In this document: positions 1-64,000 of the stretch, piece after piece
How positions within the stretch are numbered: the first letter of the stretch is position 1
Layout of the letters: the number at the start of each line of letters is the position of its first letter
Assembly (NCBI RefSeq): GCF_014697545.1
Contig: NZ_JACJSA010000023.1
Location: 1 to 64,000, forward strand
From: Oscillatoria sp. FACHB-1407
GTDB taxonomy: Bacteria; Cyanobacteriota; Cyanobacteriia; Elainellales; Elainellaceae
DNA: 64,000 nt
Direction: 5' to 3'
Notes under the pieces: generated by a model
Told to the model about the DNA's origin: nothing
Seen by the model: the letters and a program-made list of their open reading frames with translations, nothing else
The model's database searches: none
Translations under genes and position numbers: made by a program

Positions 1-93
1 CTGGTCAATACTGCAAAGCGTCAGGGCATTTCTGCCTTTGACGCCATTTCCCGTGCCCTTACCTCAAAGCAGACCGATTGGCTACTGGATTGA
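1..93 (+). CDS. C-terminal end of a transposase-like protein (5' end outside window)
   Basis: The window opens inside a reading frame. The first 30 codons are open in frame 1 and end with TGA at 91-93. The visible residues, including NTAKRQGISAFDAISRALT, resemble the C-terminal tail of transposases of the IS66 type found in cyanobacteria, where a conserved segment of this kind closes the catalytic domain. No catalytic motif is inside the window, so the family assignment rests on recall of a short tail and is tentative. A strong hairpin follows about 110 bp downstream. Whether the gene is intact cannot be judged from here. Confidence 0.4.
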   Translation: MVNTAKRQGISAFDAISRALTSKQTDWLLD

Positions 94-101
94 GCAATTA
101 C

Positions 102-270
102 AGGATAAGGGATAAAGGATAAAAACTAACTCAGTATCCTATTTTCGTAAGGGTCACGAGCAAGATACTCGCACTAGCCCAATAATCTAAATGTACTTTC
201 AGGGTTCATTCTTTGAATAAAGAATGAACCCTGTTTATTTATCCCTTATCCTTCATCCTTTATCCTTTTT
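102..270. repeat. Inverted pair of AT-rich GGATAAA heptamer arrays
   Basis: Positions 102-124 carry a short run of GGATAAGG/GATAAAGG units, and positions 241-270 carry the same units on the other strand (TATCCTT, CATCCTT). The two arms enclose the hairpin at 201-232. The same family with the same head-to-head arrangement occurs near 5745-5930, 34665-34775 and 51312-51435. No gene is visible in the 94-346 gap. The function is unknown; this resembles the short tandemly repeated repetitive sequences known in cyanobacteria. Confidence 0.7.
201..232. terminator. Perfect 14-bp stem hairpin, terminator-like
   Basis: AGGGTTCATTCTTT at 201-214 pairs perfectly with AAAGAATGAACCCT at 219-232 across a four-base loop. 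On the plus strand it is followed by GTTTATTTA, a weak U tract. It lies between the upstream transposase-like gene and the subtilase, so termination of the upstream transcript is the simplest reading, although the stem is AT-rich. Confidence 0.55.
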
Positions 271-346
271 GTTTTCCCCACTCACTCTGGCTACTCCAAC
301 CTTGCCTGAGCTATCTTGGTTAGATTACGTCGCTGGGTAGAGGGAT

Positions 347-2122
347 ATGAAACGAGTCCTGTTGTTGCTTCTGTTTCTAGTGGGCTTAACCTGGGCACTG
401 CTGAGTTTTCCGGGGTTAGCAATGCGAGGACAGTACGACTCCATTATCCTCGACTTCAAAGACAACCTGGGACAGGCTCAGATTGAACAAGAGATTCAGG
501 CGATCGCGCAACAGTTTGGAGTAACGCCTCAACTGAACAGTGCCTTTTCGCAAACTGAACAGGTCTATGTGTTACCTGGCAATCCACAATTGTTGAAGGC
601 ATTGCGACAGTCGGAATTTAGACAGGATGTAGAATCCATCGATCCTAACTACCTCTACCAGGCGTTCGACATCCCCAATGACCCTGACTACGCCAAACAG
701 TGGAACCTACGAAGCATTAATGTGGAGACAGCCTGGGACGAAACCAAAGGAGACGGCGTAACTGTTGCAGTTATCGATACCGGGATTAGTCAGGTTCCCG
801 ATTTGATGGACACCAAATTTGTCCCCGGTTATGACTTTGTCAACGATCGCACAGATGCCTCAGACGACAACGGACACGGAACCCACGTCGCAGGGACAAT
901 CGCTCAATCCACGAATAACGGGTATGGCGTCGCAGGGGTTGCCTATCATGCCAGCTTGATGCCTCTTAAAGTGTTGAGTGCGGCAGGCGGTGGCACGGTT
1001 GCTGATATCGCTGAGGCGATTCGGTTTGCAGCCGATAACGGGGCAGATGTGATCAACATGAGCCTGGGTGGTGGTGGCGATGCAGCCGTGATGAAAGAGG
1101 CGATCGACTACGCCCATAGCAAAGGGGTCGTGATTGTTGCTGCCGCAGGGAATTCTAATGCGAATGCAGCGGCCTATCCAGCCCGCTATCCCAATGTCAT
1201 CGCGGTTTCTGCACTCGATCCGAGTGGAGCCAAAGCTCCCTACTCCAACTATGGGGCTGGGGTGGATATCTCCGCTCCTGGTGGCTCTAAAGTCGATGGC
1301 GATGCGGGCGGCATTTTGCAAAACACGATTGATCCACAGACAGGCGCAGCCGTTTTTGCGTCATTCCAGGGTACCAGCATGGCGTCTCCCCACGTTGCGG
1401 GTGTGGCGGCTCTAGTCAAAGCAGCAGGTGTAGAGGAACCGGACGCGATCGCCCAAATTTTGCGCCAGTCAGCACGGGTTATTCAAGATGATGAACTTAA
1501 CCACTTTGGGGCAGGTCAGTTAGACGCGACTGCGGCGGTGCGTCTGGCACAAAAAGGACAGATCACCGTGCGTGATTTCTTCCGATGGTTGCGTGATAAC
1601 GGCTATCTCAACCTCCGTTTCTGGTTTGATGGTGGCGTGGTTGCGCTGATGCCCAAGATTCTCATGGTGCTGGGTTCCTACTTGTTGGCATGGTTCCTGC
1701 GTAACTATCTGCCCTGGTTTAGCTTTGCTTTTGCAGGGGGAGCCGTCGTTGGCAGCAGCGGTTTATTTTTCCTGCGGGGATTGTATCTGTATGACGCGCC
1801 GCAATTACCGTTCCGGGTGTTGGGTAGCTCTATTCCAGAGTTGGGAGGCGCGTTTCAGGGAAGTGGCGTTTTGAATCCGATTACGGCAAGTGTGTTGATT
1901 CCCCTGGTTCTGGTGGCGTTACTGCTGGGGCACCAGCAATGGAAGTGGTTTGCAGTGGGTTCTGCCCTGGGAGTGGCGTCCTGTCTGCTGGTCAGTGCTA
2001 TTCTTTCACCACAGGTATTGTGGATGGGGGATGGGGCGATCGCCCGTTCCTATCTCGTTCTCAATGCGTTTCTCTGCTTTGGTTTGGCAAAAATTGCCGC
2101 TAAGACAGCACACGAAGGATAA
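347..2122 (+). CDS. Subtilisin-family serine protease (S8) with C-terminal membrane domain
   Basis: The 591-residue protein begins with a hydrophobic signal or anchor segment (about residues 4-25) followed by a propeptide-like region to about 105. The peptidase S8 domain spans about 115-405 with a complete triad: Asp144 in VAVIDTGI, His177 in NGHGTHVAGT and Ser344 in GTSMASPHVAG. The region from about 430 to 588 is very hydrophobic and probably holds four or five membrane helices, which is unusual for subtilases and would tether the protease to the membrane with its catalytic domain outside the cytoplasm. The next gene begins 11 bp downstream, suggesting an operon. The substrate is unknown. 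The family call is secure; the topology is inferred. Confidence 0.93.
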   Translation: MKRVLLLLLFLVGLTWALLSFPGLAMRGQYDSIILDFKDNLGQAQIEQEIQAIAQQFGVTPQLNSAFSQTEQVYVLPGNPQLLKALRQSEFRQDVESIDPNYLYQAFDIPNDPDYAKQWNLRSINVETAWDETKGDGVTVAVIDTGISQVPDLMDTKFVPGYDFVNDRTDASDDNGHGTHVAGTIAQSTNNGYGVAGVAYHASLMPLKVLSAAGGGTVADIAEAIRFAADNGADVINMSLGGGGDAAVMKEAIDYAHSKGVVIVAAAGNSNANAAAYPARYPNVIAVSALDPSGAKAPYSNYGAGVDISAPGGSKVDGDAGGILQNTIDPQTGAAVFASFQGTSMASPHVAGVAALVKAAGVEEPDAIAQILRQSARVIQDDELNHFGAGQLDATAAVRLAQKGQITVRDFFRWLRDNGYLNLRFWFDGGVVALMPKILMVLGSYLLAWFLRNYLPWFSFAFAGGAVVGSSGLFFLRGLYLYDAPQLPFRVLGSSIPELGGAFQGSGVLNPITASVLIPLVLVALLLGHQQWKWFAVGSALGVASCLLVSAILSPQVLWMGDGAIARSYLVLNAFLCFGLAKIAAKTAHEG

Positions 2123-2133
2123 GGGCATTTATC

Positions 2134-2361
2134 ATGAGCATCACCGTTGAAGGCAAAGTTCAACGCTCTGACCTGGGAGCAGGCACCTGGGCACTTGTCA
2201 GCACCACTGGGGAAACCTATGAGCTGCATCAGGGTGCGCCCAAAGACCTGTTGAAAGATGGGTTGAAGGTCAAAGTCGAGGGAAAGGTGCGTGACGATGT
2301 GATGACGATGGCGATGATTGGTCCCGTCCTGGAAGTTGAACAATTTGAACCAGCGCAATAA
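2134..2361 (+). CDS. Small conserved hypothetical protein, probable beta-barrel/OB-like fold
   Basis: The 75-residue protein starts with MSITVEGKVQRSDLG. It alternates short beta-prone stretches (WALVSTTGETYEL, LKVKVEGKV, MAMIGPVLEVEQF), a pattern typical of a small OB-like or DUF5818-like barrel. It has no signal peptide or membrane segment. It starts 11 bp after the subtilase stop codon in the same direction, so co-transcription is likely. No enzymatic motif is visible, and a specific function cannot be given. Confidence 0.75.
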   Translation: MSITVEGKVQRSDLGAGTWALVSTTGETYELHQGAPKDLLKDGLKVKVEGKVRDDVMTMAMIGPVLEVEQFEPAQ

Positions 2362-2409
2362 GCAAAGAGACGCGATTATTCAAGATTAAAAATTGCTCCG
2401 GTAAAAGAA

Positions 2410-2445
2410 GTGCGAGCGTCTCGCTCGCGGGCAAGATGCCCGCAC
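2410..2445. repeat. GC-rich dispersed double palindrome
   Basis: The segment holds two adjacent palindromic parts, GCGAGCGTCTCGCTCGC and GGGCAAGATGCCC, inside a larger GTGCG...CGCAC inverted repeat. This is a well-known dispersed intergenic element in cyanobacterial genomes. A degenerate relative (ACGAGCAAGATACTCGCAC) lies near 157-175. It sits downstream of the 75-residue protein gene and may act as a transcript end or mRNA stabiliser. Confidence 0.7.
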
Positions 2446-2510
2446 TCTGAAATTGCCGAATTGTTTTCTGACTTCGATAATCGCGTTCCTGTTGCTAATC
2501 CCCCCTGATG

Positions 2511-2825
2511 CTAATTCATGGTTGCCAAAACCTCTTGCAATTTGCCGCGAAACTCCCCTTTGGGATGGGCACCTTTGACCTCACCGACAATTTTGAAATC
2601 GCCTTCAGGGGCATCACAAACCAGGTAGGTGGGCCAACCCATTTCAGCCTTGTCGGGGTATTGCGCTAACAAAATCTTGCGATATTTGCGATAAGTGGCG
2701 GTGTCTTGCATTTTGACATCGACAAATTTTAGCCCCAGTTCTTCGGCTACTTTTTGATCATAAAACGACATTTTGTGGCAAAGTCCACAGTCTTCTGAAG
2801 AAAATTTAACAACAGTGAGTTCCAT
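2511..2825 (-). CDS. Thioredoxin-fold family protein
   Basis: The 104-residue protein from the ATG at 2825 begins MELTVVKFSSEDCGLCHKM. The first beta strand runs straight into a CGLC redox motif, as in thioredoxin-family proteins. This start is preferred over an upstream in-frame alternative at 2915 because it matches the thioredoxin N-terminus and is preceded by GGAG about 12 bases upstream. A downstream WPTYLV segment matches the cis-proline region of the fold. The protein lacks a signal peptide and is expected in the cytoplasm. Its partner is unknown. It lies downstream of pgk on the same strand, separated by a likely terminator. Confidence 0.85.
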   Translation of the reverse strand: MELTVVKFSSEDCGLCHKMSFYDQKVAEELGLKFVDVKMQDTATYRKYRKILLAQYPDKAEMGWPTYLVCDAPEGDFKIVGEVKGAHPKGEFRGKLQEVLATMN

Positions 2826-2944
2826 AGTTGAGTCACTCCAAACAGTGATATCTGCTGATGCATCCAATCGCTTCTTGAGGGCTAAAGAGCGATCGCAATA
2901 GCCCAAATCTATCAAAAATTTATTCTCATCTTAGAACCGCTGAT

Positions 2945-2971
2945 AAAAAGGGGCAGACCCATGCCTGCCCC
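2945..2971 (-). terminator. Intrinsic terminator of pgk
   Basis: On the minus strand GGGGCAG (2971-2965) pairs with CTGCCCC (2956-2950) across an eight-base loop and is followed by TTTTTATCA. It lies about 40 bp after the pgk stop codon, as expected for a rho-independent terminator. Confidence 0.75.
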
Positions 2972-3008
2972 ATCCTCATGCCAAAGTCAAAGAAACTCTA
3001 AACCAGGC

Positions 3009-4211
3009 TTAAGCATCATCCAGGGCAGCAATACCTGGAAGCACCTTGCCTTCCAGCAATTCGAGGCTAGCACCGCCCCCGGTGGAAATGTGGCTCATTT
3101 GGTCAGCAACCCCAACTTTCTCAACGGCTGCGACCGAGTCACCACCACCGATGATAGTGGTTGCTCCAGTTTTGGTGATATCAGCCAATGCATAGGCGAT
3201 CGCTTCGGTGCCTTTGGCAAACTTGTCAAACTCAAACACACCCATGGGACCATTCCAGATGACGGTCTTGCAGTCTGCTAGAGCGTCTTTGAAGACCTTG
3301 ATCGAGTCAGGACCAATGTCTAGACCCATCCAACCATCGGGAATCGCGTCAATGCCGACGGTTTGAGCATTGGCATCGGCGGCGAAGTTGTCTGCTACGA
3401 CCACATCGGTGGGCAACAACAAAGCCACACCCCGCTCTTTGGCCTTCGCTTCTAGAGCTTGTGCCAGTTCCAATTTATCCTCTTCGACCAGGGATTTACC
3501 GACCGACAAGCCACGCGCTTTGTAGAAAGTGAAGATCATGCCACCCCCGATCAGCAGCTTGTCTACTTTCTCCAGGAGGGTTTCAATCACACCGATTTTG
3601 CTGGATACCTTAGAACCACCGACGATCGCCGCTAGAGGACGTTGGGGTGATTCGATTGCACTTTGCAGGTATTGCAGTTCTTTTTCGATCAGGAATCCAG
3701 CGACGGAAGGCTTCAAATAGTGGGTCACACCTTCTGTGGACGCATGGGCGCGGTGAGCTGTCCCGAACGCATCGTTAACGTACAAATCTGCAACGGATGC
3801 CAATTGCTTAGCGAATTCAGGGTCGTTTTTCTCTTCTTCAGGATGGAAGCGTACATTCTCTAATAGAATGACTTGACCTGGCTTCATGGCAGCAACGGTG
3901 GTGGCGACTTCTTCTCCAATGCAGTCATCACACTTAATCACCTCTTGCCCCAACACTTCGGAGAGACGCTTGGCGACAGGGGTCAGACGGTATTTCTCAG
4001 TCACACCTTTAGGACGACCGAAGTGACTCGTCAGGATGACCTTAGCTCCTTTAGACGTTAGCTCGTTAATCGTAGGTAGAGCCGCCCGAATCCGGGTGTC
4101 ATCCGTGATGTTGTTTTGGTCATCGACGGGAACGTTGAAGTCTGCTCTCACTAAGACGCGCTTATCCTGCAAATCAGATGCTGCTAAATTTGCTAGAGTT
4201 TTTTTTGACAC
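3009..4211 (-). CDS. pgk: Phosphoglycerate kinase
   Basis: The 400-residue protein has the usual length and signatures of phosphoglycerate kinase: the N-terminal [11 protein letters not shown] motif that contributes to 3-phosphoglycerate binding, [10 protein letters not shown], and a nucleotide-binding C-terminal domain with GPMGVFEF and IIGGGDS. It interconverts 1,3-bisphosphoglycerate and 3-phosphoglycerate, in the Calvin cycle and glycolysis of a cyanobacterium. The start is a GTG at 4211 preceded by AGGGGG eight bases upstream, a clear ribosome binding site. The gene diverges from the universal stress protein gene over a 257-bp shared promoter region. Confidence 0.98.
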
Positions 4212-4468
4212 CGCTTGAACCCCCTAAATAAGTCTTTATACCTATCAATCATTGTAATCTGTCTGGGATCATTCCCTGCGATCTGAAATCGATTAGCTTT
4301 TCTTAAGCCACTTCTATTCTCAGATGCCAGCGTTTTGCTCCATGACTCTACCGCTAAAGGTATCCCGTAACCAACCAGCATTTTTACTCACTAACACTAT
4401 CGAAACCCTTCTCCAAAGACCTCTTTATCCATCTTTCAACTGTTGAATTCAAATCAATAAGGCGCATC

Positions 4469-4885
4469 ATGTTTAAGATAGTTCTGTTTCCCATTGACCA
4501 AAGTCGTGAATCTCGTGAGGCAGCAGATACTGTTGCCAATATTGTGAAAACTTATAAGAGTCGTCTGGTCATTCTGTCTGTGGTCGAAAGCCCTGATGAA
4601 GAAGCCAATCCTACGGCAGCCGATTTGACCATGACCTCGCCAGCCGCGATCGCTGAGCTGTTGCAAACAGCAAAGACCCTCTTTAGTGAGCAGGGCATCG
4701 AAGCGGAACTGATCGAGCGTCAGGGCAAACCTGCTTTTACGATCTGCGATGTCGCTGACGAAATCGGAGCCAATCTGATCGTTATGGGATGTCGCGGTTT
4801 GGGGCTAACCGATGAGGGAGCTTCTGACAGCGTTACCAATCGCGTGATCAATCTCTCGCCCTGTCCGGTGTTAATTGTTCCTTAA
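4469..4885 (+). CDS. Universal stress protein, UspA family
   Basis: The 138-residue single-domain protein starts MFKIVLFPIDQS, the typical first strand of the Usp fold with its Asp. It ends with IVMGCRGLGLT and CPVLIVP, the conserved C-terminal ATP-site region. The glycine pattern after GCRG is less canonical than G-x9-G-S/T, so ATP binding is not certain. The protein is cytoplasmic. The RbgA-type GTPase gene begins only 3 bp after its stop codon, so the two are probably co-transcribed. Confidence 0.92.
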   Translation: MFKIVLFPIDQSRESREAADTVANIVKTYKSRLVILSVVESPDEEANPTAADLTMTSPAAIAELLQTAKTLFSEQGIEAELIERQGKPAFTICDVADEIGANLIVMGCRGLGLTDEGASDSVTNRVINLSPCPVLIVP

Positions 4886-4888
4886 ATC

Positions 4889-5752
4889 ATGAGTTCTCCT
4901 CCGATCCAGTGGTATCCAGGGCATATTGCCAAAGCTGAACGTCAGTTGCTTGACCAGCTTAAAAAAGTCGATGTGGTGTTGGAGGTTCGGGATGCTCGAA
5001 TTCCCCTGTCAACCCATCACCCGCAAATGAAGCAGTGGGTTAACAACAAAGGTCGAGTGCTGGTGTTAAACCGGATGGATATGATTCCCCCCCGGTTGCG
5101 GCAGCAGTGGACAGAGTGGTTTGATGCCAACGGCGAAACTCCCTACTTTACCGACGCTCAACACGGTAAGGGGGTTGATGCTGTGTCTCAAGCGGCGCAA
5201 GCGGCGGGAGCCCAAATGAATCAACGCAGGCGCGATCGCGGTATGTTGCCTCGTCCTGTGCGTGCGGTCGTCATCGGCTTTCCCAATGTTGGCAAATCGG
5301 CTCTGATCAACCGTCTGCTGAAGCGGCGAGTGGTCGAGAGTGCGCGTCGTCCCGGTGTCACACGGCAGTTACGCTGGGTTCGTATCTCTGATGAGTTGGA
5401 ACTGTTGGATGCCCCCGGTATTTTGCCTTCCCAGTTAAAAGACCAGATGGCAGCGATCAAGCTGGCGATATGTGACGACATTGGCGAAGCGGCGTATGAC
5501 AACCAGCGCATTGCCGCTGCTCTGGTCGATCTGCTCAAACAACTTCAGGCGATCGCCCCCAATGTGGTGTCAGAGGATGTTTTGCGATCGCGCTATGATT
5601 TTGCCTCTGAATCTCTGACCGGGGAGAGCTACATTGAGGCACTCTCTGAGCATCGATATCAGAGCGATCGCGAGAAAACCGCTCGGCAAATTTTGAACGA
5701 CTTTCGCAAAGGTAACTTAGGAGCCGTTCCGCTAGAATTGCCACCGCAGTGA
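4889..5752 (+). CDS. rbgA: Ribosome biogenesis GTPase, YlqF/RbgA type
   Basis: The 287-residue protein has the circularly permuted GTPase order: G4 motif NRMD at 61-64 comes before the G1 P-loop GFPNVGKS at 130-137 and G3 DAPG at 174-177. The N-terminal IQWYPGHIAKAERQL segment is diagnostic of the YlqF/RbgA family, which acts in late assembly of the 50S ribosomal subunit. The C-terminal 100 residues form the helical domain typical of the family. It follows the Usp gene by 3 bp. Confidence 0.95.
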   Translation: MSSPPIQWYPGHIAKAERQLLDQLKKVDVVLEVRDARIPLSTHHPQMKQWVNNKGRVLVLNRMDMIPPRLRQQWTEWFDANGETPYFTDAQHGKGVDAVSQAAQAAGAQMNQRRRDRGMLPRPVRAVVIGFPNVGKSALINRLLKRRVVESARRPGVTRQLRWVRISDELELLDAPGILPSQLKDQMAAIKLAICDDIGEAAYDNQRIAAALVDLLKQLQAIAPNVVSEDVLRSRYDFASESLTGESYIEALSEHRYQSDREKTARQILNDFRKGNLGAVPLELPPQ

Positions 5753-5930
5753 AAGGATGAAAACAGAAAAGTGAAACAAGAAGAGAGAAAAAAGTTAATT
5801 ACAGACGTGGTGAATCGTACCTCTTCCTTACTTATCCTTCATCGTTTATCTTTTCTTCCTTCTTCTTTTTTCATGTTTCGTTCTTCTCTTTTATCCTTCA
5901 TCCTTTATCGTTTATCCTTCCTCTCTTCTC
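5745..5930. repeat. AT-rich heptamer repeat region between rbgA and maf
   Basis: The left side is purine-rich on the plus strand (GAAAGGATGAAAACAG, AAGAAGAGAGAAAAAAG). From about 5825 the complementary pyrimidine units appear (TATCCTTCATCGTTTATC, ATCCTTCATCCTTTATCG). The two halves can partly fold back on each other. It extends to within a few bases of the maf start codon, so maf may be translated from a leader made of repeat sequence. No gene is supported inside it. Confidence 0.65.
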
Positions 5931-6524
5931 ATGCTTCCTCCCTTTGTCCTAGCCTCCGCCTCTCCCGCCCGACGACGGCTCCTGCAAAATGTGGGCATCG
6001 AACCTATTGTTCAGCCGAGCCACTTTGACGAAGACCAGATTCAGGTCAATAACCCGGCTGAGTATGTCAAAGTGCTCGCCCACAGTAAGGCAAAAACGGT
6101 TGCACCTCAGTTTCCTCAGGCATTAGTGTTGGGGTGTGACTCGATCTTGGCGTTAAATAGTGAGATTCATGGCAAACCTGCCGATGCAGCAGAGGCGATC
6201 GCCCGATGGCAACAGATGCGGGGTCGGGTTGGCGAACTCTATACCGGACATGCCCTGATCGACGGTACGCAGGACAAAACGATCGTGCGTTGTCAGGTTA
6301 CGCAAGTCCAGTTTGCTCAGGTGAGCGATCGCCAAATTGAAGCCTATGTAGCAACGGGGGAACCGCTTCACTGTGCGGGTTGTTTTGCGATAGAGGGTCG
6401 GGGTGGCTTCTTCGTAGAAGGCATTCAGGGATGCCATACCAATGTCATTGGGTTGAGCCTGCCTCTATTACGGCAAATGCTGAGTGATTTAGGATACGAC
6501 GCTACAGATTTTTGGCTGAAATAG
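5931..6524 (+). CDS. maf: Maf family nucleoside triphosphate pyrophosphatase
   Basis: The 197-residue protein begins [19 protein letters not shown], carrying the Maf N-terminal signature (S-x-S-P-x-R-x-x-L-L). It also has LGCDSI, HGKP, and the later [10 protein letters not shown] and VIGLSLPLL segments of the family. Maf proteins hydrolyse non-canonical or canonical NTPs to NMP and pyrophosphate, and are house-cleaning enzymes. Length is normal. The ATG at 5931 sits right after a pyrimidine-rich repeat with no recognisable Shine-Dalgarno sequence, which is common in cyanobacteria. Confidence 0.95.
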
Positions 6525-6882
6525 GTATCGAAATAGGTAAATGTTGTAACCTCTCGCAATCCAATCTTTACAACAACTTTATAAAAGCCAAAAACTTTCC
6601 CCTTAGACTTGGCAGTTAGTGCCTTGTTCTTTTATCGTATCTTTATAAATCCCTATAACTACCGAGGTGAATCTTCCCTACTTATTCCAGAATTTATGTA
6701 AAAAATAAAACAGCTACCAACGCTTCAGGATTAGCATCGCACTTTTGTTAAGTTGTCCTCACCGAACTCTTCTTTACAGGTTTGCAGTTAAACGCTAGTG
6801 CCTTCTGTGATGGACATAATCCGAGCAAATTGCCTGCTAGATTATTTTTGACTAGAGCATTTTACCAACCTAAACTCCTGCG
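6525..6882. other. 358-bp intergenic region, no gene seen
   Basis: This AT-rich stretch separates maf from the Ser/Thr kinase gene. I see no conserved small protein, tRNA or strong hairpin in it. It probably contains the kinase promoter in its last 150 bp, but no -35/-10 pair stands out enough to mark. Confidence 0.5.
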
Positions 6883-7956
6883 ATGGATTCTTCAGTAGCC
6901 ATCTTTTCACGCTTCCGACGTCCCACTCAAAACACTCCGCTGAGTCAATTGTGTGGGTCTAAAAGGCTCTTCCGTAATCGTTACAAGGTTTTGCAAACTC
7001 TTGGTCGGGGTGGTTTTGGAGTCACCTATCTTGCCAAAGATGTCAGTTTGCCTGGTTCCCCTGAATGCGTCATTAAGCAGCTCTGCCCTAAGGTTAACAA
7101 TCCTGCCATTCTTCAAAGAGCTTCTGAGCGGTTTGAGCGGGAAGCCAAGACGTTAGCCCAACTGGGTAGTCACGCTCAGGTTCCCCAATTACTTGATTAC
7201 TTTCAAGAACAGGGTGAGTTTTACCTGGTGCAGGAGTATATTCGGGGCGTTAACCTGGCAAAGGAAGTTCGCAATGTTGGTCCGCTCTCAGAACTGGCGG
7301 TCAAGCGGTTCTTGCGGGAAATTCTTCCTGTGCTTGACTACATCCACCGCAATCAGGTAATTCACCGCGACATCAAGCCTCTCAACATCATCCGCTGTGA
7401 GGACGATGGTCGTCTGGTGTTGATTGACTTTGGAGCCGTCAAAGAGCAGATTGTTGAGGTTGATGACATGACCCAACGGGGGCAGTCAACCCAGTTTGTA
7501 GGCACAGTTGGGTTTGCTCCACCTGAGCAAATCTCACTGCGTCCTGTCTTCGCCAGCGACATCTATGCGATCGGCATGACCTGCTTGTATTTGCTGACGG
7601 GGCGTCCTCCAATGGAGTTTGACTGCGACCCCCTGACGGGCGAAATTATGTGGGAGTCGATGCTGCATTTGAGTGATCACTTTGGCAAGGTGCTTAGCAA
7701 GATGCTGAAGTGCTCTGTCGTCGATCGCTATCAGTCGGCAGAGCAGGTGTTGCGAGCATTGGAGTTAGAGCCGTATCTAGACAAGCTGGCAGACTGCATG
7801 AACACCAAAACACGGTCGCATGAGTCTGAGGCTGAAGCCGTTGAGGCTCCCCGGTATCTCTCACCGATCGCCCGTAGAGCGCAGGAGATTCGGGACTGGC
7901 GATCGCGCCTGCTTGCAAAGCAACGTACCCGTAAGAACCTCGTCTCCCCGGTTTAA
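6883..7956 (+). CDS. Serine/threonine protein kinase, eukaryote-like (PknB-type catalytic domain)
   Basis: The 357-residue protein carries a complete kinase domain from about residue 34 to 300. Visible motifs are the glycine-rich loop LGRGGFGVTYLAKD, Lys65 in VIKQL, the catalytic loop HRDIKPLN (His161, Asp163, Asn168), DFG at 182-184 and the APPEQ activation-segment end. All catalytic residues are present, so it should phosphorylate proteins on Ser or Thr. No transmembrane or sensory domain follows, so it is probably cytoplasmic. Its nearest relative in the window is the TPR pseudokinase at 8550-10517, on the opposite strand, with a PatX-like gene between them. Confidence 0.95.
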   Translation: MDSSVAIFSRFRRPTQNTPLSQLCGSKRLFRNRYKVLQTLGRGGFGVTYLAKDVSLPGSPECVIKQLCPKVNNPAILQRASERFEREAKTLAQLGSHAQVPQLLDYFQEQGEFYLVQEYIRGVNLAKEVRNVGPLSELAVKRFLREILPVLDYIHRNQVIHRDIKPLNIIRCEDDGRLVLIDFGAVKEQIVEVDDMTQRGQSTQFVGTVGFAPPEQISLRPVFASDIYAIGMTCLYLLTGRPPMEFDCDPLTGEIMWESMLHLSDHFGKVLSKMLKCSVVDRYQSAEQVLRALELEPYLDKLADCMNTKTRSHESEAEAVEAPRYLSPIARRAQEIRDWRSRLLAKQRTRKNLVSPV

Positions 7957-8200
7957 GCCTGGTTGCAGCCCTCAATTTAACGTCAGTTCGGTTTAATCTG
8001 GCGAATGAATTCGCGGCTAGAGCTGCAATTTAACGTCGGTTTAGGAACCCGGCGAATAAATTCGCAGCTATTTGAGCCAAGTCCGCCGACGCGGACTACC
8101 GAAATCCAGGTTTGACGAACCGACGCAGGTCGGTTTTGCTCTGATAGCGGCAGTTTTAACCGCCGAAATCCTTATCCCGAATTCACGTTAATTTACTGTA
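7957..8200. repeat. Dispersed cyanobacterial hairpin element, copy 1
   Basis: The segment contains GGCGAATGAATTCGCGGCTA, a second related GGCGAATAAATTCGCAGCTA, the hairpin AGTCCGCCGACGCGGACT, then GAACCGACGCAGGTCGGTTTTG, CGGCAGTTTTAACCGCCG and a closing CCCGAATTCACGTTA. This ordered set of small palindromes is a widespread intergenic element of cyanobacteria. Related copies occur here at 17130-17240 and 28660-28812. There is no coding potential. Confidence 0.75.
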
Positions 8201-8201
8201 G

Positions 8202-8233
8202 AAGCCGGAGTTTCAATAAAACTCCGGCTTTTT
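8202..8233 (+). terminator. Intrinsic terminator hairpin
   Basis: AAGCCGGAGTTT (8202-8213) pairs perfectly with AAACTCCGGCTT (8219-8230) across a five-base loop and runs into a T tract on the plus strand. It lies downstream of the Ser/Thr kinase and upstream of the PatX-like gene, so it should insulate the two transcripts. Confidence 0.75.
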
Positions 8234-8337
8234 GGCGATCGCTCTTGACATTTTCAGGGAAAACCCCATCAGGGCTATCCGGATAAGGGCTGGCAAGCCT
8301 GTATAGGGAATTAAATGCCTCTATATAGGTTGTTCCC

Positions 8338-8553
8338 ATGCGCGTTTTTACGTTCACTGTTCTCTCAACTCTGTTCGTGACTGGTTTGGCAATTGCCACT
8401 TCAGACATGGCAACTTCCTCCGTGGAGTTCAATGCTGAGACAACTCAATTCCAACTGGTTGGTGACACCAACCGTAGAGACACTTCCTATCGGGGAAGCG
8501 GTCGTCGTGAGATTGTTGCATTTCCAGCAACAACCCTGCTCAACCACGCTTAA
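8338..8553 (+). CDS. patX: PatX-like RGSGR-containing small secreted peptide precursor
   Basis: The 71-residue product starts MRVFTFTVLSTLFVTGLAI, a short positive N-terminus followed by a hydrophobic segment as in a signal peptide. It then has a polar spacer and the exact pentapeptide RGSGR at residues 52-56 (bases 8491-8505), followed by REIV. RGSGR is the active pentapeptide of PatS. Its presence behind a signal-like N-terminus and before a short tail is the layout of PatX proteins, which occur in filamentous cyanobacteria that have HetR, including lineages without heterocysts. The gene follows a terminator by about 105 bp. Its last four bases overlap the end of the convergent TPR pseudokinase gene. 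A 79-codon antisense frame covering this locus looks spurious. Identification rests on motif and layout and not on alignment. Confidence 0.75.
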   Translation: MRVFTFTVLSTLFVTGLAIATSDMATSSVEFNAETTQFQLVGDTNRRDTSYRGSGRREIVAFPATTLLNHA

Positions 8554-10517
8554 TTTCCCTGGAGTTGCTTCAGTTGATATTGAGCATCTTCATAGCAGCC
8601 CATACGACCTGAGTTGAGACACAACGTTGCAGATTGCTGAAAATCTTCGATCGCGCCACGTTGATCTCCAGCTTCGACTCGGACTAAGGCCCGGTCGTAG
8701 TGGGCAAACACATGTTCTGGGTTGCGTTGAATCGCAGCCGTGTAGTCAGCGATCGCCCCTTGTTGATCTCCTAACTCATAGCGGGCAAGCCCACGATTGT
8801 AGTATGGGTCTGGATCTTGTGGATCAAGCCGAATCGCAATATTAAAATCTTCGATGGCACCTGTTAAATCGCCCAATCGCCGTCGAGTCAAACCGCGATT
8901 TTGGTAAGCCCGCACCGAGTTAGGTTGCAAGTTTATCGCTTGCGTACAATCGGCGATCGCTTCTTGATGATTTTTTAAGTTTGACCGTGATAGGCAACGA
9001 TTGAGATAGGCCGCCGGAAAGATTGGATCGAGTTGAATTGCCTGTGTGTAGTCTTCGATCGCGCCCTGTTCATCCCCAGACTCTGCTCGCACAGTTCCCC
9101 GGTTGACATAGGCTTTAGGGGAATTGGGAGCCAGACGAATCGTTTGAGTATAGTCGGCAATAGCACGCTGGCGATCGCCCAATTCAAACCAGAGATTGCC
9201 GCGTTCGTAATAGGCTTGCGCCATATCAGGGTCAAGCTGAATCGCTCGATCCAAATCCTCTAGCGCGGCTTGCAAATCCTGTTGCTCGGTCAGGGCAATG
9301 CCGCGATTAAAGTAGGCAGAACTGGTGGGATGCCATTGAAGCGATCGCGTATAACTGGCGATCGCTTCCTCTGGGCGATTTAACTGCTTTTGCTCGGAGG
9401 CTCGCTGCAAAAAATACTGCGCCAGTAAGGATTGCGGCAATTTCAGCAGCACTGCCGCCAACACTGCCACGACCACTGCCCCAAGGGCGATCGCCTGGAG
9501 CGACGGGCGACGGGGGCGGTGATGGGAGGCTTGGGCTGGTGGAGGGGGTAGTTGTAACGACTGGGGCGATTGAGGTTGAGGCGGTTCAGGCTCCTTCGCC
9601 AACATCCCATTGGGTGACCCCCCGTTTGACAATGGTGTAGGTAGTTTTGACAGGTTTTGCTTAGACAACACCTGACTCCGCAGATCGTCCAACGCTTCTG
9701 TTGCCTGCTGATATCGCTGTTTGCTGTCGGGATGTACCAGTTTGTCAAGCACCAGACTGAGCTCTCGTCCCGTCTGGGTATGACTATGCCACGAACGCCC
9801 CTGTTCATTCGCAGGATTAGCCGCAAGCACCTGTGACAACACCTCTGTTGTCAGCCCGGTCAAGCCTTGAATGATGATGACACCCACGGCATACAGGTCA
9901 CTGTTGAACTGCAATTGCCCCTGAATCTGGTCGGGTGGGGTATAGGGGGATGCCCCATCTATGCTGTTGGTGGTTGGAGTGCTGTTGCCTGATGTAGAAG
10001 TCAGCGATCGCGTTGCCTGAGCACTGATCTCTCTAAAAATGCCAAACCCTGCTAACACCAACAATCCATCTGAACTGCGGCGAATCCAGCTAGACGGTTT
10101 GATATTGCGATGCACCACACCCCAACCATGCACCACGACCAAAATCTCTAACATCTCTTGCAAGAGCTTGGTTGCCTGTAATTCAGTCCAGGTGTGACCG
10201 GGAGCAAGTTCTTGGGTGAGCGGCTGTCCGGGAATGAATTCCTCAACTAAATAAAAATTATTATTTTCCTCAAAGAAGGTCAAAATTTTTGGAATGCGAT
10301 CGTGCTTACTAAACTTTTGAAGCGACTCCGCCTTCTTCTTGAGGAGTGTTAGTACAAAGCGCAGTGTCCGGGGGTTTTGCTCAGGCAGTTTGAGGTGTCG
10401 AATGACGCACTTAGGATAACCAGAAAGCTGAGTATCACCGACGAGATAGGTTCGTCCTAATACGTCTGAGCCTAAGATTTTGATGAATTGGTAGCGACCA
10501 CCCAGTAGCTGGTTCAC
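8550..10517 (-). CDS. Kinase-fold protein (predicted pseudokinase) with transmembrane segment and TPR repeats
   Basis: The 655-residue protein has an N-terminal Ser/Thr-kinase fold (about 6-285), a proline-rich linker, one membrane helix at about 340-365 and eight or so tetratricopeptide repeats (about 370-645, with recurring YxxRG...LGD..GAI.DY.AI units). Catalytic residues are missing: the ATP lysine is Arg40 (VIRHL), HRD is HRN (Asn138), the catalytic-loop Asn is Ser143 and DFG reads GFG (157-159). The glycine loop is also poor (LGSDVLG). It is therefore predicted to be inactive as a kinase and to work as a scaffold, with the TPR array across the membrane from the kinase fold. It lies 109 bp downstream of omp85 on the same strand. 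Confidence 0.9.
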   Translation of the reverse strand: MNQLLGGRYQFIKILGSDVLGRTYLVGDTQLSGYPKCVIRHLKLPEQNPRTLRFVLTLLKKKAESLQKFSKHDRIPKILTFFEENNNFYLVEEFIPGQPLTQELAPGHTWTELQATKLLQEMLEILVVVHGWGVVHRNIKPSSWIRRSSDGLLVLAGFGIFREISAQATRSLTSTSGNSTPTTNSIDGASPYTPPDQIQGQLQFNSDLYAVGVIIIQGLTGLTTEVLSQVLAANPANEQGRSWHSHTQTGRELSLVLDKLVHPDSKQRYQQATEALDDLRSQVLSKQNLSKLPTPLSNGGSPNGMLAKEPEPPQPQSPQSLQLPPPPAQASHHRPRRPSLQAIALGAVVVAVLAAVLLKLPQSLLAQYFLQRASEQKQLNRPEEAIASYTRSLQWHPTSSAYFNRGIALTEQQDLQAALEDLDRAIQLDPDMAQAYYERGNLWFELGDRQRAIADYTQTIRLAPNSPKAYVNRGTVRAESGDEQGAIEDYTQAIQLDPIFPAAYLNRCLSRSNLKNHQEAIADCTQAINLQPNSVRAYQNRGLTRRRLGDLTGAIEDFNIAIRLDPQDPDPYYNRGLARYELGDQQGAIADYTAAIQRNPEHVFAHYDRALVRVEAGDQRGAIEDFQQSATLCLNSGRMGCYEDAQYQLKQLQGN

Positions 10518-10539
10518 ACTGCAACACCTAGCACTGTGA

Positions 10540-10622
10540 TTGATTATGGCACAGGAGTTTGAAGAAGAAGAGGTGAAGAATTAACGATAAAAGACGAAAA
10601 GGGAAGGGGCGCGATTAATCAC
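10540..10622. repeat. Short intergenic repeat remnant between omp85 and the TPR pseudokinase
   Basis: The gap holds a purine-rich heptamer-like stretch (GAAGAAGAAGAGGTGAAG, GATAAAAGACGAAAAGGG) and then GGGGCGCGATTAATCACTT. The latter is a single related copy of the core unit of the tandem array at 31575-31995. No terminator is obvious. Confidence 0.5.
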
Positions 10623-10626
10623 TTTT

Positions 10627-12777
10627 CTAAAACCGCTGACCGATGCCAAAGAAAAATCGACTCTCTCCCTCATCGTTAAATCCATAATCACCCCGGAGCA
10701 AGCCGATTGGGGTCATGATGCGAACGCCGAAGCCGTAACCGAAACCAGTCCCGGGTTTATCACGGGCGATCGCGGGTTCCCCTAACACTTCATCCCCCGA
10801 CCCCAAATCGGAGGCAAAATCGGCAAAGAACACGCCACCCACCGGACGAAAAATAGGAAAGCGGTATTCCGCTGATGCCAGCACATAGCGTCGCCCTGTA
10901 CCAACCCGTCCTTCTCGATAGCCGCGCACCGAGTTACCGCCTCCCAAATTAAAGGAATAGTAGGGAGGGGCATCCCCAAAAATCGTTCCACCCTGCACGT
11001 TAAAGGCTAAAACTTCTGGTTCTTCTGGGGTGCCTGCATCCAGCAAATTCACCGGAAAGTAGCGCGTGTAGTTGGCTTGCAGACGGTTGAGCAAAATAGT
11101 GCCCTGCCCAATCGGAATGGATTGCTCCGTTCGCAGCGACAGCACCGACCCATCACTGGGATTTACCAGATTGTTGCGGCGATCTTGGGTGACTTCAAAC
11201 GATAACGTGGTCAGGTCGTCTGCCCCCTCGCCACTCACCGTTAAGGGATTACCTAACTCGTCCTCTGTTGCGATATCGCCGCTGCCATCCCGAATACTGA
11301 CGCGGGTATAGTTTAGCCCCAATTCCGCATCCCATTCACCAATCGGGCGCATTACACTCACCCCAGCACCAAACCGTCCTTCACGGGCAATGTCGCCGTT
11401 GGGCAACCGCACCTCGCGGGTAAAGGTGGGCGATAGGATGCGCCGCCGAAAGGCATTAACCTGATATCCCAGGCGATCGGGCGCACTCTCACGGTAGGGA
11501 CTGGTGAAGTTGACATCAAACTGGAAATCACGGGTGCCGACTTGCAGGTTGCCGCCCAGTCGTTGTCCAATGCCGCCAATGTTGTTGTCCTGGTAGGTAA
11601 TCGTGCCAAACAATCCTGCCTGGTCGCTGTAACCACCCCCCAAATTGATCGATCGCGAGGGACGCTCAATCAGGTTATAGGTAACATCAACGGCTTGAGG
11701 ATCACCCGCTAAAGCAATATCGGCGCGATCGAACACCCCTAAGCGAAACAATCGCTGTAAATCTTCCTGAGCTGTGGTTTCGTTAAAGATTTGCCCCGGT
11801 TGTAGTTGCACCTCACGGCGAATGAAGCTCTCCTGCGTTCGACTCTGAATCGGTTGCCCCTGTTCGTCCGTGGGGCTACCCTCCGCATTCAAAAAACGAA
11901 TGTTGACACGGGCAATCACTCCCTCAGCTACGTTAATGGTGATGACCCCGTTACGATCGGGACGCAGAGCAATCACCTGCGCCAGCGTATAGCCATTGTC
12001 GGCATACCACTGATTGATCTGCTCAACTCCCTGTCGTAGAGCATTGGGGCTAATCGGTTGTCCCAACTGGGCTTGAAAGATTTCGTTTACTGTCGTTGGG
12101 CTGAGAACTCGTGCCCCGTTGAGTTGGAGCGATCGCACCACCACAGGCTCGACGGTGAACAACACATCCACCCCTTCTTGTCGGGCATAGCTCAACACCG
12201 TAGCGTTGGCAAACAATCCTGTATTCAAAATAGTGTTGACATCGCGTTGCAGTTGGCTCTGACTGGTGGCTCCACCGGGTCGCGTCTGAATGCTCTGTAA
12301 AACCAATTGCTGCAACTCCGCATCGGCTCCCTGGACTCGCACACTCAACGTTGTCACCGCCAGGTCACTGGTGGTTAACGGTGCTACTGGAGTTGAGGGT
12401 GCTGGAGCAATTGGCGGACTGGCAGGGCTAATAGGCACCACTACCGGACGCGGAAAGTCAACGGTTGGCGTGACGGAACCCGACGTCGAGGGACTCGGAG
12501 TAGAACCAGGACTGGGAAACCCGGTTGTGTCAGACGTTGTAGCGTTTGGGGTTGCAGTTGCTGTGGGTTGAGCCGGGGCTTCCTGATAGTCCTGATAATA
12601 ATAAATGGAGTTGGGTTGAGCCTGGCTGATGCGATGAGATGGAGTTGAGCCAGCGTGAGGCATGGGTCGTGTAACCGTATCCGCCAACGTGGGATTCAAA
12701 ACTGAAGCGACTGCCTCCGGTACTATTCCTCCTAACCCGATCGCCACGATCAAACTGGCAACAGCGGAAACACGCAT
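10627..12777 (-). CDS. Omp85-family outer membrane assembly protein (BamA/Toc75-like)
   Basis: The 716-residue protein has a signal peptide (about 1-25), a long Pro/Thr/Ser-rich linker to about 140 that is typical of cyanobacterial Omp85, and then three POTRA-like repeats (about 145-375). A C-terminal 16-strand barrel region (about 395-716) follows, with GGGNSVRGYREGRVG corresponding to the conserved loop with the RGY motif, and a terminal Phe in FFFGIGQRF. It inserts beta-barrel proteins into the outer membrane and is the bacterial relative of chloroplast Toc75. The ATG at 12777 directly precedes the signal peptide. The following gene on the same strand is the TPR pseudokinase. Confidence 0.95.
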   Translation of the reverse strand: MRVSAVASLIVAIGLGGIVPEAVASVLNPTLADTVTRPMPHAGSTPSHRISQAQPNSIYYYQDYQEAPAQPTATATPNATTSDTTGFPSPGSTPSPSTSGSVTPTVDFPRPVVVPISPASPPIAPAPSTPVAPLTTSDLAVTTLSVRVQGADAELQQLVLQSIQTRPGGATSQSQLQRDVNTILNTGLFANATVLSYARQEGVDVLFTVEPVVVRSLQLNGARVLSPTTVNEIFQAQLGQPISPNALRQGVEQINQWYADNGYTLAQVIALRPDRNGVITINVAEGVIARVNIRFLNAEGSPTDEQGQPIQSRTQESFIRREVQLQPGQIFNETTAQEDLQRLFRLGVFDRADIALAGDPQAVDVTYNLIERPSRSINLGGGYSDQAGLFGTITYQDNNIGGIGQRLGGNLQVGTRDFQFDVNFTSPYRESAPDRLGYQVNAFRRRILSPTFTREVRLPNGDIAREGRFGAGVSVMRPIGEWDAELGLNYTRVSIRDGSGDIATEDELGNPLTVSGEGADDLTTLSFEVTQDRRNNLVNPSDGSVLSLRTEQSIPIGQGTILLNRLQANYTRYFPVNLLDAGTPEEPEVLAFNVQGGTIFGDAPPYYSFNLGGGNSVRGYREGRVGTGRRYVLASAEYRFPIFRPVGGVFFADFASDLGSGDEVLGEPAIARDKPGTGFGYGFGVRIMTPIGLLRGDYGFNDEGESRFFFGIGQRF

Positions 12778-12906
12778 AAACTCGTGCCTAACAAGATCTT
12801 TCCAATGATATTTCTACAAGACCCAATTAGAACGGATGTTTTGCAGAATTTTTCAAAATTGTTAGGACTTTACCATCATTAGTGGCGGATCTTCCGATGA
12901 TTTAAG

Positions 12907-13374
12907 CTAGGATTGCGCTAAATCTGGAGAGCTTAGCTCAGCCTGGGAGGAGTGCAATTGCAGGTTTGGGCAGATGGTTTGCTCCGTCACATCTGAAGAA
13001 AACTGTTCCTGCCAACCCGCCAGAATGTCTTGCAACTCCGAGCGCAGCAGTTCCAACGCATGAATCTGCTCAGCGATCGCCTCTAACTTTGCTTCCAGGT
13101 GTTGCCGCACCTCGCCACAGGGCAACTGTCCGCGATCGCGCACACTCAAAATTTGTTGAATCTCTGCCAGACTCAAACCCAATGACTGTGCCCGTTTGAC
13201 AAACGACAACCGATTTAAAACCGTAGGTTCAAACAACCGATAACGAGAATCCGATCGCTCGACCGTCGGAGCTAACAACCCGATGTCGTCGTAATAGCGA
13301 ATCGTCTTAATTGGCAAACCGCTCAGGGTTGCCACCTCACCAATCCTCAATGACTTTGTAGCGACCTGTGACAC
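12907..13374 (-). CDS. MerR-family transcriptional regulator
   Basis: The 155-residue protein begins with a MerR helix-turn-helix: LRIGEVATLSGLPIKTIRYYDDIGLL, then YRLFEPTVLNRLSFVKRAQSLGLSLAEI. A long dimerisation helix follows. Cys86 (LPCGEV) and Cys135 (TICPNL), with histidines 92 and 105, are placed where metal-sensing MerR proteins such as ZntR or CueR carry ligands, so metal sensing is possible. The start is a GTG without a visible Shine-Dalgarno sequence, so the first residues are uncertain. The small membrane protein gene lies 38 bp upstream on the same strand. No target operon with a 19-bp-spaced MerR promoter was identified nearby. Confidence 0.9.
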   Translation of the reverse strand: MSQVATKSLRIGEVATLSGLPIKTIRYYDDIGLLAPTVERSDSRYRLFEPTVLNRLSFVKRAQSLGLSLAEIQQILSVRDRGQLPCGEVRQHLEAKLEAIAEQIHALELLRSELQDILAGWQEQFSSDVTEQTICPNLQLHSSQAELSSPDLAQS

Positions 13375-13412
13375 AGTGTTTTGGTGAACTCGACGGAGGA
13401 CAAAGACAGAAG

Positions 13413-13715
13413 TTAGCTTGATGGATTTGACGGACGTTTGCGCGACATGGTTAACATCGGCAGCGTTGGACTGCTAGTCCGCGCGGGTAAATAGTGAATC
13501 GGTGCTCTGGTTGGGGGTTCCTGAGGTCGCTGTCTCGACTTCAGCACCCGCAACGCGATCGCCACTCCTACAACGCCAATGCCGACGGTCATCAAGGACC
13601 AGCGATCGCCCACACCTCCAATCACCGCGTCAACCAGACCAACGGTCAAAATAAAGCTGGAGATGGGTTCTCTGCGATAGGTTGACTTTAATAATCGACG
13701 CCACGAACGACTCAT
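13413..13715 (-). CDS. Conserved cyanobacterial small membrane protein, unknown function
   Basis: From the ATG at 13715 the product has 100 residues. That start is preferred over a GTG three codons upstream because AAGAG lies eight bases before it. The N-terminus is basic (MSRSWRRLLKSTYRREP), followed by two hydrophobic segments (about 18-32 and 38-57) and a basic Pro/Ser-rich tail. The N-terminal pattern recurs in cyanobacterial hypothetical proteins as far as I recall. It lies upstream of the merR-type gene in the same direction. No function is proposed. Confidence 0.7.
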   Translation of the reverse strand: MSRSWRRLLKSTYRREPISSFILTVGLVDAVIGGVGDRWSLMTVGIGVVGVAIALRVLKSRQRPQEPPTRAPIHYLPARTSSPTLPMLTMSRKRPSNPSS

Positions 13716-13911
13716 CAAATGCACTCTTTACTAATGGAGTAAACATTAGAAAACATATCCCGTTGAGAGAAACGCAGGTGTAAATCTACAAACGACCTAC
13801 TGCATCACTGCACTTCTATTACTAATCTAGCTCGTTACTCAACTGGCTTGCTGCTTGGATGGATTATAGAGAATTCGTTTGCGCCGAAAAAGTTCACAAG
13901 CGACAGAAATA

Positions 13912-13947
13912 AATAAAAGACCCCTCAATTCCCAAGGAATTCAGGGG
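13912..13947 (-). terminator. Intrinsic terminator of the high-light-inducible gene
   Basis: On the minus strand CCCCTGAATTCC and GGAATTGAGGGG form a 12-bp stem with one mismatch and a three-base loop, followed by TCTTTTATTT. It lies 25 bp after the stop codon of the gene at 13973-14149. Confidence 0.8.
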
Positions 13948-13972
13948 TACTGCCACACTACAGAGTTAAGAA

Positions 13973-14149
13973 TTAGTACAAACCCAGCCAGGACAAAAGC
14001 CCTTGCCCAGTCACATATTCAATGGCTAAAGCGATCACAAACCCAATCATTGCAGCTCGACCATTCAAACGTTCAGCATAATCGTTGAAGCCAAATTTAG
14101 GCTCTTCCAGTTGGGGAGTCATCGTCGGTTGAGGAGGGGTCTGGGTCAT
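13973..14149 (-). CDS. High-light-inducible protein (single-helix chlorophyll a/b-binding-like)
   Basis: This 58-residue gene runs from an ATG at 14149 to TAA at 13973. After a Pro/Thr-rich N-terminus it has FGFNDYAERLNGRAAMIGF, the chlorophyll-binding signature of HLIP/SCP proteins (E-x-x-N-G-R-x-A-M-x-G-F), then one membrane helix ending in GQGLLSWLGLY. Proteins of this family sit in the thylakoid membrane, bind chlorophyll and carotenoid, and act in photoprotection and photosystem II assembly. It has its own terminator. The region upstream to 14486 should contain its promoter. Confidence 0.95.
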   Translation of the reverse strand: MTQTPPQPTMTPQLEEPKFGFNDYAERLNGRAAMIGFVIALAIEYVTGQGLLSWLGLY

Positions 14150-14486
14150 AGCTTTATTTTACAAAAGTTTACACTTCACCTCTATTGTAATGATCCTTTG
14201 GCGATCGTCAACCACATCGCATGGAATCGACTACTCCTGCCCCAATCAGGCGATGAAGGATACAGATGAGACAGATAAGCTAGAGATATGGATATAGGTA
14301 GCAATCTTCTAAGTACTGCTATTCATAGATAGGGTTTGGAAATAAAACCAGGGGGGGTGGGGGCTGCGCCCCCAGCCAGGGGTTCCACCCCTGCACCCCA
14401 GATTCCCACCCTTATTTACGACGAGTTGTACTAAGTGGGAGTTTTTAGAGATTGCAATACCTGGGTTTAGCTATTGAGGTTTAAAA
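14150..14486. other. Divergent intergenic region with GC-rich repeat at 14349-14402
   Basis: This 337-bp gap separates the divergent high-light-inducible gene and ald and should hold both promoters. The right half contains GGGGGGGTGGGGGCTGCGCCCCCAGCC and a following CCAGGGGTTCCACCCCTGC. These are two GC-rich palindromes of a dispersed cyanobacterial type and can form hairpins upstream of ald. No small gene is seen. Confidence 0.55.
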
Positions 14487-15572
14487 ATGGAAATTGGAGT
14501 GCCCAAAGAAACGAAGGATCAAGAATTTCGAGTGGGCTTGAGTCCGGCAAGCGTGCGCGTATTGAGCGATGCAGGACATACGGTTTTTGTGCAAACTCAA
14601 GCCGGAGTTGGAGCAGGGTTTACAGATGAGGATTACCTCCAGGCAGGAGCGAAAATTGTAGCTCAGGCTCAGGATGCCTGGAATCGAGGGATGGTCGTCA
14701 AGGTTAAAGAGCCTTTGGCACCAGAGTTTCCCCACATTCAGAAGGGACAGTTGCTGTTTACCTATCTGCATCTGGCAGCGGCTCGCGAACTGACGGAGCA
14801 TCTGCTGAGTAGTGGCGTCACAGCGATCGCCTATGAAACCGTTGAGCTTCCTAACCACTCGCTGCCCCTTTTGACCCCGATGAGCATTATTGCAGGACGC
14901 TTGTCCGTGCAATTTGGGGCGCGTTATCTAGAGCGGCAGCAGGGTGGACGCGGAGTACTGTTGGGAGGAGTTCCCGGTGTCCGTCCTGGAAAAGTAGTCA
15001 TTTTGGGCGGTGGGGTGGTTGGCACCGAGGCCGCCAAGATTGCCATTGGCATGGGCGCACGAGTGCAAATCATCGACATCAACCTGGAACGGTTAGCCTA
15101 TCTGGAAACGCTGTTTGGCTCCAGAGTGGAACTGCTCTATAGCACCGTCTCTCAAATCGAAGCCTCCGTACCTGATGCAGACTTGCTGATTGGAGCCGTG
15201 TTAGTTCCCGGTCGCCGCGCCCCGATTCTTGTGAAACGGGAGTTAGTCGCCCAAATGCGCCCCGGTTCTGTGATTGTGGATGTGGCAGTCGATCAAGGCG
15301 GTTGTATTGAAACCCTGCATCCCACGTCACACACTCATCCCACTTACATCGAGGCGGATGTGGTGCACTATGGGGTTCCCAATATGCCCGGAGCCGTTCC
15401 CTGGACAGCAACACAAGCCCTCAACAACAGTACGCTGCCCTATGTGTTGAAACTGGCAAATGACGGCATCAAAGCGTTAGATCGGGATGAATCGTTGGCG
15501 AAAGGGCTGAATGTCAGCCAACACAAATTAGTACATCCAGCCGTGCAGCAGGTTTTCCCAGATCTGGTCTAG
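14487..15572 (+). CDS. ald: Alanine dehydrogenase
   Basis: The 361-residue protein begins MEIGVPKETKDQEFRVGLSP, the standard N-terminus of the AlaDH/PNT family with the substrate-binding Arg and nearby Lys. It has a Rossmann NAD site KVVILGGGVVGTEAAK and the closing VPNMPGAVPWTAT. It catalyses reversible NAD-dependent oxidative deamination of L-alanine to pyruvate. Length matches alanine dehydrogenase, not the longer transhydrogenase subunit. It appears monocistronic. Confidence 0.97.
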   Translation: MEIGVPKETKDQEFRVGLSPASVRVLSDAGHTVFVQTQAGVGAGFTDEDYLQAGAKIVAQAQDAWNRGMVVKVKEPLAPEFPHIQKGQLLFTYLHLAAARELTEHLLSSGVTAIAYETVELPNHSLPLLTPMSIIAGRLSVQFGARYLERQQGGRGVLLGGVPGVRPGKVVILGGGVVGTEAAKIAIGMGARVQIIDINLERLAYLETLFGSRVELLYSTVSQIEASVPDADLLIGAVLVPGRRAPILVKRELVAQMRPGSVIVDVAVDQGGCIETLHPTSHTHPTYIEADVVHYGVPNMPGAVPWTATQALNNSTLPYVLKLANDGIKALDRDESLAKGLNVSQHKLVHPAVQQVFPDLV

Positions 15573-15620
15573 AAAAACCACGGGTGTTGCTGATCTAAGC
15601 TGATTCAATAGGTGAATTTC

Positions 15621-15648
15621 GTAGGGGCGTTTCGCGAAACGTCCCTAC
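15621..15648. repeat. Dispersed palindrome GTAGGGGCG...CGTCCCTAC
   Basis: A near-perfect 28-bp palindrome centred on TTCGCGAA with one mismatched pair. This element is scattered widely in cyanobacterial intergenic DNA. It lies 50 bp downstream of ald and could serve as a transcript end. The rest of the gap 15573-15841 shows no gene. Confidence 0.7.
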
Positions 15649-15841
15649 CAAAAACCGACAGGTAGATTCCTACTCAGAAATTTGCTAAACCCACCTCTAC
15701 CAACTATCGAACTTATTTAATTCCCCTGCCTAAGTGGGAATTAAGCTTCTGTCTGCAACAGCCTGGCGATCGCGATGGCAGGCGAACAAGCCGATGGTGA
15801 GAACCGCTATACAATGATGGCTCATCATCAGCACATTCACC

Positions 15842-16732
15842 ATGGCTCAAGCTCGAAACCCGTTCTTTTCAGGTGTTGCATTTGCGATCGCGGCTCCCCT
15901 GCTATATAGCGCGACTGTCCCTCTCTCTAAAATCTTTTCCCAACAGGTTGAACCGTGGATGCTGGCAGGGTTGCTTGACCTGTGCGCTGGTATTGGTGTT
16001 GCAGTTGTCTACCTGTTGCAACGGTTTGTGATTTACAAAGCTCCTCACAACGCTTTGAGGGGGCGAGATTGGCGTTGGCTCCTGCTATCGATTTTGATTG
16101 GTGGGCTATTTGCCCCCGTCCTGCAAACCTATGGCATTGCCTATAGCTCCGCCTCTGTGGCTTCCTTGATGTTAAATCTGGAAGGGGTATTCACCGCCCT
16201 GATTGCCTGGTGGGTCTTTCGAGAACCGTTTGATCGACGAGTCGCTTGGGGCTTGGGAATGATCACCCTGGGTAGCATGGTGCTGGTCTGGCAGGGAGAT
16301 GCCGCTTTTAGCCTGTCGTGGGGAGCAATAGCGATCGCCGGAGCCAGTCTCGCCTGGGCAACCTCCAGCAACCTGACCCAAAAGATAGCTGACCGCAACC
16401 CACTGCAAGTGGTCATGTATCGGGTTGGGGTCAGCGGTAGCCTGAACACCACACTGGCCTTTCTGGCGGGTAATGCGTTGCCTGCTCCTCCACTGTTAGG
16501 GGCGATCGCTCTCACAGGTCTGTTTTGCATCGCCCTAACCTTTCTATGCTTTATGCTGGCACTGCGGCAAATCGGCACCTCACGAGCGGGCACCTTTTTC
16601 TCACTGTTTCCCTTTACAGGGGCAGTGTTGTCGATCATTAGCCTCAATGAGCCAGTCACCTCGCGCCTGCTGATCGCTGGAGTCTTAATGGCGATCGGCT
16701 TAGGGTTTTGTTTGAAGCTGAAGGAAACTTAA
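15842..16732 (+). CDS. EamA-family (DMT superfamily) transporter
   Basis: The 296-residue protein is hydrophobic throughout and shows about ten membrane helices arranged as two EamA repeats. The first repeat ends with the ASVASLMLNLEGVFTALIAW region and the second with GTSRAGTFFSLFPFTGAVLSI, both hallmarks of drug/metabolite exporters. It is expected in the plasma membrane as an exporter of a small metabolite. The substrate cannot be told from sequence. It converges on the 100-residue hypothetical gene, leaving a 10-bp gap. Confidence 0.93.
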   Translation: MAQARNPFFSGVAFAIAAPLLYSATVPLSKIFSQQVEPWMLAGLLDLCAGIGVAVVYLLQRFVIYKAPHNALRGRDWRWLLLSILIGGLFAPVLQTYGIAYSSASVASLMLNLEGVFTALIAWWVFREPFDRRVAWGLGMITLGSMVLVWQGDAAFSLSWGAIAIAGASLAWATSSNLTQKIADRNPLQVVMYRVGVSGSLNTTLAFLAGNALPAPPLLGAIALTGLFCIALTFLCFMLALRQIGTSRAGTFFSLFPFTGAVLSIISLNEPVTSRLLIAGVLMAIGLGFCLKLKET

Positions 16733-16742
16733 CGCAAGTGGA

Positions 16743-17045
16743 TTATTGCTCCTGAACCAGTCGAAGGTAGTTTTGCTGCAACTGAAAGTTGCTCATGGTC
16801 AATCGCTCAGTTAATTCACGCTCAACGGTACAAATTTTTTCCCAGACTGTGGCAGAGCGTTGGGCAGACAAGAGCTCACTCCATAAGGCATTCACCAGTT
16901 CAGCCACAACAGGATTTTCAACATCCAGCGTATCAACCAACCTTCCAAATGCCTCATTAGCCTCGTCATGACGGGATAGATCAGAAGCCAGGTCAATACA
17001 GGTTTGCAGTGAAGTCTGTGAATTTCCAGAAACGGTTGAAGTCAT
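16743..17045 (-). CDS. Conserved hypothetical protein, helical
   Basis: The 100-residue protein is predicted to be almost wholly alpha-helical. Segments such as SLQTCIDLASDLSRHDEANEAF and VVAELVNALWSELLSAQRSA are amphipathic. It has no signal peptide or membrane span. It starts with ATG at 17045. I do not recognise a family. Its gene is convergent with the EamA transporter and is preceded by a repeat-bearing gap. Confidence 0.65.
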   Translation of the reverse strand: MTSTVSGNSQTSLQTCIDLASDLSRHDEANEAFGRLVDTLDVENPVVAELVNALWSELLSAQRSATVWEKICTVERELTERLTMSNFQLQQNYLRLVQEQ

Positions 17046-17129
17046 GACTCAAAAGCCTTAATCGTGCAGATAAATGTAACGAATTCGTTACATTACTCTA
17101 AGTATACAAGGATCCACCCTGGATTTGCC

Positions 17130-17240
17130 AAGTCTATTCAACGTCAATTCGGGTTAAGCACCAGGTAAATTAATTTGCGGACTCTCGAAAAGCCAGGGTC
17201 TGCCCAACTGAGGCAAATCGGTTTTATTCTGATATGACCA
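17130..17240. repeat. Dispersed cyanobacterial hairpin element, degenerate copy 2
   Basis: CAACGTCAATTCGGGTTAAGC, TAAATTAATTTGCGGACTCTC, and CCAACTGAGGCAAATCGGTTTTATTCTGATAT preserve the order of blocks seen at 7957-8200 but with many changes. It is therefore an old copy of the same element. A short CAGTCCT direct repeat (CCTCAGTCCTCAGTCCTCAG) follows near 17300-17325. Confidence 0.55.
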
Positions 17241-17403
17241 ATGCACGGTTTGATAGAACATTTCTCAATTTTGAACGTATGTCCTGCTTACCTTTCAGCC
17301 TCAGTCCTCAGTCCTCAGTCCTCAGCACTTTGGCTATACCTGCGGTTTCACCCCCCAAGATCCTGAGCACACACTCAGGTTAATTAGAATCAGGGATTAA
17401 TCA

Positions 17404-17458
17404 TGAGCCATCCGCAGTGGCAAAATGCGATGATTAAGTTATCTTTGCGGATGACTCA
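17404..17458 (+). promoter_or_regulatory. Hairpin in the trpS leader region
   Basis: TGAG..ATCCGCA (17404-17416) pairs with TGCGGAT..CTCA (17446-17458) across a 29-base loop, with a two-base internal mismatch. It ends 32 bp before the trpS start codon, so if it is in the mRNA it is a leader hairpin that could influence trpS expression. There is no T-box signature. A regulatory role is inferred only from position. Confidence 0.35.
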
Positions 17459-17490
17459 GCGTACTCTTGTATCAGTTCACAACAAATTCG

Positions 17491-18501
17491 ATGGGTAAAC
17501 AACGTGTTCTCTCTGGGATTCAGCCAACGGGCGAGTTGCATTTGGGTAATTATTTAGGAGCCATTCGCAACTGGGTTGAGATTCAGCAAGAGTATGACAG
17601 CTTCCTGTTTATGGCTGATCTCCATGCCATTACCGTTCCGCATGACCCGACTAAACTGGCAAAAAATACTTACAATGTCGCAGCGATGTATTTGGCATGT
17701 GGCATTGATTTGAATTGCGCTACGATTTTTGTCCAGTCTCACATTCCGGCTCACACTCAATTAGCATGGCTGTTTAACTGCATCACTCCGGTCAACTGGT
17801 TAGAGGATATGGTGCAGTTCAAAGAGAAAGCCATCAAGCAAGGCGAGAATGTCAGTGCTGGATTGTTGACCTATCCTGTGTTGCAGGCGGCGGACATTTT
17901 GCTCTATGAACCGGACAAGGTGCCCGTTGGCGAAGACCAGAAACAGCACCTGGAATTGACCCGTGATATCGCAGCCCGTTTGAACTACCAGTATGGAACG
18001 GAAGATGAACCTGTGTTAAAACTGCCAGAACCACTGATTCGGGCGGAGGGGGCGCGGGTCATGAGCCTAACGGATGGTACACGGAAGATGTCGAAGTCTG
18101 ACCCCTCGGATCTTAGCCGCATTAATATGCTGGATACGCCAGAACAGATTCAACACAAAATTAAGCGGTGTAAAACAGATTCCGTACGGGGGCTGACCTT
18201 TGATGATCCAGAGCGACCGGAATGCAACAACTTGTTGACGCTGTACATGATCTTGTCAGACCAGACGAAAGCAGCAGTGGCAACTGAATGTCAGGACATG
18301 GGATGGGGACAGTTTAAGCCACTGTTTACGGAGACGGTGATCAGTGCGTTGAAGCCGATTCAAGACCGATATCACGAGATTATGGCTGAGCCTGGCTACT
18401 TGGAGTCGGTGTTGCGTGATGGACGAGACAAGGCAGAGGCGATCGCCAATCAAACTTTGGCAAGAGTAAAAGCTGTGTTAGGGTATTCTGTGCCGCTATA
18501 G
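17491..18501 (+). CDS. trpS: Tryptophanyl-tRNA synthetase
   Basis: The 336-residue protein starts at the ATG at 17491 (MGKQRVLSGIQPTG), and an in-frame TTG eight codons earlier is less likely. It has the class I HIGH-type motif in PTGELHLGNYLGA and the KMSKS motif in GTRKMSKSDPSD. The GEDQKQHLELTRDIA segment is typical of TrpRS. It charges tRNA-Trp. Length is normal for bacterial TrpRS. Confidence 0.97.
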   Translation: MGKQRVLSGIQPTGELHLGNYLGAIRNWVEIQQEYDSFLFMADLHAITVPHDPTKLAKNTYNVAAMYLACGIDLNCATIFVQSHIPAHTQLAWLFNCITPVNWLEDMVQFKEKAIKQGENVSAGLLTYPVLQAADILLYEPDKVPVGEDQKQHLELTRDIAARLNYQYGTEDEPVLKLPEPLIRAEGARVMSLTDGTRKMSKSDPSDLSRINMLDTPEQIQHKIKRCKTDSVRGLTFDDPERPECNNLLTLYMILSDQTKAAVATECQDMGWGQFKPLFTETVISALKPIQDRYHEIMAEPGYLESVLRDGRDKAEAIANQTLARVKAVLGYSVPL

Positions 18502-18558
18502 CTTAGCTAGTCGTGCTACAGGATTTAGGGTTACTGCTCTACCAACAATTACGAAGCT

Positions 18559-18588
18559 GGGATCAACTGCTATTCTAATTTTGATCCC
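18559..18588 (+). terminator. Weak hairpin between trpS and the metF-like gene
   Basis: GGGATCAA (18559-18566) pairs with TTGATCCC (18581-18588) around a 14-base loop. No T tract follows, so it is at best a weak terminator or processing site between the two genes. Confidence 0.3.
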
Positions 18589-18639
18589 CGTGTTGATCTC
18601 ACGCAGTCTAATTCCCTTTAATGGACGCTTTATAACTCA

Positions 18640-19575
18640 ATGTCTAATTTGCAGGTTACGCCTTCTGACTCTCAATCATCTCTATCTCGCCTTCAAGTTG
18701 CCGCTCGGTCGGGTGAGTTTTTGATCACAGCGGAGGTCATGCCCCCTAAAGGGATCGATCCCACTCACATGATTGAAATGGCAAGCTTACTCAAAGACCG
18801 GGTTCATGCGGTCAACATTACTGATGGTAGCCGGGCGGTGTTGCGAATGTCGTCTCTGGTGTCATCCGTCCTGTTGCTGCAACGAGGCATTGAGCCAATT
18901 TGTCAGGTTGCCTGCCGCGATCGCAACAGTATTGCGCTACAGGCTGACCTGATGGGAGCGCAGGCGTTGGGTATTCGTAATGTGCTGGCTTTGACGGGCG
19001 ATCCGGTGAAGGCTGGAGATCACCCAGAGGCAAGAGCCGTGTTTGAGCTAGAGTCAGTAAGACTGTTGAATCTCATTGACAAACTCAATCATGGGTCTGA
19101 CTTCAATGGCAATGCCTTAACCGATGGCGCAACAGACATTTTTGCAGGAGCCGCGATCGACCCCCAATGCGGTAGTTGGTCAGGGTTACAGCGTCGCTTT
19201 GAGCGTAAGTTGGAAGCAGGGGCACAATTCTTTCAGAGTCAGTTGATTTCGGACTTCGATCGCCTCGAAAAGTTTATGGATCAAATGGCATCGGGATGCA
19301 ATAAACCTATCCTGGCAGGCATCTTTTTATTGAAATCGGCTAAAAACGCTCAGTTTATCAATCGCAACGTTCCAGGTGTACAAATTCCCCAAACCATCAT
19401 TGATCGACTGGCTCAGGCAGAAGACCCCCTCTATGAGGGGATGGTGATTGCCGCTGAACAGGTGCAACTGGCGCGCCAACTCTGCCAGGGGGTTCACATG
19501 ATGGCCGTCAGACGAGAGGATTTGATTCCAAAGATTTTAGATTTAGCAGGCATTGCCCCTTTAAATCAGGTGTAA
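18640..19575 (+). CDS. metF: Methylenetetrahydrofolate reductase family protein
   Basis: The 311-residue protein has the MTHFR TIM-barrel layout: FLITAEVMPPKGID with the catalytic-type Glu in the first strand, VNITDGS, GIEPICQVACRDRN, LGIRNVLALTGDP with the flavin-binding region, and GAQFFQSQLI near the end. The family reduces 5,10-methylene-THF to 5-methyl-THF for methionine synthesis. Cyanobacterial versions are somewhat divergent from E. coli MetF, so the electron donor is not certain. It lies 138 bp downstream of trpS. Confidence 0.9.
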   Translation: MSNLQVTPSDSQSSLSRLQVAARSGEFLITAEVMPPKGIDPTHMIEMASLLKDRVHAVNITDGSRAVLRMSSLVSSVLLLQRGIEPICQVACRDRNSIALQADLMGAQALGIRNVLALTGDPVKAGDHPEARAVFELESVRLLNLIDKLNHGSDFNGNALTDGATDIFAGAAIDPQCGSWSGLQRRFERKLEAGAQFFQSQLISDFDRLEKFMDQMASGCNKPILAGIFLLKSAKNAQFINRNVPGVQIPQTIIDRLAQAEDPLYEGMVIAAEQVQLARQLCQGVHMMAVRREDLIPKILDLAGIAPLNQV

Positions 19576-19692
19576 GCTGTCTATCATTTGGTGACAGGTT
19601 GGTGATACAGATCAAGGCTGAACTAAAGCCAGATCTGGTAAAGAGTAAAGGGTGGGCTAGGTCTGCTACACCGTTGCGATCGCGATTTTTGT

Positions 19693-20676
19693 ATGCCAAC
19701 TTACACAGGAATTTCAAGCGAAGCCTTTCGGCATCCGTTAGATTATCAGGCGGAGCAATCCCTTCGCAGTGTGCCGGGGTTTGACCTGCTTGCCCGCAAA
19801 TTTGTCGAATTAGTCTATGAACGTCCTCGCTATGTCTATCTCATGGGCAATAGCATTGAGGTCGGTCCCCGTCAGTATGCATCACTCTATGGGATCTTTC
19901 GCGAGTGTTTGCGAGATTTAGACATCTATCCTGAACCGTCGCTATTTGTCTCCCAAACCCCGCTTGCCAATGCTTATGCGTTGGGACAGGAGCGACCCTG
20001 TGTTGTGCTCAATACGGGCTTGTTAGACCTGGCAGGGGAGGCAGAGTTGCGATCGGTTTTGGCACATGAGTTAGGACACATTAAATGTGGTCATACCACC
20101 CTCATTCAAATGGCGACCTGGGTGTTGAATCTGGCGTTTTCACTCACCAGTGCCACCTTTGGCATCAGTAGTCTGGTCAGCACAGGAATATTACTCGCGT
20201 TTTATGAGTGGTTGCGAAAAGCAGAGCTATCTGCCGATCGCGCCGCACTCTTGGTGATGGATGACCTGAATCCGGTGTTGCGGGGTATGATGCAACTGGC
20301 AGGCGGCAGCAATCGCTATGCCCATGAGTTGAGTTTGGAGGAATTCATTCAACAGTCGGAGCGATATCAGGCGTTAGACCAGGATAGTCTGAATCAGGTT
20401 TACAAGTTTTTGCTGTATAACAATCTGGCTCAGGGTGTGTTTTTGACCCATCCGTTTACGGTTGAGCGAGTCCATTACTTGCGGGAATGGTCGCTTTCTA
20501 ATGAGTATCATCAAATCCGGATGGGTAACTATGCTCGTACCACCTCAGGAGCGGTTGATGTCGATTCTACTGCGACGTCACCCCCGGACACTGAGGAAGC
20601 CAGTCGTTTAAGGCGTGAGCTTGAGGAGCTTCAAGCAGAGATTGACCGAATTCGGCGATCGCGCCATCAGGACTAG
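19693..20676 (+). CDS. M48-family zinc metallopeptidase
   Basis: The 327-residue protein has the zinc motif HELGH at 125-129 (LAHELGHIKCGH) and the third ligand Glu178 in AELSADRAAL. A hydrophobic stretch (about 137-170) lies between them, as in HtpX/Ste24-like proteases. The C-terminus (about 295-325) is a charged coiled coil (RLRRELEELQAEIDRIRR). It has no N-terminal signal; membrane association would be through the central hydrophobic segment. Substrate is unknown, with membrane-protein quality control a reasonable guess. Confidence 0.93.
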   Translation: MPTYTGISSEAFRHPLDYQAEQSLRSVPGFDLLARKFVELVYERPRYVYLMGNSIEVGPRQYASLYGIFRECLRDLDIYPEPSLFVSQTPLANAYALGQERPCVVLNTGLLDLAGEAELRSVLAHELGHIKCGHTTLIQMATWVLNLAFSLTSATFGISSLVSTGILLAFYEWLRKAELSADRAALLVMDDLNPVLRGMMQLAGGSNRYAHELSLEEFIQQSERYQALDQDSLNQVYKFLLYNNLAQGVFLTHPFTVERVHYLREWSLSNEYHQIRMGNYARTTSGAVDVDSTATSPPDTEEASRLRRELEELQAEIDRIRRSRHQD

Positions 20677-20910
20677 AGCCTTGTCAATTGTTGATTGTCA
20701 AGGCTGAATTGCCGACTGACGGTTCACAATTGACCCTTGATCCACGATTTGACAGGGCGTCGCCTGCAATTGCTGTGCTAACGCATCTCTCAATATGTCA
20801 AATCCTCCGTGTGCCTAATAGAATGCCCCTACGACTTTTATGATTTCATCCCTATAACGATCGACCATTGACCACGCACTATCAGCCCATTACTCACATC
20901 ACTTCTATCA

Positions 20911-21672
20911 ATGCAGGACTCATCACCGCTATCAGCATCTACTAAACCCAAGCCCTGGGGGTTGTGGGCAACATTAGGGTTTTCATTGGTGGTTCTTGGT
21001 GTGTTTCTCGTCACTCAAACGTTAGTTTTTCTGGCGTTTCTAAGTTTCAAGATTTCTCAAGAACCTGCCCTTAGCCCTGACATGGTAGCCGGAGGCTTGC
21101 AAAACAACGGTTTTGTTTTGGCGATCGCCACCCTCATCTCTGCCCCTATTTGCATTGCGGTCATTGTCGGTATTATCAAATTGCGCAAACGTCCAACGAT
21201 TTACGAATATTTAGGGCTAAAGCGACCGAGCAAACGACAACTGGCAGAATGGTGTTTAATCGCCATTCTGTGTATTGTGGCACTCGATTTATTGAAATCC
21301 TTTGTAGACGTTCCTGTGATTCCTCCATTCGTGATGGAGGCCTATGAAACTGCCTACTTCTTACCGTTGTTTTACTTTGCCATTATTGTGATGGCTCCTC
21401 TGTTTGAAGAGGTTTTCTTTAGAGGGTTTCTGTTTCAAGGCTTACGCCATTCATCCCTCAAAGTAGGAGGGGCGATCGTCCTGCCATCTGCTTTTTGGGC
21501 AATGATTCATGTGCAATATGACTGGCTAGACATTGGCATTATTTTTATTCTGGGGTTGCTTTTGGGATATGCCCGCTATCGCACCACATCACTCTATGTG
21601 CCCCTTGCCATGCACGCCCTAAACAATCTGCTGGCGTTGTTGCAGGTTGCCTGGATTGTGCATTTTTCCTAA
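20911..21672 (+). CDS. CPBP-family intramembrane metalloprotease (CAAX protease/Abi type)
   Basis: The 253-residue membrane protein has about seven or eight helices and the three family motifs: EEVFFRG with Glu166, Glu167 and Arg171, a W-x-x-x-H motif ending at His200, and HALNN with His235 and Asn239. Members are intramembrane glutamate/metal proteases related to Rce1. Bacterial ones serve in diverse roles, including bacteriocin immunity, and the substrate here is unknown. It starts 234 bp after the M48 protease gene and converges on ychF, with a 14-bp gap. Confidence 0.93.
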   Translation: MQDSSPLSASTKPKPWGLWATLGFSLVVLGVFLVTQTLVFLAFLSFKISQEPALSPDMVAGGLQNNGFVLAIATLISAPICIAVIVGIIKLRKRPTIYEYLGLKRPSKRQLAEWCLIAILCIVALDLLKSFVDVPVIPPFVMEAYETAYFLPLFYFAIIVMAPLFEEVFFRGFLFQGLRHSSLKVGGAIVLPSAFWAMIHVQYDWLDIGIIFILGLLLGYARYRTTSLYVPLAMHALNNLLALLQVAWIVHFS

Positions 21673-21686
21673 AGCCCGAATGCAGG

Positions 21687-22778
21687 TTAGACGTTAAAGC
21701 GGAAGAGCATCACATCCCCTTCTGCCACAATGTAGTCCTTGCCCTCACTGCGAACCAGTCCCTTTTCCTTCGCTGCCGTCATTGAGCCTGTTGCTACCAA
21801 ATCTTCGTAGGCAACAGTTTCAGCCCGAATAAAGCCCCGTTCAAAGTCAGAGTGAATGACGCCTGCTGCTTGCGGTGCAGACATACCTGCATGAATCGTC
21901 CAGGCGCGGGTCTCTTTGGGTCCGGTCGTGAAGTAGGTTCGTAGCCCTAACAGGTTATAGGTCGCTCGAATCAGGGACTTTAATCCTCCCTCTTGAACCC
22001 CAAGAGACTCCAAAAATTCGGCGCGTTCATCTTCGGGTAACTCAATCAACTCGGACTCCACTTGAGCCGACACCACTACGACCTGTGCTCCTTCCTGAGC
22101 GGCGATCGCCCTGACATTTTCAACCCAGGCGTTACCTGTTGCCAGATCATCTTCAGAAACGTTGGCAGCATAGATCACCGGTTTGCGCGTCAACAATCCC
22201 AACGGTTTCACCAGGGCTTCCTCTTCTTCATTGAGGTCAACCAGACGGGCAGACTTGCCCTGATTAAGCACCTCCAACAATCGCTCCAGGGCTGCGACTT
22301 CAACTTGAGACTCTTTGCTGGTGCGTGCCTGTTTGCGTGCCCGTTCAATGCGTCGTTCAATTTGTGCCAGATCCGATAGTGCCAGTTCCAGGTCGATCAC
22401 TTCAATATCGCGAACAGGATCAACTGACCCAGCAACGTGAATGATGTCGTCGTTTTCAAAACAGCGCACAACATGGACGATCGCATCGACTTCTCGAATA
22501 TTGGCGAGAAACTGGTTGCCTAACCCTTCACCCTGGCTCGCGCCTTTAACCAAGCCTGCAATATCGACAAACTCGACCCGCGCCGGAATAATCTCTGCGG
22601 AGCTAGAAATTTTTGCCAGTACATTTAGCCGTTCATCGGGTACGGCAACAACTCCGGTGTTGGGTTCGATCGTACAGAACGGAAAATTTGCGGCTTGTGC
22701 TTTTGCGTTTGCCACAACGGCATTAAACAACGTAGATTTGCCCACATTGGGCAGTCCAACAATCCCGGCTCGTAACAT
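21687..22778 (-). CDS. ychF: Redox-regulated ATPase YchF (Obg-family P-loop NTPase)
   Basis: The 363-residue protein starts [19 protein letters not shown] with a P-loop. It has [14 protein letters not shown] as switch II and a C-terminal TGS-like domain ending in [16 protein letters not shown]. Members of this universally conserved family prefer ATP and associate with ribosomes and the oxidative stress response. Length is typical. Confidence 0.97.
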
Positions 22779-23353
22779 CTTGAGAAAAAAGGAAGAGTCA
22801 ATATTTCACCCTCCCAGTTTGACAGGTTTTTTGTCGAATCGGGTAAAGGTCTGAGAACTTATTGTGAGCAACAGCAGAAAGTCCCAGGTGAACAAGGGTT
22901 TTGCTGCAAAGCCCCTGCACCAAACGGTGGTGTTCCAAACCTGTTGATAACCTCTGTAAGACCCCCTGTAGTCCCCCTTGGTAAGGGGGACGGCGACAGC
23001 CGGGGGTTAGTAGCAACAGATCTGAAACACTACCCACCAAACTATCAAATCTAACCACCACCGATTGGTGATATGCCTTGTGGGGGTTTGACCTGTGCTT
23101 GAATAGTTGTTGAATGAGGGTATCCGTCTTGAAGTGTGATACTTCGTCCAACGCTTGTGTTGTCTCAAGTCGCGGTTGTGATCAAGCGATCGCCATCTCA
23201 GTCAAGGGCAGCAGAGGTGTAGCAGTTGCACCCCTGAACTCCGTCCTAACCCTGGCGACTACGGCTCTAACACTCGTCTTGGCGATCGCCCTTCTACACC
23301 CTGTTTTGGATCTCCTGCTTTGCACTTAAGTCCTGTTTTGCACTTAACATCGT
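22779..23353. other. 575-bp intergenic region with a palindromic repeat at 22962-23006
   Basis: Positions 22962-23006 contain CCCCCTGTAGTCCCCCTTGG, then TAAGGGGGACGGCGACAGCC and GGGGG. This is a nested inverted repeat of a common cyanobacterial type. Open frames in both directions across the gap (up to 117 codons) have no recognisable start context or composition and look spurious. The right end should carry the promoter for the 184-residue protein gene. Confidence 0.55.
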
Positions 23354-23908
23354 ATGAGTAATCAAATTTCATCCCAAGCGAGTAAAGTTTGGAATATTGT
23401 CTCTGATCCAGCCACAGCCGACGTTTACAAACGCACAGGCAGCGTAACGTGGACGATTTTGAGAGAGACTGGCATCCTTTTATGGCTGATTATTTGTTTG
23501 GTGTTGGTTGCGTTTGATTGGTTCTGGACAAACTCCATCTGGGCAGGGCAGCGCACTCGCGCCTGGGTCAATGACTTGACCTCCACAGGCAGCGATCGCC
23601 TCCCCTCTGAAGCGGGCAAAGCAATTTTGACCGTCAGCAAGACTGGTTTTGCCTCAGCGATCGCCCAGGCACGCGAGCAACTTGGCTTACCTGAAAAGAA
23701 AACCCCGGTCTTAGATGAACCTGTTGTCACGTCTCCTAAGCCTCAACTCAGCGCAACCCCAACCGCTAGCGGTCCGGCAGCACCCACTACTCCAGTTGAA
23801 CCAGTCAAACCCAGCATCCCCACGGATGTCGAACAGTTAACACCCAGTGTTCGGGCTGAGGTAACGCCAGCAACTACCCCCGAAGAAACGCAGGACGACC
23901 TGCTGTAA
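23354..23908 (+). CDS. Conserved hypothetical single-pass membrane protein
   Basis: The 184-residue protein has one strong membrane helix at about 36-56 (TGILLWLIICLVLVAFDWFW). A short soluble stretch with a helical segment follows, then a Pro/Thr/Glu-rich low-complexity tail (about 115-184) ending acidic in EETQDDLL. I do not recognise a named family. The N-terminal part resembles conserved cyanobacterial proteins. It begins with ATG at 23354. Confidence 0.7.
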   Translation: MSNQISSQASKVWNIVSDPATADVYKRTGSVTWTILRETGILLWLIICLVLVAFDWFWTNSIWAGQRTRAWVNDLTSTGSDRLPSEAGKAILTVSKTGFASAIAQAREQLGLPEKKTPVLDEPVVTSPKPQLSATPTASGPAAPTTPVEPVKPSIPTDVEQLTPSVRAEVTPATTPEETQDDLL

Positions 23909-23986
23909 AAGAAGAAAGTAGGAAAAAAGAAGAAAGAATCGTTCTGTTTTCTCTCTTCTTTTTTCCTCTTCCTTCATGCTTCTGTC

Positions 23987-24829
23987 TTAATTAGGGGGTG
24001 TTTGCGCAGGATAGGCAGTGATATTGAGAATGGGGTCTTGGGCGATCGCTTCCAGATTAACTGAATCCAACAAACTGACCCAGTCGGCTGAGATCGTGGT
24101 GTCGTTTTGATTCTCTAACCGCAACTGAGCTAGAGTCGCCAACGTATCCTGCCAGATACCAGAACGAGCATAGAGTAAAGGACGATTGCGAATGCTAGTA
24201 AGCGCAATCTGACGACTCAATGCAGCGTTTAACGACTCTCGCTGCACCCACCCTTCAACCAGGACATCGCCTGAGCGATCAACCGCATCGCACTGCAAGC
24301 GCAAAGACCAGTGATAGGTTTTGCCAACTTCTAGTTCGGGGGCTTCAGTGGGTAAGGTGATACCGATGACTCCAGCTTGTGGCGATGGAGAAAACTGAGT
24401 ATAGTAAAGCGTTTGGCGGTCAGCCTCAGACTCTGCACCGTCCGTTAAGGTAAACTCGGCTCCCAAAGCGCGATTCTGAGGGATGTGGACAAAAAAGGTG
24501 GGACGAGCAGAAACCGTAGATTCGACCTCGATCAGTCCTTGTTCCTCAACACGAGGATTCACTCTGGGCACCAGGGCCGTCATGGTCACGGGTCTACCAT
24601 CTACACTACAGGAGCCACGTGAGATGCCGGGGGTTCTGGCGCGAGAGGGTCTAACACTGCGGACTCGAAACCCTAGCCGTCCGGCAGCCTGGATTTCTCC
24701 CTGCTTGGTAGATGCAGAAGTGGCAGATTGATTGGCGTTGGCGATCGCTGGTAGAGCGTCATACCCCAACAGCCCTAACGTCATAACCGTAGACAGCGCA
24801 GCCGAAACGAAAGGAACTCTAATTCTCAT
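23987..24829 (-). CDS. DUF928-type secreted protein
   Basis: The 280-residue protein starts with a signal peptide (about 1-32, ending near ALPAIANAN). After a short linker it shows the DUF928 pattern: ALVPRVNPRVEEQGLIEVESTVSARPTF-like core, PTEAPELEVGKTYHW and VDRSGDVLVEGWVQR. DUF928 proteins are largely cyanobacterial, exported and of unknown function. The body has an immunoglobulin-like beta first half and a helical C-terminus (ALSRQIAL, DTLATLAQLRLEN). It converges on the gene at 23354-23908. Confidence 0.88.
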   Translation of the reverse strand: MRIRVPFVSAALSTVMTLGLLGYDALPAIANANQSATSASTKQGEIQAAGRLGFRVRSVRPSRARTPGISRGSCSVDGRPVTMTALVPRVNPRVEEQGLIEVESTVSARPTFFVHIPQNRALGAEFTLTDGAESEADRQTLYYTQFSPSPQAGVIGITLPTEAPELEVGKTYHWSLRLQCDAVDRSGDVLVEGWVQRESLNAALSRQIALTSIRNRPLLYARSGIWQDTLATLAQLRLENQNDTTISADWVSLLDSVNLEAIAQDPILNITAYPAQTPPN

Positions 24830-24974
24830 AATGCAAGTTAGGGATTAGCGAATCTAGCCTGATTAATACATCCCTGTGAAGAAGGCCAATTACTGAAAAA
24901 GTTGGCTCTTCACACCCCGGTTAATACTACAACTTTCTGATGAGAACCGGATGCTACAGCAAAAAGCATTCATC

Positions 24975-25011
24975 GAAAAAACACAGAGCGACTAACAAAC
25001 TCACTCTGTGT
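24975..25011 (-). terminator. Intrinsic terminator of glgP
   Basis: On the minus strand ACACAGAG (25011-25004) pairs with CTCTGTGT (24988-24981), extended by flanking pairs, and runs directly into TTTTTT. It is about 85 bp after the glgP stop codon. The rest of the gap 24830-25094 holds no visible gene. Confidence 0.7.
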
Positions 25012-25094
25012 CTCTGTTGTATCATGTTTAACCCGGAATCCGTAAGAACGTATTGCGTATCAGGCAACACATCCTCACCCCAAATCGGTTTGGG

Positions 25095-27308
25095 TTAGAG
25101 CTTCACAGGAGTGCTCGCCAAAATCGGTTGATAGGCGGAGCTACCCGGAGCATACATCTGGGCTACATAGTCTGCCACCATGCGATCGGTGTTAAACAAC
25201 GGCGCGTTAGTACGAATTGAGGCCTTCATTTTCTCAACCCAACCATGGGGAATGCCCTGTTCATCGCGATCGTAGTAAAGCGGCACAATTTCCTCTTCGA
25301 GCAAGCGATACAGCGACTCCGAATCAATCCGATCTTGAACCTCTTGATCGCTGGTATTGGCATCCTCTCCGATCGCCCAACCGTTGATACCCTTACCGTT
25401 AGCATCGGCTTGATAGCCTTCGCACCACCAACCATCCAGCACGCTGCAATTGAGCCCGCCATTAAAGCAGACCTTTTGACCACTCGTGCCAGACGCTTCC
25501 AGTGGGCGACGAGGATTGTTGAGCCAGACATCAACCCCTTGAATCAGCTTTTGCGCCGTGAAGATGTCATAGTCTTCGATAAAGGCGACGCGATCGCGAA
25601 TCACGGGATGCTTGCACCACTCCATCAACCGTTGAATGATGCGCTTGCCCTCTTCGTCAGCAGGGTGCGCCTTGCCCGAAAAGATAATTTGCACAGGGCG
25701 ATCGCTACTGCCAAAGAATTGCAACGCTCTGTCAAGATTTCTCAAGATCAGGTCACCTCGCTTATAGGGGCTAAAGCGACGGGCAAAGCCGATAGTGAGG
25801 ATATTGGGGTCAAGCAATTGGTCAACCAGTTGCACCTGATGACCCTCTTCACCGCGATCCATTCGGGATTGTTTGATCTTGAGCCGGGTGTGGGCAATCA
25901 ACCGTTCCTTCAAAATTTGGTGACGATGCCACAATTCTGCATTGGGAACAGCGTTAACTCTTGCCCAAACCTGGGGATCAGCCACCCGAGTTGCCCAATC
26001 TTCACCCAAATACTGGGCATACAAATCAGCTAACAGCGGAGCCGTCCAGGTGCGAGCGTGAACTCCATTGGTGATGTGCCCAATGGGGACCTTGTCTTCA
26101 CTGCGATCGGGATACAGCACATTCCACATTTTGCGCGATACGTGTCCGTGCAGTTCGCTGACCCCGTTAGCCGCACGAGTCAGACGCAGAGCTAATACCG
26201 TCATGCCAAAAGGTTCCCAGGGATCGCCCAGACGACGTGCTCCTAACGCCAGAAACTGATCGCGAGACAGCCCCAAATCACCCCAATAGTGGGCAAAGAA
26301 GGAGTCCATCAAGTCGGACGAAAATACATCGTGTCCAGCAGGAACCGGAGTATGGGTTGTGAAGATGGAGCGATCGCGCACCGATGCTTCAATGTCATAG
26401 AAGGACTTGCCCGTACGTTGGATTTCAGCGCGAGCCACTTCAAGCAGACAGAAAGCCGCGTGTCCTTCGTTCAAGTGATAAACCGAAGGTTCGATCCCCA
26501 ATGCCTGCAATGCCCGCACTCCACCAATGCCCAACAGCACTTCCTGCGCAATTCGAGTTTCTTGATTGCCGCCGTAGAGATGTCCAGTCAGCCAGCGATC
26601 GATAGGGTCATTGTCGTGGCGATCGCTGTCCAGCAAATACAGGTCAACCCGACCCACACGCACTCGCCAGATCTGCGCGTTCACCAGGCGTTGACGAATT
26701 TGAACTTGAATGGTGATCGGCTCTCCAGCTTGATCCCGCATGAGTTCCAGAGGCATCCGCTCAAACTGGTTATCGACGTAATAGTCTTCCTGCCATCCGT
26801 GACGGTTGAGCCGTTGCCGAAAATAACCCTGACGATACAACAAGCCAATCCCAATTAATGGAACACCCAGATCAGACGCAGACTTGAGGTGATCCCCAGC
26901 GAGAATGCCCAAACCACCGGAATAGATGGGCAGCGATTCATGCAAGCCAAACTCAGCACAAAAGTAAGCCACTGGATTGGTCTTTGAGATCTGGGGAGCG
27001 ATTCGACTTGCCCAGGTGTCTCCCGATTGCAAATAGTGATCAAACGCTTGAGCAAGGGAACTGACCTGCTTAATATAGGCTGGATCTTCTGCCATTTGTG
27101 TCAGCCGATCAAAGGAAACCGCGTTGAGCAGGGCAACGGGATTGTGCCCACAGCGATGCCACTCATCGGGGTTGATCGTTTGAAACAGAGAAATACGGTC
27201 GTTTGTCCAACTCCACCAATAGTTGTATGCCAGATCTGCCAATCGCTTTAAAGGGATCGGCAACCGAGCACGCAGTGTTTCAACTGGTGAATACAGTTCG
27301 TTCGTCAT
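25095..27308 (-). CDS. glgP: Alpha-glucan (glycogen) phosphorylase
   Basis: The product is 737 residues from the ATG at 27308, preferred over an in-frame TTG six codons earlier because GAGAG lies at a suitable distance. It begins like the short bacterial-type alpha-glucan phosphorylases (RLADLAYNYWWSW is the DUF3417-type N-terminal segment). It carries GGLGILAGDHLKSASDLG, ITNGVHARTW, and the PLP-site region EASGTSGQKVCFNGGLN with the cofactor lysine. It releases glucose-1-phosphate from glycogen in the cytosol. Cyanobacteria usually have more than one paralogue. It diverges from the putative barrel protein gene over about 470 bp. Confidence 0.95.
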   Translation of the reverse strand: MTNELYSPVETLRARLPIPLKRLADLAYNYWWSWTNDRISLFQTINPDEWHRCGHNPVALLNAVSFDRLTQMAEDPAYIKQVSSLAQAFDHYLQSGDTWASRIAPQISKTNPVAYFCAEFGLHESLPIYSGGLGILAGDHLKSASDLGVPLIGIGLLYRQGYFRQRLNRHGWQEDYYVDNQFERMPLELMRDQAGEPITIQVQIRQRLVNAQIWRVRVGRVDLYLLDSDRHDNDPIDRWLTGHLYGGNQETRIAQEVLLGIGGVRALQALGIEPSVYHLNEGHAAFCLLEVARAEIQRTGKSFYDIEASVRDRSIFTTHTPVPAGHDVFSSDLMDSFFAHYWGDLGLSRDQFLALGARRLGDPWEPFGMTVLALRLTRAANGVSELHGHVSRKMWNVLYPDRSEDKVPIGHITNGVHARTWTAPLLADLYAQYLGEDWATRVADPQVWARVNAVPNAELWHRHQILKERLIAHTRLKIKQSRMDRGEEGHQVQLVDQLLDPNILTIGFARRFSPYKRGDLILRNLDRALQFFGSSDRPVQIIFSGKAHPADEEGKRIIQRLMEWCKHPVIRDRVAFIEDYDIFTAQKLIQGVDVWLNNPRRPLEASGTSGQKVCFNGGLNCSVLDGWWCEGYQADANGKGINGWAIGEDANTSDQEVQDRIDSESLYRLLEEEIVPLYYDRDEQGIPHGWVEKMKASIRTNAPLFNTDRMVADYVAQMYAPGSSAYQPILASTPVKL

Positions 27309-27782
27309 ATTGTTAAATGCTCTCAATCTTGACTTAGGCGTTGCAAGATGCCAGTTCTGACTCGTTTACAGGCTGTCCTTTGCAGCCTTCAGGCTCTCTT
27401 ACCAGGCTTTTTCAAAACCATAAACCGCCTGGATCTACAGTAAACGGTTTAACCAATAAACCCGGTTTATTTAACCTAGATTCATAAATTGCAATCACTA
27501 TTGAGCTTTAGTGGCAATTAAAAACATAGTCAACACTTTGTGGAACTGCTTAACACTAGAGAGTTTGCAACATTGGTGAACCCTGTTGCGTCACACAATC
27601 TAACTCTTAAATTAACGATTTTTCTACCTCTAGATATTTCTTAAGACAGAAGAACCTTTGGACGATGACTCGCTATCTTGCTTTTGAATGATGCAGTCTC
27701 ACCAAAAATTTCCATGAAAACACGCTCTAGCTTTTGTGCAATTGCCCCTTTCGTTCAATCTCTACAAAACTCCACTCAAATC
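27309..27782. other. Divergent promoter region, no gene seen
   Basis: The gap contains imperfect dyads around TAAACGGTTTAACC and AATAAACCCGGTTTATT at about 27440-27475 that could be regulator sites. The remaining sequence is AT-rich. It should carry promoters for glgP and for the gene at 27783. In-frame starts at 27678 and 27714 exist for the latter but would put the signal peptide deep inside the protein. Confidence 0.4.
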
Positions 27783-28643
27783 ATGTTTGATATCAAATCC
27801 GATTGGAAGAAAAACGCTTTATTATTCAGTGCTGTATTAACTCTGGGGCTATGGGTGTCACCTGCCAAGGCAGATCAAGTCACAGCAGAAACCAATTCTG
27901 CAACCACTCCTGCCCCTGAGCTATCTCAGAGCGAAACAATCGAAACAACTGAGACGTCTGAGATGGTGTTGACTGCTCCAAGCACCCCCGAAGTAGCTAC
28001 ACCCGAAGTAGCCACAACAGAAGATACAGCGATCCCCGCTGCTGAGCCTGCCCCCATGGAAACGATCGACAGCGTTTCGAGCACTGATCTGACTACCGAA
28101 AGTGCACCTGAAGGCACACTTGAGAGCACAACTATTCCAGGCGGTGAAACCCCCTCTGGTGACCTGGCTCAGAGCCCCACCGATCCCGACACCTCTGATG
28201 TTGATCCCGGTCGTACCACGCGCTCTGGCTCCAGCTACATTGCTGTAGGCGGCAATATTGGGATTGGTGATGAAGATACTGGAGTCGGTGAGAGCAGCTT
28301 TGCAATCCTCAGCAAAGTTGGTTTAACCAGCAATATTTCGGCTAGACCCGCTGTTTTATTTTCGGATGACGTCACGATTTTAGTGCCCCTAACCCTGGAT
28401 TTCGCGTTTGGGGATACGGAACCCTCCGAAGAGGTTTCTGATGATCTGAATCTCAGCTTAAATCCCTACATTGGTGCTGGAGTTGCTATTTCAACCGGAG
28501 GCGATGGCTCGGTTGATTTCCTGGCGACAGGTGGCTTGGATATTCCAATTACTTCTCGTTTTACGGGAACCGCCGCTTTAAATGCGGTCTTCTTCGATGA
28601 TATTGCTCTGGGGATCACCCTCGGTATCGGTTACAACTTCTAA
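27783..28643 (+). CDS. Exported protein with acidic linker and C-terminal beta-barrel-like domain
   Basis: From the ATG at 27783 the product has 286 residues. The start is chosen because it places a normal signal peptide (KKNALLFSAVLTLGLWVSPAKA) at the N-terminus. A Thr/Glu/Pro/Ser-rich acidic linker follows (about 35-155, with TPEVATPEVATTED repeats). The last 125 residues alternate beta-prone stretches (SYIAVGGNIGIGD, NPYIGAGVAIST, ALGITLGIGYNF) and end in Phe, the signature of small outer-membrane barrels. A porin-like or OmpA/OprB-unrelated small barrel is inferred. The function is unknown. Confidence 0.7.
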   Translation: MFDIKSDWKKNALLFSAVLTLGLWVSPAKADQVTAETNSATTPAPELSQSETIETTETSEMVLTAPSTPEVATPEVATTEDTAIPAAEPAPMETIDSVSSTDLTTESAPEGTLESTTIPGGETPSGDLAQSPTDPDTSDVDPGRTTRSGSSYIAVGGNIGIGDEDTGVGESSFAILSKVGLTSNISARPAVLFSDDVTILVPLTLDFAFGDTEPSEEVSDDLNLSLNPYIGAGVAISTGGDGSVDFLATGGLDIPITSRFTGTAALNAVFFDDIALGITLGIGYNF

Positions 28644-28659
28644 ACTTTCGCTCACTCCT

Positions 28660-28812
28660 CGAATTGAGGGGATTGCGAATGAATTCGCGACCAGAGACTA
28701 AGCCCGCATCAGCGGACTCTGGAAGATGGGGGTTTTGATGAACTGACATAGGTCGGTTGTGCTGCTATAGCGCAGTTTTAACTACCAAATCCTGATCCCG
28801 AATTCACGTTAC
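28660..28812. repeat. Dispersed cyanobacterial hairpin element, copy 3
   Basis: ATTGCGAATGAATTCGCGACC, CCCGCATCAGCGGACTC, GAACTGACATAGGTCGGTTGTG, TATAGCGCAGTTTTAACTACC and CCCGAATTCACGTTACG match the block order of the copy at 7957-8200. The base-paired parts (TTGCGAATGAATTCGCGA; GACATAGGTC) are kept better than the spacers. Confidence 0.7.
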
Positions 28813-28916
28813 GTATAGCCGTAGCCACATTTGACGGGGCGGAGGCGAGTCAGGAAGCTTTCCCAACATCAGGGCTTGAGCCACTGCCTTTGGCTTAAGT
28901 TTTCTGACCAAAGCTA
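28813..28916. repeat. Dispersed element, inverted partner of 37460-37565
   Basis: Read on the plus strand it runs TATAGCCGTAGCCACATTTGA ... GAGGCGAGTCAGGAAGCTTT ... GGCTTGAGCCACTGCCTTTGG ... TTTTCTGACCAAAGC. The reverse complement of this order is present at 37460-37565. The end GTAGCCACATTTGA recurs as GAATGTGGCTAC near 37540 and 37797. Confidence 0.7.
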
Positions 28917-29085
28917 TAACTCCCTCTCCTTAAATCCCTGGAGTTTTTAGAACTCTGGGAATCTTTTTATGGTGCAAGCGATCGCCTTTCCTTTTTCTTA
29001 GTGTCTTCTTAATCAGATGTTTGACTGAGATGAGATCTTTGCCCGGTAGGGTTAATTCTGTAGGGTTTTTGTGTGAGTGAGAAAA

Positions 29086-30546
29086 ATGAACGTCACAGCT
29101 TTACAACGGGTTAATCTGAGCCAATATTTGAAGAAATGGGGTTCTCAAGTACTGGGAGCGATCGCTTTAACGAGTCTATCGGGTGTTTTTGGAATCAGTG
29201 CTGCTCTAGCGCAAACGCCCACTATTCGCGGTGAGGTCGTGTTTACGTTAGGTGATTTGGGCGGTGCTGAGATGCTAGATGTAAGCGATGACGGTCGCTA
29301 TGTTGTCGCGGTGGGTGGCGAAACTTTGACCCTGGTCGCAGTCGAAGCACGGGCGTTGCGAGTCGTGGGCACCTGGACAATCACCCCTGACTATTTGCCG
29401 ACTGGAGCAACAGCAGCTGAGTTTACAGGCGTATCTATCAGCCCGGATGGCAGCTTTGCGCTGGTTGGGGTTAAGGATAATACGGATGCCAATTTGGAGG
29501 CATTTAACGAAGTTCCCGGTAAGGTGATTGCCGTCTCGTTACCCAATCTCACCGTTTTAGGGCAAGTGACTGTCGGACGAGGACCTGACTCTGTGGCGAT
29601 CGCTCCCAATGGACAATTTGCGGCGGTTGCCAATGAGGATGAAGAAAACGAAGAAGACCTGACTAACATGAGCAACCGGGCAGGCAGCATTTCCATCATC
29701 GATCTGCGGAATGGCCCCGCTCAGATGACACAGGTCATTGTGCCGATTCCCCGAATCAACGTTCCGTACTTTGCGCATGATCCCCAACCGGAAACCGTGC
29801 GAATTGCGCCCGATAACTCGTTTATTTTGGCGACGTTGCAAGAAAATAATGCGATCGCCCGAATTGACGTTCCTGCCACTCTGCCTTCCACGTTGCGAGC
29901 TAACACTTTCAGAGTGCGTAACTTTAATGCCGGAGTTCGCACAGGCATGGGCTTAACTCAGGGTGACGCGGGTGAGGAGAATTGCCTTTCTAGTGCCTAC
30001 AACACCGCTCAACGACAGCAATTCATCTCGGCGCGTGAACCGGATGGAGTTGCCATTACCCCCGATGGACGCTACTTTGTGACCGCAAACGAAGACAACC
30101 TCACCAATGAGAACGACCAGAGCCACAATGGAACTGCCCTCAGCCCTCACGGTGCTCGCAGCATCAGCGTGTTTGATGCCCAATCTGGACGGTTGCTGAG
30201 CGATAGCGGCAACACCATTGAAAATGCAGTGATTGCAGCGCGATTGCCTCAACGCTGCGACAGCAAAGGACCAGAGCCAGAGGTCGTGAGTGTAGGGGTG
30301 GTGAATGGTCGCACCCTTGCCTTTGTTGCCCTGGAGCGAGCAGATGCGGTCACGATTCACGACATCACAGATCCCCGTAGCATTCGCTTGCTAGATACGG
30401 TGATTTTGAATCCGGAAGTCGTGGGAACTGATGCCGAAGCGGGATTGGAGCCAGAGGGAGTAGAGTTCATTCGTCAGACCAATCAGATTGTGACGTCTAA
30501 CCCTGAAGGTAGCTCGTTGTCGTTGATTAACCTGACAACTCCTTAA
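29086..30546 (+). CDS. Secreted beta-propeller (YVTN/choice-of-anchor-I-like) protein
   Basis: The 486-residue product from the ATG at 29086 has a long signal peptide with hydrophobic core LGAIALTSLSGVFGIS and cleavage near ALAQT. The remainder is a repeat-rich beta-propeller: recurring S-x-DG-x-x-x-x-V units such as VSDDGRYVVAVGG, ISPDGSFALVGV, IAPNGQFAAVAN, IAPDNSFILAT and ITPDGRYFVTAN. This pattern is found in YVTN-type propellers and in choice-of-anchor-I proteins related to alkaline-phosphatase-like surface proteins. Catalytic residues are not evident. A GTG three codons upstream is an alternative start. A perfect hairpin terminates the gene. Confidence 0.82.
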   Translation: MNVTALQRVNLSQYLKKWGSQVLGAIALTSLSGVFGISAALAQTPTIRGEVVFTLGDLGGAEMLDVSDDGRYVVAVGGETLTLVAVEARALRVVGTWTITPDYLPTGATAAEFTGVSISPDGSFALVGVKDNTDANLEAFNEVPGKVIAVSLPNLTVLGQVTVGRGPDSVAIAPNGQFAAVANEDEENEEDLTNMSNRAGSISIIDLRNGPAQMTQVIVPIPRINVPYFAHDPQPETVRIAPDNSFILATLQENNAIARIDVPATLPSTLRANTFRVRNFNAGVRTGMGLTQGDAGEENCLSSAYNTAQRQQFISAREPDGVAITPDGRYFVTANEDNLTNENDQSHNGTALSPHGARSISVFDAQSGRLLSDSGNTIENAVIAARLPQRCDSKGPEPEVVSVGVVNGRTLAFVALERADAVTIHDITDPRSIRLLDTVILNPEVVGTDAEAGLEPEGVEFIRQTNQIVTSNPEGSSLSLINLTTP

Positions 30547-30554
30547 AAACCGCT

Positions 30555-30587
30555 AGATCTCCGACTTCTTGAAGAAGTCGGAGATCT
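30555..30587. terminator. Bidirectional hairpin between convergent genes
   Basis: AGATCTCCGACTTC (30555-30568) pairs perfectly with GAAGTCGGAGATCT (30574-30587) across five bases. It lies in the 55-bp gap between two converging genes. The sequence is a known dispersed cyanobacterial palindrome type, here probably recruited as a transcription terminator. Confidence 0.7.
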
Positions 30588-30601
30588 GACTGCACGGGAT
30601 T

Positions 30602-31261
30602 TTATTGCAAATAGATTTGGCTCAGGATCACCCGCAAGCGATCGTAATCATCTTTCAGCAACAGACTCAGCGATCGCCCTGCTTGGACTAACCAGGCGCG
30701 ATCGCCTTTGCGGAGCTGATAAATTTCTCGAATCGTGGCAGCAACCAAACTATCAACGGGGGCACCCGCGACATCTAGCAGGGTTCGCAAGAAGTCAAAG
30801 CTGTTGCTGAAGTGAATAATTTCTTCGGGTTCGCAATAGTAAACGGCTTGATGCACTTGCGGAGGACGAGGTGGCAAATGTTGATAGACCGTAGGAACCC
30901 CGTCAGTCGCACTAAAACGAGGTTGGAAGCCAGCGATCGCGGCTCGAAACTCAGTCTTTAACATGGCGAAAATCTGCGGTTGCTGTTCCCGCAGATCTTG
31001 TAGAGATAAGCCCAGTGCTCTGGCACGGTGAACTGAATCGATGGGCGTCGTGGTGGCATGATAGACCACCGCATAGATCTGGTTCCCCGACTCCTCATCC
31101 TGTGACTTGACCCAACTGCCAAACGGAGGCATCACCGCAAAATTTAAGTCTTCGGGTTCTAAACATTGCGCCAAAAACTCAGTCGTTGACGTTTCAACCA
31201 CTTCGGCAATGTGACCGGGGTGACGAGGTTGGGCAGCAAATTGGGCAAGCGGAAGGCGCAT
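30602..31261 (-). CDS. HAS-barrel-like conserved cyanobacterial protein
   Basis: The 219-residue protein starts [21 protein letters not shown], then VETSTTEFLAQCLEP and FGSWVKS. This N-terminal beta domain resembles the HAS barrel found at the N-terminus of HerA-type ATPases and in free-standing cyanobacterial proteins. The C-terminal half is helical. No ATPase motif is present. Its start codon overlaps the ndhS stop codon (TAATG), so the two are translationally coupled, which suggests a shared or sequential role. Assignment is from recall of the family and is moderately certain. Confidence 0.65.
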   Translation of the reverse strand: MRLPLAQFAAQPRHPGHIAEVVETSTTEFLAQCLEPEDLNFAVMPPFGSWVKSQDEESGNQIYAVVYHATTTPIDSVHRARALGLSLQDLREQQPQIFAMLKTEFRAAIAGFQPRFSATDGVPTVYQHLPPRPPQVHQAVYYCEPEEIIHFSNSFDFLRTLLDVAGAPVDSLVAATIREIYQLRKGDRAWLVQAGRSLSLLLKDDYDRLRVILSQIYLQ

Positions 31262-31458
31262 TATTTCTTCTGACGACCGGCTGTTGCGTCTACAAGTTCA
31301 ATTTCTGACAACCGAAAGGTGATGAGTTTGTCCCAGTTTCCCCCTTCAAACAGCACTGCTGCCTTACCATCGGCAACTCGCTGCACTAACCCTTGAAAGC
31401 CATAGAAGGTGTCATCAACGTTGGTGACGCGAACGGCTGAACCTGGCAGAATCAACAT
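31261..31458 (-). CDS. ndhS: NAD(P)H-quinone oxidoreductase subunit S
   Basis: The 65-residue protein begins [22 protein letters not shown] and contains [23 protein letters not shown]. This is the SH3-like core of NdhS, the ferredoxin-docking subunit of the photosynthetic NDH-1 complex. NdhS lies on the cytoplasmic side of the thylakoid NDH-1 complex and supports ferredoxin-dependent cyclic electron flow. The length matches other cyanobacterial NdhS. The AAGG before the ATG is very close to the start. The stop codon overlaps the start of the HAS-barrel-like gene. Confidence 0.92.
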
Positions 31459-31574
31459 ACCTTGGAATGCAATAAACGTGGGTTATCACTCTACAGCTTA
31501 ATGTATTTTGGCGATCGCGAATGTCCAACCAGTAGAAGTTGCTATACAAAGTTCATCGGCAGACGATAGAGAAG

Positions 31575-31995
31575 GGAATAGGGAGAGGCGCGATTAATCG
31601 CGTCTGTCAGGGGAATCGGGAATGGGGAGTGGGGAATAGGGAATCGGGAGAGGTGCGATTAATCACGTCTGTCAGGGGAATCGGGAATGGGGAGTGGGGA
31701 GTAGGGAATGGGGAATAGGGAGTGGCGCGATTAATCGCGTCTGTCAGGGGAATCAGGAATGGGGAATGGGGAGTGGGGAGTAGGGAATAGGGAATAGGGA
31801 GAGGCGCGATTAATCGCGTCTGTCAGGGGAATCGGGAATGGGGAATCGGGAATGGGGAGTAGGGAATAGGGAATAGGGAGAGGCGCGATTAATCGCGTCT
31901 GTCAGGGGAATCGGGAATGGGGAGTAGGGAATGGGGAGTGGGGAATAGGGAGAGGTGCGATTAATCGCGTCTGTAAGGGGATCGGGAATCGAGAG
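31575..31995. repeat. Six-unit imperfect tandem array with CGCGATTAATCGCG core
   Basis: Six units spaced about 66-79 bp apart each contain a near-identical AGGCGCGATTAATCGCGTCTG core (cores near 31589, 31654, 31726, 31805, 31882 and 31957), followed by TCAGGGGAATCGGGAATGGGG. Each also has a variable number of GGGAATAGGGA/GGGGAGT heptamer-like units. The centre CGCGATTAATCGCG is a 14-bp palindrome. Units 2 and 6 have changes in one arm. The array fills the gap between rodA and ndhS, both on the minus strand. The internal heptamers vary in number, explaining the variable spacing. Confidence 0.85.
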
Positions 31996-32007
31996 AAGTT
32001 CTCTTCC

Positions 32008-33264
32008 TTAAAATTTCAGGCGATGGCGGAAGTTATACACCGATTCCACCAATCCCAGAGCAATGAATTTTGTGAGCAACGCCGATCGCCCATAGCTAAG
32101 CCAGGGCAAGGGAATTCCGGTTACGGGAGCCAGTCCAATGGTCATACCGACGTTGACCAAGACCTGAAAGACGATCATCGACAAAACCCCGATCGCCAGG
32201 AGTGAGCCAAAGTTGTCTTTCGAGTTTTGAGCGATGATCACCAACCGCAAACAAATTAGCCAGAACAGGAGTAAAACACCCACCGCACCGACAAATCCCA
32301 ACTCTTCACCGATCGCTGTAAAGATGAAGTCGGTGTGCTGCTCTGGAATGAAGTTGAGTTGAGTTTGGGTGCCTTGATATAGGCCTCGTCCGAGCAAACC
32401 GCCATTTCCGATCGCAATGCTGGACTGGATCAAGTGGTAGCCCCCACCCAACGGGTCTTGATTGGGGTCAAGGAACAGCGTTAAGCGATCCTTCTGGTAG
32501 TCCTTGAGCAAGCCCCAGAGCACATGCCCCAATCCCCCTGAGATCAGGTTGACCGTGAGTGCGCCAAACGTGCCATACCACCGCCAGGGGAGCGATCGCC
32601 ACCCAATTACGACAATCAACCCCGCCCAGGCAAACCAACCCGGCAGATAAACGTTAAACACGATGGCAGATACCAACGGCGATATCAGCAAAATCAACCA
32701 ACCCGGATTAGCGTTCGCCCAATACAGCATTCCTAATGTGATCGCGCCAAACACCAGCGAGGTTCCTAAATCTGGCTGCATGAGAATCAGAATCCACGGC
32801 ACTGCCACGATCGCCAGGGTTTTAATCACCGCAGGAATCGTAGCTGCCGTTCGTTCTTCTAAAACGCCCGCCAGCACAACGATCATGCCAACTTTGGCAA
32901 ACTCTGACGGTTGCAAGTGAAAGCCCGCAACGCTAATCCAGCTTTGGGCACCGTTAGCGGTTGTCCCAATAAAAATAACGATCAGCAATGTGATGTTGGT
33001 GATGGCGTAGATAATCCACTTCCACTGAATCAGAGTTTCATACCGCCAGCGTGCCAACAGCAATGCTGCAACCAGCCCAATGCCACCTGTAGCCAGATGT
33101 TGCCACCAGTAGTTGACCAAGCCCTGATTAAGCTCTGTGCTGCGGATTGCAATTCCTCCTAACACCGTCAGGGCAACGGGCAGAATAAATAATACCCAGT
33201 CAACTTCTTTCCAGGGTTCAACAAGAGACTTCCAGCTAAACCGACTTAAGGATCTTTGCAGCAT
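32008..33264 (-). CDS. rodA: Rod shape-determining protein RodA (SEDS peptidoglycan glycosyltransferase)
   Basis: The 418-residue membrane protein has about ten helices and the SEDS family signatures. These include FQLQPSEF-like motif GFHLQPSEFAKVGMIV, the long extracellular loop with the PEQHTDFIFTAIGEELGF signature, and GIPLPWLSYGRSALLT near the C-terminus. RodA polymerises glycan strands during elongation together with a class B PBP. The N-terminus (FSWKSLVEPWKEVDWVLF) is typical of cyanobacterial RodA. The ATG at 33264 directly follows the heptamer repeat block at 33270-33385, so its upstream control region is made of repeats. Confidence 0.95.
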   Translation of the reverse strand: MLQRSLSRFSWKSLVEPWKEVDWVLFILPVALTVLGGIAIRSTELNQGLVNYWWQHLATGGIGLVAALLLARWRYETLIQWKWIIYAITNITLLIVIFIGTTANGAQSWISVAGFHLQPSEFAKVGMIVVLAGVLEERTAATIPAVIKTLAIVAVPWILILMQPDLGTSLVFGAITLGMLYWANANPGWLILLISPLVSAIVFNVYLPGWFAWAGLIVVIGWRSLPWRWYGTFGALTVNLISGGLGHVLWGLLKDYQKDRLTLFLDPNQDPLGGGYHLIQSSIAIGNGGLLGRGLYQGTQTQLNFIPEQHTDFIFTAIGEELGFVGAVGVLLLFWLICLRLVIIAQNSKDNFGSLLAIGVLSMIVFQVLVNVGMTIGLAPVTGIPLPWLSYGRSALLTKFIALGLVESVYNFRHRLKF

Positions 33265-33269
33265 GAGAA

Positions 33270-33385
33270 ATGGTCACCAGTCAATGGTCAATGGTCGATG
33301 GTCAGTGGTCAATGGTCGATGGTCAGTAGTCGATGGTCGATGGTCAGTGGTCAATGGTCAATGGTCAGTGGTCAATGGTTAGTAG
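33270..33385. repeat. TGGTCAA/TGGTCAG/TGGTCGA heptamer repeat block
   Basis: About sixteen consecutive 7-bp units of the form (A/T)GGTC(A/G)(A/G)T run from shortly upstream of the rodA ATG towards mrp. Units alternate between TCAATGG, TCAGTGG and TCGATGG. The same heptamers occur inside the hybrid kinase gene at 61526-61665. On the rodA mRNA strand the block begins roughly 10 bp upstream of the start codon. Confidence 0.85.
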
Positions 33386-33515
33386 CGCGATGGACAGAGC
33401 AGTACAGTTCTCCGGTCTCTCATGGGCATCCTCAAAGGGGTCTAGTGGACAACACAGAAACCGGGGATCTGGAAAAATCGCCGAATACTACACCCTGAGC
33501 ATTCGATGAGTGATA

Positions 33516-34589
33516 TTAGCTCAAAGCTGCAACAGAAACACGAGCCGCGATTTGTTGAGCGATCGCCATCAGTGCTTTAGCTGAAGCTGACTCTGGGTTA
33601 TCGATGACGATAGGGATGCCGCGATCGCCTCCCTGCCGCACTGGAATCTCCAACGGCACACAGCCCAATAACGGCAGACCCAACTCGGTCGAGGTCTTTT
33701 CACCCCCACCAGAGCCAAAAATGTCGTACTGCTTATCGGGCATATCCGGTGGCACAAAATAGCTCATGTTCTCCACAATTCCCAGAATCGGCACTTGCAT
33801 CTGTTGAAACATACGCAAGCCGCGACGCGCGTCCAGGAGAGAAACGGTTTGAGGTGTGGTGACGATTACCGCACCTGCCATCGGCACTGCCTGAGCCAGC
33901 GTCAGTTGAGCATCGCCTGTGCCAGGAGGCATATCTACGATCAGGTAATCCAAATCGCCCCAGGTGACTTGATAGAGGAACTGGCGAATAATGCCATTCA
34001 GCATGGGACCGCGCCAGATCACAGGTTGGTCGGGGTCAATCAAAAATCCCATTGACACCAGCTTGACCCCATAGTTAAAGGCAGGTTCTAAGACTTCTCC
34101 GTGTGCCCCTTGTTGCACAGAAACTTTGGCATTGTCTAAGCCCAACATTGTGGGGGTGTTGGGACCATAAATATCAGCATCAATTAGCCCTACCTTGGCT
34201 CCCATTTGCGCTAGCGCAACTGCCACGTTTACAGAAACGGTGCTCTTTCCGACACCGCCTTTGCCACTGGAGATCGCCAGAATATTCTTCACACCCGCAA
34301 TCCCTGTGCGGTCAGGCAGCGATCGCTGTTGGGGAGTTTCGGCGGTTACTTCCACTTCGACCGACTCAACCCCAGCGAGGGTCTTAATCGCTCGTTCACA
34401 ATCTTCAACAATAAACTGTCGCAATGGACAGGCAGGAGTAGTCAATACGAGGGTAAAGCTGACATTGCCATCCTGAATCTTGACGTTGCGAATCATGTTC
34501 AACTCCACAAGGCTCTTGCGGAGTTCGGGGTCCTGCACCGGGCGCAACACCTCTAATACAGCACTGGCATCCAGCGTTTTTGTCACCAT
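33516..34589 (-). CDS. mrp: Mrp/NBP35-family ATPase (iron-sulfur cluster carrier)
   Basis: The 357-residue protein has an N-terminal DUF59/MIP18 domain (about 5-85, with RPVQDPELRKSLVELNMI and TTPACPLRQFI). The P-loop ATPase domain has AISSGKGGVGKSTVSVN as the deviant Walker A, DADIYGPNTP and DMPPGTGDAQLT. Members carry Fe-S clusters to target proteins. Cyanobacterial versions assist photosystem or other Fe-S assembly. No CxxC was seen in the C-terminal part, unlike eukaryotic NBP35. It is the gene upstream of rodA on the same strand, about 250 bp apart. Confidence 0.95.
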   Translation of the reverse strand: MVTKTLDASAVLEVLRPVQDPELRKSLVELNMIRNVKIQDGNVSFTLVLTTPACPLRQFIVEDCERAIKTLAGVESVEVEVTAETPQQRSLPDRTGIAGVKNILAISSGKGGVGKSTVSVNVAVALAQMGAKVGLIDADIYGPNTPTMLGLDNAKVSVQQGAHGEVLEPAFNYGVKLVSMGFLIDPDQPVIWRGPMLNGIIRQFLYQVTWGDLDYLIVDMPPGTGDAQLTLAQAVPMAGAVIVTTPQTVSLLDARRGLRMFQQMQVPILGIVENMSYFVPPDMPDKQYDIFGSGGGEKTSTELGLPLLGCVPLEIPVRQGGDRGIPIVIDNPESASAKALMAIAQQIAARVSVAALS

Positions 34590-34664
34590 AACTTAGCCCT
34601 AGACAAGTAACAGGGTCATTCGTTATTCATTCTAAAGTAACAACTTGCAACACCGAGTAAAGAA

Positions 34665-34775
34665 GAGTAAGGATAAAGGCTGAAGGATGAAGGATAAAGG
34701 CTGAAGGATGAGACACCAGGATTAAAATGGACTCTTTCACTTTTATCCTTTAGCCTTTATCGTTTATCCTTCCCC
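34665..34775. repeat. Inverted pair of AT-rich heptamer arrays
   Basis: GGATAAAGGCTGAAGGATGA and further AAGGATAAAGGCTGAAGG units (34670-34712) are followed by the complementary TTTTATCCTTTAGCCTTTAT and CGTTTATCCTTCC (34739-34773). The two can form a long imperfect stem with a 25-30 base loop. It lies immediately after the 3' end of the SRPBCC gene and upstream of mrp. Confidence 0.7.
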
Positions 34776-34776
34776 A

Positions 34777-35340
34777 TCACCCCCCCCACTGATGCCCGAT
34801 CGCCACGACTAGCAAAACTCCCAACAAATCCTGGTTGGGTTTTGGCAATTTACGATCGATTGTCAGTAAGGTTTGCACTTCTTGTTCGGCGGCATGGGCT
34901 AACTCAGCGGCAACCCGTGCAGCGTAGGGGCGGATGAGTGACCAGATCAGGGGTGATAACCAACCCCGCAACGTCACTGAATAGGACACGCGAGTGCCAC
35001 ACAATGTAGACTCAACTCGATATGTGACCCGTTCTTCGATACCAGGAAGGGCTAAAATCCTGACACTGAGTAATTCTTTAGGCAACACTTTCTCAACAAA
35101 AATCCGAATTGTGATCGGAAATAGGCGTGACACCGCTTGATAAATCAACCCCGGTTTTGGTATCAACCCTTTAGGAACATTGGTACTCACCAAAAGGGGA
35201 TGCCAGGACACATCTGCCAGGTTCATCACTTTTCGCCAAAGCACATCAACCGAGGCAGAGCTGACCGCCTGAAAGGTTTCAGCCAGGGGAGGGAGCTGAA
35301 TTAAATTGCGGTGGGACAATCTAAACCAAAAGCCCAACAT
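34777..35340 (-). CDS. SRPBCC-family protein (START/polyketide cyclase fold)
   Basis: The 187-residue protein contains an SRPBCC pattern: FQAVSSASVDVLWRKVMNLADVSWHP near the start matches the strand-helix opening of the fold, followed by beta-rich IRILALPGIEERVTY and RVESTLCGTRVSYSV. The C-terminal helix (YAARVAAELAHAAEQEVQTLL) closes the ligand pocket. The SRPBCC fold binds hydrophobic ligands, and the ligand here is unknown. The ATG at 35340 is the first plausible start. The gene stands alone between repeat DNA and hemF on the other strand. Confidence 0.8.
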   Translation of the reverse strand: MLGFWFRLSHRNLIQLPPLAETFQAVSSASVDVLWRKVMNLADVSWHPLLVSTNVPKGLIPKPGLIYQAVSRLFPITIRIFVEKVLPKELLSVRILALPGIEERVTYRVESTLCGTRVSYSVTLRGWLSPLIWSLIRPYAARVAAELAHAAEQEVQTLLTIDRKLPKPNQDLLGVLLVVAIGHQWGG

Positions 35341-35686
35341 TAACTTTTTTCTCCATCACCGTTTCTACTCAATCCATCGCCAAAGCACACTCCATTGCTC
35401 TAGCTACCTCCCGCTAATGATCCGTGTGCTCAAGTCCTTCATTGTAATCCAACCCACTGAGTAAAGAGAGTCTACCTTTTGATAGTGTTGCGAAATAAAA
35501 ATATAGTTTGAAGTTCCAATTCCACAAGATTGCAACGGATTGTTAATGCCCGATCGCTCAGTTGTTTCAACTTTTTTACATTTGCTGAGTGAATGACTTC
35601 TAGGGTTCAATTCACGTTACTCTAGGATTCGTATTTAATCGCAATCATCTTTGTCTCTTCATTTGGCGATCGCTGAAGATAAAACT
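35341..35686. other. Divergent intergenic region upstream of hemF
   Basis: The 346-bp gap separates the divergent SRPBCC gene and hemF. It contains TTCAATTCACGTTACTC (35607-35623), a fragment of the dispersed element end found at 8180 and 28800, and AT-rich sequence. A stretch open to 35651 extends the hemF frame by a TTG, but the ATG at 35687 with GAAG eight bases upstream is preferred. No small gene is seen. Confidence 0.5.
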
Positions 35687-36709
35687 ATGGTGAATATTTC
35701 AACTGTTTCTACCTCTAACTATTTGCCCCCCTCTGATTCGCGGCAACGGGTCAGCGAATTCATGAAATCTATCCAGGACAAAATTTGCCAGGGATTGGAG
35801 CAAGTAGATGGGGGCGGTGTCTTTCGGGAAGACAGTTGGGAGCGTCCTGAAGGGGGCGGTGGTCGTTCACGAGTGATGCGTGACGGCAATGTGTTTGAGC
35901 AAGGTGGCGTCAACTTCTCAGAAGTGTGGGGCAAAGATTTGCCTCCCTCGATTTTGGTGCAACGCCCCGAAGCCGCAGGGCACGGGTTCTACGCTACAGG
36001 CACTTCGATGGTGCTGCATCCCCGCAACCCCTACATCCCCACGGTTCACCTGAACTATCGCTATTTTGAAGCGGGTCCTGTGTGGTGGTTTGGTGGCGGT
36101 ATCGACTTGACCCCTTACTACCCCTTTGCGGAAGACGTAGTCCATTTTCACCAAACGTTGAAACAGGCGTGCGATCGCCACCATTCTGAGTACTACCCCA
36201 CCTTCAAACTGTGGTGTGATGAGTACTTTTATCTCAAGCATCGGCAAGAACCCCGTGGCGTCGGTGGCATTTTCTTTGATTACCAGGATCATCGCAGCAA
36301 GCTTTATCACGGTCCTTCGACTACTGGAGAAGCGGCTCAACACAGCGATCGCGTTGGGGAAGTGCCACCCCGCAACTGGGAACAGATCTTTGCCTTTGTG
36401 CAAGAGTGCGGCAATGCCTTCCTGCCTGCCTACACTCCCATTGTTGAACGCCGCAAAAACCTGGAATATGGCGATCGCCAGCGTGACTTCCAACTCTACC
36501 GTCGCGGTCGCTATGTTGAGTTCAACCTGGTGTACGACCGGGGCACGATCTTCGGCTTACAGACCAACGGGCGTACAGAATCGATCTTGATGTCCCTGCC
36601 TCCAATGGTGCGGTGGGAATATTGCTATCAGCCTGAACCCAACACTCCCGAAGCAGAACTCTATGAAGTCTTTCTCAAGCCTCAGGATTGGGTGAATTGG
36701 AACGCATAG
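35687..36709 (+). CDS. hemF: Coproporphyrinogen III oxidase, oxygen-dependent
   Basis: The 340-residue protein shows the HemF signatures: [54 protein letters not shown] and [14 protein letters not shown]. It oxidatively decarboxylates coproporphyrinogen III to protoporphyrinogen IX, using oxygen, in haem and chlorophyll biosynthesis. The length is typical. It appears monocistronic and is followed by a 1.17-kb repeat-filled region. Confidence 0.97.
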
Positions 36710-36969
36710 ATTTGAGTGCCTGACAAATCTTTTATGCTCGGCGATTGAAATCGCAGCGATAGGAGCAAGACTCGTCGATGCGGGTTATAGGGCGACCATG
36801 AAGAGAGACTCCTATAGCCGTAGTTACATCGGATGTGGCTACGGCTATACCAATTTAATTTTTGAGAGCTTCACATCCTGACCCCTCCCCTTGGCAAGGC
36901 TACCGTATACACACAAGTCCTCTCTGCCCCCTAAATCCCCCAATTCTGGGGGACTTTGAACCCTCGTCA

Positions 36970-37120
36970 AACCGCTTGACCCGACCAGGAGCACCCGGAC
37001 TTGGAACCGATGCGAAGCGCGTCCCTGGGTTAACTCAAACACCTTCTGCTAGGGGGTTTGGGGGAGGCAGTGGCGTCCCCCAATGGGGGTTTGGGGGAAA
37101 CTCCCCCAATGCCTGGTTCT
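36970..37120 (+). repeat. Dispersed repeat, inverted copy of 57525-57670
   Basis: It contains GAACCGATGCGAAGCGCGTC, AACACCTTCTGCTAGGGGGT, TTGGGGGAGGCAGTGGCGTC, CCCCAATGGGGGTTTGGGGG, and CCCCAATGCCTGGTTCTCCAA. The same blocks appear in reverse complement at 57525-57670, directly after polA. GC-rich runs suggest it can fold. Confidence 0.8.
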
Positions 37121-37459
37121 CCAATTATTTGGAAAAGAGCAGAGATCTGTATACACTGTAGCCTTGGCAAGAGGAGGTGCCGCAGGACGTTCGGCGAAGT
37201 TCAGTCGAGCCGCGGTGGGTGTGATTTGCAGCAGCCATTTCCAGAACTGGTATAAGTCCTATTCTTCTAATCCTCATCCCCAGATTCTTCAAGAGTCTGG
37301 GGATTTTTAATAAGGCGATAAACTCTTTTGCAACGTTTTTGCAATGGTGCGAGTCACACCAGTTCTCATGGGACGAATGGGGTAAGGGGAAATCAAAGTT
37401 TCAGACTTCAAGTGTGTCAGTTCTATCTCACATGAACCGTGTGAAATGCAGGTTATAAA

Positions 37460-37565
37460 TCATAACTTTGGTCAGAAAGCCTCAGGCAAAGGCAATGGCT
37501 CAAACCCGGATGCCGGAAAAGCTTCCTGACTCGCCTCCCCCATCGAATGTGGCTACGGCTATAAC
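37460..37565 (+). repeat. Dispersed repeat, inverted copy of 28813-28916
   Basis: ACTTTGGTCAGAAAGCCTCA, GGCAAAGGCAATGGCTCAAAC, AGCTTCCTGACTCGCCTCCCC and GAATGTGGCTACGGCTATAAC match the reverse complement of 28813-28916 block by block. The last block is repeated alone at 37790-37816. Confidence 0.8.
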
Positions 37566-37882
37566 TTCAAAAAAGTTCATTTTGATTACCATTAGCATTA
37601 ATAAAAGCTCAAAAATTTAATCTTTAAAGCATTTTTTGAGTTTTATCGTTGCAAAACAAAAATATTCTTAAAACAACCATTCTTCTGTGGTAAAAGCCTG
37701 AAGTTTCCATGGGTACTCTAATAGGAAAACCAACTATATAGACACCCTAATTTTTCTGCCATTTTCCCTAGTCATATAGCAACCGACACCCCATCGAATG
37801 TGGCTACGACCATATCAACTGTAATGCTCGTCAACATTGCTGTGGAGATCTAAACATCAGGCTTTGGCAAACGCTCTAAGAG

Positions 37883-40800
37883 ATGAAAGTAGGAATGAGA
37901 CTACAGCATGACCACCCATCTAATTTCCCCTGGATGCAGTATTTCAAGACGTTTCGTCTGCGGTCTTGGATACCAATCTTATTAGGAATGCTGACTACGA
38001 TCGCCGTTTTTGTTGTGTGGCAGCAGTTATTAATTCAGGAAGAACTCCAGATTAAACGGTTAGTCCAACAACAGGTTGACATTGTCGAGGTAGAACTGAC
38101 TCACGAGCTATCTGCACACGTGTCTGTTTTGCAACGTATGGCAAAACACTGGCGGGCAAGCGAGGAGACAGCGCAACCGATTTGGGAAATAGCCGCACTG
38201 AGCAACATTGAAAATTATCCTGGTCTTCGGGCGATCGCCTGGATTGATTCATCCCATCAGGTGCGATGGGCAGTGCCACCGTCAGAGCACAGAAGCCTTC
38301 AACATCTCGTTCTCAGCCAACGCTCTCATGACCACGCCACCTTAACTAGAGCGCAAAGACTGCGCCAACCGAGTTTAACGCCTGCTATCTCCCTTCCCCA
38401 TGGGGAAAAAGACTTGTTAGCCTACACGCCGATCTTTCTTGGAGAGGAGGGTGTTTCAGGAAGCGATCGCCTGGATGGGTTCATTCTGGGAGTCTTTCGT
38501 GTTGACGCATTGCTTGACCAGATCCTGCTCACGTCGCCCAACTATCACATTCAAATTTATGACAGCACAGGCTTGATCTACGGGCAGGCTGAAATACTGC
38601 CCTCTACAGCATCAAAAACCGTTGTTATTTCAGCCCATGGCATCAATTGGCAAGTTCGGGTCACACCAACCTCAGCATTAATCGACGGAGAGCGATCGCT
38701 TCTTGCAACCGTTGTCTTGTGGGGAGGATTATCCTTCGCCTGGATTCTAGTGCTGCTGATCTACCTGGGACATCAAGCGCAATGTCAAGCGCAACGAAGC
38801 CACATAATCAACCAACAGCTACAAGCTGAAATTATCAATCGGCAACAGGTTGCAGCCTGCTTACAGGCAAGTGAAGAACGTTGGCAACTGGCACTGCGCG
38901 GCAACAACGATGGGATCTGGGACTGGAACGTACAAACCAATGAGGTCTTCTTTTCAAGCCGATGGAAGGAGATGTTGGGGTTTGCTGACGATGAGATAGC
39001 CAACCATCTTGATGAGTGGGCAAAACGGGTTCACCCAGATGATTTGGGCTGGGTGATGGAGGCAATTCAAGACCACTTTGCCCAAAAAACTCCCTTCTAC
39101 ATCACAGAACACCGAGTTTTGTGTAAAGACGGTTCCTATAAGTGGATTCTCGATCGCGGTCAGGCACTCTGGGATGAAGCAGGCAACGTGATTCGCATGA
39201 CAGGCTCCCACACGGACGTGACAGAGCACAAACAAGCCGAAGTGGCGTTACGCGAAAGCGAGGCAAAATATCGTGACCTGGTAGATCATCTAAACGCAGG
39301 GTTTGTCGTCCATGCCCCTGATACCCATATCTTGCAGTGCAATTCAACTGCCTGTGAGTTGTTGGGTCTATCGATGGAGCAGATGTTAGGAAAAGTGGCG
39401 ATCGACCCCAGTTGGCGGTTTTTGCGTGAAGACGGAAGCGTAATGCCCGTCAAGGAATACCCTGTCAATCGCGTTTTAGCAACGCAGGCTCCATTCAAAA
39501 ACTATGTATTGGGCATCAGCCGAGGGACTCAGTCCTGCGTCTGGGTTTTAGTCAACGCCTTTCCAGAATTTGATGCCGATCATCGCCTGAAACAAATTAT
39601 CGTGACATTCATCGACATCAGCAAATTAAAACAGGCTGAGACAGACCTGCGAGAAATGGCGGAGGTTATGGAAAATGCATTGTCCGGTATTTCTAAATTG
39701 GGTAGTCAAGGACGTTATCTCTATGTCAATAAGGCTTATGCCGATGTCATGGGCTACCAACCAGAAGACTTGATTGGGCTGCCGTGGTATCAAACCGCCC
39801 ATGCTGAGGATCATCCCCGATTAATGACTGCCTACCAGCAAATGCTGAAAGACGGCAAAGTCGAAGTTGAAGCAAGAGGAATTCGCAAAGACGGCTCTGT
39901 TTTTTACGAACAGCTGGTGATGGTGGCTGCGCGAGATGAGCAACAAAACTTTATCGGGCACTACTGCTTCATGAAGGATATCAGCGATCGCAAGCGAGCC
40001 GAGGAAGCCCTTGAGAAAGAACTCTTGCAAAGCAAAACACTGTTTAACACCTCCATTGACGGCATTGTTGTTATTAACCCTGCCGGGGATGTTGTACAGG
40101 CTAGCTCTAGCTTCGCGCACATGCTTGGCTACACTATTGAGGAAATCCTGGCGCTGAATGTGTCTGATTGGGATGCTCAGTGGACGAAGGAAGAATTGCA
40201 GCAAATCCGAGAAGAGGATATTGTGCCCCCGGTGTTTGAAACCCGTCATCGTCGTCAAGACGGGTCACTCTACGATGTGGAGATTAGCTATAACCGGGTG
40301 GAACTAGACGGTGAAATGATGCACTTTTGCATCTGTCGAGACATTAGCGATCGCAAACGCAACGAAGCCGATCGCCGACAAGCCGAACAAGCTCTCCAAG
40401 AGAGCGAGGCACGCTTCCAAGCCTTTATGAACCACAGTCCCGCTGCTGCCTGGATCACCGATGCCAACGGCATAATCATCTACATCAGCCAGACCTACTT
40501 CAGAACCTTTCAACCCTCCTTAGACGATCTCATCGGCAAGTCTATCTTTGACGTGTATGCACCAGAGATTGCTAAAGAGTTTTTGGCAAACATTCAGACT
40601 GTTGCGCAAACACAGCAAGTGCTAGAGGCAGTTGAGCTTGCGCCCCGTCCCGACGGCAGCATGGGCAATTTCTTAGTCTACAAATTTCCCATTCCGGATG
40701 ATTCTGGGCAAATGCTCATCGGGGGTGTGGCGATCGACCTCACAGAACAATATTGCGCCAAAGAAGCGTTACGGCAGAGTGAATCGACCAAACAAGCCAT

Positions 40801-43021
40801 TATTCAAGCCATTCCCGACCTCCTGATCCGAATGCGCGCAGACGGTGGGTATGTCGAGTTTATCTCCAACAACACATTCAGTCTTATCAAGCCCGATCAC
40901 CAGAAGCAAGGCATCAGCATCCAGGAGGTCTTGCCTCAAAATCTGGTGGAACAACGGCTTCACTATACACAGCAAGCATTAACCACAAACACAACCCAAG
41001 TCTACGAGCAAGAAATCTGGATTGAAGGCAACCAGTGTTATGAGGAAGTGCGCATTGTGCCCCTCATTCAAAATGAGGTGCTCGTGATGGTGCGCAATAT
41101 CAGCGATCGCAAACAAGCCGAAATCGCCTTACAACTTAGCCAAGAACGGCTACAACTGGCACTAGACGCATCGGGAGACGGGCTATGGGATTGGAATATT
41201 GAAACCGGGGAAGTTTATCACAGTGCCTGCTATCAAGAGTTATTAGGCTATCAAGCCAATGAGTTATCCCTTGATCTGAAGGGCTGGGAGGAAACGATTT
41301 ACCCCGACGACAAAAAGCGAGTCTTGAGTTGTTTGGATGCGCATTTACAGAATACGTCGGTCAAATATACCCTCGACTATCGCGTTCGCTGCAAATCAGG
41401 TGAATGGAAATGGATCACAGATTACGGCAAGGTGGTCGCCTACAACTCACAGGGCAAGCCATCCCGGATGATTGGGGCGTATAAAGACATCAGCGATCGC
41501 AAACACAAAGAAGTTGCCCTGCGGCAAGCTATGGAGGCAGCTGAAGCCGCAAACCTGGCAAAAAGCGCCTTCCTGGCAAGCATGAGCCATGAACTCCGCA
41601 CCCCCCTCAACGTGATTTTGGGTTTTACCCAGGTGATGGCGCACGACGCCTCACTCACCCCCAATCAACGCGAAGATTTGCAGACGATTCGTCGCAGTGG
41701 TGACCACCTCCTGAGTCTGATCAACGATGTGTTAGACCTATCCAAAATTGAAGCGGGACACTTTACCCTGGACGAATCTAGCTTTGATCTCATCTCGCTG
41801 CTACATACCCTCCGCACCATGATGACCGAGCGAGCAAAGTCTAAGCGGCTTCAGCTAAAGTTTTACATTGCTTCAGAGGTGCCGCAATTCATGATTGCGG
41901 ATGAACAAAAACTGCGTCAGATTCTCCTCAATCTGCTCAGTAACGCCATTAAGTTTACGGAGCGGGGAAGTGTCATCTTACGAGTCACGGTGAAGGCATG
42001 GAAGAGCGCAGATACAGAGAAGGTCACGTCCGAAGTGCTAACCCCCAATCCCCAACCTCTCCGCTCCGTCACGCTGCAATTTGAAGTTATTGACACCGGA
42101 GTTGGCATTGCAGAAACCGAGCAACGCACCATCTTTGATGCCTTCATACAGGCAGACGCAGGTAGAAAATCGATGAGTGGCACGGGTCTGGGACTAACCA
42201 TCAGCCGCAAGTTGTTGGAATTGATGAATGGGGAGATCTCTGTTCAGAGTGTTCCAAACGTTGGCAGCAAATTTACGTTTACCGTCCCCATGTCTCCTGT
42301 CAGCGGTGTTGACGTTTTTTTGGGGCAGTGCGATCGCCTCGTGGTTGGTCTGACGGCGGGTCAACCCCACCATCGCATTCTGGTTGTGGATGACCAACCA
42401 GAAAATCGGTTGGTATTGGTTCGGTTGCTGACGCAACTGGGGTTAGACGTCCAGGAAGCCAGCAATGGACAAGACGCGATCCGGGTCTGGCAAGAGTGGC
42501 AACCTGATCTGATCTGGATGGACATCCATATGCCCAGTCTGGATGGATACGAAGCGACTAAACAGATTCGAGCGATGGAACAGGACAAAATCAGCATCAT
42601 CATCGCCCTGACCGCTCAGGCTTCTCAGAGCGATCGCACCCTTGCCCTGACCGCAGGCTGCAACGACTACATCAGCAAACCCTTTCGAGAAGAAACCCTA
42701 TTTCTCAAACTCAAAGAATATTTGGGCTTGGAGTACATCTATGCAGAACCCCATACACTCTCTCACTCCTCATCACCCGTTGCATTAGAGAGTCCAGACG
42801 AATCAAATCTGATCGATCCAACCCTGTTCGATCAATTACCAACAGATTGGCTGGGTACTCTAGAAAAAGCAGTAGTGTGTGGAGATGATCGGGCGATCGC
42901 CAACCTGGTCACCCAACTTCCCCCTGAGTTTGCCCCATTGGCTACGCAATTAGTCGAACTCGCCGATAAATTCCAGTTTGAAGATATTCTCCACCTGATT
43001 CAAAAAGAAGACTCGCTTTAA
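37883..43021 (+). CDS. Hybrid sensor histidine kinase with periplasmic sensor and seven PAS domains
   Basis: The 1712-residue protein has a membrane helix at 29-50, an extracytoplasmic CHASE-like sensor (about 55-265) and a second helix at about 270-292. Seven PAS domains then start near residues 331, 453, 586, 709, 832, 960 and 1080, most ending in DISDRKxAE. A HisKA with SHELRTPLN (His1236), HATPase with NLLSNAIKF, DTGVGIAE and GTGLGLTIS, and a receiver with Asp1547 (IWMDIHMP) follow. The last 70 residues form a helical tail related to those of two other kinases in the window. Autophosphorylation and phosphotransfer residues are all present. The signal is unknown. It is followed after 60 bp by the phytochrome-like kinase, so the two may be co-expressed. 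Confidence 0.95.
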   Translation: MKVGMRLQHDHPSNFPWMQYFKTFRLRSWIPILLGMLTTIAVFVVWQQLLIQEELQIKRLVQQQVDIVEVELTHELSAHVSVLQRMAKHWRASEETAQPIWEIAALSNIENYPGLRAIAWIDSSHQVRWAVPPSEHRSLQHLVLSQRSHDHATLTRAQRLRQPSLTPAISLPHGEKDLLAYTPIFLGEEGVSGSDRLDGFILGVFRVDALLDQILLTSPNYHIQIYDSTGLIYGQAEILPSTASKTVVISAHGINWQVRVTPTSALIDGERSLLATVVLWGGLSFAWILVLLIYLGHQAQCQAQRSHIINQQLQAEIINRQQVAACLQASEERWQLALRGNNDGIWDWNVQTNEVFFSSRWKEMLGFADDEIANHLDEWAKRVHPDDLGWVMEAIQDHFAQKTPFYITEHRVLCKDGSYKWILDRGQALWDEAGNVIRMTGSHTDVTEHKQAEVALRESEAKYRDLVDHLNAGFVVHAPDTHILQCNSTACELLGLSMEQMLGKVAIDPSWRFLREDGSVMPVKEYPVNRVLATQAPFKNYVLGISRGTQSCVWVLVNAFPEFDADHRLKQIIVTFIDISKLKQAETDLREMAEVMENALSGISKLGSQGRYLYVNKAYADVMGYQPEDLIGLPWYQTAHAEDHPRLMTAYQQMLKDGKVEVEARGIRKDGSVFYEQLVMVAARDEQQNFIGHYCFMKDISDRKRAEEALEKELLQSKTLFNTSIDGIVVINPAGDVVQASSSFAHMLGYTIEEILALNVSDWDAQWTKEELQQIREEDIVPPVFETRHRRQDGSLYDVEISYNRVELDGEMMHFCICRDISDRKRNEADRRQAEQALQESEARFQAFMNHSPAAAWITDANGIIIYISQTYFRTFQPSLDDLIGKSIFDVYAPEIAKEFLANIQTVAQTQQVLEAVELAPRPDGSMGNFLVYKFPIPDDSGQMLIGGVAIDLTEQYCAKEALRQSESTKQAIIQAIPDLLIRMRADGGYVEFISNNTFSLIKPDHQKQGISIQEVLPQNLVEQRLHYTQQALTTNTTQVYEQEIWIEGNQCYEEVRIVPLIQNEVLVMVRNISDRKQAEIALQLSQERLQLALDASGDGLWDWNIETGEVYHSACYQELLGYQANELSLDLKGWEETIYPDDKKRVLSCLDAHLQNTSVKYTLDYRVRCKSGEWKWITDYGKVVAYNSQGKPSRMIGAYKDISDRKHKEVALRQAMEAAEAANLAKSAFLASMSHELRTPLNVILGFTQVMAHDASLTPNQREDLQTIRRSGDHLLSLINDVLDLSKIEAGHFTLDESSFDLISLLHTLRTMMTERAKSKRLQLKFYIASEVPQFMIADEQKLRQILLNLLSNAIKFTERGSVILRVTVKAWKSADTEKVTSEVLTPNPQPLRSVTLQFEVIDTGVGIAETEQRTIFDAFIQADAGRKSMSGTGLGLTISRKLLELMNGEISVQSVPNVGSKFTFTVPMSPVSGVDVFLGQCDRLVVGLTAGQPHHRILVVDDQPENRLVLVRLLTQLGLDVQEASNGQDAIRVWQEWQPDLIWMDIHMPSLDGYEATKQIRAMEQDKISIIIALTAQASQSDRTLALTAGCNDYISKPFREETLFLKLKEYLGLEYIYAEPHTLSHSSSPVALESPDESNLIDPTLFDQLPTDWLGTLEKAVVCGDDRAIANLVTQLPPEFAPLATQLVELADKFQFEDILHLIQKEDSL

Positions 43022-43081
43022 TATTCCTGTTGAGATTCAACGTTTCATCGTGTTTTTATCCCATCAAGTCAATTTTTTAAG

Positions 43082-46000
43082 ATGAACGCGTCAATTGCGG
43101 CTAACCACTCTAGATTGCTCCCCTCCGATCTGAGCAGTCCAGACACCTGTTGTGAGGAGTCGGTCTATGCTCCCGGTTATATCCAACCCTACGGAGTGTT
43201 ATTGACCCTGGAGGAACCCCATCTCACCATTTCGCAGGTCAGTGAGAATGTGGAGCAACATTTGGGCGTTTCTGCAACCACACTGGTTGGGCAATCTTTG
43301 CAGAAACTTTTTTCTCAGGCTCAAGTCAAGCGGGTAGCTGAGTTTTTACAGCATGACAACCTGTCGTTGTGTAACCCATTTGAGCTTAAAGCACGAGTTA
43401 AAGCTTCCTCTCTCCACAAAGAATGCCCTCAGTCGAGCAATCAAGCAACAGCAGGCAAAAAGCGATCCGGTGCCGCCACACGCACCTTTCGAGGCACGCT
43501 CCATCGCACTCAAGGTGCTCTCATTCTGGAATTAGAACCTCACCTCTCCAATCAAAAAGCCAATTCCATGCAGTCTTATCATCGGCTGCAAACTGCCATT
43601 CTCAATCTTCGCAGTGCTCATCAGTTGAGTGAATTAGCTCAAATTCTGGCTAACCAGGTAAGGGCAATGACGGGATTCGATCGCGTCATGATCTATCGCT
43701 TTGAAACCGATAATCACGGAGTTGTAATCGCCGAGGAAAAAGCAGCCCATTTAGAGAGTTATTTAGGATTGCACTATCCTGCAACAGATATTCCCGTTCC
43801 GGCTCGTCAATTGTTTCTTCGCAATTGGGTGCGTCAAATTCCCGATGTCAATTACACGCCTGCTTATTTTGTCTCCTCTGACGATTCCTCTGCTCAAAAA
43901 CCACTCGATTTGAGGGATTGCGTCTTACGGGGCGTTTCTCCGTATCACATTGAATACCTCCAGAACATGGGAGTCGCGGCATCCCTGACCATCTCACTCG
44001 TGAATGACCAAAACCTGTGGGGACTGATCGCCTGCCACCACCACAGCCCCAAACTGGTGGACTACGAAACGCGCAAAACGTGTGAATTTTTGGGGCAATT
44101 TGCCTCAATTGAGTTAGTTCATCAACAGGAACGCGAGTTAGGTCTGTATCAAACCCAGGTCAAGACGATTCAAAGCAAACTTCAGCAAGCCTTTTTACGA
44201 GAACCCAACTTTATCCAACAAGTATTAACGCGCAACGCCAATGACTTGCTGAATTTGGTTCATGCTGAGGGAGTAGCGATCGCTCTAGATCAGCAACTCT
44301 CCCTCATCGGGCAAACCCCACCCCTCAAGGAGGTTCAAGATCTCCTGTGCTGGTTGCTACAACTCAATCAGCCCGAAATCTATCTCACCAATTGCTTCGC
44401 CCGACCCTATGCACCCGCACGAGCCTTTACACAAGTCGCCAGTGGCGTTTTGGCAATTTCGGTGGTGTTGCATCAAAAGTCGTATCACCTGATTTGGTTT
44501 AGACCAGAGCAGATTCAAACCGTTGATTGGGCAGGCAATCCCCACGATGCCATTACCGTTGATGAGATGGGCAACCTCCACCTCTGCCCCCGCAAATCAT
44601 TTGCTCTGTGGAAAGAAACCGTGCAGGACACGTCACTGCCCTGGCAATCGGTAGAAATTGAAGCGGCACGGATGATGCGGAACACGTTGATGTTAGCTGT
44701 GTTGGAATTTTCGCAAGCGGCACTGGAACAAGCTGCCGAACGAGCCGCGATCGCCAACCGAGCCAAGAGTCAATTTCTCGCAAAGATGAGCCACGAACTG
44801 CGAACTCCGTTGAATGCCATCCTGGGCTTTAGCCAGATGATGAACCGCAGCCCCAACACCCCTCTGGAATTTCAGGAGCATCTGAGCATTATCAACCGCA
44901 GTGGAGAACACCTGCTGGCGTTAATCAACGATGTGTTGGAGATGTCGAGAATTGAGGCTGGGCAACTTGTCCTGGTTGAGCGACCGTTTAACCTGCACCA
45001 ACTGTTGCGATCGCTGCAAGATATGTTTGCCCTCAAAGCCGCTCAAAAAGGCTTAACCCTGACCTTTGAAATCGATGTCCAGACCCCACATCATGTGTGC
45101 AGTGACGAGGCAAAACTGCGCCAGATTTTGATCAACCTGATTAGCAATGCCATCAAGTTCACGACCCAGGGCAGTGTCACAGTGCGGGTCAACACAGATG
45201 CCAGTGATGCCATGAGACCAGTCTGTACCTGTTACCCCGTACCAACTGACCCCTGTCATGCGTTCAAGCTGTCCTTAGCGATCGAAGACACCGGATGTGG
45301 CATTGATTGCCACAATTGGGACTCTATCTTTGAAGCATTTATGCAGACCGAGCAAGGTCGCCATGCTGAGGGAACTGGCTTGGGATTGTCTATCAGTCGC
45401 CAGTTTGCTCGCCTGATGGGGGGTGACATCACCGTTGAGAGTAGCCCCGGGCAAGGCTCAACCTTTACCTGTCAGATCATTCTGCATCAACCCAGCGCAA
45501 TGGAGTTTTTCGAACCAGAAGCCACTCATTTGATCGTTGGTCTGGAACCAGGACAACCTGCCTACCGCATTCTGGTGGCAGAAGACGTTTTAGAAAACCG
45601 ACAATTATTGAAGGTCTTGCTGGAACCACTTGGCTTTGAAGTTAAAACGGTTGTCAATGGCTTAGAGGCGATCGCCCAGTGGAAAACCTGGCATCCCCAT
45701 CTGATTGTGATGGACATTCAGATGCCAGACATGGACGGGTACGAAGCAACCCGACAGATTCGTGCCCAGGAGTCACCGGAACAGAAACCAACCCCCATCA
45801 TTGCGCTGACGGCTTACGCCTTTGCCGACGATCGCACTGCCAGCCTGAAAGCAGGATGCAATGAGCATATCGCCAAACCCTTTACCGAAACAGTTCTACT
45901 AGAGGCGATCGCCCATTACACCGGAGCCCGTTATCGCTATGGAGAAGAAGCACAACCTCTTCTGCTCCGAACGCAAAAAACATTGTCTCCCCAAGATTTA

Positions 46001-46192
46001 CAACAGATGCCAAGCGACTGGCTTGCCCAGGTTCATGAAGCCGCCCTTGACTTGAGAGATGAGCGGTTGCGTCAGTTAATGGCTGATATTCCTGACCCTG
46101 AACAACGGTTGAGAGAGTTGATGATGGCTCTGATCGACAACTTTCAACTGGAAGCGATCGCCACTCTGACTCAGCCCTGGGGGAAATCATGA
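43082..46192 (+). CDS. Bacteriophytochrome-type hybrid histidine kinase
   Basis: The 1036-residue protein has PAS_2 (about 20-150), GAF (175-340), PHY (350-520), HisKA with His571 (SHELRTPLN), HATPase, a receiver with Asp878 (VMDIQMP) and a helical tail. The chromophore region is of biliverdin type: Cys23/Cys24 lie just before PGYIQPYG at the N-terminus, where bacteriophytochromes attach biliverdin. The GAF position used by cyanobacterial Cph1 (YHCHL) reads YHIEYL without Cys. PATDIP and PRKSF (about 502-506), the GAF and PHY-tongue signatures, are kept. It should be a red/far-red light sensor kinase. Its stop codon overlaps the diguanylate cyclase gene start (ATGA), indicating tight coupling. 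Confidence 0.95.
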   Translation: MNASIAANHSRLLPSDLSSPDTCCEESVYAPGYIQPYGVLLTLEEPHLTISQVSENVEQHLGVSATTLVGQSLQKLFSQAQVKRVAEFLQHDNLSLCNPFELKARVKASSLHKECPQSSNQATAGKKRSGAATRTFRGTLHRTQGALILELEPHLSNQKANSMQSYHRLQTAILNLRSAHQLSELAQILANQVRAMTGFDRVMIYRFETDNHGVVIAEEKAAHLESYLGLHYPATDIPVPARQLFLRNWVRQIPDVNYTPAYFVSSDDSSAQKPLDLRDCVLRGVSPYHIEYLQNMGVAASLTISLVNDQNLWGLIACHHHSPKLVDYETRKTCEFLGQFASIELVHQQERELGLYQTQVKTIQSKLQQAFLREPNFIQQVLTRNANDLLNLVHAEGVAIALDQQLSLIGQTPPLKEVQDLLCWLLQLNQPEIYLTNCFARPYAPARAFTQVASGVLAISVVLHQKSYHLIWFRPEQIQTVDWAGNPHDAITVDEMGNLHLCPRKSFALWKETVQDTSLPWQSVEIEAARMMRNTLMLAVLEFSQAALEQAAERAAIANRAKSQFLAKMSHELRTPLNAILGFSQMMNRSPNTPLEFQEHLSIINRSGEHLLALINDVLEMSRIEAGQLVLVERPFNLHQLLRSLQDMFALKAAQKGLTLTFEIDVQTPHHVCSDEAKLRQILINLISNAIKFTTQGSVTVRVNTDASDAMRPVCTCYPVPTDPCHAFKLSLAIEDTGCGIDCHNWDSIFEAFMQTEQGRHAEGTGLGLSISRQFARLMGGDITVESSPGQGSTFTCQIILHQPSAMEFFEPEATHLIVGLEPGQPAYRILVAEDVLENRQLLKVLLEPLGFEVKTVVNGLEAIAQWKTWHPHLIVMDIQMPDMDGYEATRQIRAQESPEQKPTPIIALTAYAFADDRTASLKAGCNEHIAKPFTETVLLEAIAHYTGARYRYGEEAQPLLLRTQKTLSPQDLQQMPSDWLAQVHEAALDLRDERLRQLMADIPDPEQRLRELMMALIDNFQLEAIATLTQPWGKS

Positions 46193-47184
46193 CCAATCTA
46201 CTGAAGACGACCGCTACAACCAACATTCTGATTGTGGATGACACGCCAGACAACTTGCGATTGCTAGCTAAAATGCTGGAGTCTCAGGGGTACACCGTTC
46301 GCAAATCGCTCAACGGCAGAATGGCACTGCAAGCGGTGCATCGTGATCCGCCCGATCTGATTTTGTTGGATATCACCATGCCGGGCATGAATGGATATGA
46401 AATTTGCCAGCAATTAAAAAGCTCTGAAGCCACTGCCAGTATTCCTATCATTTTTATCAGTGCGCTCGATCGCATTGATGACAAAGTTCGAGCGTTTGAA
46501 ATGGGAGCACAGGACTACATCATCAAACCCTTTCAAGAACTGGAGGTATTGATTCGAGTTAAAAATCAACTCCTGATCCAACAGCAACGCCAACAACTCA
46601 TTGAGCAAAATCAACGGCTAGCCCAAGAAATTCAAGAGCGGCTCAAAGCTGAAGCTGAGGTCAAGCGGTTGTCTCTGACCGATGAGTTAACAGGGCTATA
46701 TAACCGTCGCGGGTTCTTTTTATTAGCAGAACAACAACTCAAAATCGCCCAACGCACTCAAACCTCTTGCTGCATTTTATTTGCCGACCTGGATGGTCTG
46801 AAGCAAATTAATGATTCTCTAGGACACGATGTGGGCGATCGCGCGATCGTTGATGCAGCCCAACTGTTAAAACATACCTTTCGAGATGCCGATATCGTTG
46901 CCCGTTTGGGTGGAGATGAATTTGTCGTTTTGATTCCGGTTTACTCAGACAATTCAAAGAACTTTCACGCCCGGATACAGACCAGTCTTGATTGCTTTAA
47001 TCAACAGAGTGCTTTGCAGAGTGCCTCTAAAAGCGATCGCCCCTATCAGTTGTCGATCAGTGTCGGTGTTCAATTTTGTGCTCCAAATCATGAGAGTTCC
47101 CTAGATGCGTTATTGGTACAAGCCGATAAGTTGATGTATGACCAGAAACGGCTCAAACATCAAATGAGCCACCCCTCAGTTTAA
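46189..47184 (+). CDS. Response regulator with GGDEF domain (diguanylate cyclase)
   Basis: The 331-residue protein has an N-terminal receiver (Asp61 in LILLDITMP, DDTPDN acid pocket), a coiled linker (about 125-165) and a GGDEF domain with the intact GGDEF motif at 241-245 and an RxxD inhibitory site (RDAD, 232-235) five residues before it. It should make cyclic di-GMP from GTP when its receiver is phosphorylated, with product feedback through the I-site. The ATG overlaps the stop codon of the phytochrome-type kinase by four bases, making that kinase the likely phosphodonor. Confidence 0.95.
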   Translation: MTNLLKTTATTNILIVDDTPDNLRLLAKMLESQGYTVRKSLNGRMALQAVHRDPPDLILLDITMPGMNGYEICQQLKSSEATASIPIIFISALDRIDDKVRAFEMGAQDYIIKPFQELEVLIRVKNQLLIQQQRQQLIEQNQRLAQEIQERLKAEAEVKRLSLTDELTGLYNRRGFFLLAEQQLKIAQRTQTSCCILFADLDGLKQINDSLGHDVGDRAIVDAAQLLKHTFRDADIVARLGGDEFVVLIPVYSDNSKNFHARIQTSLDCFNQQSALQSASKSDRPYQLSISVGVQFCAPNHESSLDALLVQADKLMYDQKRLKHQMSHPSV

Positions 47185-47283
47185 GCACTCTTTAGTTTAA
47201 GCAAGAGAGCATTCAGTCACGACAAACCACGATGGAAAAGATTAGAAACGTTTAACTAAATTTGACTCCGCCCGTCTCTGCAA

Positions 47284-49068
47284 ATGTCTGTCAAATCTAT
47301 GCTAAATCCTTCTTCAATTAATATCCTGGTGGTTGATGACACTCCTGATAATCTGCGCCTGTTAACCAAAATTTTGGAGTCTGAGCATTATACAGTGCGT
47401 AAATCGCTGACTGGCAAAATGGCATTACAGGCGGCTCGCCGTGATCCACCCAATTTAATTCTGCTGGATGTCAATATGCCAGAGATGAATGGATACGAAG
47501 TTTGTCAACAGTTAAAAGCTTCAAAAGCAACAGCCCATATTCCTGTTATTTTTGTTAGTGCGCTGGATCAAATCGTTGACAAAATTCGTGCTTTTGAAGT
47601 GGGTGGGCAAGACTATATCACTAAACCATTTCAAGAATTAGAAGTACTGGCACGAATCAAAAATCAACTCCTGATCCAACAACAACGACAACAACTGGAA
47701 CAAGAAGTTCGAGAGCGACAAATTGCAGAAGCTGAAGTTCGACGATTAAACGCCGGACTAGAAAGGCAAATTCAAGTTCGCACTTTAAAGTTAGAACAAT
47801 CATTGCGATTTGAAACTACGCTCAAACGTATTTCTGACAAAGTTCGCGACTCTTTAGATCAACATCAAATTCTACAAACAGCCGTAGAAGAATTGGCGAT
47901 CGCCCTAGAGGTCAATTGTTGCGATGCCGTGCTTTACAACCCCGATCATCAATCGTCGATGATCCGATATCAATATGTTGCTTCTGGGTTAGAAGCAAAC
48001 CAGGGGCAACTGCTTTACATGACTGATGCTCCTGAGATTTATGAGCAGTTGCAAAAACACCGATATTGTTTTGCTTTTTGCCAAATTCAACCCCTACCCA
48101 TTCGCAATCACTCCGCTACACTCGCCTGCCCCATTTTTGATGAGCGGGTAGACCAGATTGGCATCCTCGGCGATTTGTGGCTTTTCAAAGACACTGCCTC
48201 TAGCTTTAGTGAACTCGAAATTCATCTCGTGCAACAAGTTGCTAACCAATGTGCGATCGCCCTACGACAGGCAAAACTTTATGAAGCAGCACAGACGCAA
48301 GTACAGGAATTAGAACGGCTTAACCAACTCAAAGACGATTTTTTGAGTACGATTTCCCATGAACTCCGAACCCCAATCGCCAGCATGAAGATGATCCTCA
48401 AGCTGTTGACGACCGTGACGGATCAGGGGCGCAATTTATTAGAAGAAATCTCTAAATCATCACCTGACAACAAAGTGGTTCATTACTTTAAGGTCTTGCA
48501 GGAGGAGTGCGATCGCGAGTTAAACCTGGTGGAAGATCTGTTAAGTCTGCAACACATCGAGGCAGGCACCTATGCGGCTCAACCCACATCCATTAACCTG
48601 CAAGACTTAATTCCCCATCTGGTGGAACCCTTTGAAGCTCGCACACAAACTCAACAGCAAAGCCTCCAGGTTTGCGTTGACCCTGATCTCCCCAGCATCT
48701 ATCTCGACCCACGCTGCATCAACCGCATCATCACCGAACTCCTCAGCAACGCTTGCAAATACACCCCTGCTGGGGAGACGATTGCAATCTCAGCCAGTTT
48801 GGCTCACAACAACACAGTGGCTCACCTGAACCGTTGTTTACAACTCACCGTGACCAACACAGGGGTAGAAATTCCCTCAGAGGAGCTTTCTCGCATCTTT
48901 GATAAGTTCTACCGCATTCCTAACAACGATCCCTGGAAGCATGGCGGCACTGGGTTAGGCTTGGCATTAGTGAGAAAGCTGATAGAACAAATGGGCGGTG
49001 TGATCCGCGTCGAAAGTGATCCTCAGCAAACCTCGTTTATCGTCCAGTTGGGCTTGTCTATTGAGTGA
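47284..49068 (+). CDS. REC-GAF-histidine kinase
   Basis: The 594-residue protein begins with a receiver (Asp62 in LILLDVNMP) closely similar to that of the preceding cyclase (ILVVDDTPDNLRLL, KMALQAARRDPP). It then has a coiled coil, a GAF domain (about 195-340), HisKA with SHELRTPIA (His359) and a HATPase ending in GTGLGLALVRKLIEQMGG. A receiver ahead of the kinase suggests it receives a phosphoryl group and then controls its own kinase. Spaced 99 bp after the diguanylate cyclase gene, it may be the third gene of the light-response operon. No membrane helix is present. Confidence 0.93.
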   Translation: MSVKSMLNPSSINILVVDDTPDNLRLLTKILESEHYTVRKSLTGKMALQAARRDPPNLILLDVNMPEMNGYEVCQQLKASKATAHIPVIFVSALDQIVDKIRAFEVGGQDYITKPFQELEVLARIKNQLLIQQQRQQLEQEVRERQIAEAEVRRLNAGLERQIQVRTLKLEQSLRFETTLKRISDKVRDSLDQHQILQTAVEELAIALEVNCCDAVLYNPDHQSSMIRYQYVASGLEANQGQLLYMTDAPEIYEQLQKHRYCFAFCQIQPLPIRNHSATLACPIFDERVDQIGILGDLWLFKDTASSFSELEIHLVQQVANQCAIALRQAKLYEAAQTQVQELERLNQLKDDFLSTISHELRTPIASMKMILKLLTTVTDQGRNLLEEISKSSPDNKVVHYFKVLQEECDRELNLVEDLLSLQHIEAGTYAAQPTSINLQDLIPHLVEPFEARTQTQQQSLQVCVDPDLPSIYLDPRCINRIITELLSNACKYTPAGETIAISASLAHNNTVAHLNRCLQLTVTNTGVEIPSEELSRIFDKFYRIPNNDPWKHGGTGLGLALVRKLIEQMGGVIRVESDPQQTSFIVQLGLSIE

Positions 49069-49092
49069 GGTTGGTCAGACGGGTGGCAATCC

Positions 49093-49518
49093 TCATCTGC
49101 TCGACAGCGAACAAATCTGATTTGCCACGGTGTAATCGATCGAACGTTGTTCTTGCAGCACCCAGTTGGCAGGAGAGTCCAACTGGGGAGAATAGGTCAC
49201 CTCTCCCAGACGGCAATTGACAATCAACACCTGAAACTCGAATACCCCATTACACATGACGCTGTTAACATCTCCCTGGGTGAACAAAACAATAATGCGA
49301 CGTTCATCACCGTTGATCGTCAGCGTTTTAGGATTAGCGTAATAGCGGCAGTCGGTATCATCTTGAATGGGCAAGTTGTACCGACTCATCACGAAATCGT
49401 AGGTCTCTGCGTCTGGTAAGCCTGCGTGACTGGGGATAGGGGAAAGGTTAATGGCACTCCACAATCCAGCGATCGCCCCCAATATAAGATAAGGTCGCAC
49501 AAACGTTTTCCTAGACAT
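49093..49518 (-). CDS. Secreted hypothetical protein
   Basis: The 141-residue protein has a signal peptide (RPYLILGAIAGLWSAINLSPIPSHA) with cleavage before GLPDAE. The mature part has four cysteines (DCRYY, MCNGV, VNCRLG, QICSL), consistent with two disulfides in the periplasm, and beta-rich segments. I do not recognise a family. It converges on the REC-GAF kinase gene and is separated from asnS by a repeat-bearing gap. Confidence 0.75.
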   Translation of the reverse strand: MSRKTFVRPYLILGAIAGLWSAINLSPIPSHAGLPDAETYDFVMSRYNLPIQDDTDCRYYANPKTLTINGDERRIIVLFTQGDVNSVMCNGVFEFQVLIVNCRLGEVTYSPQLDSPANWVLQEQRSIDYTVANQICSLSSR

Positions 49519-49916
49519 ATCTAGACATCAGATCTCTATTCTCGATGTTTCTAAATCAAAAATCGTGACACTATCCACATTCACTGCCCCCTGAACTCCC
49601 CCAGGATTAGGGCACTTTGAATTCTGGAAGATGAACCAGAATTGGGCAGACAAACCGTATCTAGTCTGAGTTCGGGATGAAGAATAAAATCAACCTTTAA
49701 CGGAGGCAGAGATTCAATTAGCAGGATTGCTAGAATCAAGTGTACTGCGAACATCCCACGGACGTCTTGCCCTGTGAGACGCCTGGGAGAAATCGTCGAA
49801 CGAATCACTGGCACTTGTTCCTGAAGAGGTCATAACCGCTATGGTTAATGAAGAGACTTCATCAGGCTCCTGCCTAAATTGATTCTTCTCCATTTACCCC
49901 TATATTTCATTGCCCC
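49519..49916. other. 398-bp intergenic region upstream of asnS
   Basis: It includes CCCCCTGAACTCCCCCAGGA and TTAGGGCACTTTGAATTCTG (49587-49625), a relative of the CCCCTAAATCCCCCAATTC element at 36930. The rest shows no conserved gene; a 77-codon minus-strand frame has no recognisable features. The asnS promoter should lie in the last 100 bp. Confidence 0.5.
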
Positions 49917-51308
49917 ATGACCATTCGCCGCATTGCTGATTTGCTCAAAACCGGACAACCCGATGAATCTGTCAATATCCAGGGTTGGGTTCGCACCAAA
50001 CGGGAACTGAAAGAGTTCAGCTTTGTTGAAATTAATGACGGCTCATCCCTTGCCGGGTTACAGGTCGTGCTGAATCAAGACTTGCCAAATTACAGCGAGA
50101 TGGTGCGGCAACTCAACACAGGTGCTTCGGTTGAGATCGCCGGAACGCTAGTCGCCTCCCTTGGCAAAGGACAGCGGATCGAGCTTAAAGCCGAAACCGT
50201 TGTGGTCTACGGTGAGGCTGATCCTGAAACCTACCCGTTGCAAAAGAAACGACACTCTTTTGAGTTCTTGCGAACCATTGGACATTTGCGATCGCGCACC
50301 AACACATTGGGTGCCGTGTTCCGGGTTCGCAATGCCTGTGCCACAGCTATCCATCAGTTCTTTCAGGAACGGGGGTTTTTATGGGTACACACTCCACTGA
50401 TCACCGCTAGCGACTGTGAAGGAGCGGGTGAACTGTTTACCGTCACCACACTAAATCTCAAGCAAGTTCCTTTAACAGATGCCAAAGATATCGACTACAG
50501 CCAGGACTTCTTTGGTAAACCCGCCTATCTGACTGTGAGTGGTCAACTCGAAGCCGAGATCATGGCACTGGCGTTTACCAATGTCTACACCTTTGGTCCT
50601 ACATTTCGGGCTGAAAACTCCAACACCTCACGCCACCTTGCCGAGTTTTGGATGGTGGAGCCAGAGATGGCGTTTTGTGCGCTCGATGGCAACATGGATC
50701 TGGCAGAGGCGTTTTTGAAGTACGTTTTCAAATACGTGCTCGACCATTGCTCAGACGATATGGAGTTCTTCCAGCAGCGGATCGAAAGCTCAGTGCTGGA
50801 GACGGCTGAGAATATCATCAACAGCGAATTTGGGCGAATTACCTACACCGAAGCGATCGCCCTCCTGGAAAAAGCAGACCGTACCTTTGAGTATCCCGTC
50901 TCCTGGGGGTTAGACCTGCAATCCGAGCACGAACGCTATCTGGCAGAGGAACTATTTAAGAAGCCCCTCATCGTGACGGATTATCCGACAGAAATCAAAG
51001 CTTTCTATATGCGGCTCAACGACGACGAAAAGACCGTTCGAGCCATGGATGTGTTAGCCCCCCGCATTGGCGAAATCATCGGCGGTTCCCAACGGGAAGA
51101 ACGGTTGGATGTCTTGCAACGTCGCATTCGTGCCCAAAATATGCCCGAAGAAGACCTCTGGTGGTACTTAGATTTACGCCGCTATGGCACCGTCCCCCAC
51201 TCCGGCTTTGGGTTAGGCTTTGAACGGTTAGTGCAGTTCATGACCGGAATGCAAAACATTCGGGATGTCATTCCCTTTCCTCGAACACCCCTGAGTGCAG
51301 ACTTTTAG
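49917..51308 (+). CDS. asnS: Asparaginyl-tRNA synthetase
   Basis: The 463-residue class IIb synthetase has an N-terminal OB-fold ([24 protein letters not shown]), motif 2 [22 protein letters not shown] and motif 3 [15 protein letters not shown]. The [10 protein letters not shown] sequence favours Asn over Asp specificity. It charges tRNA-Asn. It is followed by a repeat region and converges on the dioxygenase-like gene. Confidence 0.97.
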
Positions 51309-51311
51309 AAA

Positions 51312-51435
51312 AGAAAGGATAAGAGCGAAAGGATAAAGGATAAAAGGGAAAGCTCGTTTTAGCCTTTGTCCTTCATCGTTTAGCCTTTAGCCTTTAATCC
51401 TTCATCCTTTAGCCTTTATTCTTTAGCCTTTCCTC
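51312..51435. repeat. Inverted pair of AT-rich heptamer arrays
   Basis: AAGAAAGGATAAGAGCGAAA and GGATAAAGGATAAAAGGGAAA (51310-51350) face TTTAGCCTTTGTCCTTCATC, GTTTAGCCTTTAGCC and TTCATCCTTTAGCC units (51358-51433). The pyrimidine arm is longer. It lies between the 3' ends of asnS and the dioxygenase-like gene, so a transcript read either way would form a long hairpin that could terminate both genes. Confidence 0.7.
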
Positions 51436-51437
51436 AA

Positions 51438-52286
51438 CTACCGCCAAAAAATGCACTGTTTCTGCCGCTCTGACAGGTTCTCAGAGATGGCGACGAGTTG
51501 CTCGTGCTCCAAAATGGAACTGCACTCTTCGGGATTCTTGGGACGCCGGGAAGTGTAGGTAAAGAACATCGCCAGTCGCTCACCCTCGACAGGCATTCTA
51601 CCCCGGTGGAAGACTGCACAGGTGTCTGTGAAGACGACTGTTCCGGCGTCTCCGGTGCAGGCAGCCCACTTCGAGGGAGGAACGGCTTTTTCAACGACAG
51701 CATCTTCAATAAAGCCGTAATTGCGTTTGAAGACCCAGGGGGGTGGGGTCATGGATTTAGGAATGTACTCGTAGGGACCGTTATTAATGCCAACGTTATT
51801 GAAATAAACGATGATTTTCGCCATGCGACGGTCTTCGATGTCGATGTGCCATTGGCGCGTGCCTTGCTGAGAGCCATCCGCTACATCGCGTCGGAAGGAC
51901 ACCCCATGGTAGGCAGCAGGCAACCCCAGATAGCTTTCGATAATATCCAGCAACCGCTCCTCTAAGCCCCAGAGAAAGAGATCGGGGTATTTCATCAATT
52001 GTTCGGGGTTGGCACGAGCATAGGCCCGGTTTTTCTTCTTTGGAATATTGAGCAGTTCCGGCAGGATGTTGTTAGCTGCCTCTAGCATCTGGGGTGTGGA
52101 GGGAATGCTAAGTGTCTCTAAAGAGGTGCGATGGGTGCCCTCTTCGCGCAAGCCCTCAACCACGGTGCGATCGCCCTCTGATAGTTGAGGCAACTGCCCG
52201 GAGTACTTCATCAGGTCAGCCCTATAAGAGACGTAATTAAAACTGGAGGCAACCTGTGAAACTTTTTTCTGTAATTTTCCAAGCAT
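51438..52286 (-). CDS. Phytanoyl-CoA dioxygenase-like (2-oxoglutarate/Fe(II)) protein
   Basis: The 282-residue protein carries the likely metal triad: an HxD motif in RQWHIDIEDRR and a distal His in VFHRGRMP, with a following Arg-rich segment typical of 2-oxoglutarate binding. The double-stranded beta-helix pattern lies at about 130-260. An oxygenation or hydroxylation reaction is likely, but the substrate is not known. It is the last gene of a three-gene minus-strand cluster after two family 2 glycosyltransferases (96 bp gap), which suggests action on a polysaccharide or its lipid carrier. Confidence 0.75.
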   Translation of the reverse strand: MLGKLQKKVSQVASSFNYVSYRADLMKYSGQLPQLSEGDRTVVEGLREEGTHRTSLETLSIPSTPQMLEAANNILPELLNIPKKKNRAYARANPEQLMKYPDLFLWGLEERLLDIIESYLGLPAAYHGVSFRRDVADGSQQGTRQWHIDIEDRRMAKIIVYFNNVGINNGPYEYIPKSMTPPPWVFKRNYGFIEDAVVEKAVPPSKWAACTGDAGTVVFTDTCAVFHRGRMPVEGERLAMFFTYTSRRPKNPEECSSILEHEQLVAISENLSERQKQCIFWR

Positions 52287-52382
52287 GAGAGTGATCCAAA
52301 GTAATGAAATTCAAAGGGTTGTGAGATGGGGGTCAGGATCCGCTATCTGACCAACTAGAATGACCAAACCGGGACAACCAGG

Positions 52383-53357
52383 CTAGGACGACCAGGCTTT
52401 GTCTAAACTGGCTTTGAGCGAATAAAAAGGGCTAATCAAACTACTGATAAAAAAGGTCATTTCGCATTCAGCGATCAGATCCGATTTCACTTTGCCCCGA
52501 TATTTAATCAGATGCAACACAATGCGGCGCAGGTTCCCACCCATAATTTTCACGGCAATAATGGGTTTTTGCCAGTTTGTAACCCCTACAACTCGCAGTT
52601 GATAGATACACAGCCCTGCTGTACGAATTAGCTTGAGCAATGATTCTCGCTCTAGCCGTTGAGGTGGAATCTGGTGATAGATGTGCATCGTGGGGCAATA
52701 CCAGATCTCCCACCCCTTGCGGTGCAAGTGCAAGGAAATCTCGAAGTCGTTGCCACCCCGACCCGTCCGTACCAGTTGCGCCGGAACGCTATCGAGCCAG
52801 GCTTGCCGCCGTACCACCAGACCTGCCCCAGCAGGAAGGCTGAGTTTTTCCGGTTCATAGCGGTTGGGTTTGGAGCCACGCTTCTTAATCGCGAAAAAGG
52901 ATTCAATCCGCTCAAAGTTTTCGGGCGGGGGGGCTTCAAACTCTCCGTGGACTTGCCCACCAAAGGCTCCAGCCTGAGGATATTCCTGACCGAATGCGTA
53001 GGAGGCCGCAACCCAATCGGGAGCAGGCAGCGTGTCATCATCCAGGAAGCCGACAAAGGTACCTCTGGCGTTTTCAACCGCACACTGGCGGGCATAGGCA
53101 AGCCCTTGCTTAGGCTCAAAGCAATAGCGCAATTCGGAACCTGACCACGATTCCTGATAGGTTTTGACGACATCAGCGGTATTGTCACTGCTGTTGTTAT
53201 CAACCACAATCACTTCCCACTTGAGGGAGGAGTCTGTCACCTGCGATCGCAGTCGGTCGAGGACTTTAGGGATGCGATCGCCCCCGTTATAGGTCGGAAT
53301 CGCCACTGTGACGTCAATCGAGGATGAATCAGGGAGAGGGGAGTCAACAACAGACAT
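52383..53357 (-). CDS. Family 2 glycosyltransferase, HpsE-like paralogue
   Basis: The 324-residue product from the ATG at 53357 has the GT-A fold of family 2: VTVAIPTYNGGDRIPKVLDRL, VVDNNSSDNTADVV and FLDDDTLPAPDW with the metal-binding DDD. A GG-N-D motif follows (RTGRGGNDFEIS). It is a close paralogue of the preceding gene. The ATG at 53357 starts four bases after that gene's stop; a GTG at 53387 would overlap it by 26 bases. It probably adds a sugar to a cell-surface polysaccharide such as hormogonium polysaccharide. Confidence 0.88.
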   Translation of the reverse strand: MSVVDSPLPDSSSIDVTVAIPTYNGGDRIPKVLDRLRSQVTDSSLKWEVIVVDNNSSDNTADVVKTYQESWSGSELRYCFEPKQGLAYARQCAVENARGTFVGFLDDDTLPAPDWVAASYAFGQEYPQAGAFGGQVHGEFEAPPPENFERIESFFAIKKRGSKPNRYEPEKLSLPAGAGLVVRRQAWLDSVPAQLVRTGRGGNDFEISLHLHRKGWEIWYCPTMHIYHQIPPQRLERESLLKLIRTAGLCIYQLRVVGVTNWQKPIIAVKIMGGNLRRIVLHLIKYRGKVKSDLIAECEMTFFISSLISPFYSLKASLDKAWSS

Positions 53358-53361
53358 AGGC

Positions 53362-54342
53362 TTAAGCTCGATTCGCAGGGGTGACACGTTTTGCAGAACT
53401 GAAGAATCGCTTTTTCCAGAGAAAGAAGGGGCTGATCAGGTTACTTACTAACAACTCTTTTTCACAAGCAGCAACCAGGTCATCTTGTATTGCCATGCGG
53501 TATTTCAACGTATGCCGTACTAACTTGTGCAAATCATTAAGCATATAGACCGAAAACGCGAAGGGACGCTGCCATGCTTTAACCCGCAACATCCGGATGT
53601 GATGACTGCTCAAGCCAACACAGCGAAAGAGGGATAGCAAGTACTCCTTTTCGAGTCGCCACTTAGGAATTTTGTGATGCATATGCATGTCGGGGTTGTA
53701 CCAAATTTCCCACCCTGCGTTTTGGATGTATAACCCAACTTCCAGATCTTCGCTGGCTAATCCGGCATCCTTCCCGGCGTTATTGAGCACCAGTTGAGCG
53801 GGTACTGTGTCTAGCCAGACCTGGCGACGCACCACTAAGCCCGCACCGGGAGGCAACAGTTTTTTCTGCGGTTCGTAAATATAGGGCTTAGACCCCCGTT
53901 CGACGATCGCCAGAAACATTGCAATCTTCTTAAAGTTTTTCGGTGGACTCACCTCAAAGTCACCGTGAATTTGGCTGCCAAATGCTCCTGCTTTGGGATG
54001 CTCTTTGCCAAAGGCATAGGCCGCCGCGACCCAATCGGTCGCAGGAATATTATCGTCGTCTAGAAACCCAACAAACTCACTGTCAGACTCTTCGATCGCC
54101 CGTTGGCGGGCAAACGCCGCACCCTGGCGAGTTTCTTTAATATATTTAAGTGGGCAGTTTGTTAACCATTGGGTTTGATAGTGCTGAACGACAGCGGCTG
54201 TGCCATCAGTGCTGTTGTTGTCAACAACGATCACCTCCCACGAAAAAGGCTCGGTTGCCACTTGAGCTTTGAGGCGATCGAGTACTTCTGGGAGACGCTG
54301 CTCACCGTTGTAGGTCGGAATAGCTACAGTAAAATCAACCAT
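53362..54342 (-). CDS. hpsE: Family 2 glycosyltransferase, probably hormogonium polysaccharide HpsE
   Basis: The 326-residue protein begins MVDFTVAIPTYNGEQRLPEV, continues VVDNNSTDGTAAVV, FVGFLDDDNIPATDW and GLASEDLEVGLYI, the GT-A core with its acidic motifs. The start and body resemble HpsE proteins of filamentous cyanobacteria, which belong to the polysaccharide system needed for gliding of hormogonia. The rest of the hps locus is not in this window. Its paralogue starts right behind it, so the two should be one operon. The HpsE label is from recall of sequence character and is less certain than the family 2 call. Confidence 0.65.
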   Translation of the reverse strand: MVDFTVAIPTYNGEQRLPEVLDRLKAQVATEPFSWEVIVVDNNSTDGTAAVVQHYQTQWLTNCPLKYIKETRQGAAFARQRAIEESDSEFVGFLDDDNIPATDWVAAAYAFGKEHPKAGAFGSQIHGDFEVSPPKNFKKIAMFLAIVERGSKPYIYEPQKKLLPPGAGLVVRRQVWLDTVPAQLVLNNAGKDAGLASEDLEVGLYIQNAGWEIWYNPDMHMHHKIPKWRLEKEYLLSLFRCVGLSSHHIRMLRVKAWQRPFAFSVYMLNDLHKLVRHTLKYRMAIQDDLVAACEKELLVSNLISPFFLWKKRFFSSAKRVTPANRA

Positions 54343-54586
54343 AAACCTTTGATTTAGTAGAACCTAAGGAATTACGTAACGCTTTGTAATCAGGAGGCAC
54401 TACACTTTAATATCTGCCTCAAATAGTAACGATTCAGGTCAAAAGAGCACCAGCTTAACCAGCAGACTTTATTTAGTCTTTACAAGGTGTCCTCCTCCAG
54501 CCGATGGAATTATGAAGTTAGAGAGCACCTTAGGATCAATACACGATCAACCTTTAATAACCTCTCATAGAGTAGAAACTGCGACA

Positions 54587-57523
54587 ATGCCCCTAGATAC
54601 TTCTGCCACAACTCCTGTTCTTCTGCTGATTGATGGGCATTCCCTGGCATTTCGCTCCTATTTTGCCCATGCGAAGGGGCGAGATGGAGGGTTGCGAACC
54701 TCAACAGGGATTCCCACCAGTGTGTCTTATGGGTTTCTCAAATCGCTGCTGGACACGATGGAGATGGAGAAGCCTGACTACATGGCGATCGCCTTTGATG
54801 TGGGTGATCCTACGTTTCGTCATGATGCGGATCAGACTTACAAGGAGGGCAGACCAGAGGCACCCGAAGATTTCGAGCCTGACCTGAAAAACCTGAAGGA
54901 GTTGTTGACGGCACTCAATCTGCCGATCATTATGGCTCCGGGTTACGAGGCAGACGATATTATCGGCACCTTGACCCGACGAGCCAGTGCTGAAGGCTTG
55001 CAGGTGAAGATTTTGACGGGCGATCGCGATTTGTTTCAATTGGTCGATCAAGACCAGCGAGTGTCTGTGCTCTATCTCAGTACAGTGTTTGCTCAGCGGG
55101 GCGGATCGCCTCCTCCACGCGAGTTTGGTCCTCAGCAAGTGAAGGAAAAAATGGGCATCATGCCCTCACAAGTCGTGGACTACAAAGCCCTTTGCGGCGA
55201 CTCGTCAGACAATATTCCAGGTGTCAAGGGCATTGGTGATAAAACGGCTGTGCAACTGCTGACGACCTACGGTTCACTGGAGCAGGTGTATGCCCATCTG
55301 GATGAGTTGAAGGGAGCCGTTCGCAAGAAACTGGAGGAAGGTCGCGAAGCGGCAATGCACTCGCAATACCTGGCTCAAATTCATTTAGATGTGCCAGTTG
55401 AAGTGCAATTAGAGGATTGCAAACTTAAGGGCTTTGATGATGCGGTGATTGTGCCTTTGTTTGAGAAGTTGGAGTTTCGCACGTTTCTCAACAAGATTCG
55501 GCAGTTGCGGCATCGTTTTGGTGGTGAAGCGGGAGAGGCAATGGCTGAAACCCCTGCAACAGCAAAAGCTCAGGAAAGCATTCGCATCCCTGAATTTCCG
55601 GAGGAGGATGACGATCTGTGGTTCTTCAGCGCAGAGGACACCAAAGCGGCTCAGCAAGAAGTTCCGCTGGAAATCTCACCACAGATTATCGATACACCTG
55701 AGAAATTACATCAACTGGTGACTCACCTCAAGACCTTTACTGACCCCACTCGCCCGATCGCCTGGGATACAGAAACGGATGCTCTGGAACCGAAAGATGC
55801 CAACTTAGTGGGGATTGGCTGCTGCTGGGGGGGAGAACTGAATGAGATGGCTTACATTCCCCTGGGACACAAGAGCGGCGGTAATCTGGAACTGGCGGTG
55901 GCATTAGAGGCATTGCGCCCGGTGCTGGAGTCAGCGGATTACCCCAAAGCGTTGCAAAATGCCAAGTTCGATCGCCTGATGTTGCGGGCTCAAGGCATTT
56001 GCTTGAGGGGAGTGGTCTTTGACACGATGCTGGCCAGTTATGTGTTGAATCCAGATAACAGCCACAACCTGACGGATTTGAGCCGCAAATATCTGGGGAT
56101 CAATCCTCAAGGGTATGAGGAGTTGGTTCCTAAGGGCAAAACGATCGCGGACATTGCTATTCCTGCGGTTGCTCAGTACTGCGGCATGGATGTGCACACC
56201 ACCTGGCAACTGGTGCCCAAGCTGAGAGCCGAATTAGAGCAGTTTCCTAAACTGTTGCAACTGCTGCTTACTGTTGAGCAACCGCTGGAACCTGTTTTAG
56301 CTGAGATGGAGCACACCGGAATTCACATTGACCAGGCGTATCTCAAGGAGTTTTCTCAGAAGCTGGATCAGGATTTAAAGGCGATCGAGCAACAAGCCTA
56401 TGAGGTGGCGGGGCAGACCTTTAGCCTGGGTTCACCAAAGCAGTTAGGGGAACTGTTGTTTGAAAAGTTGGGACTCGATCGCCGCAAATCGCGCAAAACT
56501 AAAACAGGCTATTCCACGGATGCGGCGACGCTAGAGAAACTGCAAGGTGATCATCCCGTTGTAGATGCGATTTTGGAATATCGTACGTTGTCCAAGCTGA
56601 AATCAACCTATGTGGATGCATTACCGTTGCTCGTACATCCCTCGACGCAGCGGGTTCACACGGACTTCAATCAGGCGATCACTTCGACAGGGCGGTTGTC
56701 TTCCTCTAATCCCAACTTGCAAAATATCCCGATTCGCACTGCCTTTAGTCGTCAGATTCGCAAGGCATTTATCCCTGAACCGGGTTGGCTCCTGGTGGCA
56801 GCGGACTACTCGCAGATTGAATTGCGAATTTTGGCGCACCTGAGTCAGGAACCCGTCTTGATCGAAACTTACCAGAATAATCAAGACGTTCACTCGCTGA
56901 CGGCTCGTCTGCTGTTTGAGAAGGACGACATCAGCCCAGAAGAGCGGCGACTGGCAAAGGTGATTAACTTTGGGGTGATCTACGGCATGGGGGCACAGCG
57001 GTTTGCCCGTGAGTCCGGGTTCAAAACTGCCGATGCCAAGATGTTTATCGAGCGGTTTAACGATCGCTATTCTCAGGTGTTTGGCTACTTGCAACAGATG
57101 CAACGGGAGGCGATCGCTCACGGTTATGTCGAAACCATTCTGGGTCGTCGGCGATATTTCAACTTTGCGTCAGAAAGCCTGAAGCGGTTGCGAGGCAATA
57201 CGCCTGAGTCGATTGATCTTGACCAACTTAAGCTGCGGGATCAGTATGATGCTCAGTCACTCCGGGCGGCAGCCAATGCCCCAATCCAGGGGTCGAGTGC
57301 AGATATTATCAAGTTGGCGATGATCCGGCTACACGAGTTATTAAAAGGCAGACAGGCGCGGTTGCTGTTGCAAGTGCATGATGAACTGGTGTTTGAGGTG
57401 CATCCTTCGGAGTGGGAAGAGTTGCAGGGTGAGATCAAGTCGGTGATGGAGTCAGCGGTTGAGTTGACGGTGCCGTTGCGGGTGGAGATTCATGCGGGTC
57501 CAAACTGGATGGAAGCGAAATAA
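54587..57523 (+). CDS. polA: DNA polymerase I
   Basis: The product is 978 residues from the ATG at 54587, where PVLLLIDGHSLAFRSYFA matches the usual PolA N-terminus. An upstream in-frame ATG at 54512 would add 25 residues without homology. The 5'-3' exonuclease domain (about 10-300) has the expected Asp-rich motifs, including GYEADDIIGT and TGDRDLFQL. The 3'-5' exonuclease is apparently intact (WDTE, NAKFD and YCGMD). The polymerase motifs A (DYSQIELRILAHLS), B (RLAKVINFGVIYGMG) and C (QVHDELVFE) are present. It acts in Okazaki fragment maturation and repair. The gene is on the plus strand, facing away from the hpsE pair. Confidence 0.97.
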   Translation: MPLDTSATTPVLLLIDGHSLAFRSYFAHAKGRDGGLRTSTGIPTSVSYGFLKSLLDTMEMEKPDYMAIAFDVGDPTFRHDADQTYKEGRPEAPEDFEPDLKNLKELLTALNLPIIMAPGYEADDIIGTLTRRASAEGLQVKILTGDRDLFQLVDQDQRVSVLYLSTVFAQRGGSPPPREFGPQQVKEKMGIMPSQVVDYKALCGDSSDNIPGVKGIGDKTAVQLLTTYGSLEQVYAHLDELKGAVRKKLEEGREAAMHSQYLAQIHLDVPVEVQLEDCKLKGFDDAVIVPLFEKLEFRTFLNKIRQLRHRFGGEAGEAMAETPATAKAQESIRIPEFPEEDDDLWFFSAEDTKAAQQEVPLEISPQIIDTPEKLHQLVTHLKTFTDPTRPIAWDTETDALEPKDANLVGIGCCWGGELNEMAYIPLGHKSGGNLELAVALEALRPVLESADYPKALQNAKFDRLMLRAQGICLRGVVFDTMLASYVLNPDNSHNLTDLSRKYLGINPQGYEELVPKGKTIADIAIPAVAQYCGMDVHTTWQLVPKLRAELEQFPKLLQLLLTVEQPLEPVLAEMEHTGIHIDQAYLKEFSQKLDQDLKAIEQQAYEVAGQTFSLGSPKQLGELLFEKLGLDRRKSRKTKTGYSTDAATLEKLQGDHPVVDAILEYRTLSKLKSTYVDALPLLVHPSTQRVHTDFNQAITSTGRLSSSNPNLQNIPIRTAFSRQIRKAFIPEPGWLLVAADYSQIELRILAHLSQEPVLIETYQNNQDVHSLTARLLFEKDDISPEERRLAKVINFGVIYGMGAQRFARESGFKTADAKMFIERFNDRYSQVFGYLQQMQREAIAHGYVETILGRRRYFNFASESLKRLRGNTPESIDLDQLKLRDQYDAQSLRAAANAPIQGSSADIIKLAMIRLHELLKGRQARLLLQVHDELVFEVHPSEWEELQGEIKSVMESAVELTVPLRVEIHAGPNWMEAK

Positions 57524-57524
57524 T

Positions 57525-57670
57525 CAGTTGGGAGAGCCAAGCATTGGGGGGTTCTCCCCCAAACCCCCGATTGGGGGACGCCACTGCCTCCCCCAAACCC
57601 CCCAGCAGAAGGTGTTTCGGTTTACCCAAAATCGCGCTTCGCATCTGCGCCAAGTACGGGTGCCTCTGTT
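57525..57670 (-). repeat. Dispersed repeat, inverted copy of 36970-37120
   Basis: Directly after the polA stop it reads GGAGAGCCAAGCATTGGGGG, CCCCCAAACCCCCGATTGGG, GGACGCCACTGCCTCCCCC, AGCAGAAGGTGTTTCGG and CGCTTCGCATCTGCGCCAAG. These blocks are the reverse complement of 36970-37120 in the same relative order. It probably also forms the polA transcript end. Confidence 0.8.
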
Positions 57671-57695
57671 CCTTAAGCCCTATTGGGTGGAAGAT

Positions 57696-59678
57696 TTAGG
57701 GGCGATCGCTCACGGGTGTTAACTCATCGTCAGTCGAACTCGCTTCTAACGTTTTGCCGTTGGTTTCTAGCAGGTGAGTTTTGGCAGCGGTTTGAAGGAC
57801 TTCTTCGGTGCGGGCAATGTTTTGTGCCAGGGTGATGTCTTGATCGGTTAATAAGCCGATGACCTGATCGGGATGTTCTCGATCGACAACAGGTAACTGG
57901 TGTAGCCCTCGTGCTGCCATGCGAGCGATCGCCTCTGAGAGCAACTCATCTTTGTAGGCGTGGAGCACATCGGTGGTGCAGAGTTGACCAATGGGCTTAT
58001 GGGCGATGTTCCAGACATCTACCTCGGTTTTGGGGCGAGTCATGAGTCGGTTAAAGTCATGCAGCGTAAGGATGCCCAGCAGTTGTTGCCCTTCCCCCAA
58101 CACCAGGGCGCAATGGCTGCGATGTTCCACCAGCGATCGCCCTGCTTCTTCCAACGTCACGTCACCCGACAAGACGAGAGGAATCGGTTGCATCGCCTCC
58201 ACGACTCGTAGCGGCAACAGACACTCGGTTGCTGTCGTTGTTTCTGCTTTGGGTTCCTGCTGCTCCCCATCGGAATCCAGCACCACCGTTGGTTGCAGTC
58301 GCTCTACCAACCAGATGCTCAGCCCAACCGCTGCCATCAACGGTAGGACGATGCGGTAATCTTGCGTCAACTCAAACAACAACAAAATGGCTGTCAGGGG
58401 CGCACGCACACTTCCGGCTAAAACGGCTGCCATGCCGACCATCGCATAGGCGGGGGGGGATGCCATGTAGGGATGGAGGGAAGGAAAGGCGATCGCCAAA
58501 ATCTTGGCATAGGCCGAACCCAGTGACGCTCCCAAAAACAGCGCAGGGGCAAACACACCGCCAACAAAACCGCTACCAAAGCTGAGAGCCGTCATCGCCA
58601 GTTTAATCACCAGTAGCGACACCACCAGCAACAAGGAAAACTGCACATCCTGCAACATCGCCTCCACCGTCTCGTAGCCCACCCCCAAAATCTGTGGGAA
58701 GTAGAGCGCAACGATCCCAACGATCGCCCCTCCCAACACAGGATGAAATGGCAACGGAATCGTCGCTAACCAGCGCAGTCCAGCCACTTGCCCCTGAAAC
58801 GACTGCTGCGACACTGACATCAGCTTCTTATACAGAACCGAGATCAGGCTAGCGGCTAAACCCAACCCAATGTAGAGCGGCAGTTCTAGCAAGCTCCGCA
58901 CTTCATAAGCAGGGAGCGAAAAGGCAGGTTGAAACCCTAAGCCGATTTGGGCAATCCACGCCGCAACGACGGCCGCTAATAAGACAACACTCACTGCCGA
59001 CGTGGCAAACGTTGTGCCTAACACCACCTCCAGAGCAAAAAACACTCCGGCGATCGGGGCATTAAATCCGGCAGCTAACCCCGCTGCGGCTCCGGCACTG
59101 AGCAAAAGTTGTTGTCGCTGTTGTGAAACTCTTAATACCTGCCCCAACAGCAAACTAAAATTTGCGCCAATCTCTACACTCGGTCCTTCGGGACCCAGTG
59201 AAGCCCCGCTACCCAGTGAAATCGCTGCCGCTACCATCTTACTAATTGGCTTTAGGGGCAACAACTCTCGTCCACCCTGTACCATTTCCATCAATGCGGC
59301 TAACCCCGGACCAAAATCTTTGAGTTGCCAGCGCATTAGCCCCACCATTAACCCCCCCAACAGCGGGATCAGAGCTAACGTCCAATGTCCCCAAACGGAT
59401 AGAAACCCACTGACCTCCTCCAACATGAAGCGATGAATCCAGTGGATCAGAAAGCGAAAAATCACCACCCCAGAGCCAGCCCCCGTGCCAATCAGAATCG
59501 CCAACAGCAACACCACCGTTTCGGGGTTGGGTTGGAGGCGATTGAGAATGCGAGTCAGACGAGAGATCGTCGGAGCAGACGCGGAATCGGTTGATGTGGA
59601 AGATGTTGGAGTTGGAGTCGTTGGAGTTGGCGCAATTGGAAGTTGAGACAGTCCCTTGAGGTCAGGGGTCTGGGTCAT
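57696..59678 (-). CDS. ClC-family chloride channel/transporter with CBS domain pair
   Basis: The 660-residue protein has a ClC membrane core (about 45-470) with SGASLGPEGPSVEIGA carrying the gating Glu of the GxEGP motif, and GFVGGVFAPALFLG as the second ion-path signature. A C-terminal CBS pair follows (about 500-620). It transports chloride, possibly as a proton antiporter, across the plasma membrane, and CBS domains commonly bind adenylates. An N-terminal Thr/Pro/Ser-rich segment of about 40 residues precedes the first helix. It converges on polA. Confidence 0.95.
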   Translation of the reverse strand: MTQTPDLKGLSQLPIAPTPTTPTPTSSTSTDSASAPTISRLTRILNRLQPNPETVVLLLAILIGTGAGSGVVIFRFLIHWIHRFMLEEVSGFLSVWGHWTLALIPLLGGLMVGLMRWQLKDFGPGLAALMEMVQGGRELLPLKPISKMVAAAISLGSGASLGPEGPSVEIGANFSLLLGQVLRVSQQRQQLLLSAGAAAGLAAGFNAPIAGVFFALEVVLGTTFATSAVSVVLLAAVVAAWIAQIGLGFQPAFSLPAYEVRSLLELPLYIGLGLAASLISVLYKKLMSVSQQSFQGQVAGLRWLATIPLPFHPVLGGAIVGIVALYFPQILGVGYETVEAMLQDVQFSLLLVVSLLVIKLAMTALSFGSGFVGGVFAPALFLGASLGSAYAKILAIAFPSLHPYMASPPAYAMVGMAAVLAGSVRAPLTAILLLFELTQDYRIVLPLMAAVGLSIWLVERLQPTVVLDSDGEQQEPKAETTTATECLLPLRVVEAMQPIPLVLSGDVTLEEAGRSLVEHRSHCALVLGEGQQLLGILTLHDFNRLMTRPKTEVDVWNIAHKPIGQLCTTDVLHAYKDELLSEAIARMAARGLHQLPVVDREHPDQVIGLLTDQDITLAQNIARTEEVLQTAAKTHLLETNGKTLEASSTDDELTPVSDRP

Positions 59679-59783
59679 TGTCGTTGGGTAAGGGCTAGGT
59701 CAGGGCAATCAATACGAGGAAGGAACTCACGTTACTTCTATTGTGCTGGATACGGTGCCAGAAATGGGGTGGAACTCAAAAGA

Positions 59784-61031
59784 TTATTCGCACACCGGAA
59801 GCGTGAACCAAAACGTGGCTCCCTGCTGAGGTTGACTCTCAATGCCAATCTCACCGCCATGTGCCTGGATGATTTGCTGACAAAGATATAGCCCCAACCC
59901 AAGCCCAACCGATTTGCGTTTTTGGCTGCCCTGAAAGTAGAGATCAAACAACTTATGTTGCTGATCGGGGTCAACACCAACACCATTGTCATGAACGGTG
60001 CAACGAACCCAATGCGTTCCGGGTTCGGCATTGAGCACAATCTTTAACCCTGGTGGATTGTGTTTGAGGGCGTTGGCAATCAAGTTTTGATAGACCCGCG
60101 ATAGTTGTAACGGATCAACCTTGACCAGAGGAAGTGCAGTAGGAATGAGATTAACCAGGGTGGCTTGTTCCCGCTCTAGCAGAGGTTGTAGATCGGCGAT
60201 CGCCCCCTGCACCAGATCATGCAACCGCATCGACTGACAATTGAGGTTAATACCCCAAACCTCCACCGCGTGAGTTTCGATGAGAGAATCAATCAAGTCG
60301 AGTTGACGGGCATTGCTCTGGATCATCCGATCGAGAATGGCACGGGGAATGGCGATCGCCTCCCCCGATTGTTGGCTCAGGTTATTGAGTACCATCGACG
60401 TCCCCATAACGGGATTGCGGAGATCGTGCGATACCGCATTGAGAAACACATTCAACTGCTGACGCAGATTGGCTTCCAGGGTGCGGAGTTGTTCGTTGGC
60501 TGTTTGCAATTCTGACGTGCGATCTTGCACCCGCATCTCCAACTCCTGGTTCAATGTTTTAAGCGCGGCTTCAGCGGCAATGCGATCGCACACTTCCTGT
60601 TGCAGTTGGGTGTTTTGGTGTTGCAACTGATTTTGTAATTTTTTGATCTTGAGGTGAGTGTTGATCCGTGCTAACACCTCTTGCCCTTGAAAAGGTTTGT
60701 TGATGTAGTCCACGCCTCCCACATCAAACGCCATCACCTTGTCAAATACGTCATCCAGGGCACTGATAAAGATAACGGGAATATCTCTATATTCAGACTC
60801 CTTCAGATGGCGGCAGACCTCATACCCCGTCATGTCAGGCATCCGAATATCCAGCAGGATTAGATCGGGGGCGATCGCCTGAACCGCTTGCAGTGCCCGT
60901 TCTCCGTTGATCGCTTTGCGGACTTTGTAACCATTCTCGCTCAACATAATCGACAACAACCGCAGATTATCGGGGGTGTCATCGACAACCAAAATATCAG
61001 CAGCGGAGGCGTGAGCTTCGGGGGTATTCAT
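59784..61031 (-). CDS. REC-histidine kinase (response-regulator-first kinase)
   Basis: The 415-residue protein starts with a receiver (DDTPDN acid pocket, Asp61 in LILLDIRMP), then a coiled coil (about 120-190), HisKA with AVSHDLRNPV (His200) and a HATPase ending in GLGLYLCQQIIQAHGGEIGIES. The receiver is closely similar to those at 46189 and 47284. It has no sensory domain, so it depends on another kinase for input. It follows the large hybrid kinase gene by 52 bp on the same strand, and that kinase could supply the phosphate. Confidence 0.93.
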   Translation of the reverse strand: MNTPEAHASAADILVVDDTPDNLRLLSIMLSENGYKVRKAINGERALQAVQAIAPDLILLDIRMPDMTGYEVCRHLKESEYRDIPVIFISALDDVFDKVMAFDVGGVDYINKPFQGQEVLARINTHLKIKKLQNQLQHQNTQLQQEVCDRIAAEAALKTLNQELEMRVQDRTSELQTANEQLRTLEANLRQQLNVFLNAVSHDLRNPVMGTSMVLNNLSQQSGEAIAIPRAILDRMIQSNARQLDLIDSLIETHAVEVWGINLNCQSMRLHDLVQGAIADLQPLLEREQATLVNLIPTALPLVKVDPLQLSRVYQNLIANALKHNPPGLKIVLNAEPGTHWVRCTVHDNGVGVDPDQQHKLFDLYFQGSQKRKSVGLGLGLYLCQQIIQAHGGEIGIESQPQQGATFWFTLPVCE

Positions 61032-61083
61032 ATCAACGCTCTATGAGATTCAACGCTCTGTAAGATTTAATACTCTATAGGAT

Positions 61084-64000
61084 TCAACGCTCTGTGAGAT
61101 CACTAACGGTGTCGAGACGGAAATCGTCGATTAACTGAGTCAGGGCGATCGCCAGATCAGCATGGGCTTTGGGGATCTGGGCAACCAGGCTCAACGCCAG
61201 GGCATCGTCTCCACTCACAGCTGCCTGGTGCAAGGCATCGATCCACTCTATCGACATCACCTGCAATCGCTCCGGTGTAAGCGTTGCCTTTGCCTGATAG
61301 CGGGACATTGGAGCTATATAGAGCGGCGACGGTTGAACCGTTAAATCGGCAACCGTGATCAATACGTCGTCGCTATAGAGAAACTCTACACCCAAATGTT
61401 CGGCTAGCTTCTCCCAAATGGTGCTGGCACGAAACGGTTTGCGTACTAAATCGTCACAACCTGCACCCAACACCACGCCCCGCTCTTCCTCGAAGGCACT
61501 GGCAGTGAGAGCGATGATTTTAGTCAATGGTTGGGGGTCAGTGGTCAATGGTAGATGGTCAGTGGTCAATGGTGGATGGTCAGTGGTCAATGGTGGATGG
61601 TCAGTGGTCAATGGTTGGGGGTCAGTGGTCAATGGTGGATGGTCAGTGGTCAATGGTTCAGGATCATTAGATTCTGGATTACTCGCAATGGGCAATTGAC
61701 GATTGACGATTGACTCTGATAGCGATTGACGATTGACGATTGACTCTGATAACGATTGACGATTGACGATTGACGATTGACTCGGTTGACGATTAACGAT
61801 TGACTCGGTTGACGATTGACCCTTAACTATTGACTCCTTATTGCGAATTTGTCGGGTAGCTTCGTAGCCATCCATCACAGGCATTCGCATGTCCATCCAG
61901 ATCAGGTGAGGGTGCCAGCGTTCCCAAAGGGCGATCGCCTCTCGTCCGTTACTTGCCTCTTGCACCTCAAAGCCAAACGGTTCAATGAGCTGAGTCATCA
62001 GCAGGCGATTATCTCGGACATCATCCACCACCAGAATGCGGTAAGTAGGTTGTCCGGGTGCCAGTCCCACCACGCGGCGTGTGGTCTTAGGCGTGGTGAG
62101 TTCAGTGGAACTGCTCGCCTGCGCCTGAATCTCAAACTGAAAGATGCTGCCCTGCCCAACAGTGCTGGTAACCGTGATATCGCCCCCCATCAACTGCACA
62201 AAATGGCGACTGATGGTTAGCCCCAACCCCGTTCCCTGATTAGATTGTCGCCCTGTCTCCGTTTGCACAAAGGGTTTGAACAGTTTAGAGATTTCGTGGG
62301 GTGCAATCCCAGTTCCGGTGTCCTCTACTTCAAATTGCAGAACGATCGCATTTTGAGTTTCGTCTCCTGGAGGCTCACCCTCAGTTGACGCTGGGATGGT
62401 TGCCGATTTGCTGTCAGCGGTAGCTGGAGTTTGTTGCCGTACGCGCAAGGTGACACCACCATCGTGAGTAAACTTGACCGCATTGCCCAACAAGTTAATC
62501 AACACCTGACGCAGTTTGTTTTCGTCAGTTTTGACATATTGCGGCACGCCAGGAGCGAGATCGAGGATCAGTTGCAAGCCTTTAGATTTGGCTCGCAGTT
62601 CCAACATCTCAGTGAGGGTTTCGAGCAGGTAATACAGATCAAACGAGGTGGGATTGAGGGTGACTCGTCCTGCCTCGATTTTGGACATGTCTAACACATC
62701 GTTAATCAGTGCCAGCAGGTGTTCGCCACTGCGGCTAATGATGTTGAGATTGTCCTTTTGTCGAGTGGAAGCTTGCGCGTCGTTGAGCATGACCTGCGTG
62801 AAACCCAAAATGGCATTGAGCGGCGTTCGCAGTTCGTGGCTCATGTTTGCCAAAAACTCACTCTTAGCCCGATTTGCGGCTTCTGCGGCTTCTTTTGCCT
62901 GTTGCAGGGCGACTTCTGCCTGTTTGCGATCGCTGATGTCACTGTTAACGTATAAAACACAGGGTTCGCCGTTGAGTTCAATCACCTCGGCTGACAACAA
63001 CACGGTGCCAATCTCACCCGACTTTTTGCGGTAATCAATCTCTAGATTGTGAATGAAGCCTTGTTCTTGAAGGGTTTGAACCACCTTTTGAGCATCCTGT
63101 GGGTCAACCCACAGATTTAAGTCTTTGGCACTCTTACCGATCACCTCTTCTTCTGAATAGCCTGTTCGCTTCAGGTAACTATCATTCGCGTCAATGATTT
63201 TGCCGTCGGCCAACGTGGCGATCGCGATCGGTTCTGGCGAAAACCGAAATGCCGTTGAAAACTTTTCCTCTGATTGCCGCAAAGCTTCGGTACGCTCGGC
63301 AACTAGTTTTTCCAGCCCTTTAGAATATTCTGCCAGTTGCTCGTGGGAGAGCTTTAACTGGTGACTCATATGGTTAAATGCTCGTCCCAAAGTCTTCAGT
63401 TCTAGCGACCCACGGGCATTTACCTGTTGATTCCAGTTGCCCTGAGACAGAGATTCCGATGCCTGACTGAGTTCAAAGAGCGGTTTTGTGATCCAGCGGC
63501 TTGTGACAATGCTGATGATAATGGACACGACTAATGCTGCGAGACAGAGCAATGCCGTGTTGCGGATGTTTTCTTTAATCTTGCCAGTAAACTCAGATTC
63601 GGGAACCACGACCACTACCAGCCAGTTCAAGTCCTGCATCTCTTGCAGATACTCGCTGCTCATGTCGTACAGGGGTTTCACTTGCACAAAATAGCGATCG
63701 CCCCCAAACTCATAATCCAACGTCTGATTTGTCTTAATTTGAGTTAAATCTGCAAACTCATCTTCAAGATGGCGGGCGATCGCACGAGTCACTTCATTAC
63801 CGCTGTAGATCGCCAGCAACCGTTCCTCAACCCCCTGGTTTGACCGCCGGATGGGTGGTTCATCGGTAGATGTTGCGACCAGCAAGCCATTTCGCTCCAT
63901 GATGAAGGTCTGCCCGGTATCTCCCACCTTCAATTCCTGAAGAAACTCGCTCAGGCTAGACGGAGTCAGCGTTGCTGTCACTACCCCCAGCAACTCGCCA
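61084..64000 (-). CDS. Hybrid sensor histidine kinase with repeat-expanded receiver (5' end outside window)
   Basis: The frame stays open to the window edge, where the visible start GELLGVVTATLTPSSLSEFL is the end part of a dCache sensor domain, so the N-terminus is missing. In order there are the dCache remnant, a membrane helix (about 147-168 from base 63993), HAMP (170-222), one PAS (245-355), HisKA with SHELRTPLN (His386), HATPase, a receiver with Asp701 (IWMDMRMP) and a C-terminal helical tail. About 100 residues of low-complexity repeat sit between GYEATRQIRNKES and KIIALTASAF, inside the receiver. Without the insertion all receiver motifs are intact. It is upstream of the REC-histidine kinase by 52 bp. 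Confidence 0.93.
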   Translation of the reverse strand, partial: GELLGVVTATLTPSSLSEFLQELKVGDTGQTFIMERNGLLVATSTDEPPIRRSNQGVEERLLAIYSGNEVTRAIARHLEDEFADLTQIKTNQTLDYEFGGDRYFVQVKPLYDMSSEYLQEMQDLNWLVVVVVPESEFTGKIKENIRNTALLCLAALVVSIIISIVTSRWITKPLFELSQASESLSQGNWNQQVNARGSLELKTLGRAFNHMSHQLKLSHEQLAEYSKGLEKLVAERTEALRQSEEKFSTAFRFSPEPIAIATLADGKIIDANDSYLKRTGYSEEEVIGKSAKDLNLWVDPQDAQKVVQTLQEQGFIHNLEIDYRKKSGEIGTVLLSAEVIELNGEPCVLYVNSDISDRKQAEVALQQAKEAAEAANRAKSEFLANMSHELRTPLNAILGFTQVMLNDAQASTRQKDNLNIISRSGEHLLALINDVLDMSKIEAGRVTLNPTSFDLYYLLETLTEMLELRAKSKGLQLILDLAPGVPQYVKTDENKLRQVLINLLGNAVKFTHDGGVTLRVRQQTPATADSKSATIPASTEGEPPGDETQNAIVLQFEVEDTGTGIAPHEISKLFKPFVQTETGRQSNQGTGLGLTISRHFVQLMGGDITVTSTVGQGSIFQFEIQAQASSSTELTTPKTTRRVVGLAPGQPTYRILVVDDVRDNRLLMTQLIEPFGFEVQEASNGREAIALWERWHPHLIWMDMRMPVMDGYEATRQIRNKESIVKGQSSTESIVNRQPSQSSIVNRQSLSESIVNRQSLSESIVNRQLPIASNPESNDPEPLTTDHPPLTTDPQPLTTDHPPLTTDHPPLTTDHLPLTTDPQPLTKIIALTASAFEEERGVVLGAGCDDLVRKPFRASTIWEKLAEHLGVEFLYSDDVLITVADLTVQPSPLYIAPMSRYQAKATLTPERLQVMSIEWIDALHQAAVSGDDALALSLVAQIPKAHADLAIALTQLIDDFRLDTVSDLTER
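61526..61840. repeat. In-frame heptamer-derived repeats inside a receiver domain
   Basis: The block at 61526-61665 is built from TCAGTGG, TCAATGG and TGGATGG heptamers arranged in 21-bp units, coding for LTTDHPP-type repeats. A second block at about 61690-61830 holds GATTGAC/GACGATTGACTCTGATAG units, coding for ESIVNRQSLS-type repeats. Both keep the reading frame. The heptamers are the same as those at 33270-33385. Confidence 0.88.

Follow-up and report, generated by a model that had tools for sequence, protein, structure and literature searches.

A second, hetR-unlinked patX-type gene in Oscillatoria sp. FACHB-1407

RESULTS

A patX-type gene between two kinase genes

The window analyzed here is the whole stretch of 64,000 nucleotides at the start of contig NZ_JACJSA010000023.1 of Oscillatoria sp. 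FACHB-1407 (order Elainellales). On its forward strand, at positions 8338 to 8553 (ATG at 8338, TAA ending at 8553), lies a patX-type gene for a product of 71 amino acids, a hetR-unlinked copy with four homologues in the same family. The product begins MRVFTFTVLSTLFVTGLAI and ends TSYRGSGRREIVAFPATTLLNHA. An earlier note on this DNA had described a signal-like N-terminus, and residues 1 to 20 (8338 to 8397, + strand) are indeed hydrophobic in sequence and hydropathy screens, with a candidate AIA cleavage site picked out by eye at residues 18 to 20. The RGSGR pentapeptide read earlier at residues 52 to 56 (codons at 8491 to 8505, + strand), followed by REIV, is borne out by the open reading frame (ORF) and by alignment; Tyr precedes it, RE opens a tail of 15 residues past it, and its codons show synonymous changes only across the four homologues.

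Pfam confirmed that both neighbors of the gene are kinase-fold genes, as the note had claimed. Upstream lies a Ser/Thr protein kinase gene (6883 to 7956, + strand; Pkinase, 5.8e-38), and downstream a kinase-TPR gene (8550 to 10517, − strand; Pkinase, 1.3e-18, plus TPR repeats) runs tail to tail with patX with a 4-base overlap, an arrangement also found with the same gene (56 to 58%) in SL_7_1 (G017). A hairpin with a stem of 11 bp or more and a short T run after it (8203 to 8232, + strand; −20.9 kcal/mol, z = −5.1) is a possible terminator of the upstream kinase gene, and a terminator scan did not call it. A pgk/usp/GTPase gene cluster (3009 to 5752), 2.6 to 5.3 kb upstream of patX, also lies about 3 to 5 kb from patX in genus g22 of family f2 (identities of about 84, 67, and 63%). 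In G020 to G022 and the distant G204, the unlinked patX is divergent beside an EI24-family gene (51.8 to 53% among them). Ten loci of families f2 and f6 (L145, L147 to L151, L157, L164, L167, and L168) have a gene of about 590 amino acids directly upstream of patX, with a dinucleotide-binding-like start by eye; no match to it was found anywhere in the window.

A TCCGGA, the DIF1-type −35 element, stands 60 nt before the ATG (8278 to 8283, + strand) and is found at −60 to −62 in all five window-type copies, that is, the window gene and its four homologues. A −10-like TATAGG (8302 to 8307, + strand) follows 18 nt after it, and GTATA(A/G)GG 17 nt after TCCGGA is conserved in 5/5 copies; a generic sigma-70 scan called no promoter at this TCCGGA/TATAGG site. 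DIF1 drives patX in Anabaena, according to excerpts of PMC7377430. The −10 region is overlaid by an imperfect dyad (CCTGTATAG / CTATATAGG; 8298 to 8329; shuffle p = 0.04, z = −3.4), which we regard as suggestive. A dyad at the same place, likewise imperfect, recurs across 44 patX promoters outside family f6 (the window's and 43 others) with the consensus CCGTATCA...TGAnACGG, and its cells pair in 66.7% against 27 to 55% when slid, for a structure drawn from the same sequences. None of 500 shuffles reached its covariation score, 49/500 and 31/500 reached two other measures, and RNAalifold returned no consensus structure for it. At shuffle p <= 0.05 the dyad was found in 13/34 rows of the window's family and 0/36 of f6.

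Conservation and coding evidence

Searching the 36 genomes of the order with the protein (tblastn), we found clear homologues in G017, G020, G021, and G022 (42 to 47% identity, E 8e-11 to 6e-9); the remaining seven matches had E of 0.156 or worse. The homologue-bearing relatives are SL_7_1 (G017), SM1_4_3, RM1_406_9, and FACHB-471 (G022), the first three named Leptolyngbyaceae. A wider profile search with the alignment as query returned the same five genomes, the window's included, at E <= 7e-20, and the next four best profile matches outside the window-type copies (G027, G021, G032, and G033) adjoin hetR loci. A scan of the genome contigs with the single window sequence gave no match, and a scan with the alignment led to the four relatives. 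Loss of the frame in close relatives, a concern of the earlier note, is thus not what we see: four relatives keep it, and searches of the order's remaining 31 genomes did not detect it. A further small ORF with SHRGSGRRDL was seen on contig 147 of G027 (L222), not on the hetR contig and without TCC(G/T)GA upstream.

YRGSGRR is kept in all five window-type copies, which span three genera. The conservation claimed for the residues after RGSGR holds in part, for R57 (5/5) and for E58 in 4/5 copies (Ala in G017), and the mid-protein region is poorly conserved in the five-copy alignment. In support of coding, 15/30 residues common to the window product and its FACHB-471 homologue are encoded by different codons, which fits selection on the protein. 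The overlapping longer antisense frame of the earlier note is present (8193 to 8432, − strand, 79 amino acids), and against the four relatives' loci it gave one weak match only (43 amino acids, 33%, E = 0.014).

RGSGR-like DNA is not enriched across the 8.1-Mb genome (35 sites versus 84 for a reversed control, and 317 versus 447 with a wider pattern), and this survey was dropped as stand-alone evidence for being too noisy. By chance, ORFs of small size that combine RG(S/T)GR with a hydrophobic N-terminus are expected at 0.007 per 64 kb, or about 0.85 per genome; the window has one. The same ORF type with TCCGGA at the right distance occurred in 0/300 resampled windows, and the combination of RGSGR, hydrophobic start, and TCCGGA in the window is more than chance.

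Two hetR genes and a second, hetR-linked patX

The host carries hetR, as predicted, in the form of two HetR_C genes. HetR1 (contig C7) matches solved HetR chains over residues 20 to 318 of 319 and keeps all six of the residues that excerpts of PMC4649674 name as binding PatS6 (R223, E253, E254, D256, D270, and D278). HetR2 (C5:199415), 53% identical to HetR1, keeps four of them (R223, E253, D270, and D278) and carries Val in place of E254 and Glu in place of D256. Two or three HetR_C matches are present in 9/36 genomes of the order, the extras of G015 being fragments, and a HetR2-like gene (L185; 53% to HetR2, 48% to HetR1) was also seen in G204. No convincing patX ORF was found in 19 kb around HetR2 (L052).

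Directly upstream of hetR1, on the same strand, lies a second RGSGR ORF (...PLFHRGSGRRTSCTS), probably co-transcribed with hetR, with its ATG 574 nt before the HetR match. This hetR is more than 160 kb inside another contig and hence unlinked to the window patX. The window gene thus represents an unlinked copy in addition to the usual linked one. A hetR-linked patX ORF was found in 34/36 genomes of the order, 29 in a first tabulation and five later, including all five with a window-type copy; of the 29, eight encode only 26 to 40 amino acids. In G004 the 6 kb examined contained none, and the stretch covered in G028 has hetR close to its edge. Pairing of the window-type copy with HetR2 was rejected as a rule, 4/5 genomes with such a copy having one HetR_C gene, as was tracking of nitrogen fixation: nifH is over the cut-off in the window's genome (G000) and in G021, 2/5 only.

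Upstream of hetR in G204 (L184, contig 4, about 2744 to 3091, − strand), a PatX-like precursor of about 115 amino acids with TCCTGA at −60 carries four RG(S/T)GR repeats (HRGSGR, YRGTGR, HRGSGR, and YRGSGR), reminiscent of a polyprotein hormone precursor. In G025 (L061, near 6451, − strand), the 13-residue ORF MKPQSTDGRGSGR precedes a second hetR copy by about 200 nt, ends in RGSGR, and is PatS-like in size and position. The hetR-linked PatX of G096 (L155, 6362, + strand) has two related segments, HRGSDRREF and HRGSGRREF, the first lacking the exact motif, and L134, L136, and L138 (genus g32, family f10) each have a tandem patX pair upstream of hetR, each copy with its own TCCTGA.

Relation to the known PatX family

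The PatX profile NF047413 (curated cut-off, 30 bits) aligned with residues 1 to 58 of the window product at 21.5 bits (E = 2.9e-4), so that similarity extends beyond RGSGR, at a score under the cut-off. Since 21.5 bits falls below 30, we file the gene not as an NF047413 heterocyst_PatX equivalog but as PatX in the wider sense; the hetR-linked patX of the same genome, at 20.1 bits, is likewise under 30. At E up to 1 the profile matched 10/20 hetR-linked relatives and 5/5 window-type copies, one of these only at E = 0.99. Genome-wide, at E up to 0.001, it matched 0/36 genomes of the order, the window's own included, and across the phylum it matched 68/386 genomes, 57 of them above the cut-off and several with two or more such matches.

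Elhai and Khudyakov reportedly characterized PatX in 2018 as a small RG(S/T)GR protein with a hydrophobic N-terminus, encoded in a genome with hetR, with a DIF1 motif within about 69 nt upstream and, in heterocyst formers only, an NtcA-like site upstream. Export, PatP cleavage, and HetR inhibition are further PatX features. The window gene has RGSGR in 71 amino acids, the hydrophobic N-terminus, TCCGGA at −60, and hetR in its genome. No NtcA box (GTAN8TAC) was found in the 400 nt upstream, which we do not count against membership because such a box is reportedly unexpected outside heterocyst formers. It occurs in 26/36 patX rows of family f6, which we take as heterocyst formers since NF047413 matches f6 strongly, versus 2/64 other rows.

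Direct orthology with the PatX of heterocyst formers was considered and is not established. On a family-f6 profile the window copy reaches 22.1 bits, compared with 14.6 on the hetR-linked profile of its own family, and 4/5 window-type copies lean to f6 while one does not. However, among the twelve hetR-linked copies of the family that were listed, scores on the f6 profile go up to 27.6 bits, so this profile fails to separate linked from unlinked copies. Moreover, the f6 copy may itself be a displaced hetR-linked one, since patX lies about 12 kb from hetR in 2/8 f6 genomes compared (G372 and G053). Similarity past the five residues, a frame kept in relatives, and hetR in the genome support the earlier reading of a PatX-like RGSGR peptide gene. 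That note did not include the DIF1-type promoter, the hetR-linked patX, or the difference between the two copies. We conclude that 8338 to 8553 is a true patX-type gene, which adds a member to a known family and is the second in its genome.

Promoter motif and linkage to hetR

We compiled 100 patX rows, taken from this order and from further families and 36 of them from f6, covering fetched loci rather than every NF047413 match in the phylum, and scored TCCNGA between −72 and −50. Start codons were chosen partly by motif distance, which affects the distance and not the fourth base, and linkage was judged on the fetched DNA, the G372 and G053 copies lying about 12 kb and the G163 copy about 18 kb from hetR. 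After exclusion of two rows (one tandem copy some 3 kb from hetR, one at a contig end), patX within 2.6 kb upstream of hetR had 41 TCCTGA and 1 TCCGGA (G231), whereas unlinked patX had 47 TCCGGA, 3 TCCTGA, and 6 without the motif. An enlarged table (6 more linked rows, all TCCTGA, and 8 more unlinked) gave 47 TCCTGA to 1 for linked rows and 48 TCCGGA, 5 TCCTGA, 1 TCCCGA, and 10 without motif for unlinked ones. Counted by genus, the ratios were 25:1 versus 3:28 (Fisher p = 8e-12) and, without f6, 25:1 versus 3:7 (p = 1e-4), genera being nonindependent in both counts.

Within this order, the hetR-linked patX has TCCTGA in the 34 genomes where it was found, and the five genomes with both copies (G000, G017, G020, G021, and G022) all combine a linked TCCTGA with an unlinked TCCGGA. 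Nine genomes have a single linked and a single unlinked copy that each carry a motif. Six of them (these five and G204) show the contrast, and three outside the order do not: G229, whose start is doubtful, G133, where the copy has RGGGR, and G231, where it has RGNGR. The families given as breaking it are f10 and f27 within genomes and f10 and f2 across the phylum. The unlinked copy has no motif in G370, G237, G073, and G388. The eight added unlinked PatX-like proteins, from nine loci without a screened RG(S/T)GR ORF (G043 was left out) and without hetR in the stretch, have TCCTGA (2), TCCCGA (1), TCCGGA (1), or none (4). Their pentapeptide is RGGGR in L131 (G133), L139 (G289), and L158 (G410), RGEGR in L144 (G191), RGNGR in L154 (G231), and RGSGR in G073, G388, and G263; those with altered pentapeptides may be copies that are drifting or signals whose specificity has changed. 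We therefore reject the contrast as a phylum rule, given 6/9 within genomes; the association is strong across the phylum, and the contrast is a strong pattern in this order and the single f23 genome seen. No mention of TCCTGA together with hetR was found in the literature searched, but since a supplementary figure of PMC11298460 shows a predicted DIF1 promoter, we claim no first description.

DISCUSSION

We consider it probable that the window gene, the second patX of its genome, is expressed from a DIF1-type promoter of its own and encodes an exported PatX precursor acting as an inhibitor of HetR. Nostoc PatX is exported and cut by PatP, and its hexapeptide binds HetR (excerpts of PMC12756182). 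By analogy, the window gene would be expressed and its precursor, for which the hydrophobic N-terminus suggests export, would be cut to an RGSGR peptide, probably YRGSGR; the peptide would reach cells of the filament, inhibit HetR by binding its hood domain, and so influence cell fate along the filament. The host is presumably filamentous, judging from its relatives and its hetR. Tyr before RGSGR should be tolerated, since substitution of the first PatS6 residue leaves HetR affinity unaffected (PMC4649674, in part). Having its own TCCGGA promoter and being unlinked, the gene could be expressed at times or in cells different from those of the patX-hetR unit. Counted against the PatX reading are the score below the profile cut-off, the missing NtcA box, the occurrence in 5/36 genomes, and the contrast failing in 3/9. 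In Leptolyngbya BL0902, moreover, excerpts of PMC11298460 describe effects of patX deletion as basically independent of hetR, which stands against a simple HetR-inhibition reading.

The window copy could instead be a duplicate that is redundant or drifting and serves no role of its own, with the hetR-linked copy doing the work. This would suit its presence in 5/36 genomes of the order against 34/36 for the linked copy, as well as the poor conservation of its mid-protein, and the RGGGR, RGEGR, and RGNGR of second copies in other families indicate that such copies can drift. We nevertheless hold it to be unlikely, because all five copies, which come from three genera, retain RGSGRR and a TCCGGA at −60 to −62, with synonymous codon change. 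That the peptide serves mainly another target, either the divergent HetR2 or a non-HetR receptor, seems to us quite unlikely: HetR2 keeps four contact residues at 53% identity to HetR1, and the BL0902 effects looked HetR-independent (PMC11298460, in part), but HetR1 keeps all six, and HetR2 is evidently not needed for a window-type copy, since four of the five genomes that have one carry a single HetR_C gene. That RGSGR arose by chance in a spurious small ORF, with the antisense frame or none being real, is extremely improbable. Sequence resembling RGSGR turns up often by chance in the genome, nearly one hydrophobic-start ORF of this kind is expected in it, and the antisense frame is longer, but four relatives conserve both the protein, with codons changed synonymously, and the promoter, which already contradicts this explanation.

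A broader and doubtful proposal is that some filamentous cyanobacteria have two separately controlled PatX signals, a linked TCCTGA copy that would be self-limiting with HetR and an unlinked TCCGGA copy that would act as an independent long-range inhibitor, the one-base change in the −35 element marking the switch in control. The window genome would then be a living intermediate, standing between the operon and the unlinked activator-inhibitor layout that heterocyst formers have. The role of HetR and PatX in filaments without heterocysts has been called a mystery (excerpts of PMC11298460), and a genome whose two patX genes have different promoter types offers a clean genetic test of the PatX role; an unlinked second copy could also mask or confuse deletions of the hetR-linked one. 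Excerpts of PMC12756182 report a hetR-without-patX pattern in 12.0% of genomes, with a Leptolyngbya as the example. Our counts for this order, 0/36 with the curated model and 34/36 for a hetR-linked ORF, suggest that surveys by that model miss PatX here.

Among known RGSGR sources, PatS is not known to have such a signal-like N-terminus and HetN is a long enzyme-like protein. Like PatS, the window gene would supply an RGSGR peptide under a DIF1 promoter (PMC7377430, in part), but PatS has 17 amino acids and ends at RGSGR (PMC12756182, in part), whereas the window product has 71 with a 15-residue tail. It is also like HetN as an RGSGR source, HetN having an internal RGSGR and inhibiting HetR (PMC7761841), and unlike it in being only 71 amino acids long. 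With the hetR-linked PatX of Leptolyngbya BL0902 and of this order, it shares a small RGSGR precursor, an origin in nonheterocystous filaments, and a DIF1-like promoter (excerpts of PMC11298460), but those genes lie directly upstream of hetR, with TCCTGA in this order, and the window copy has TCCGGA and lies on another contig than hetR. The PatX of heterocyst formers (Nostoc/Anabaena PCC 7120, NF047413) resembles it in small size, hydrophobic N-terminus, and RG(S/T)GR with a short tail, and also in having TCCGGA about 60 nt before the ATG at a place not directly beside hetR (36 f6 rows). Unlike that PatX, the window copy scores 21.5 bits against a cut-off of 30, has Tyr rather than His before RGSGR, and has no NtcA box, and its genome also keeps the hetR-linked copy.
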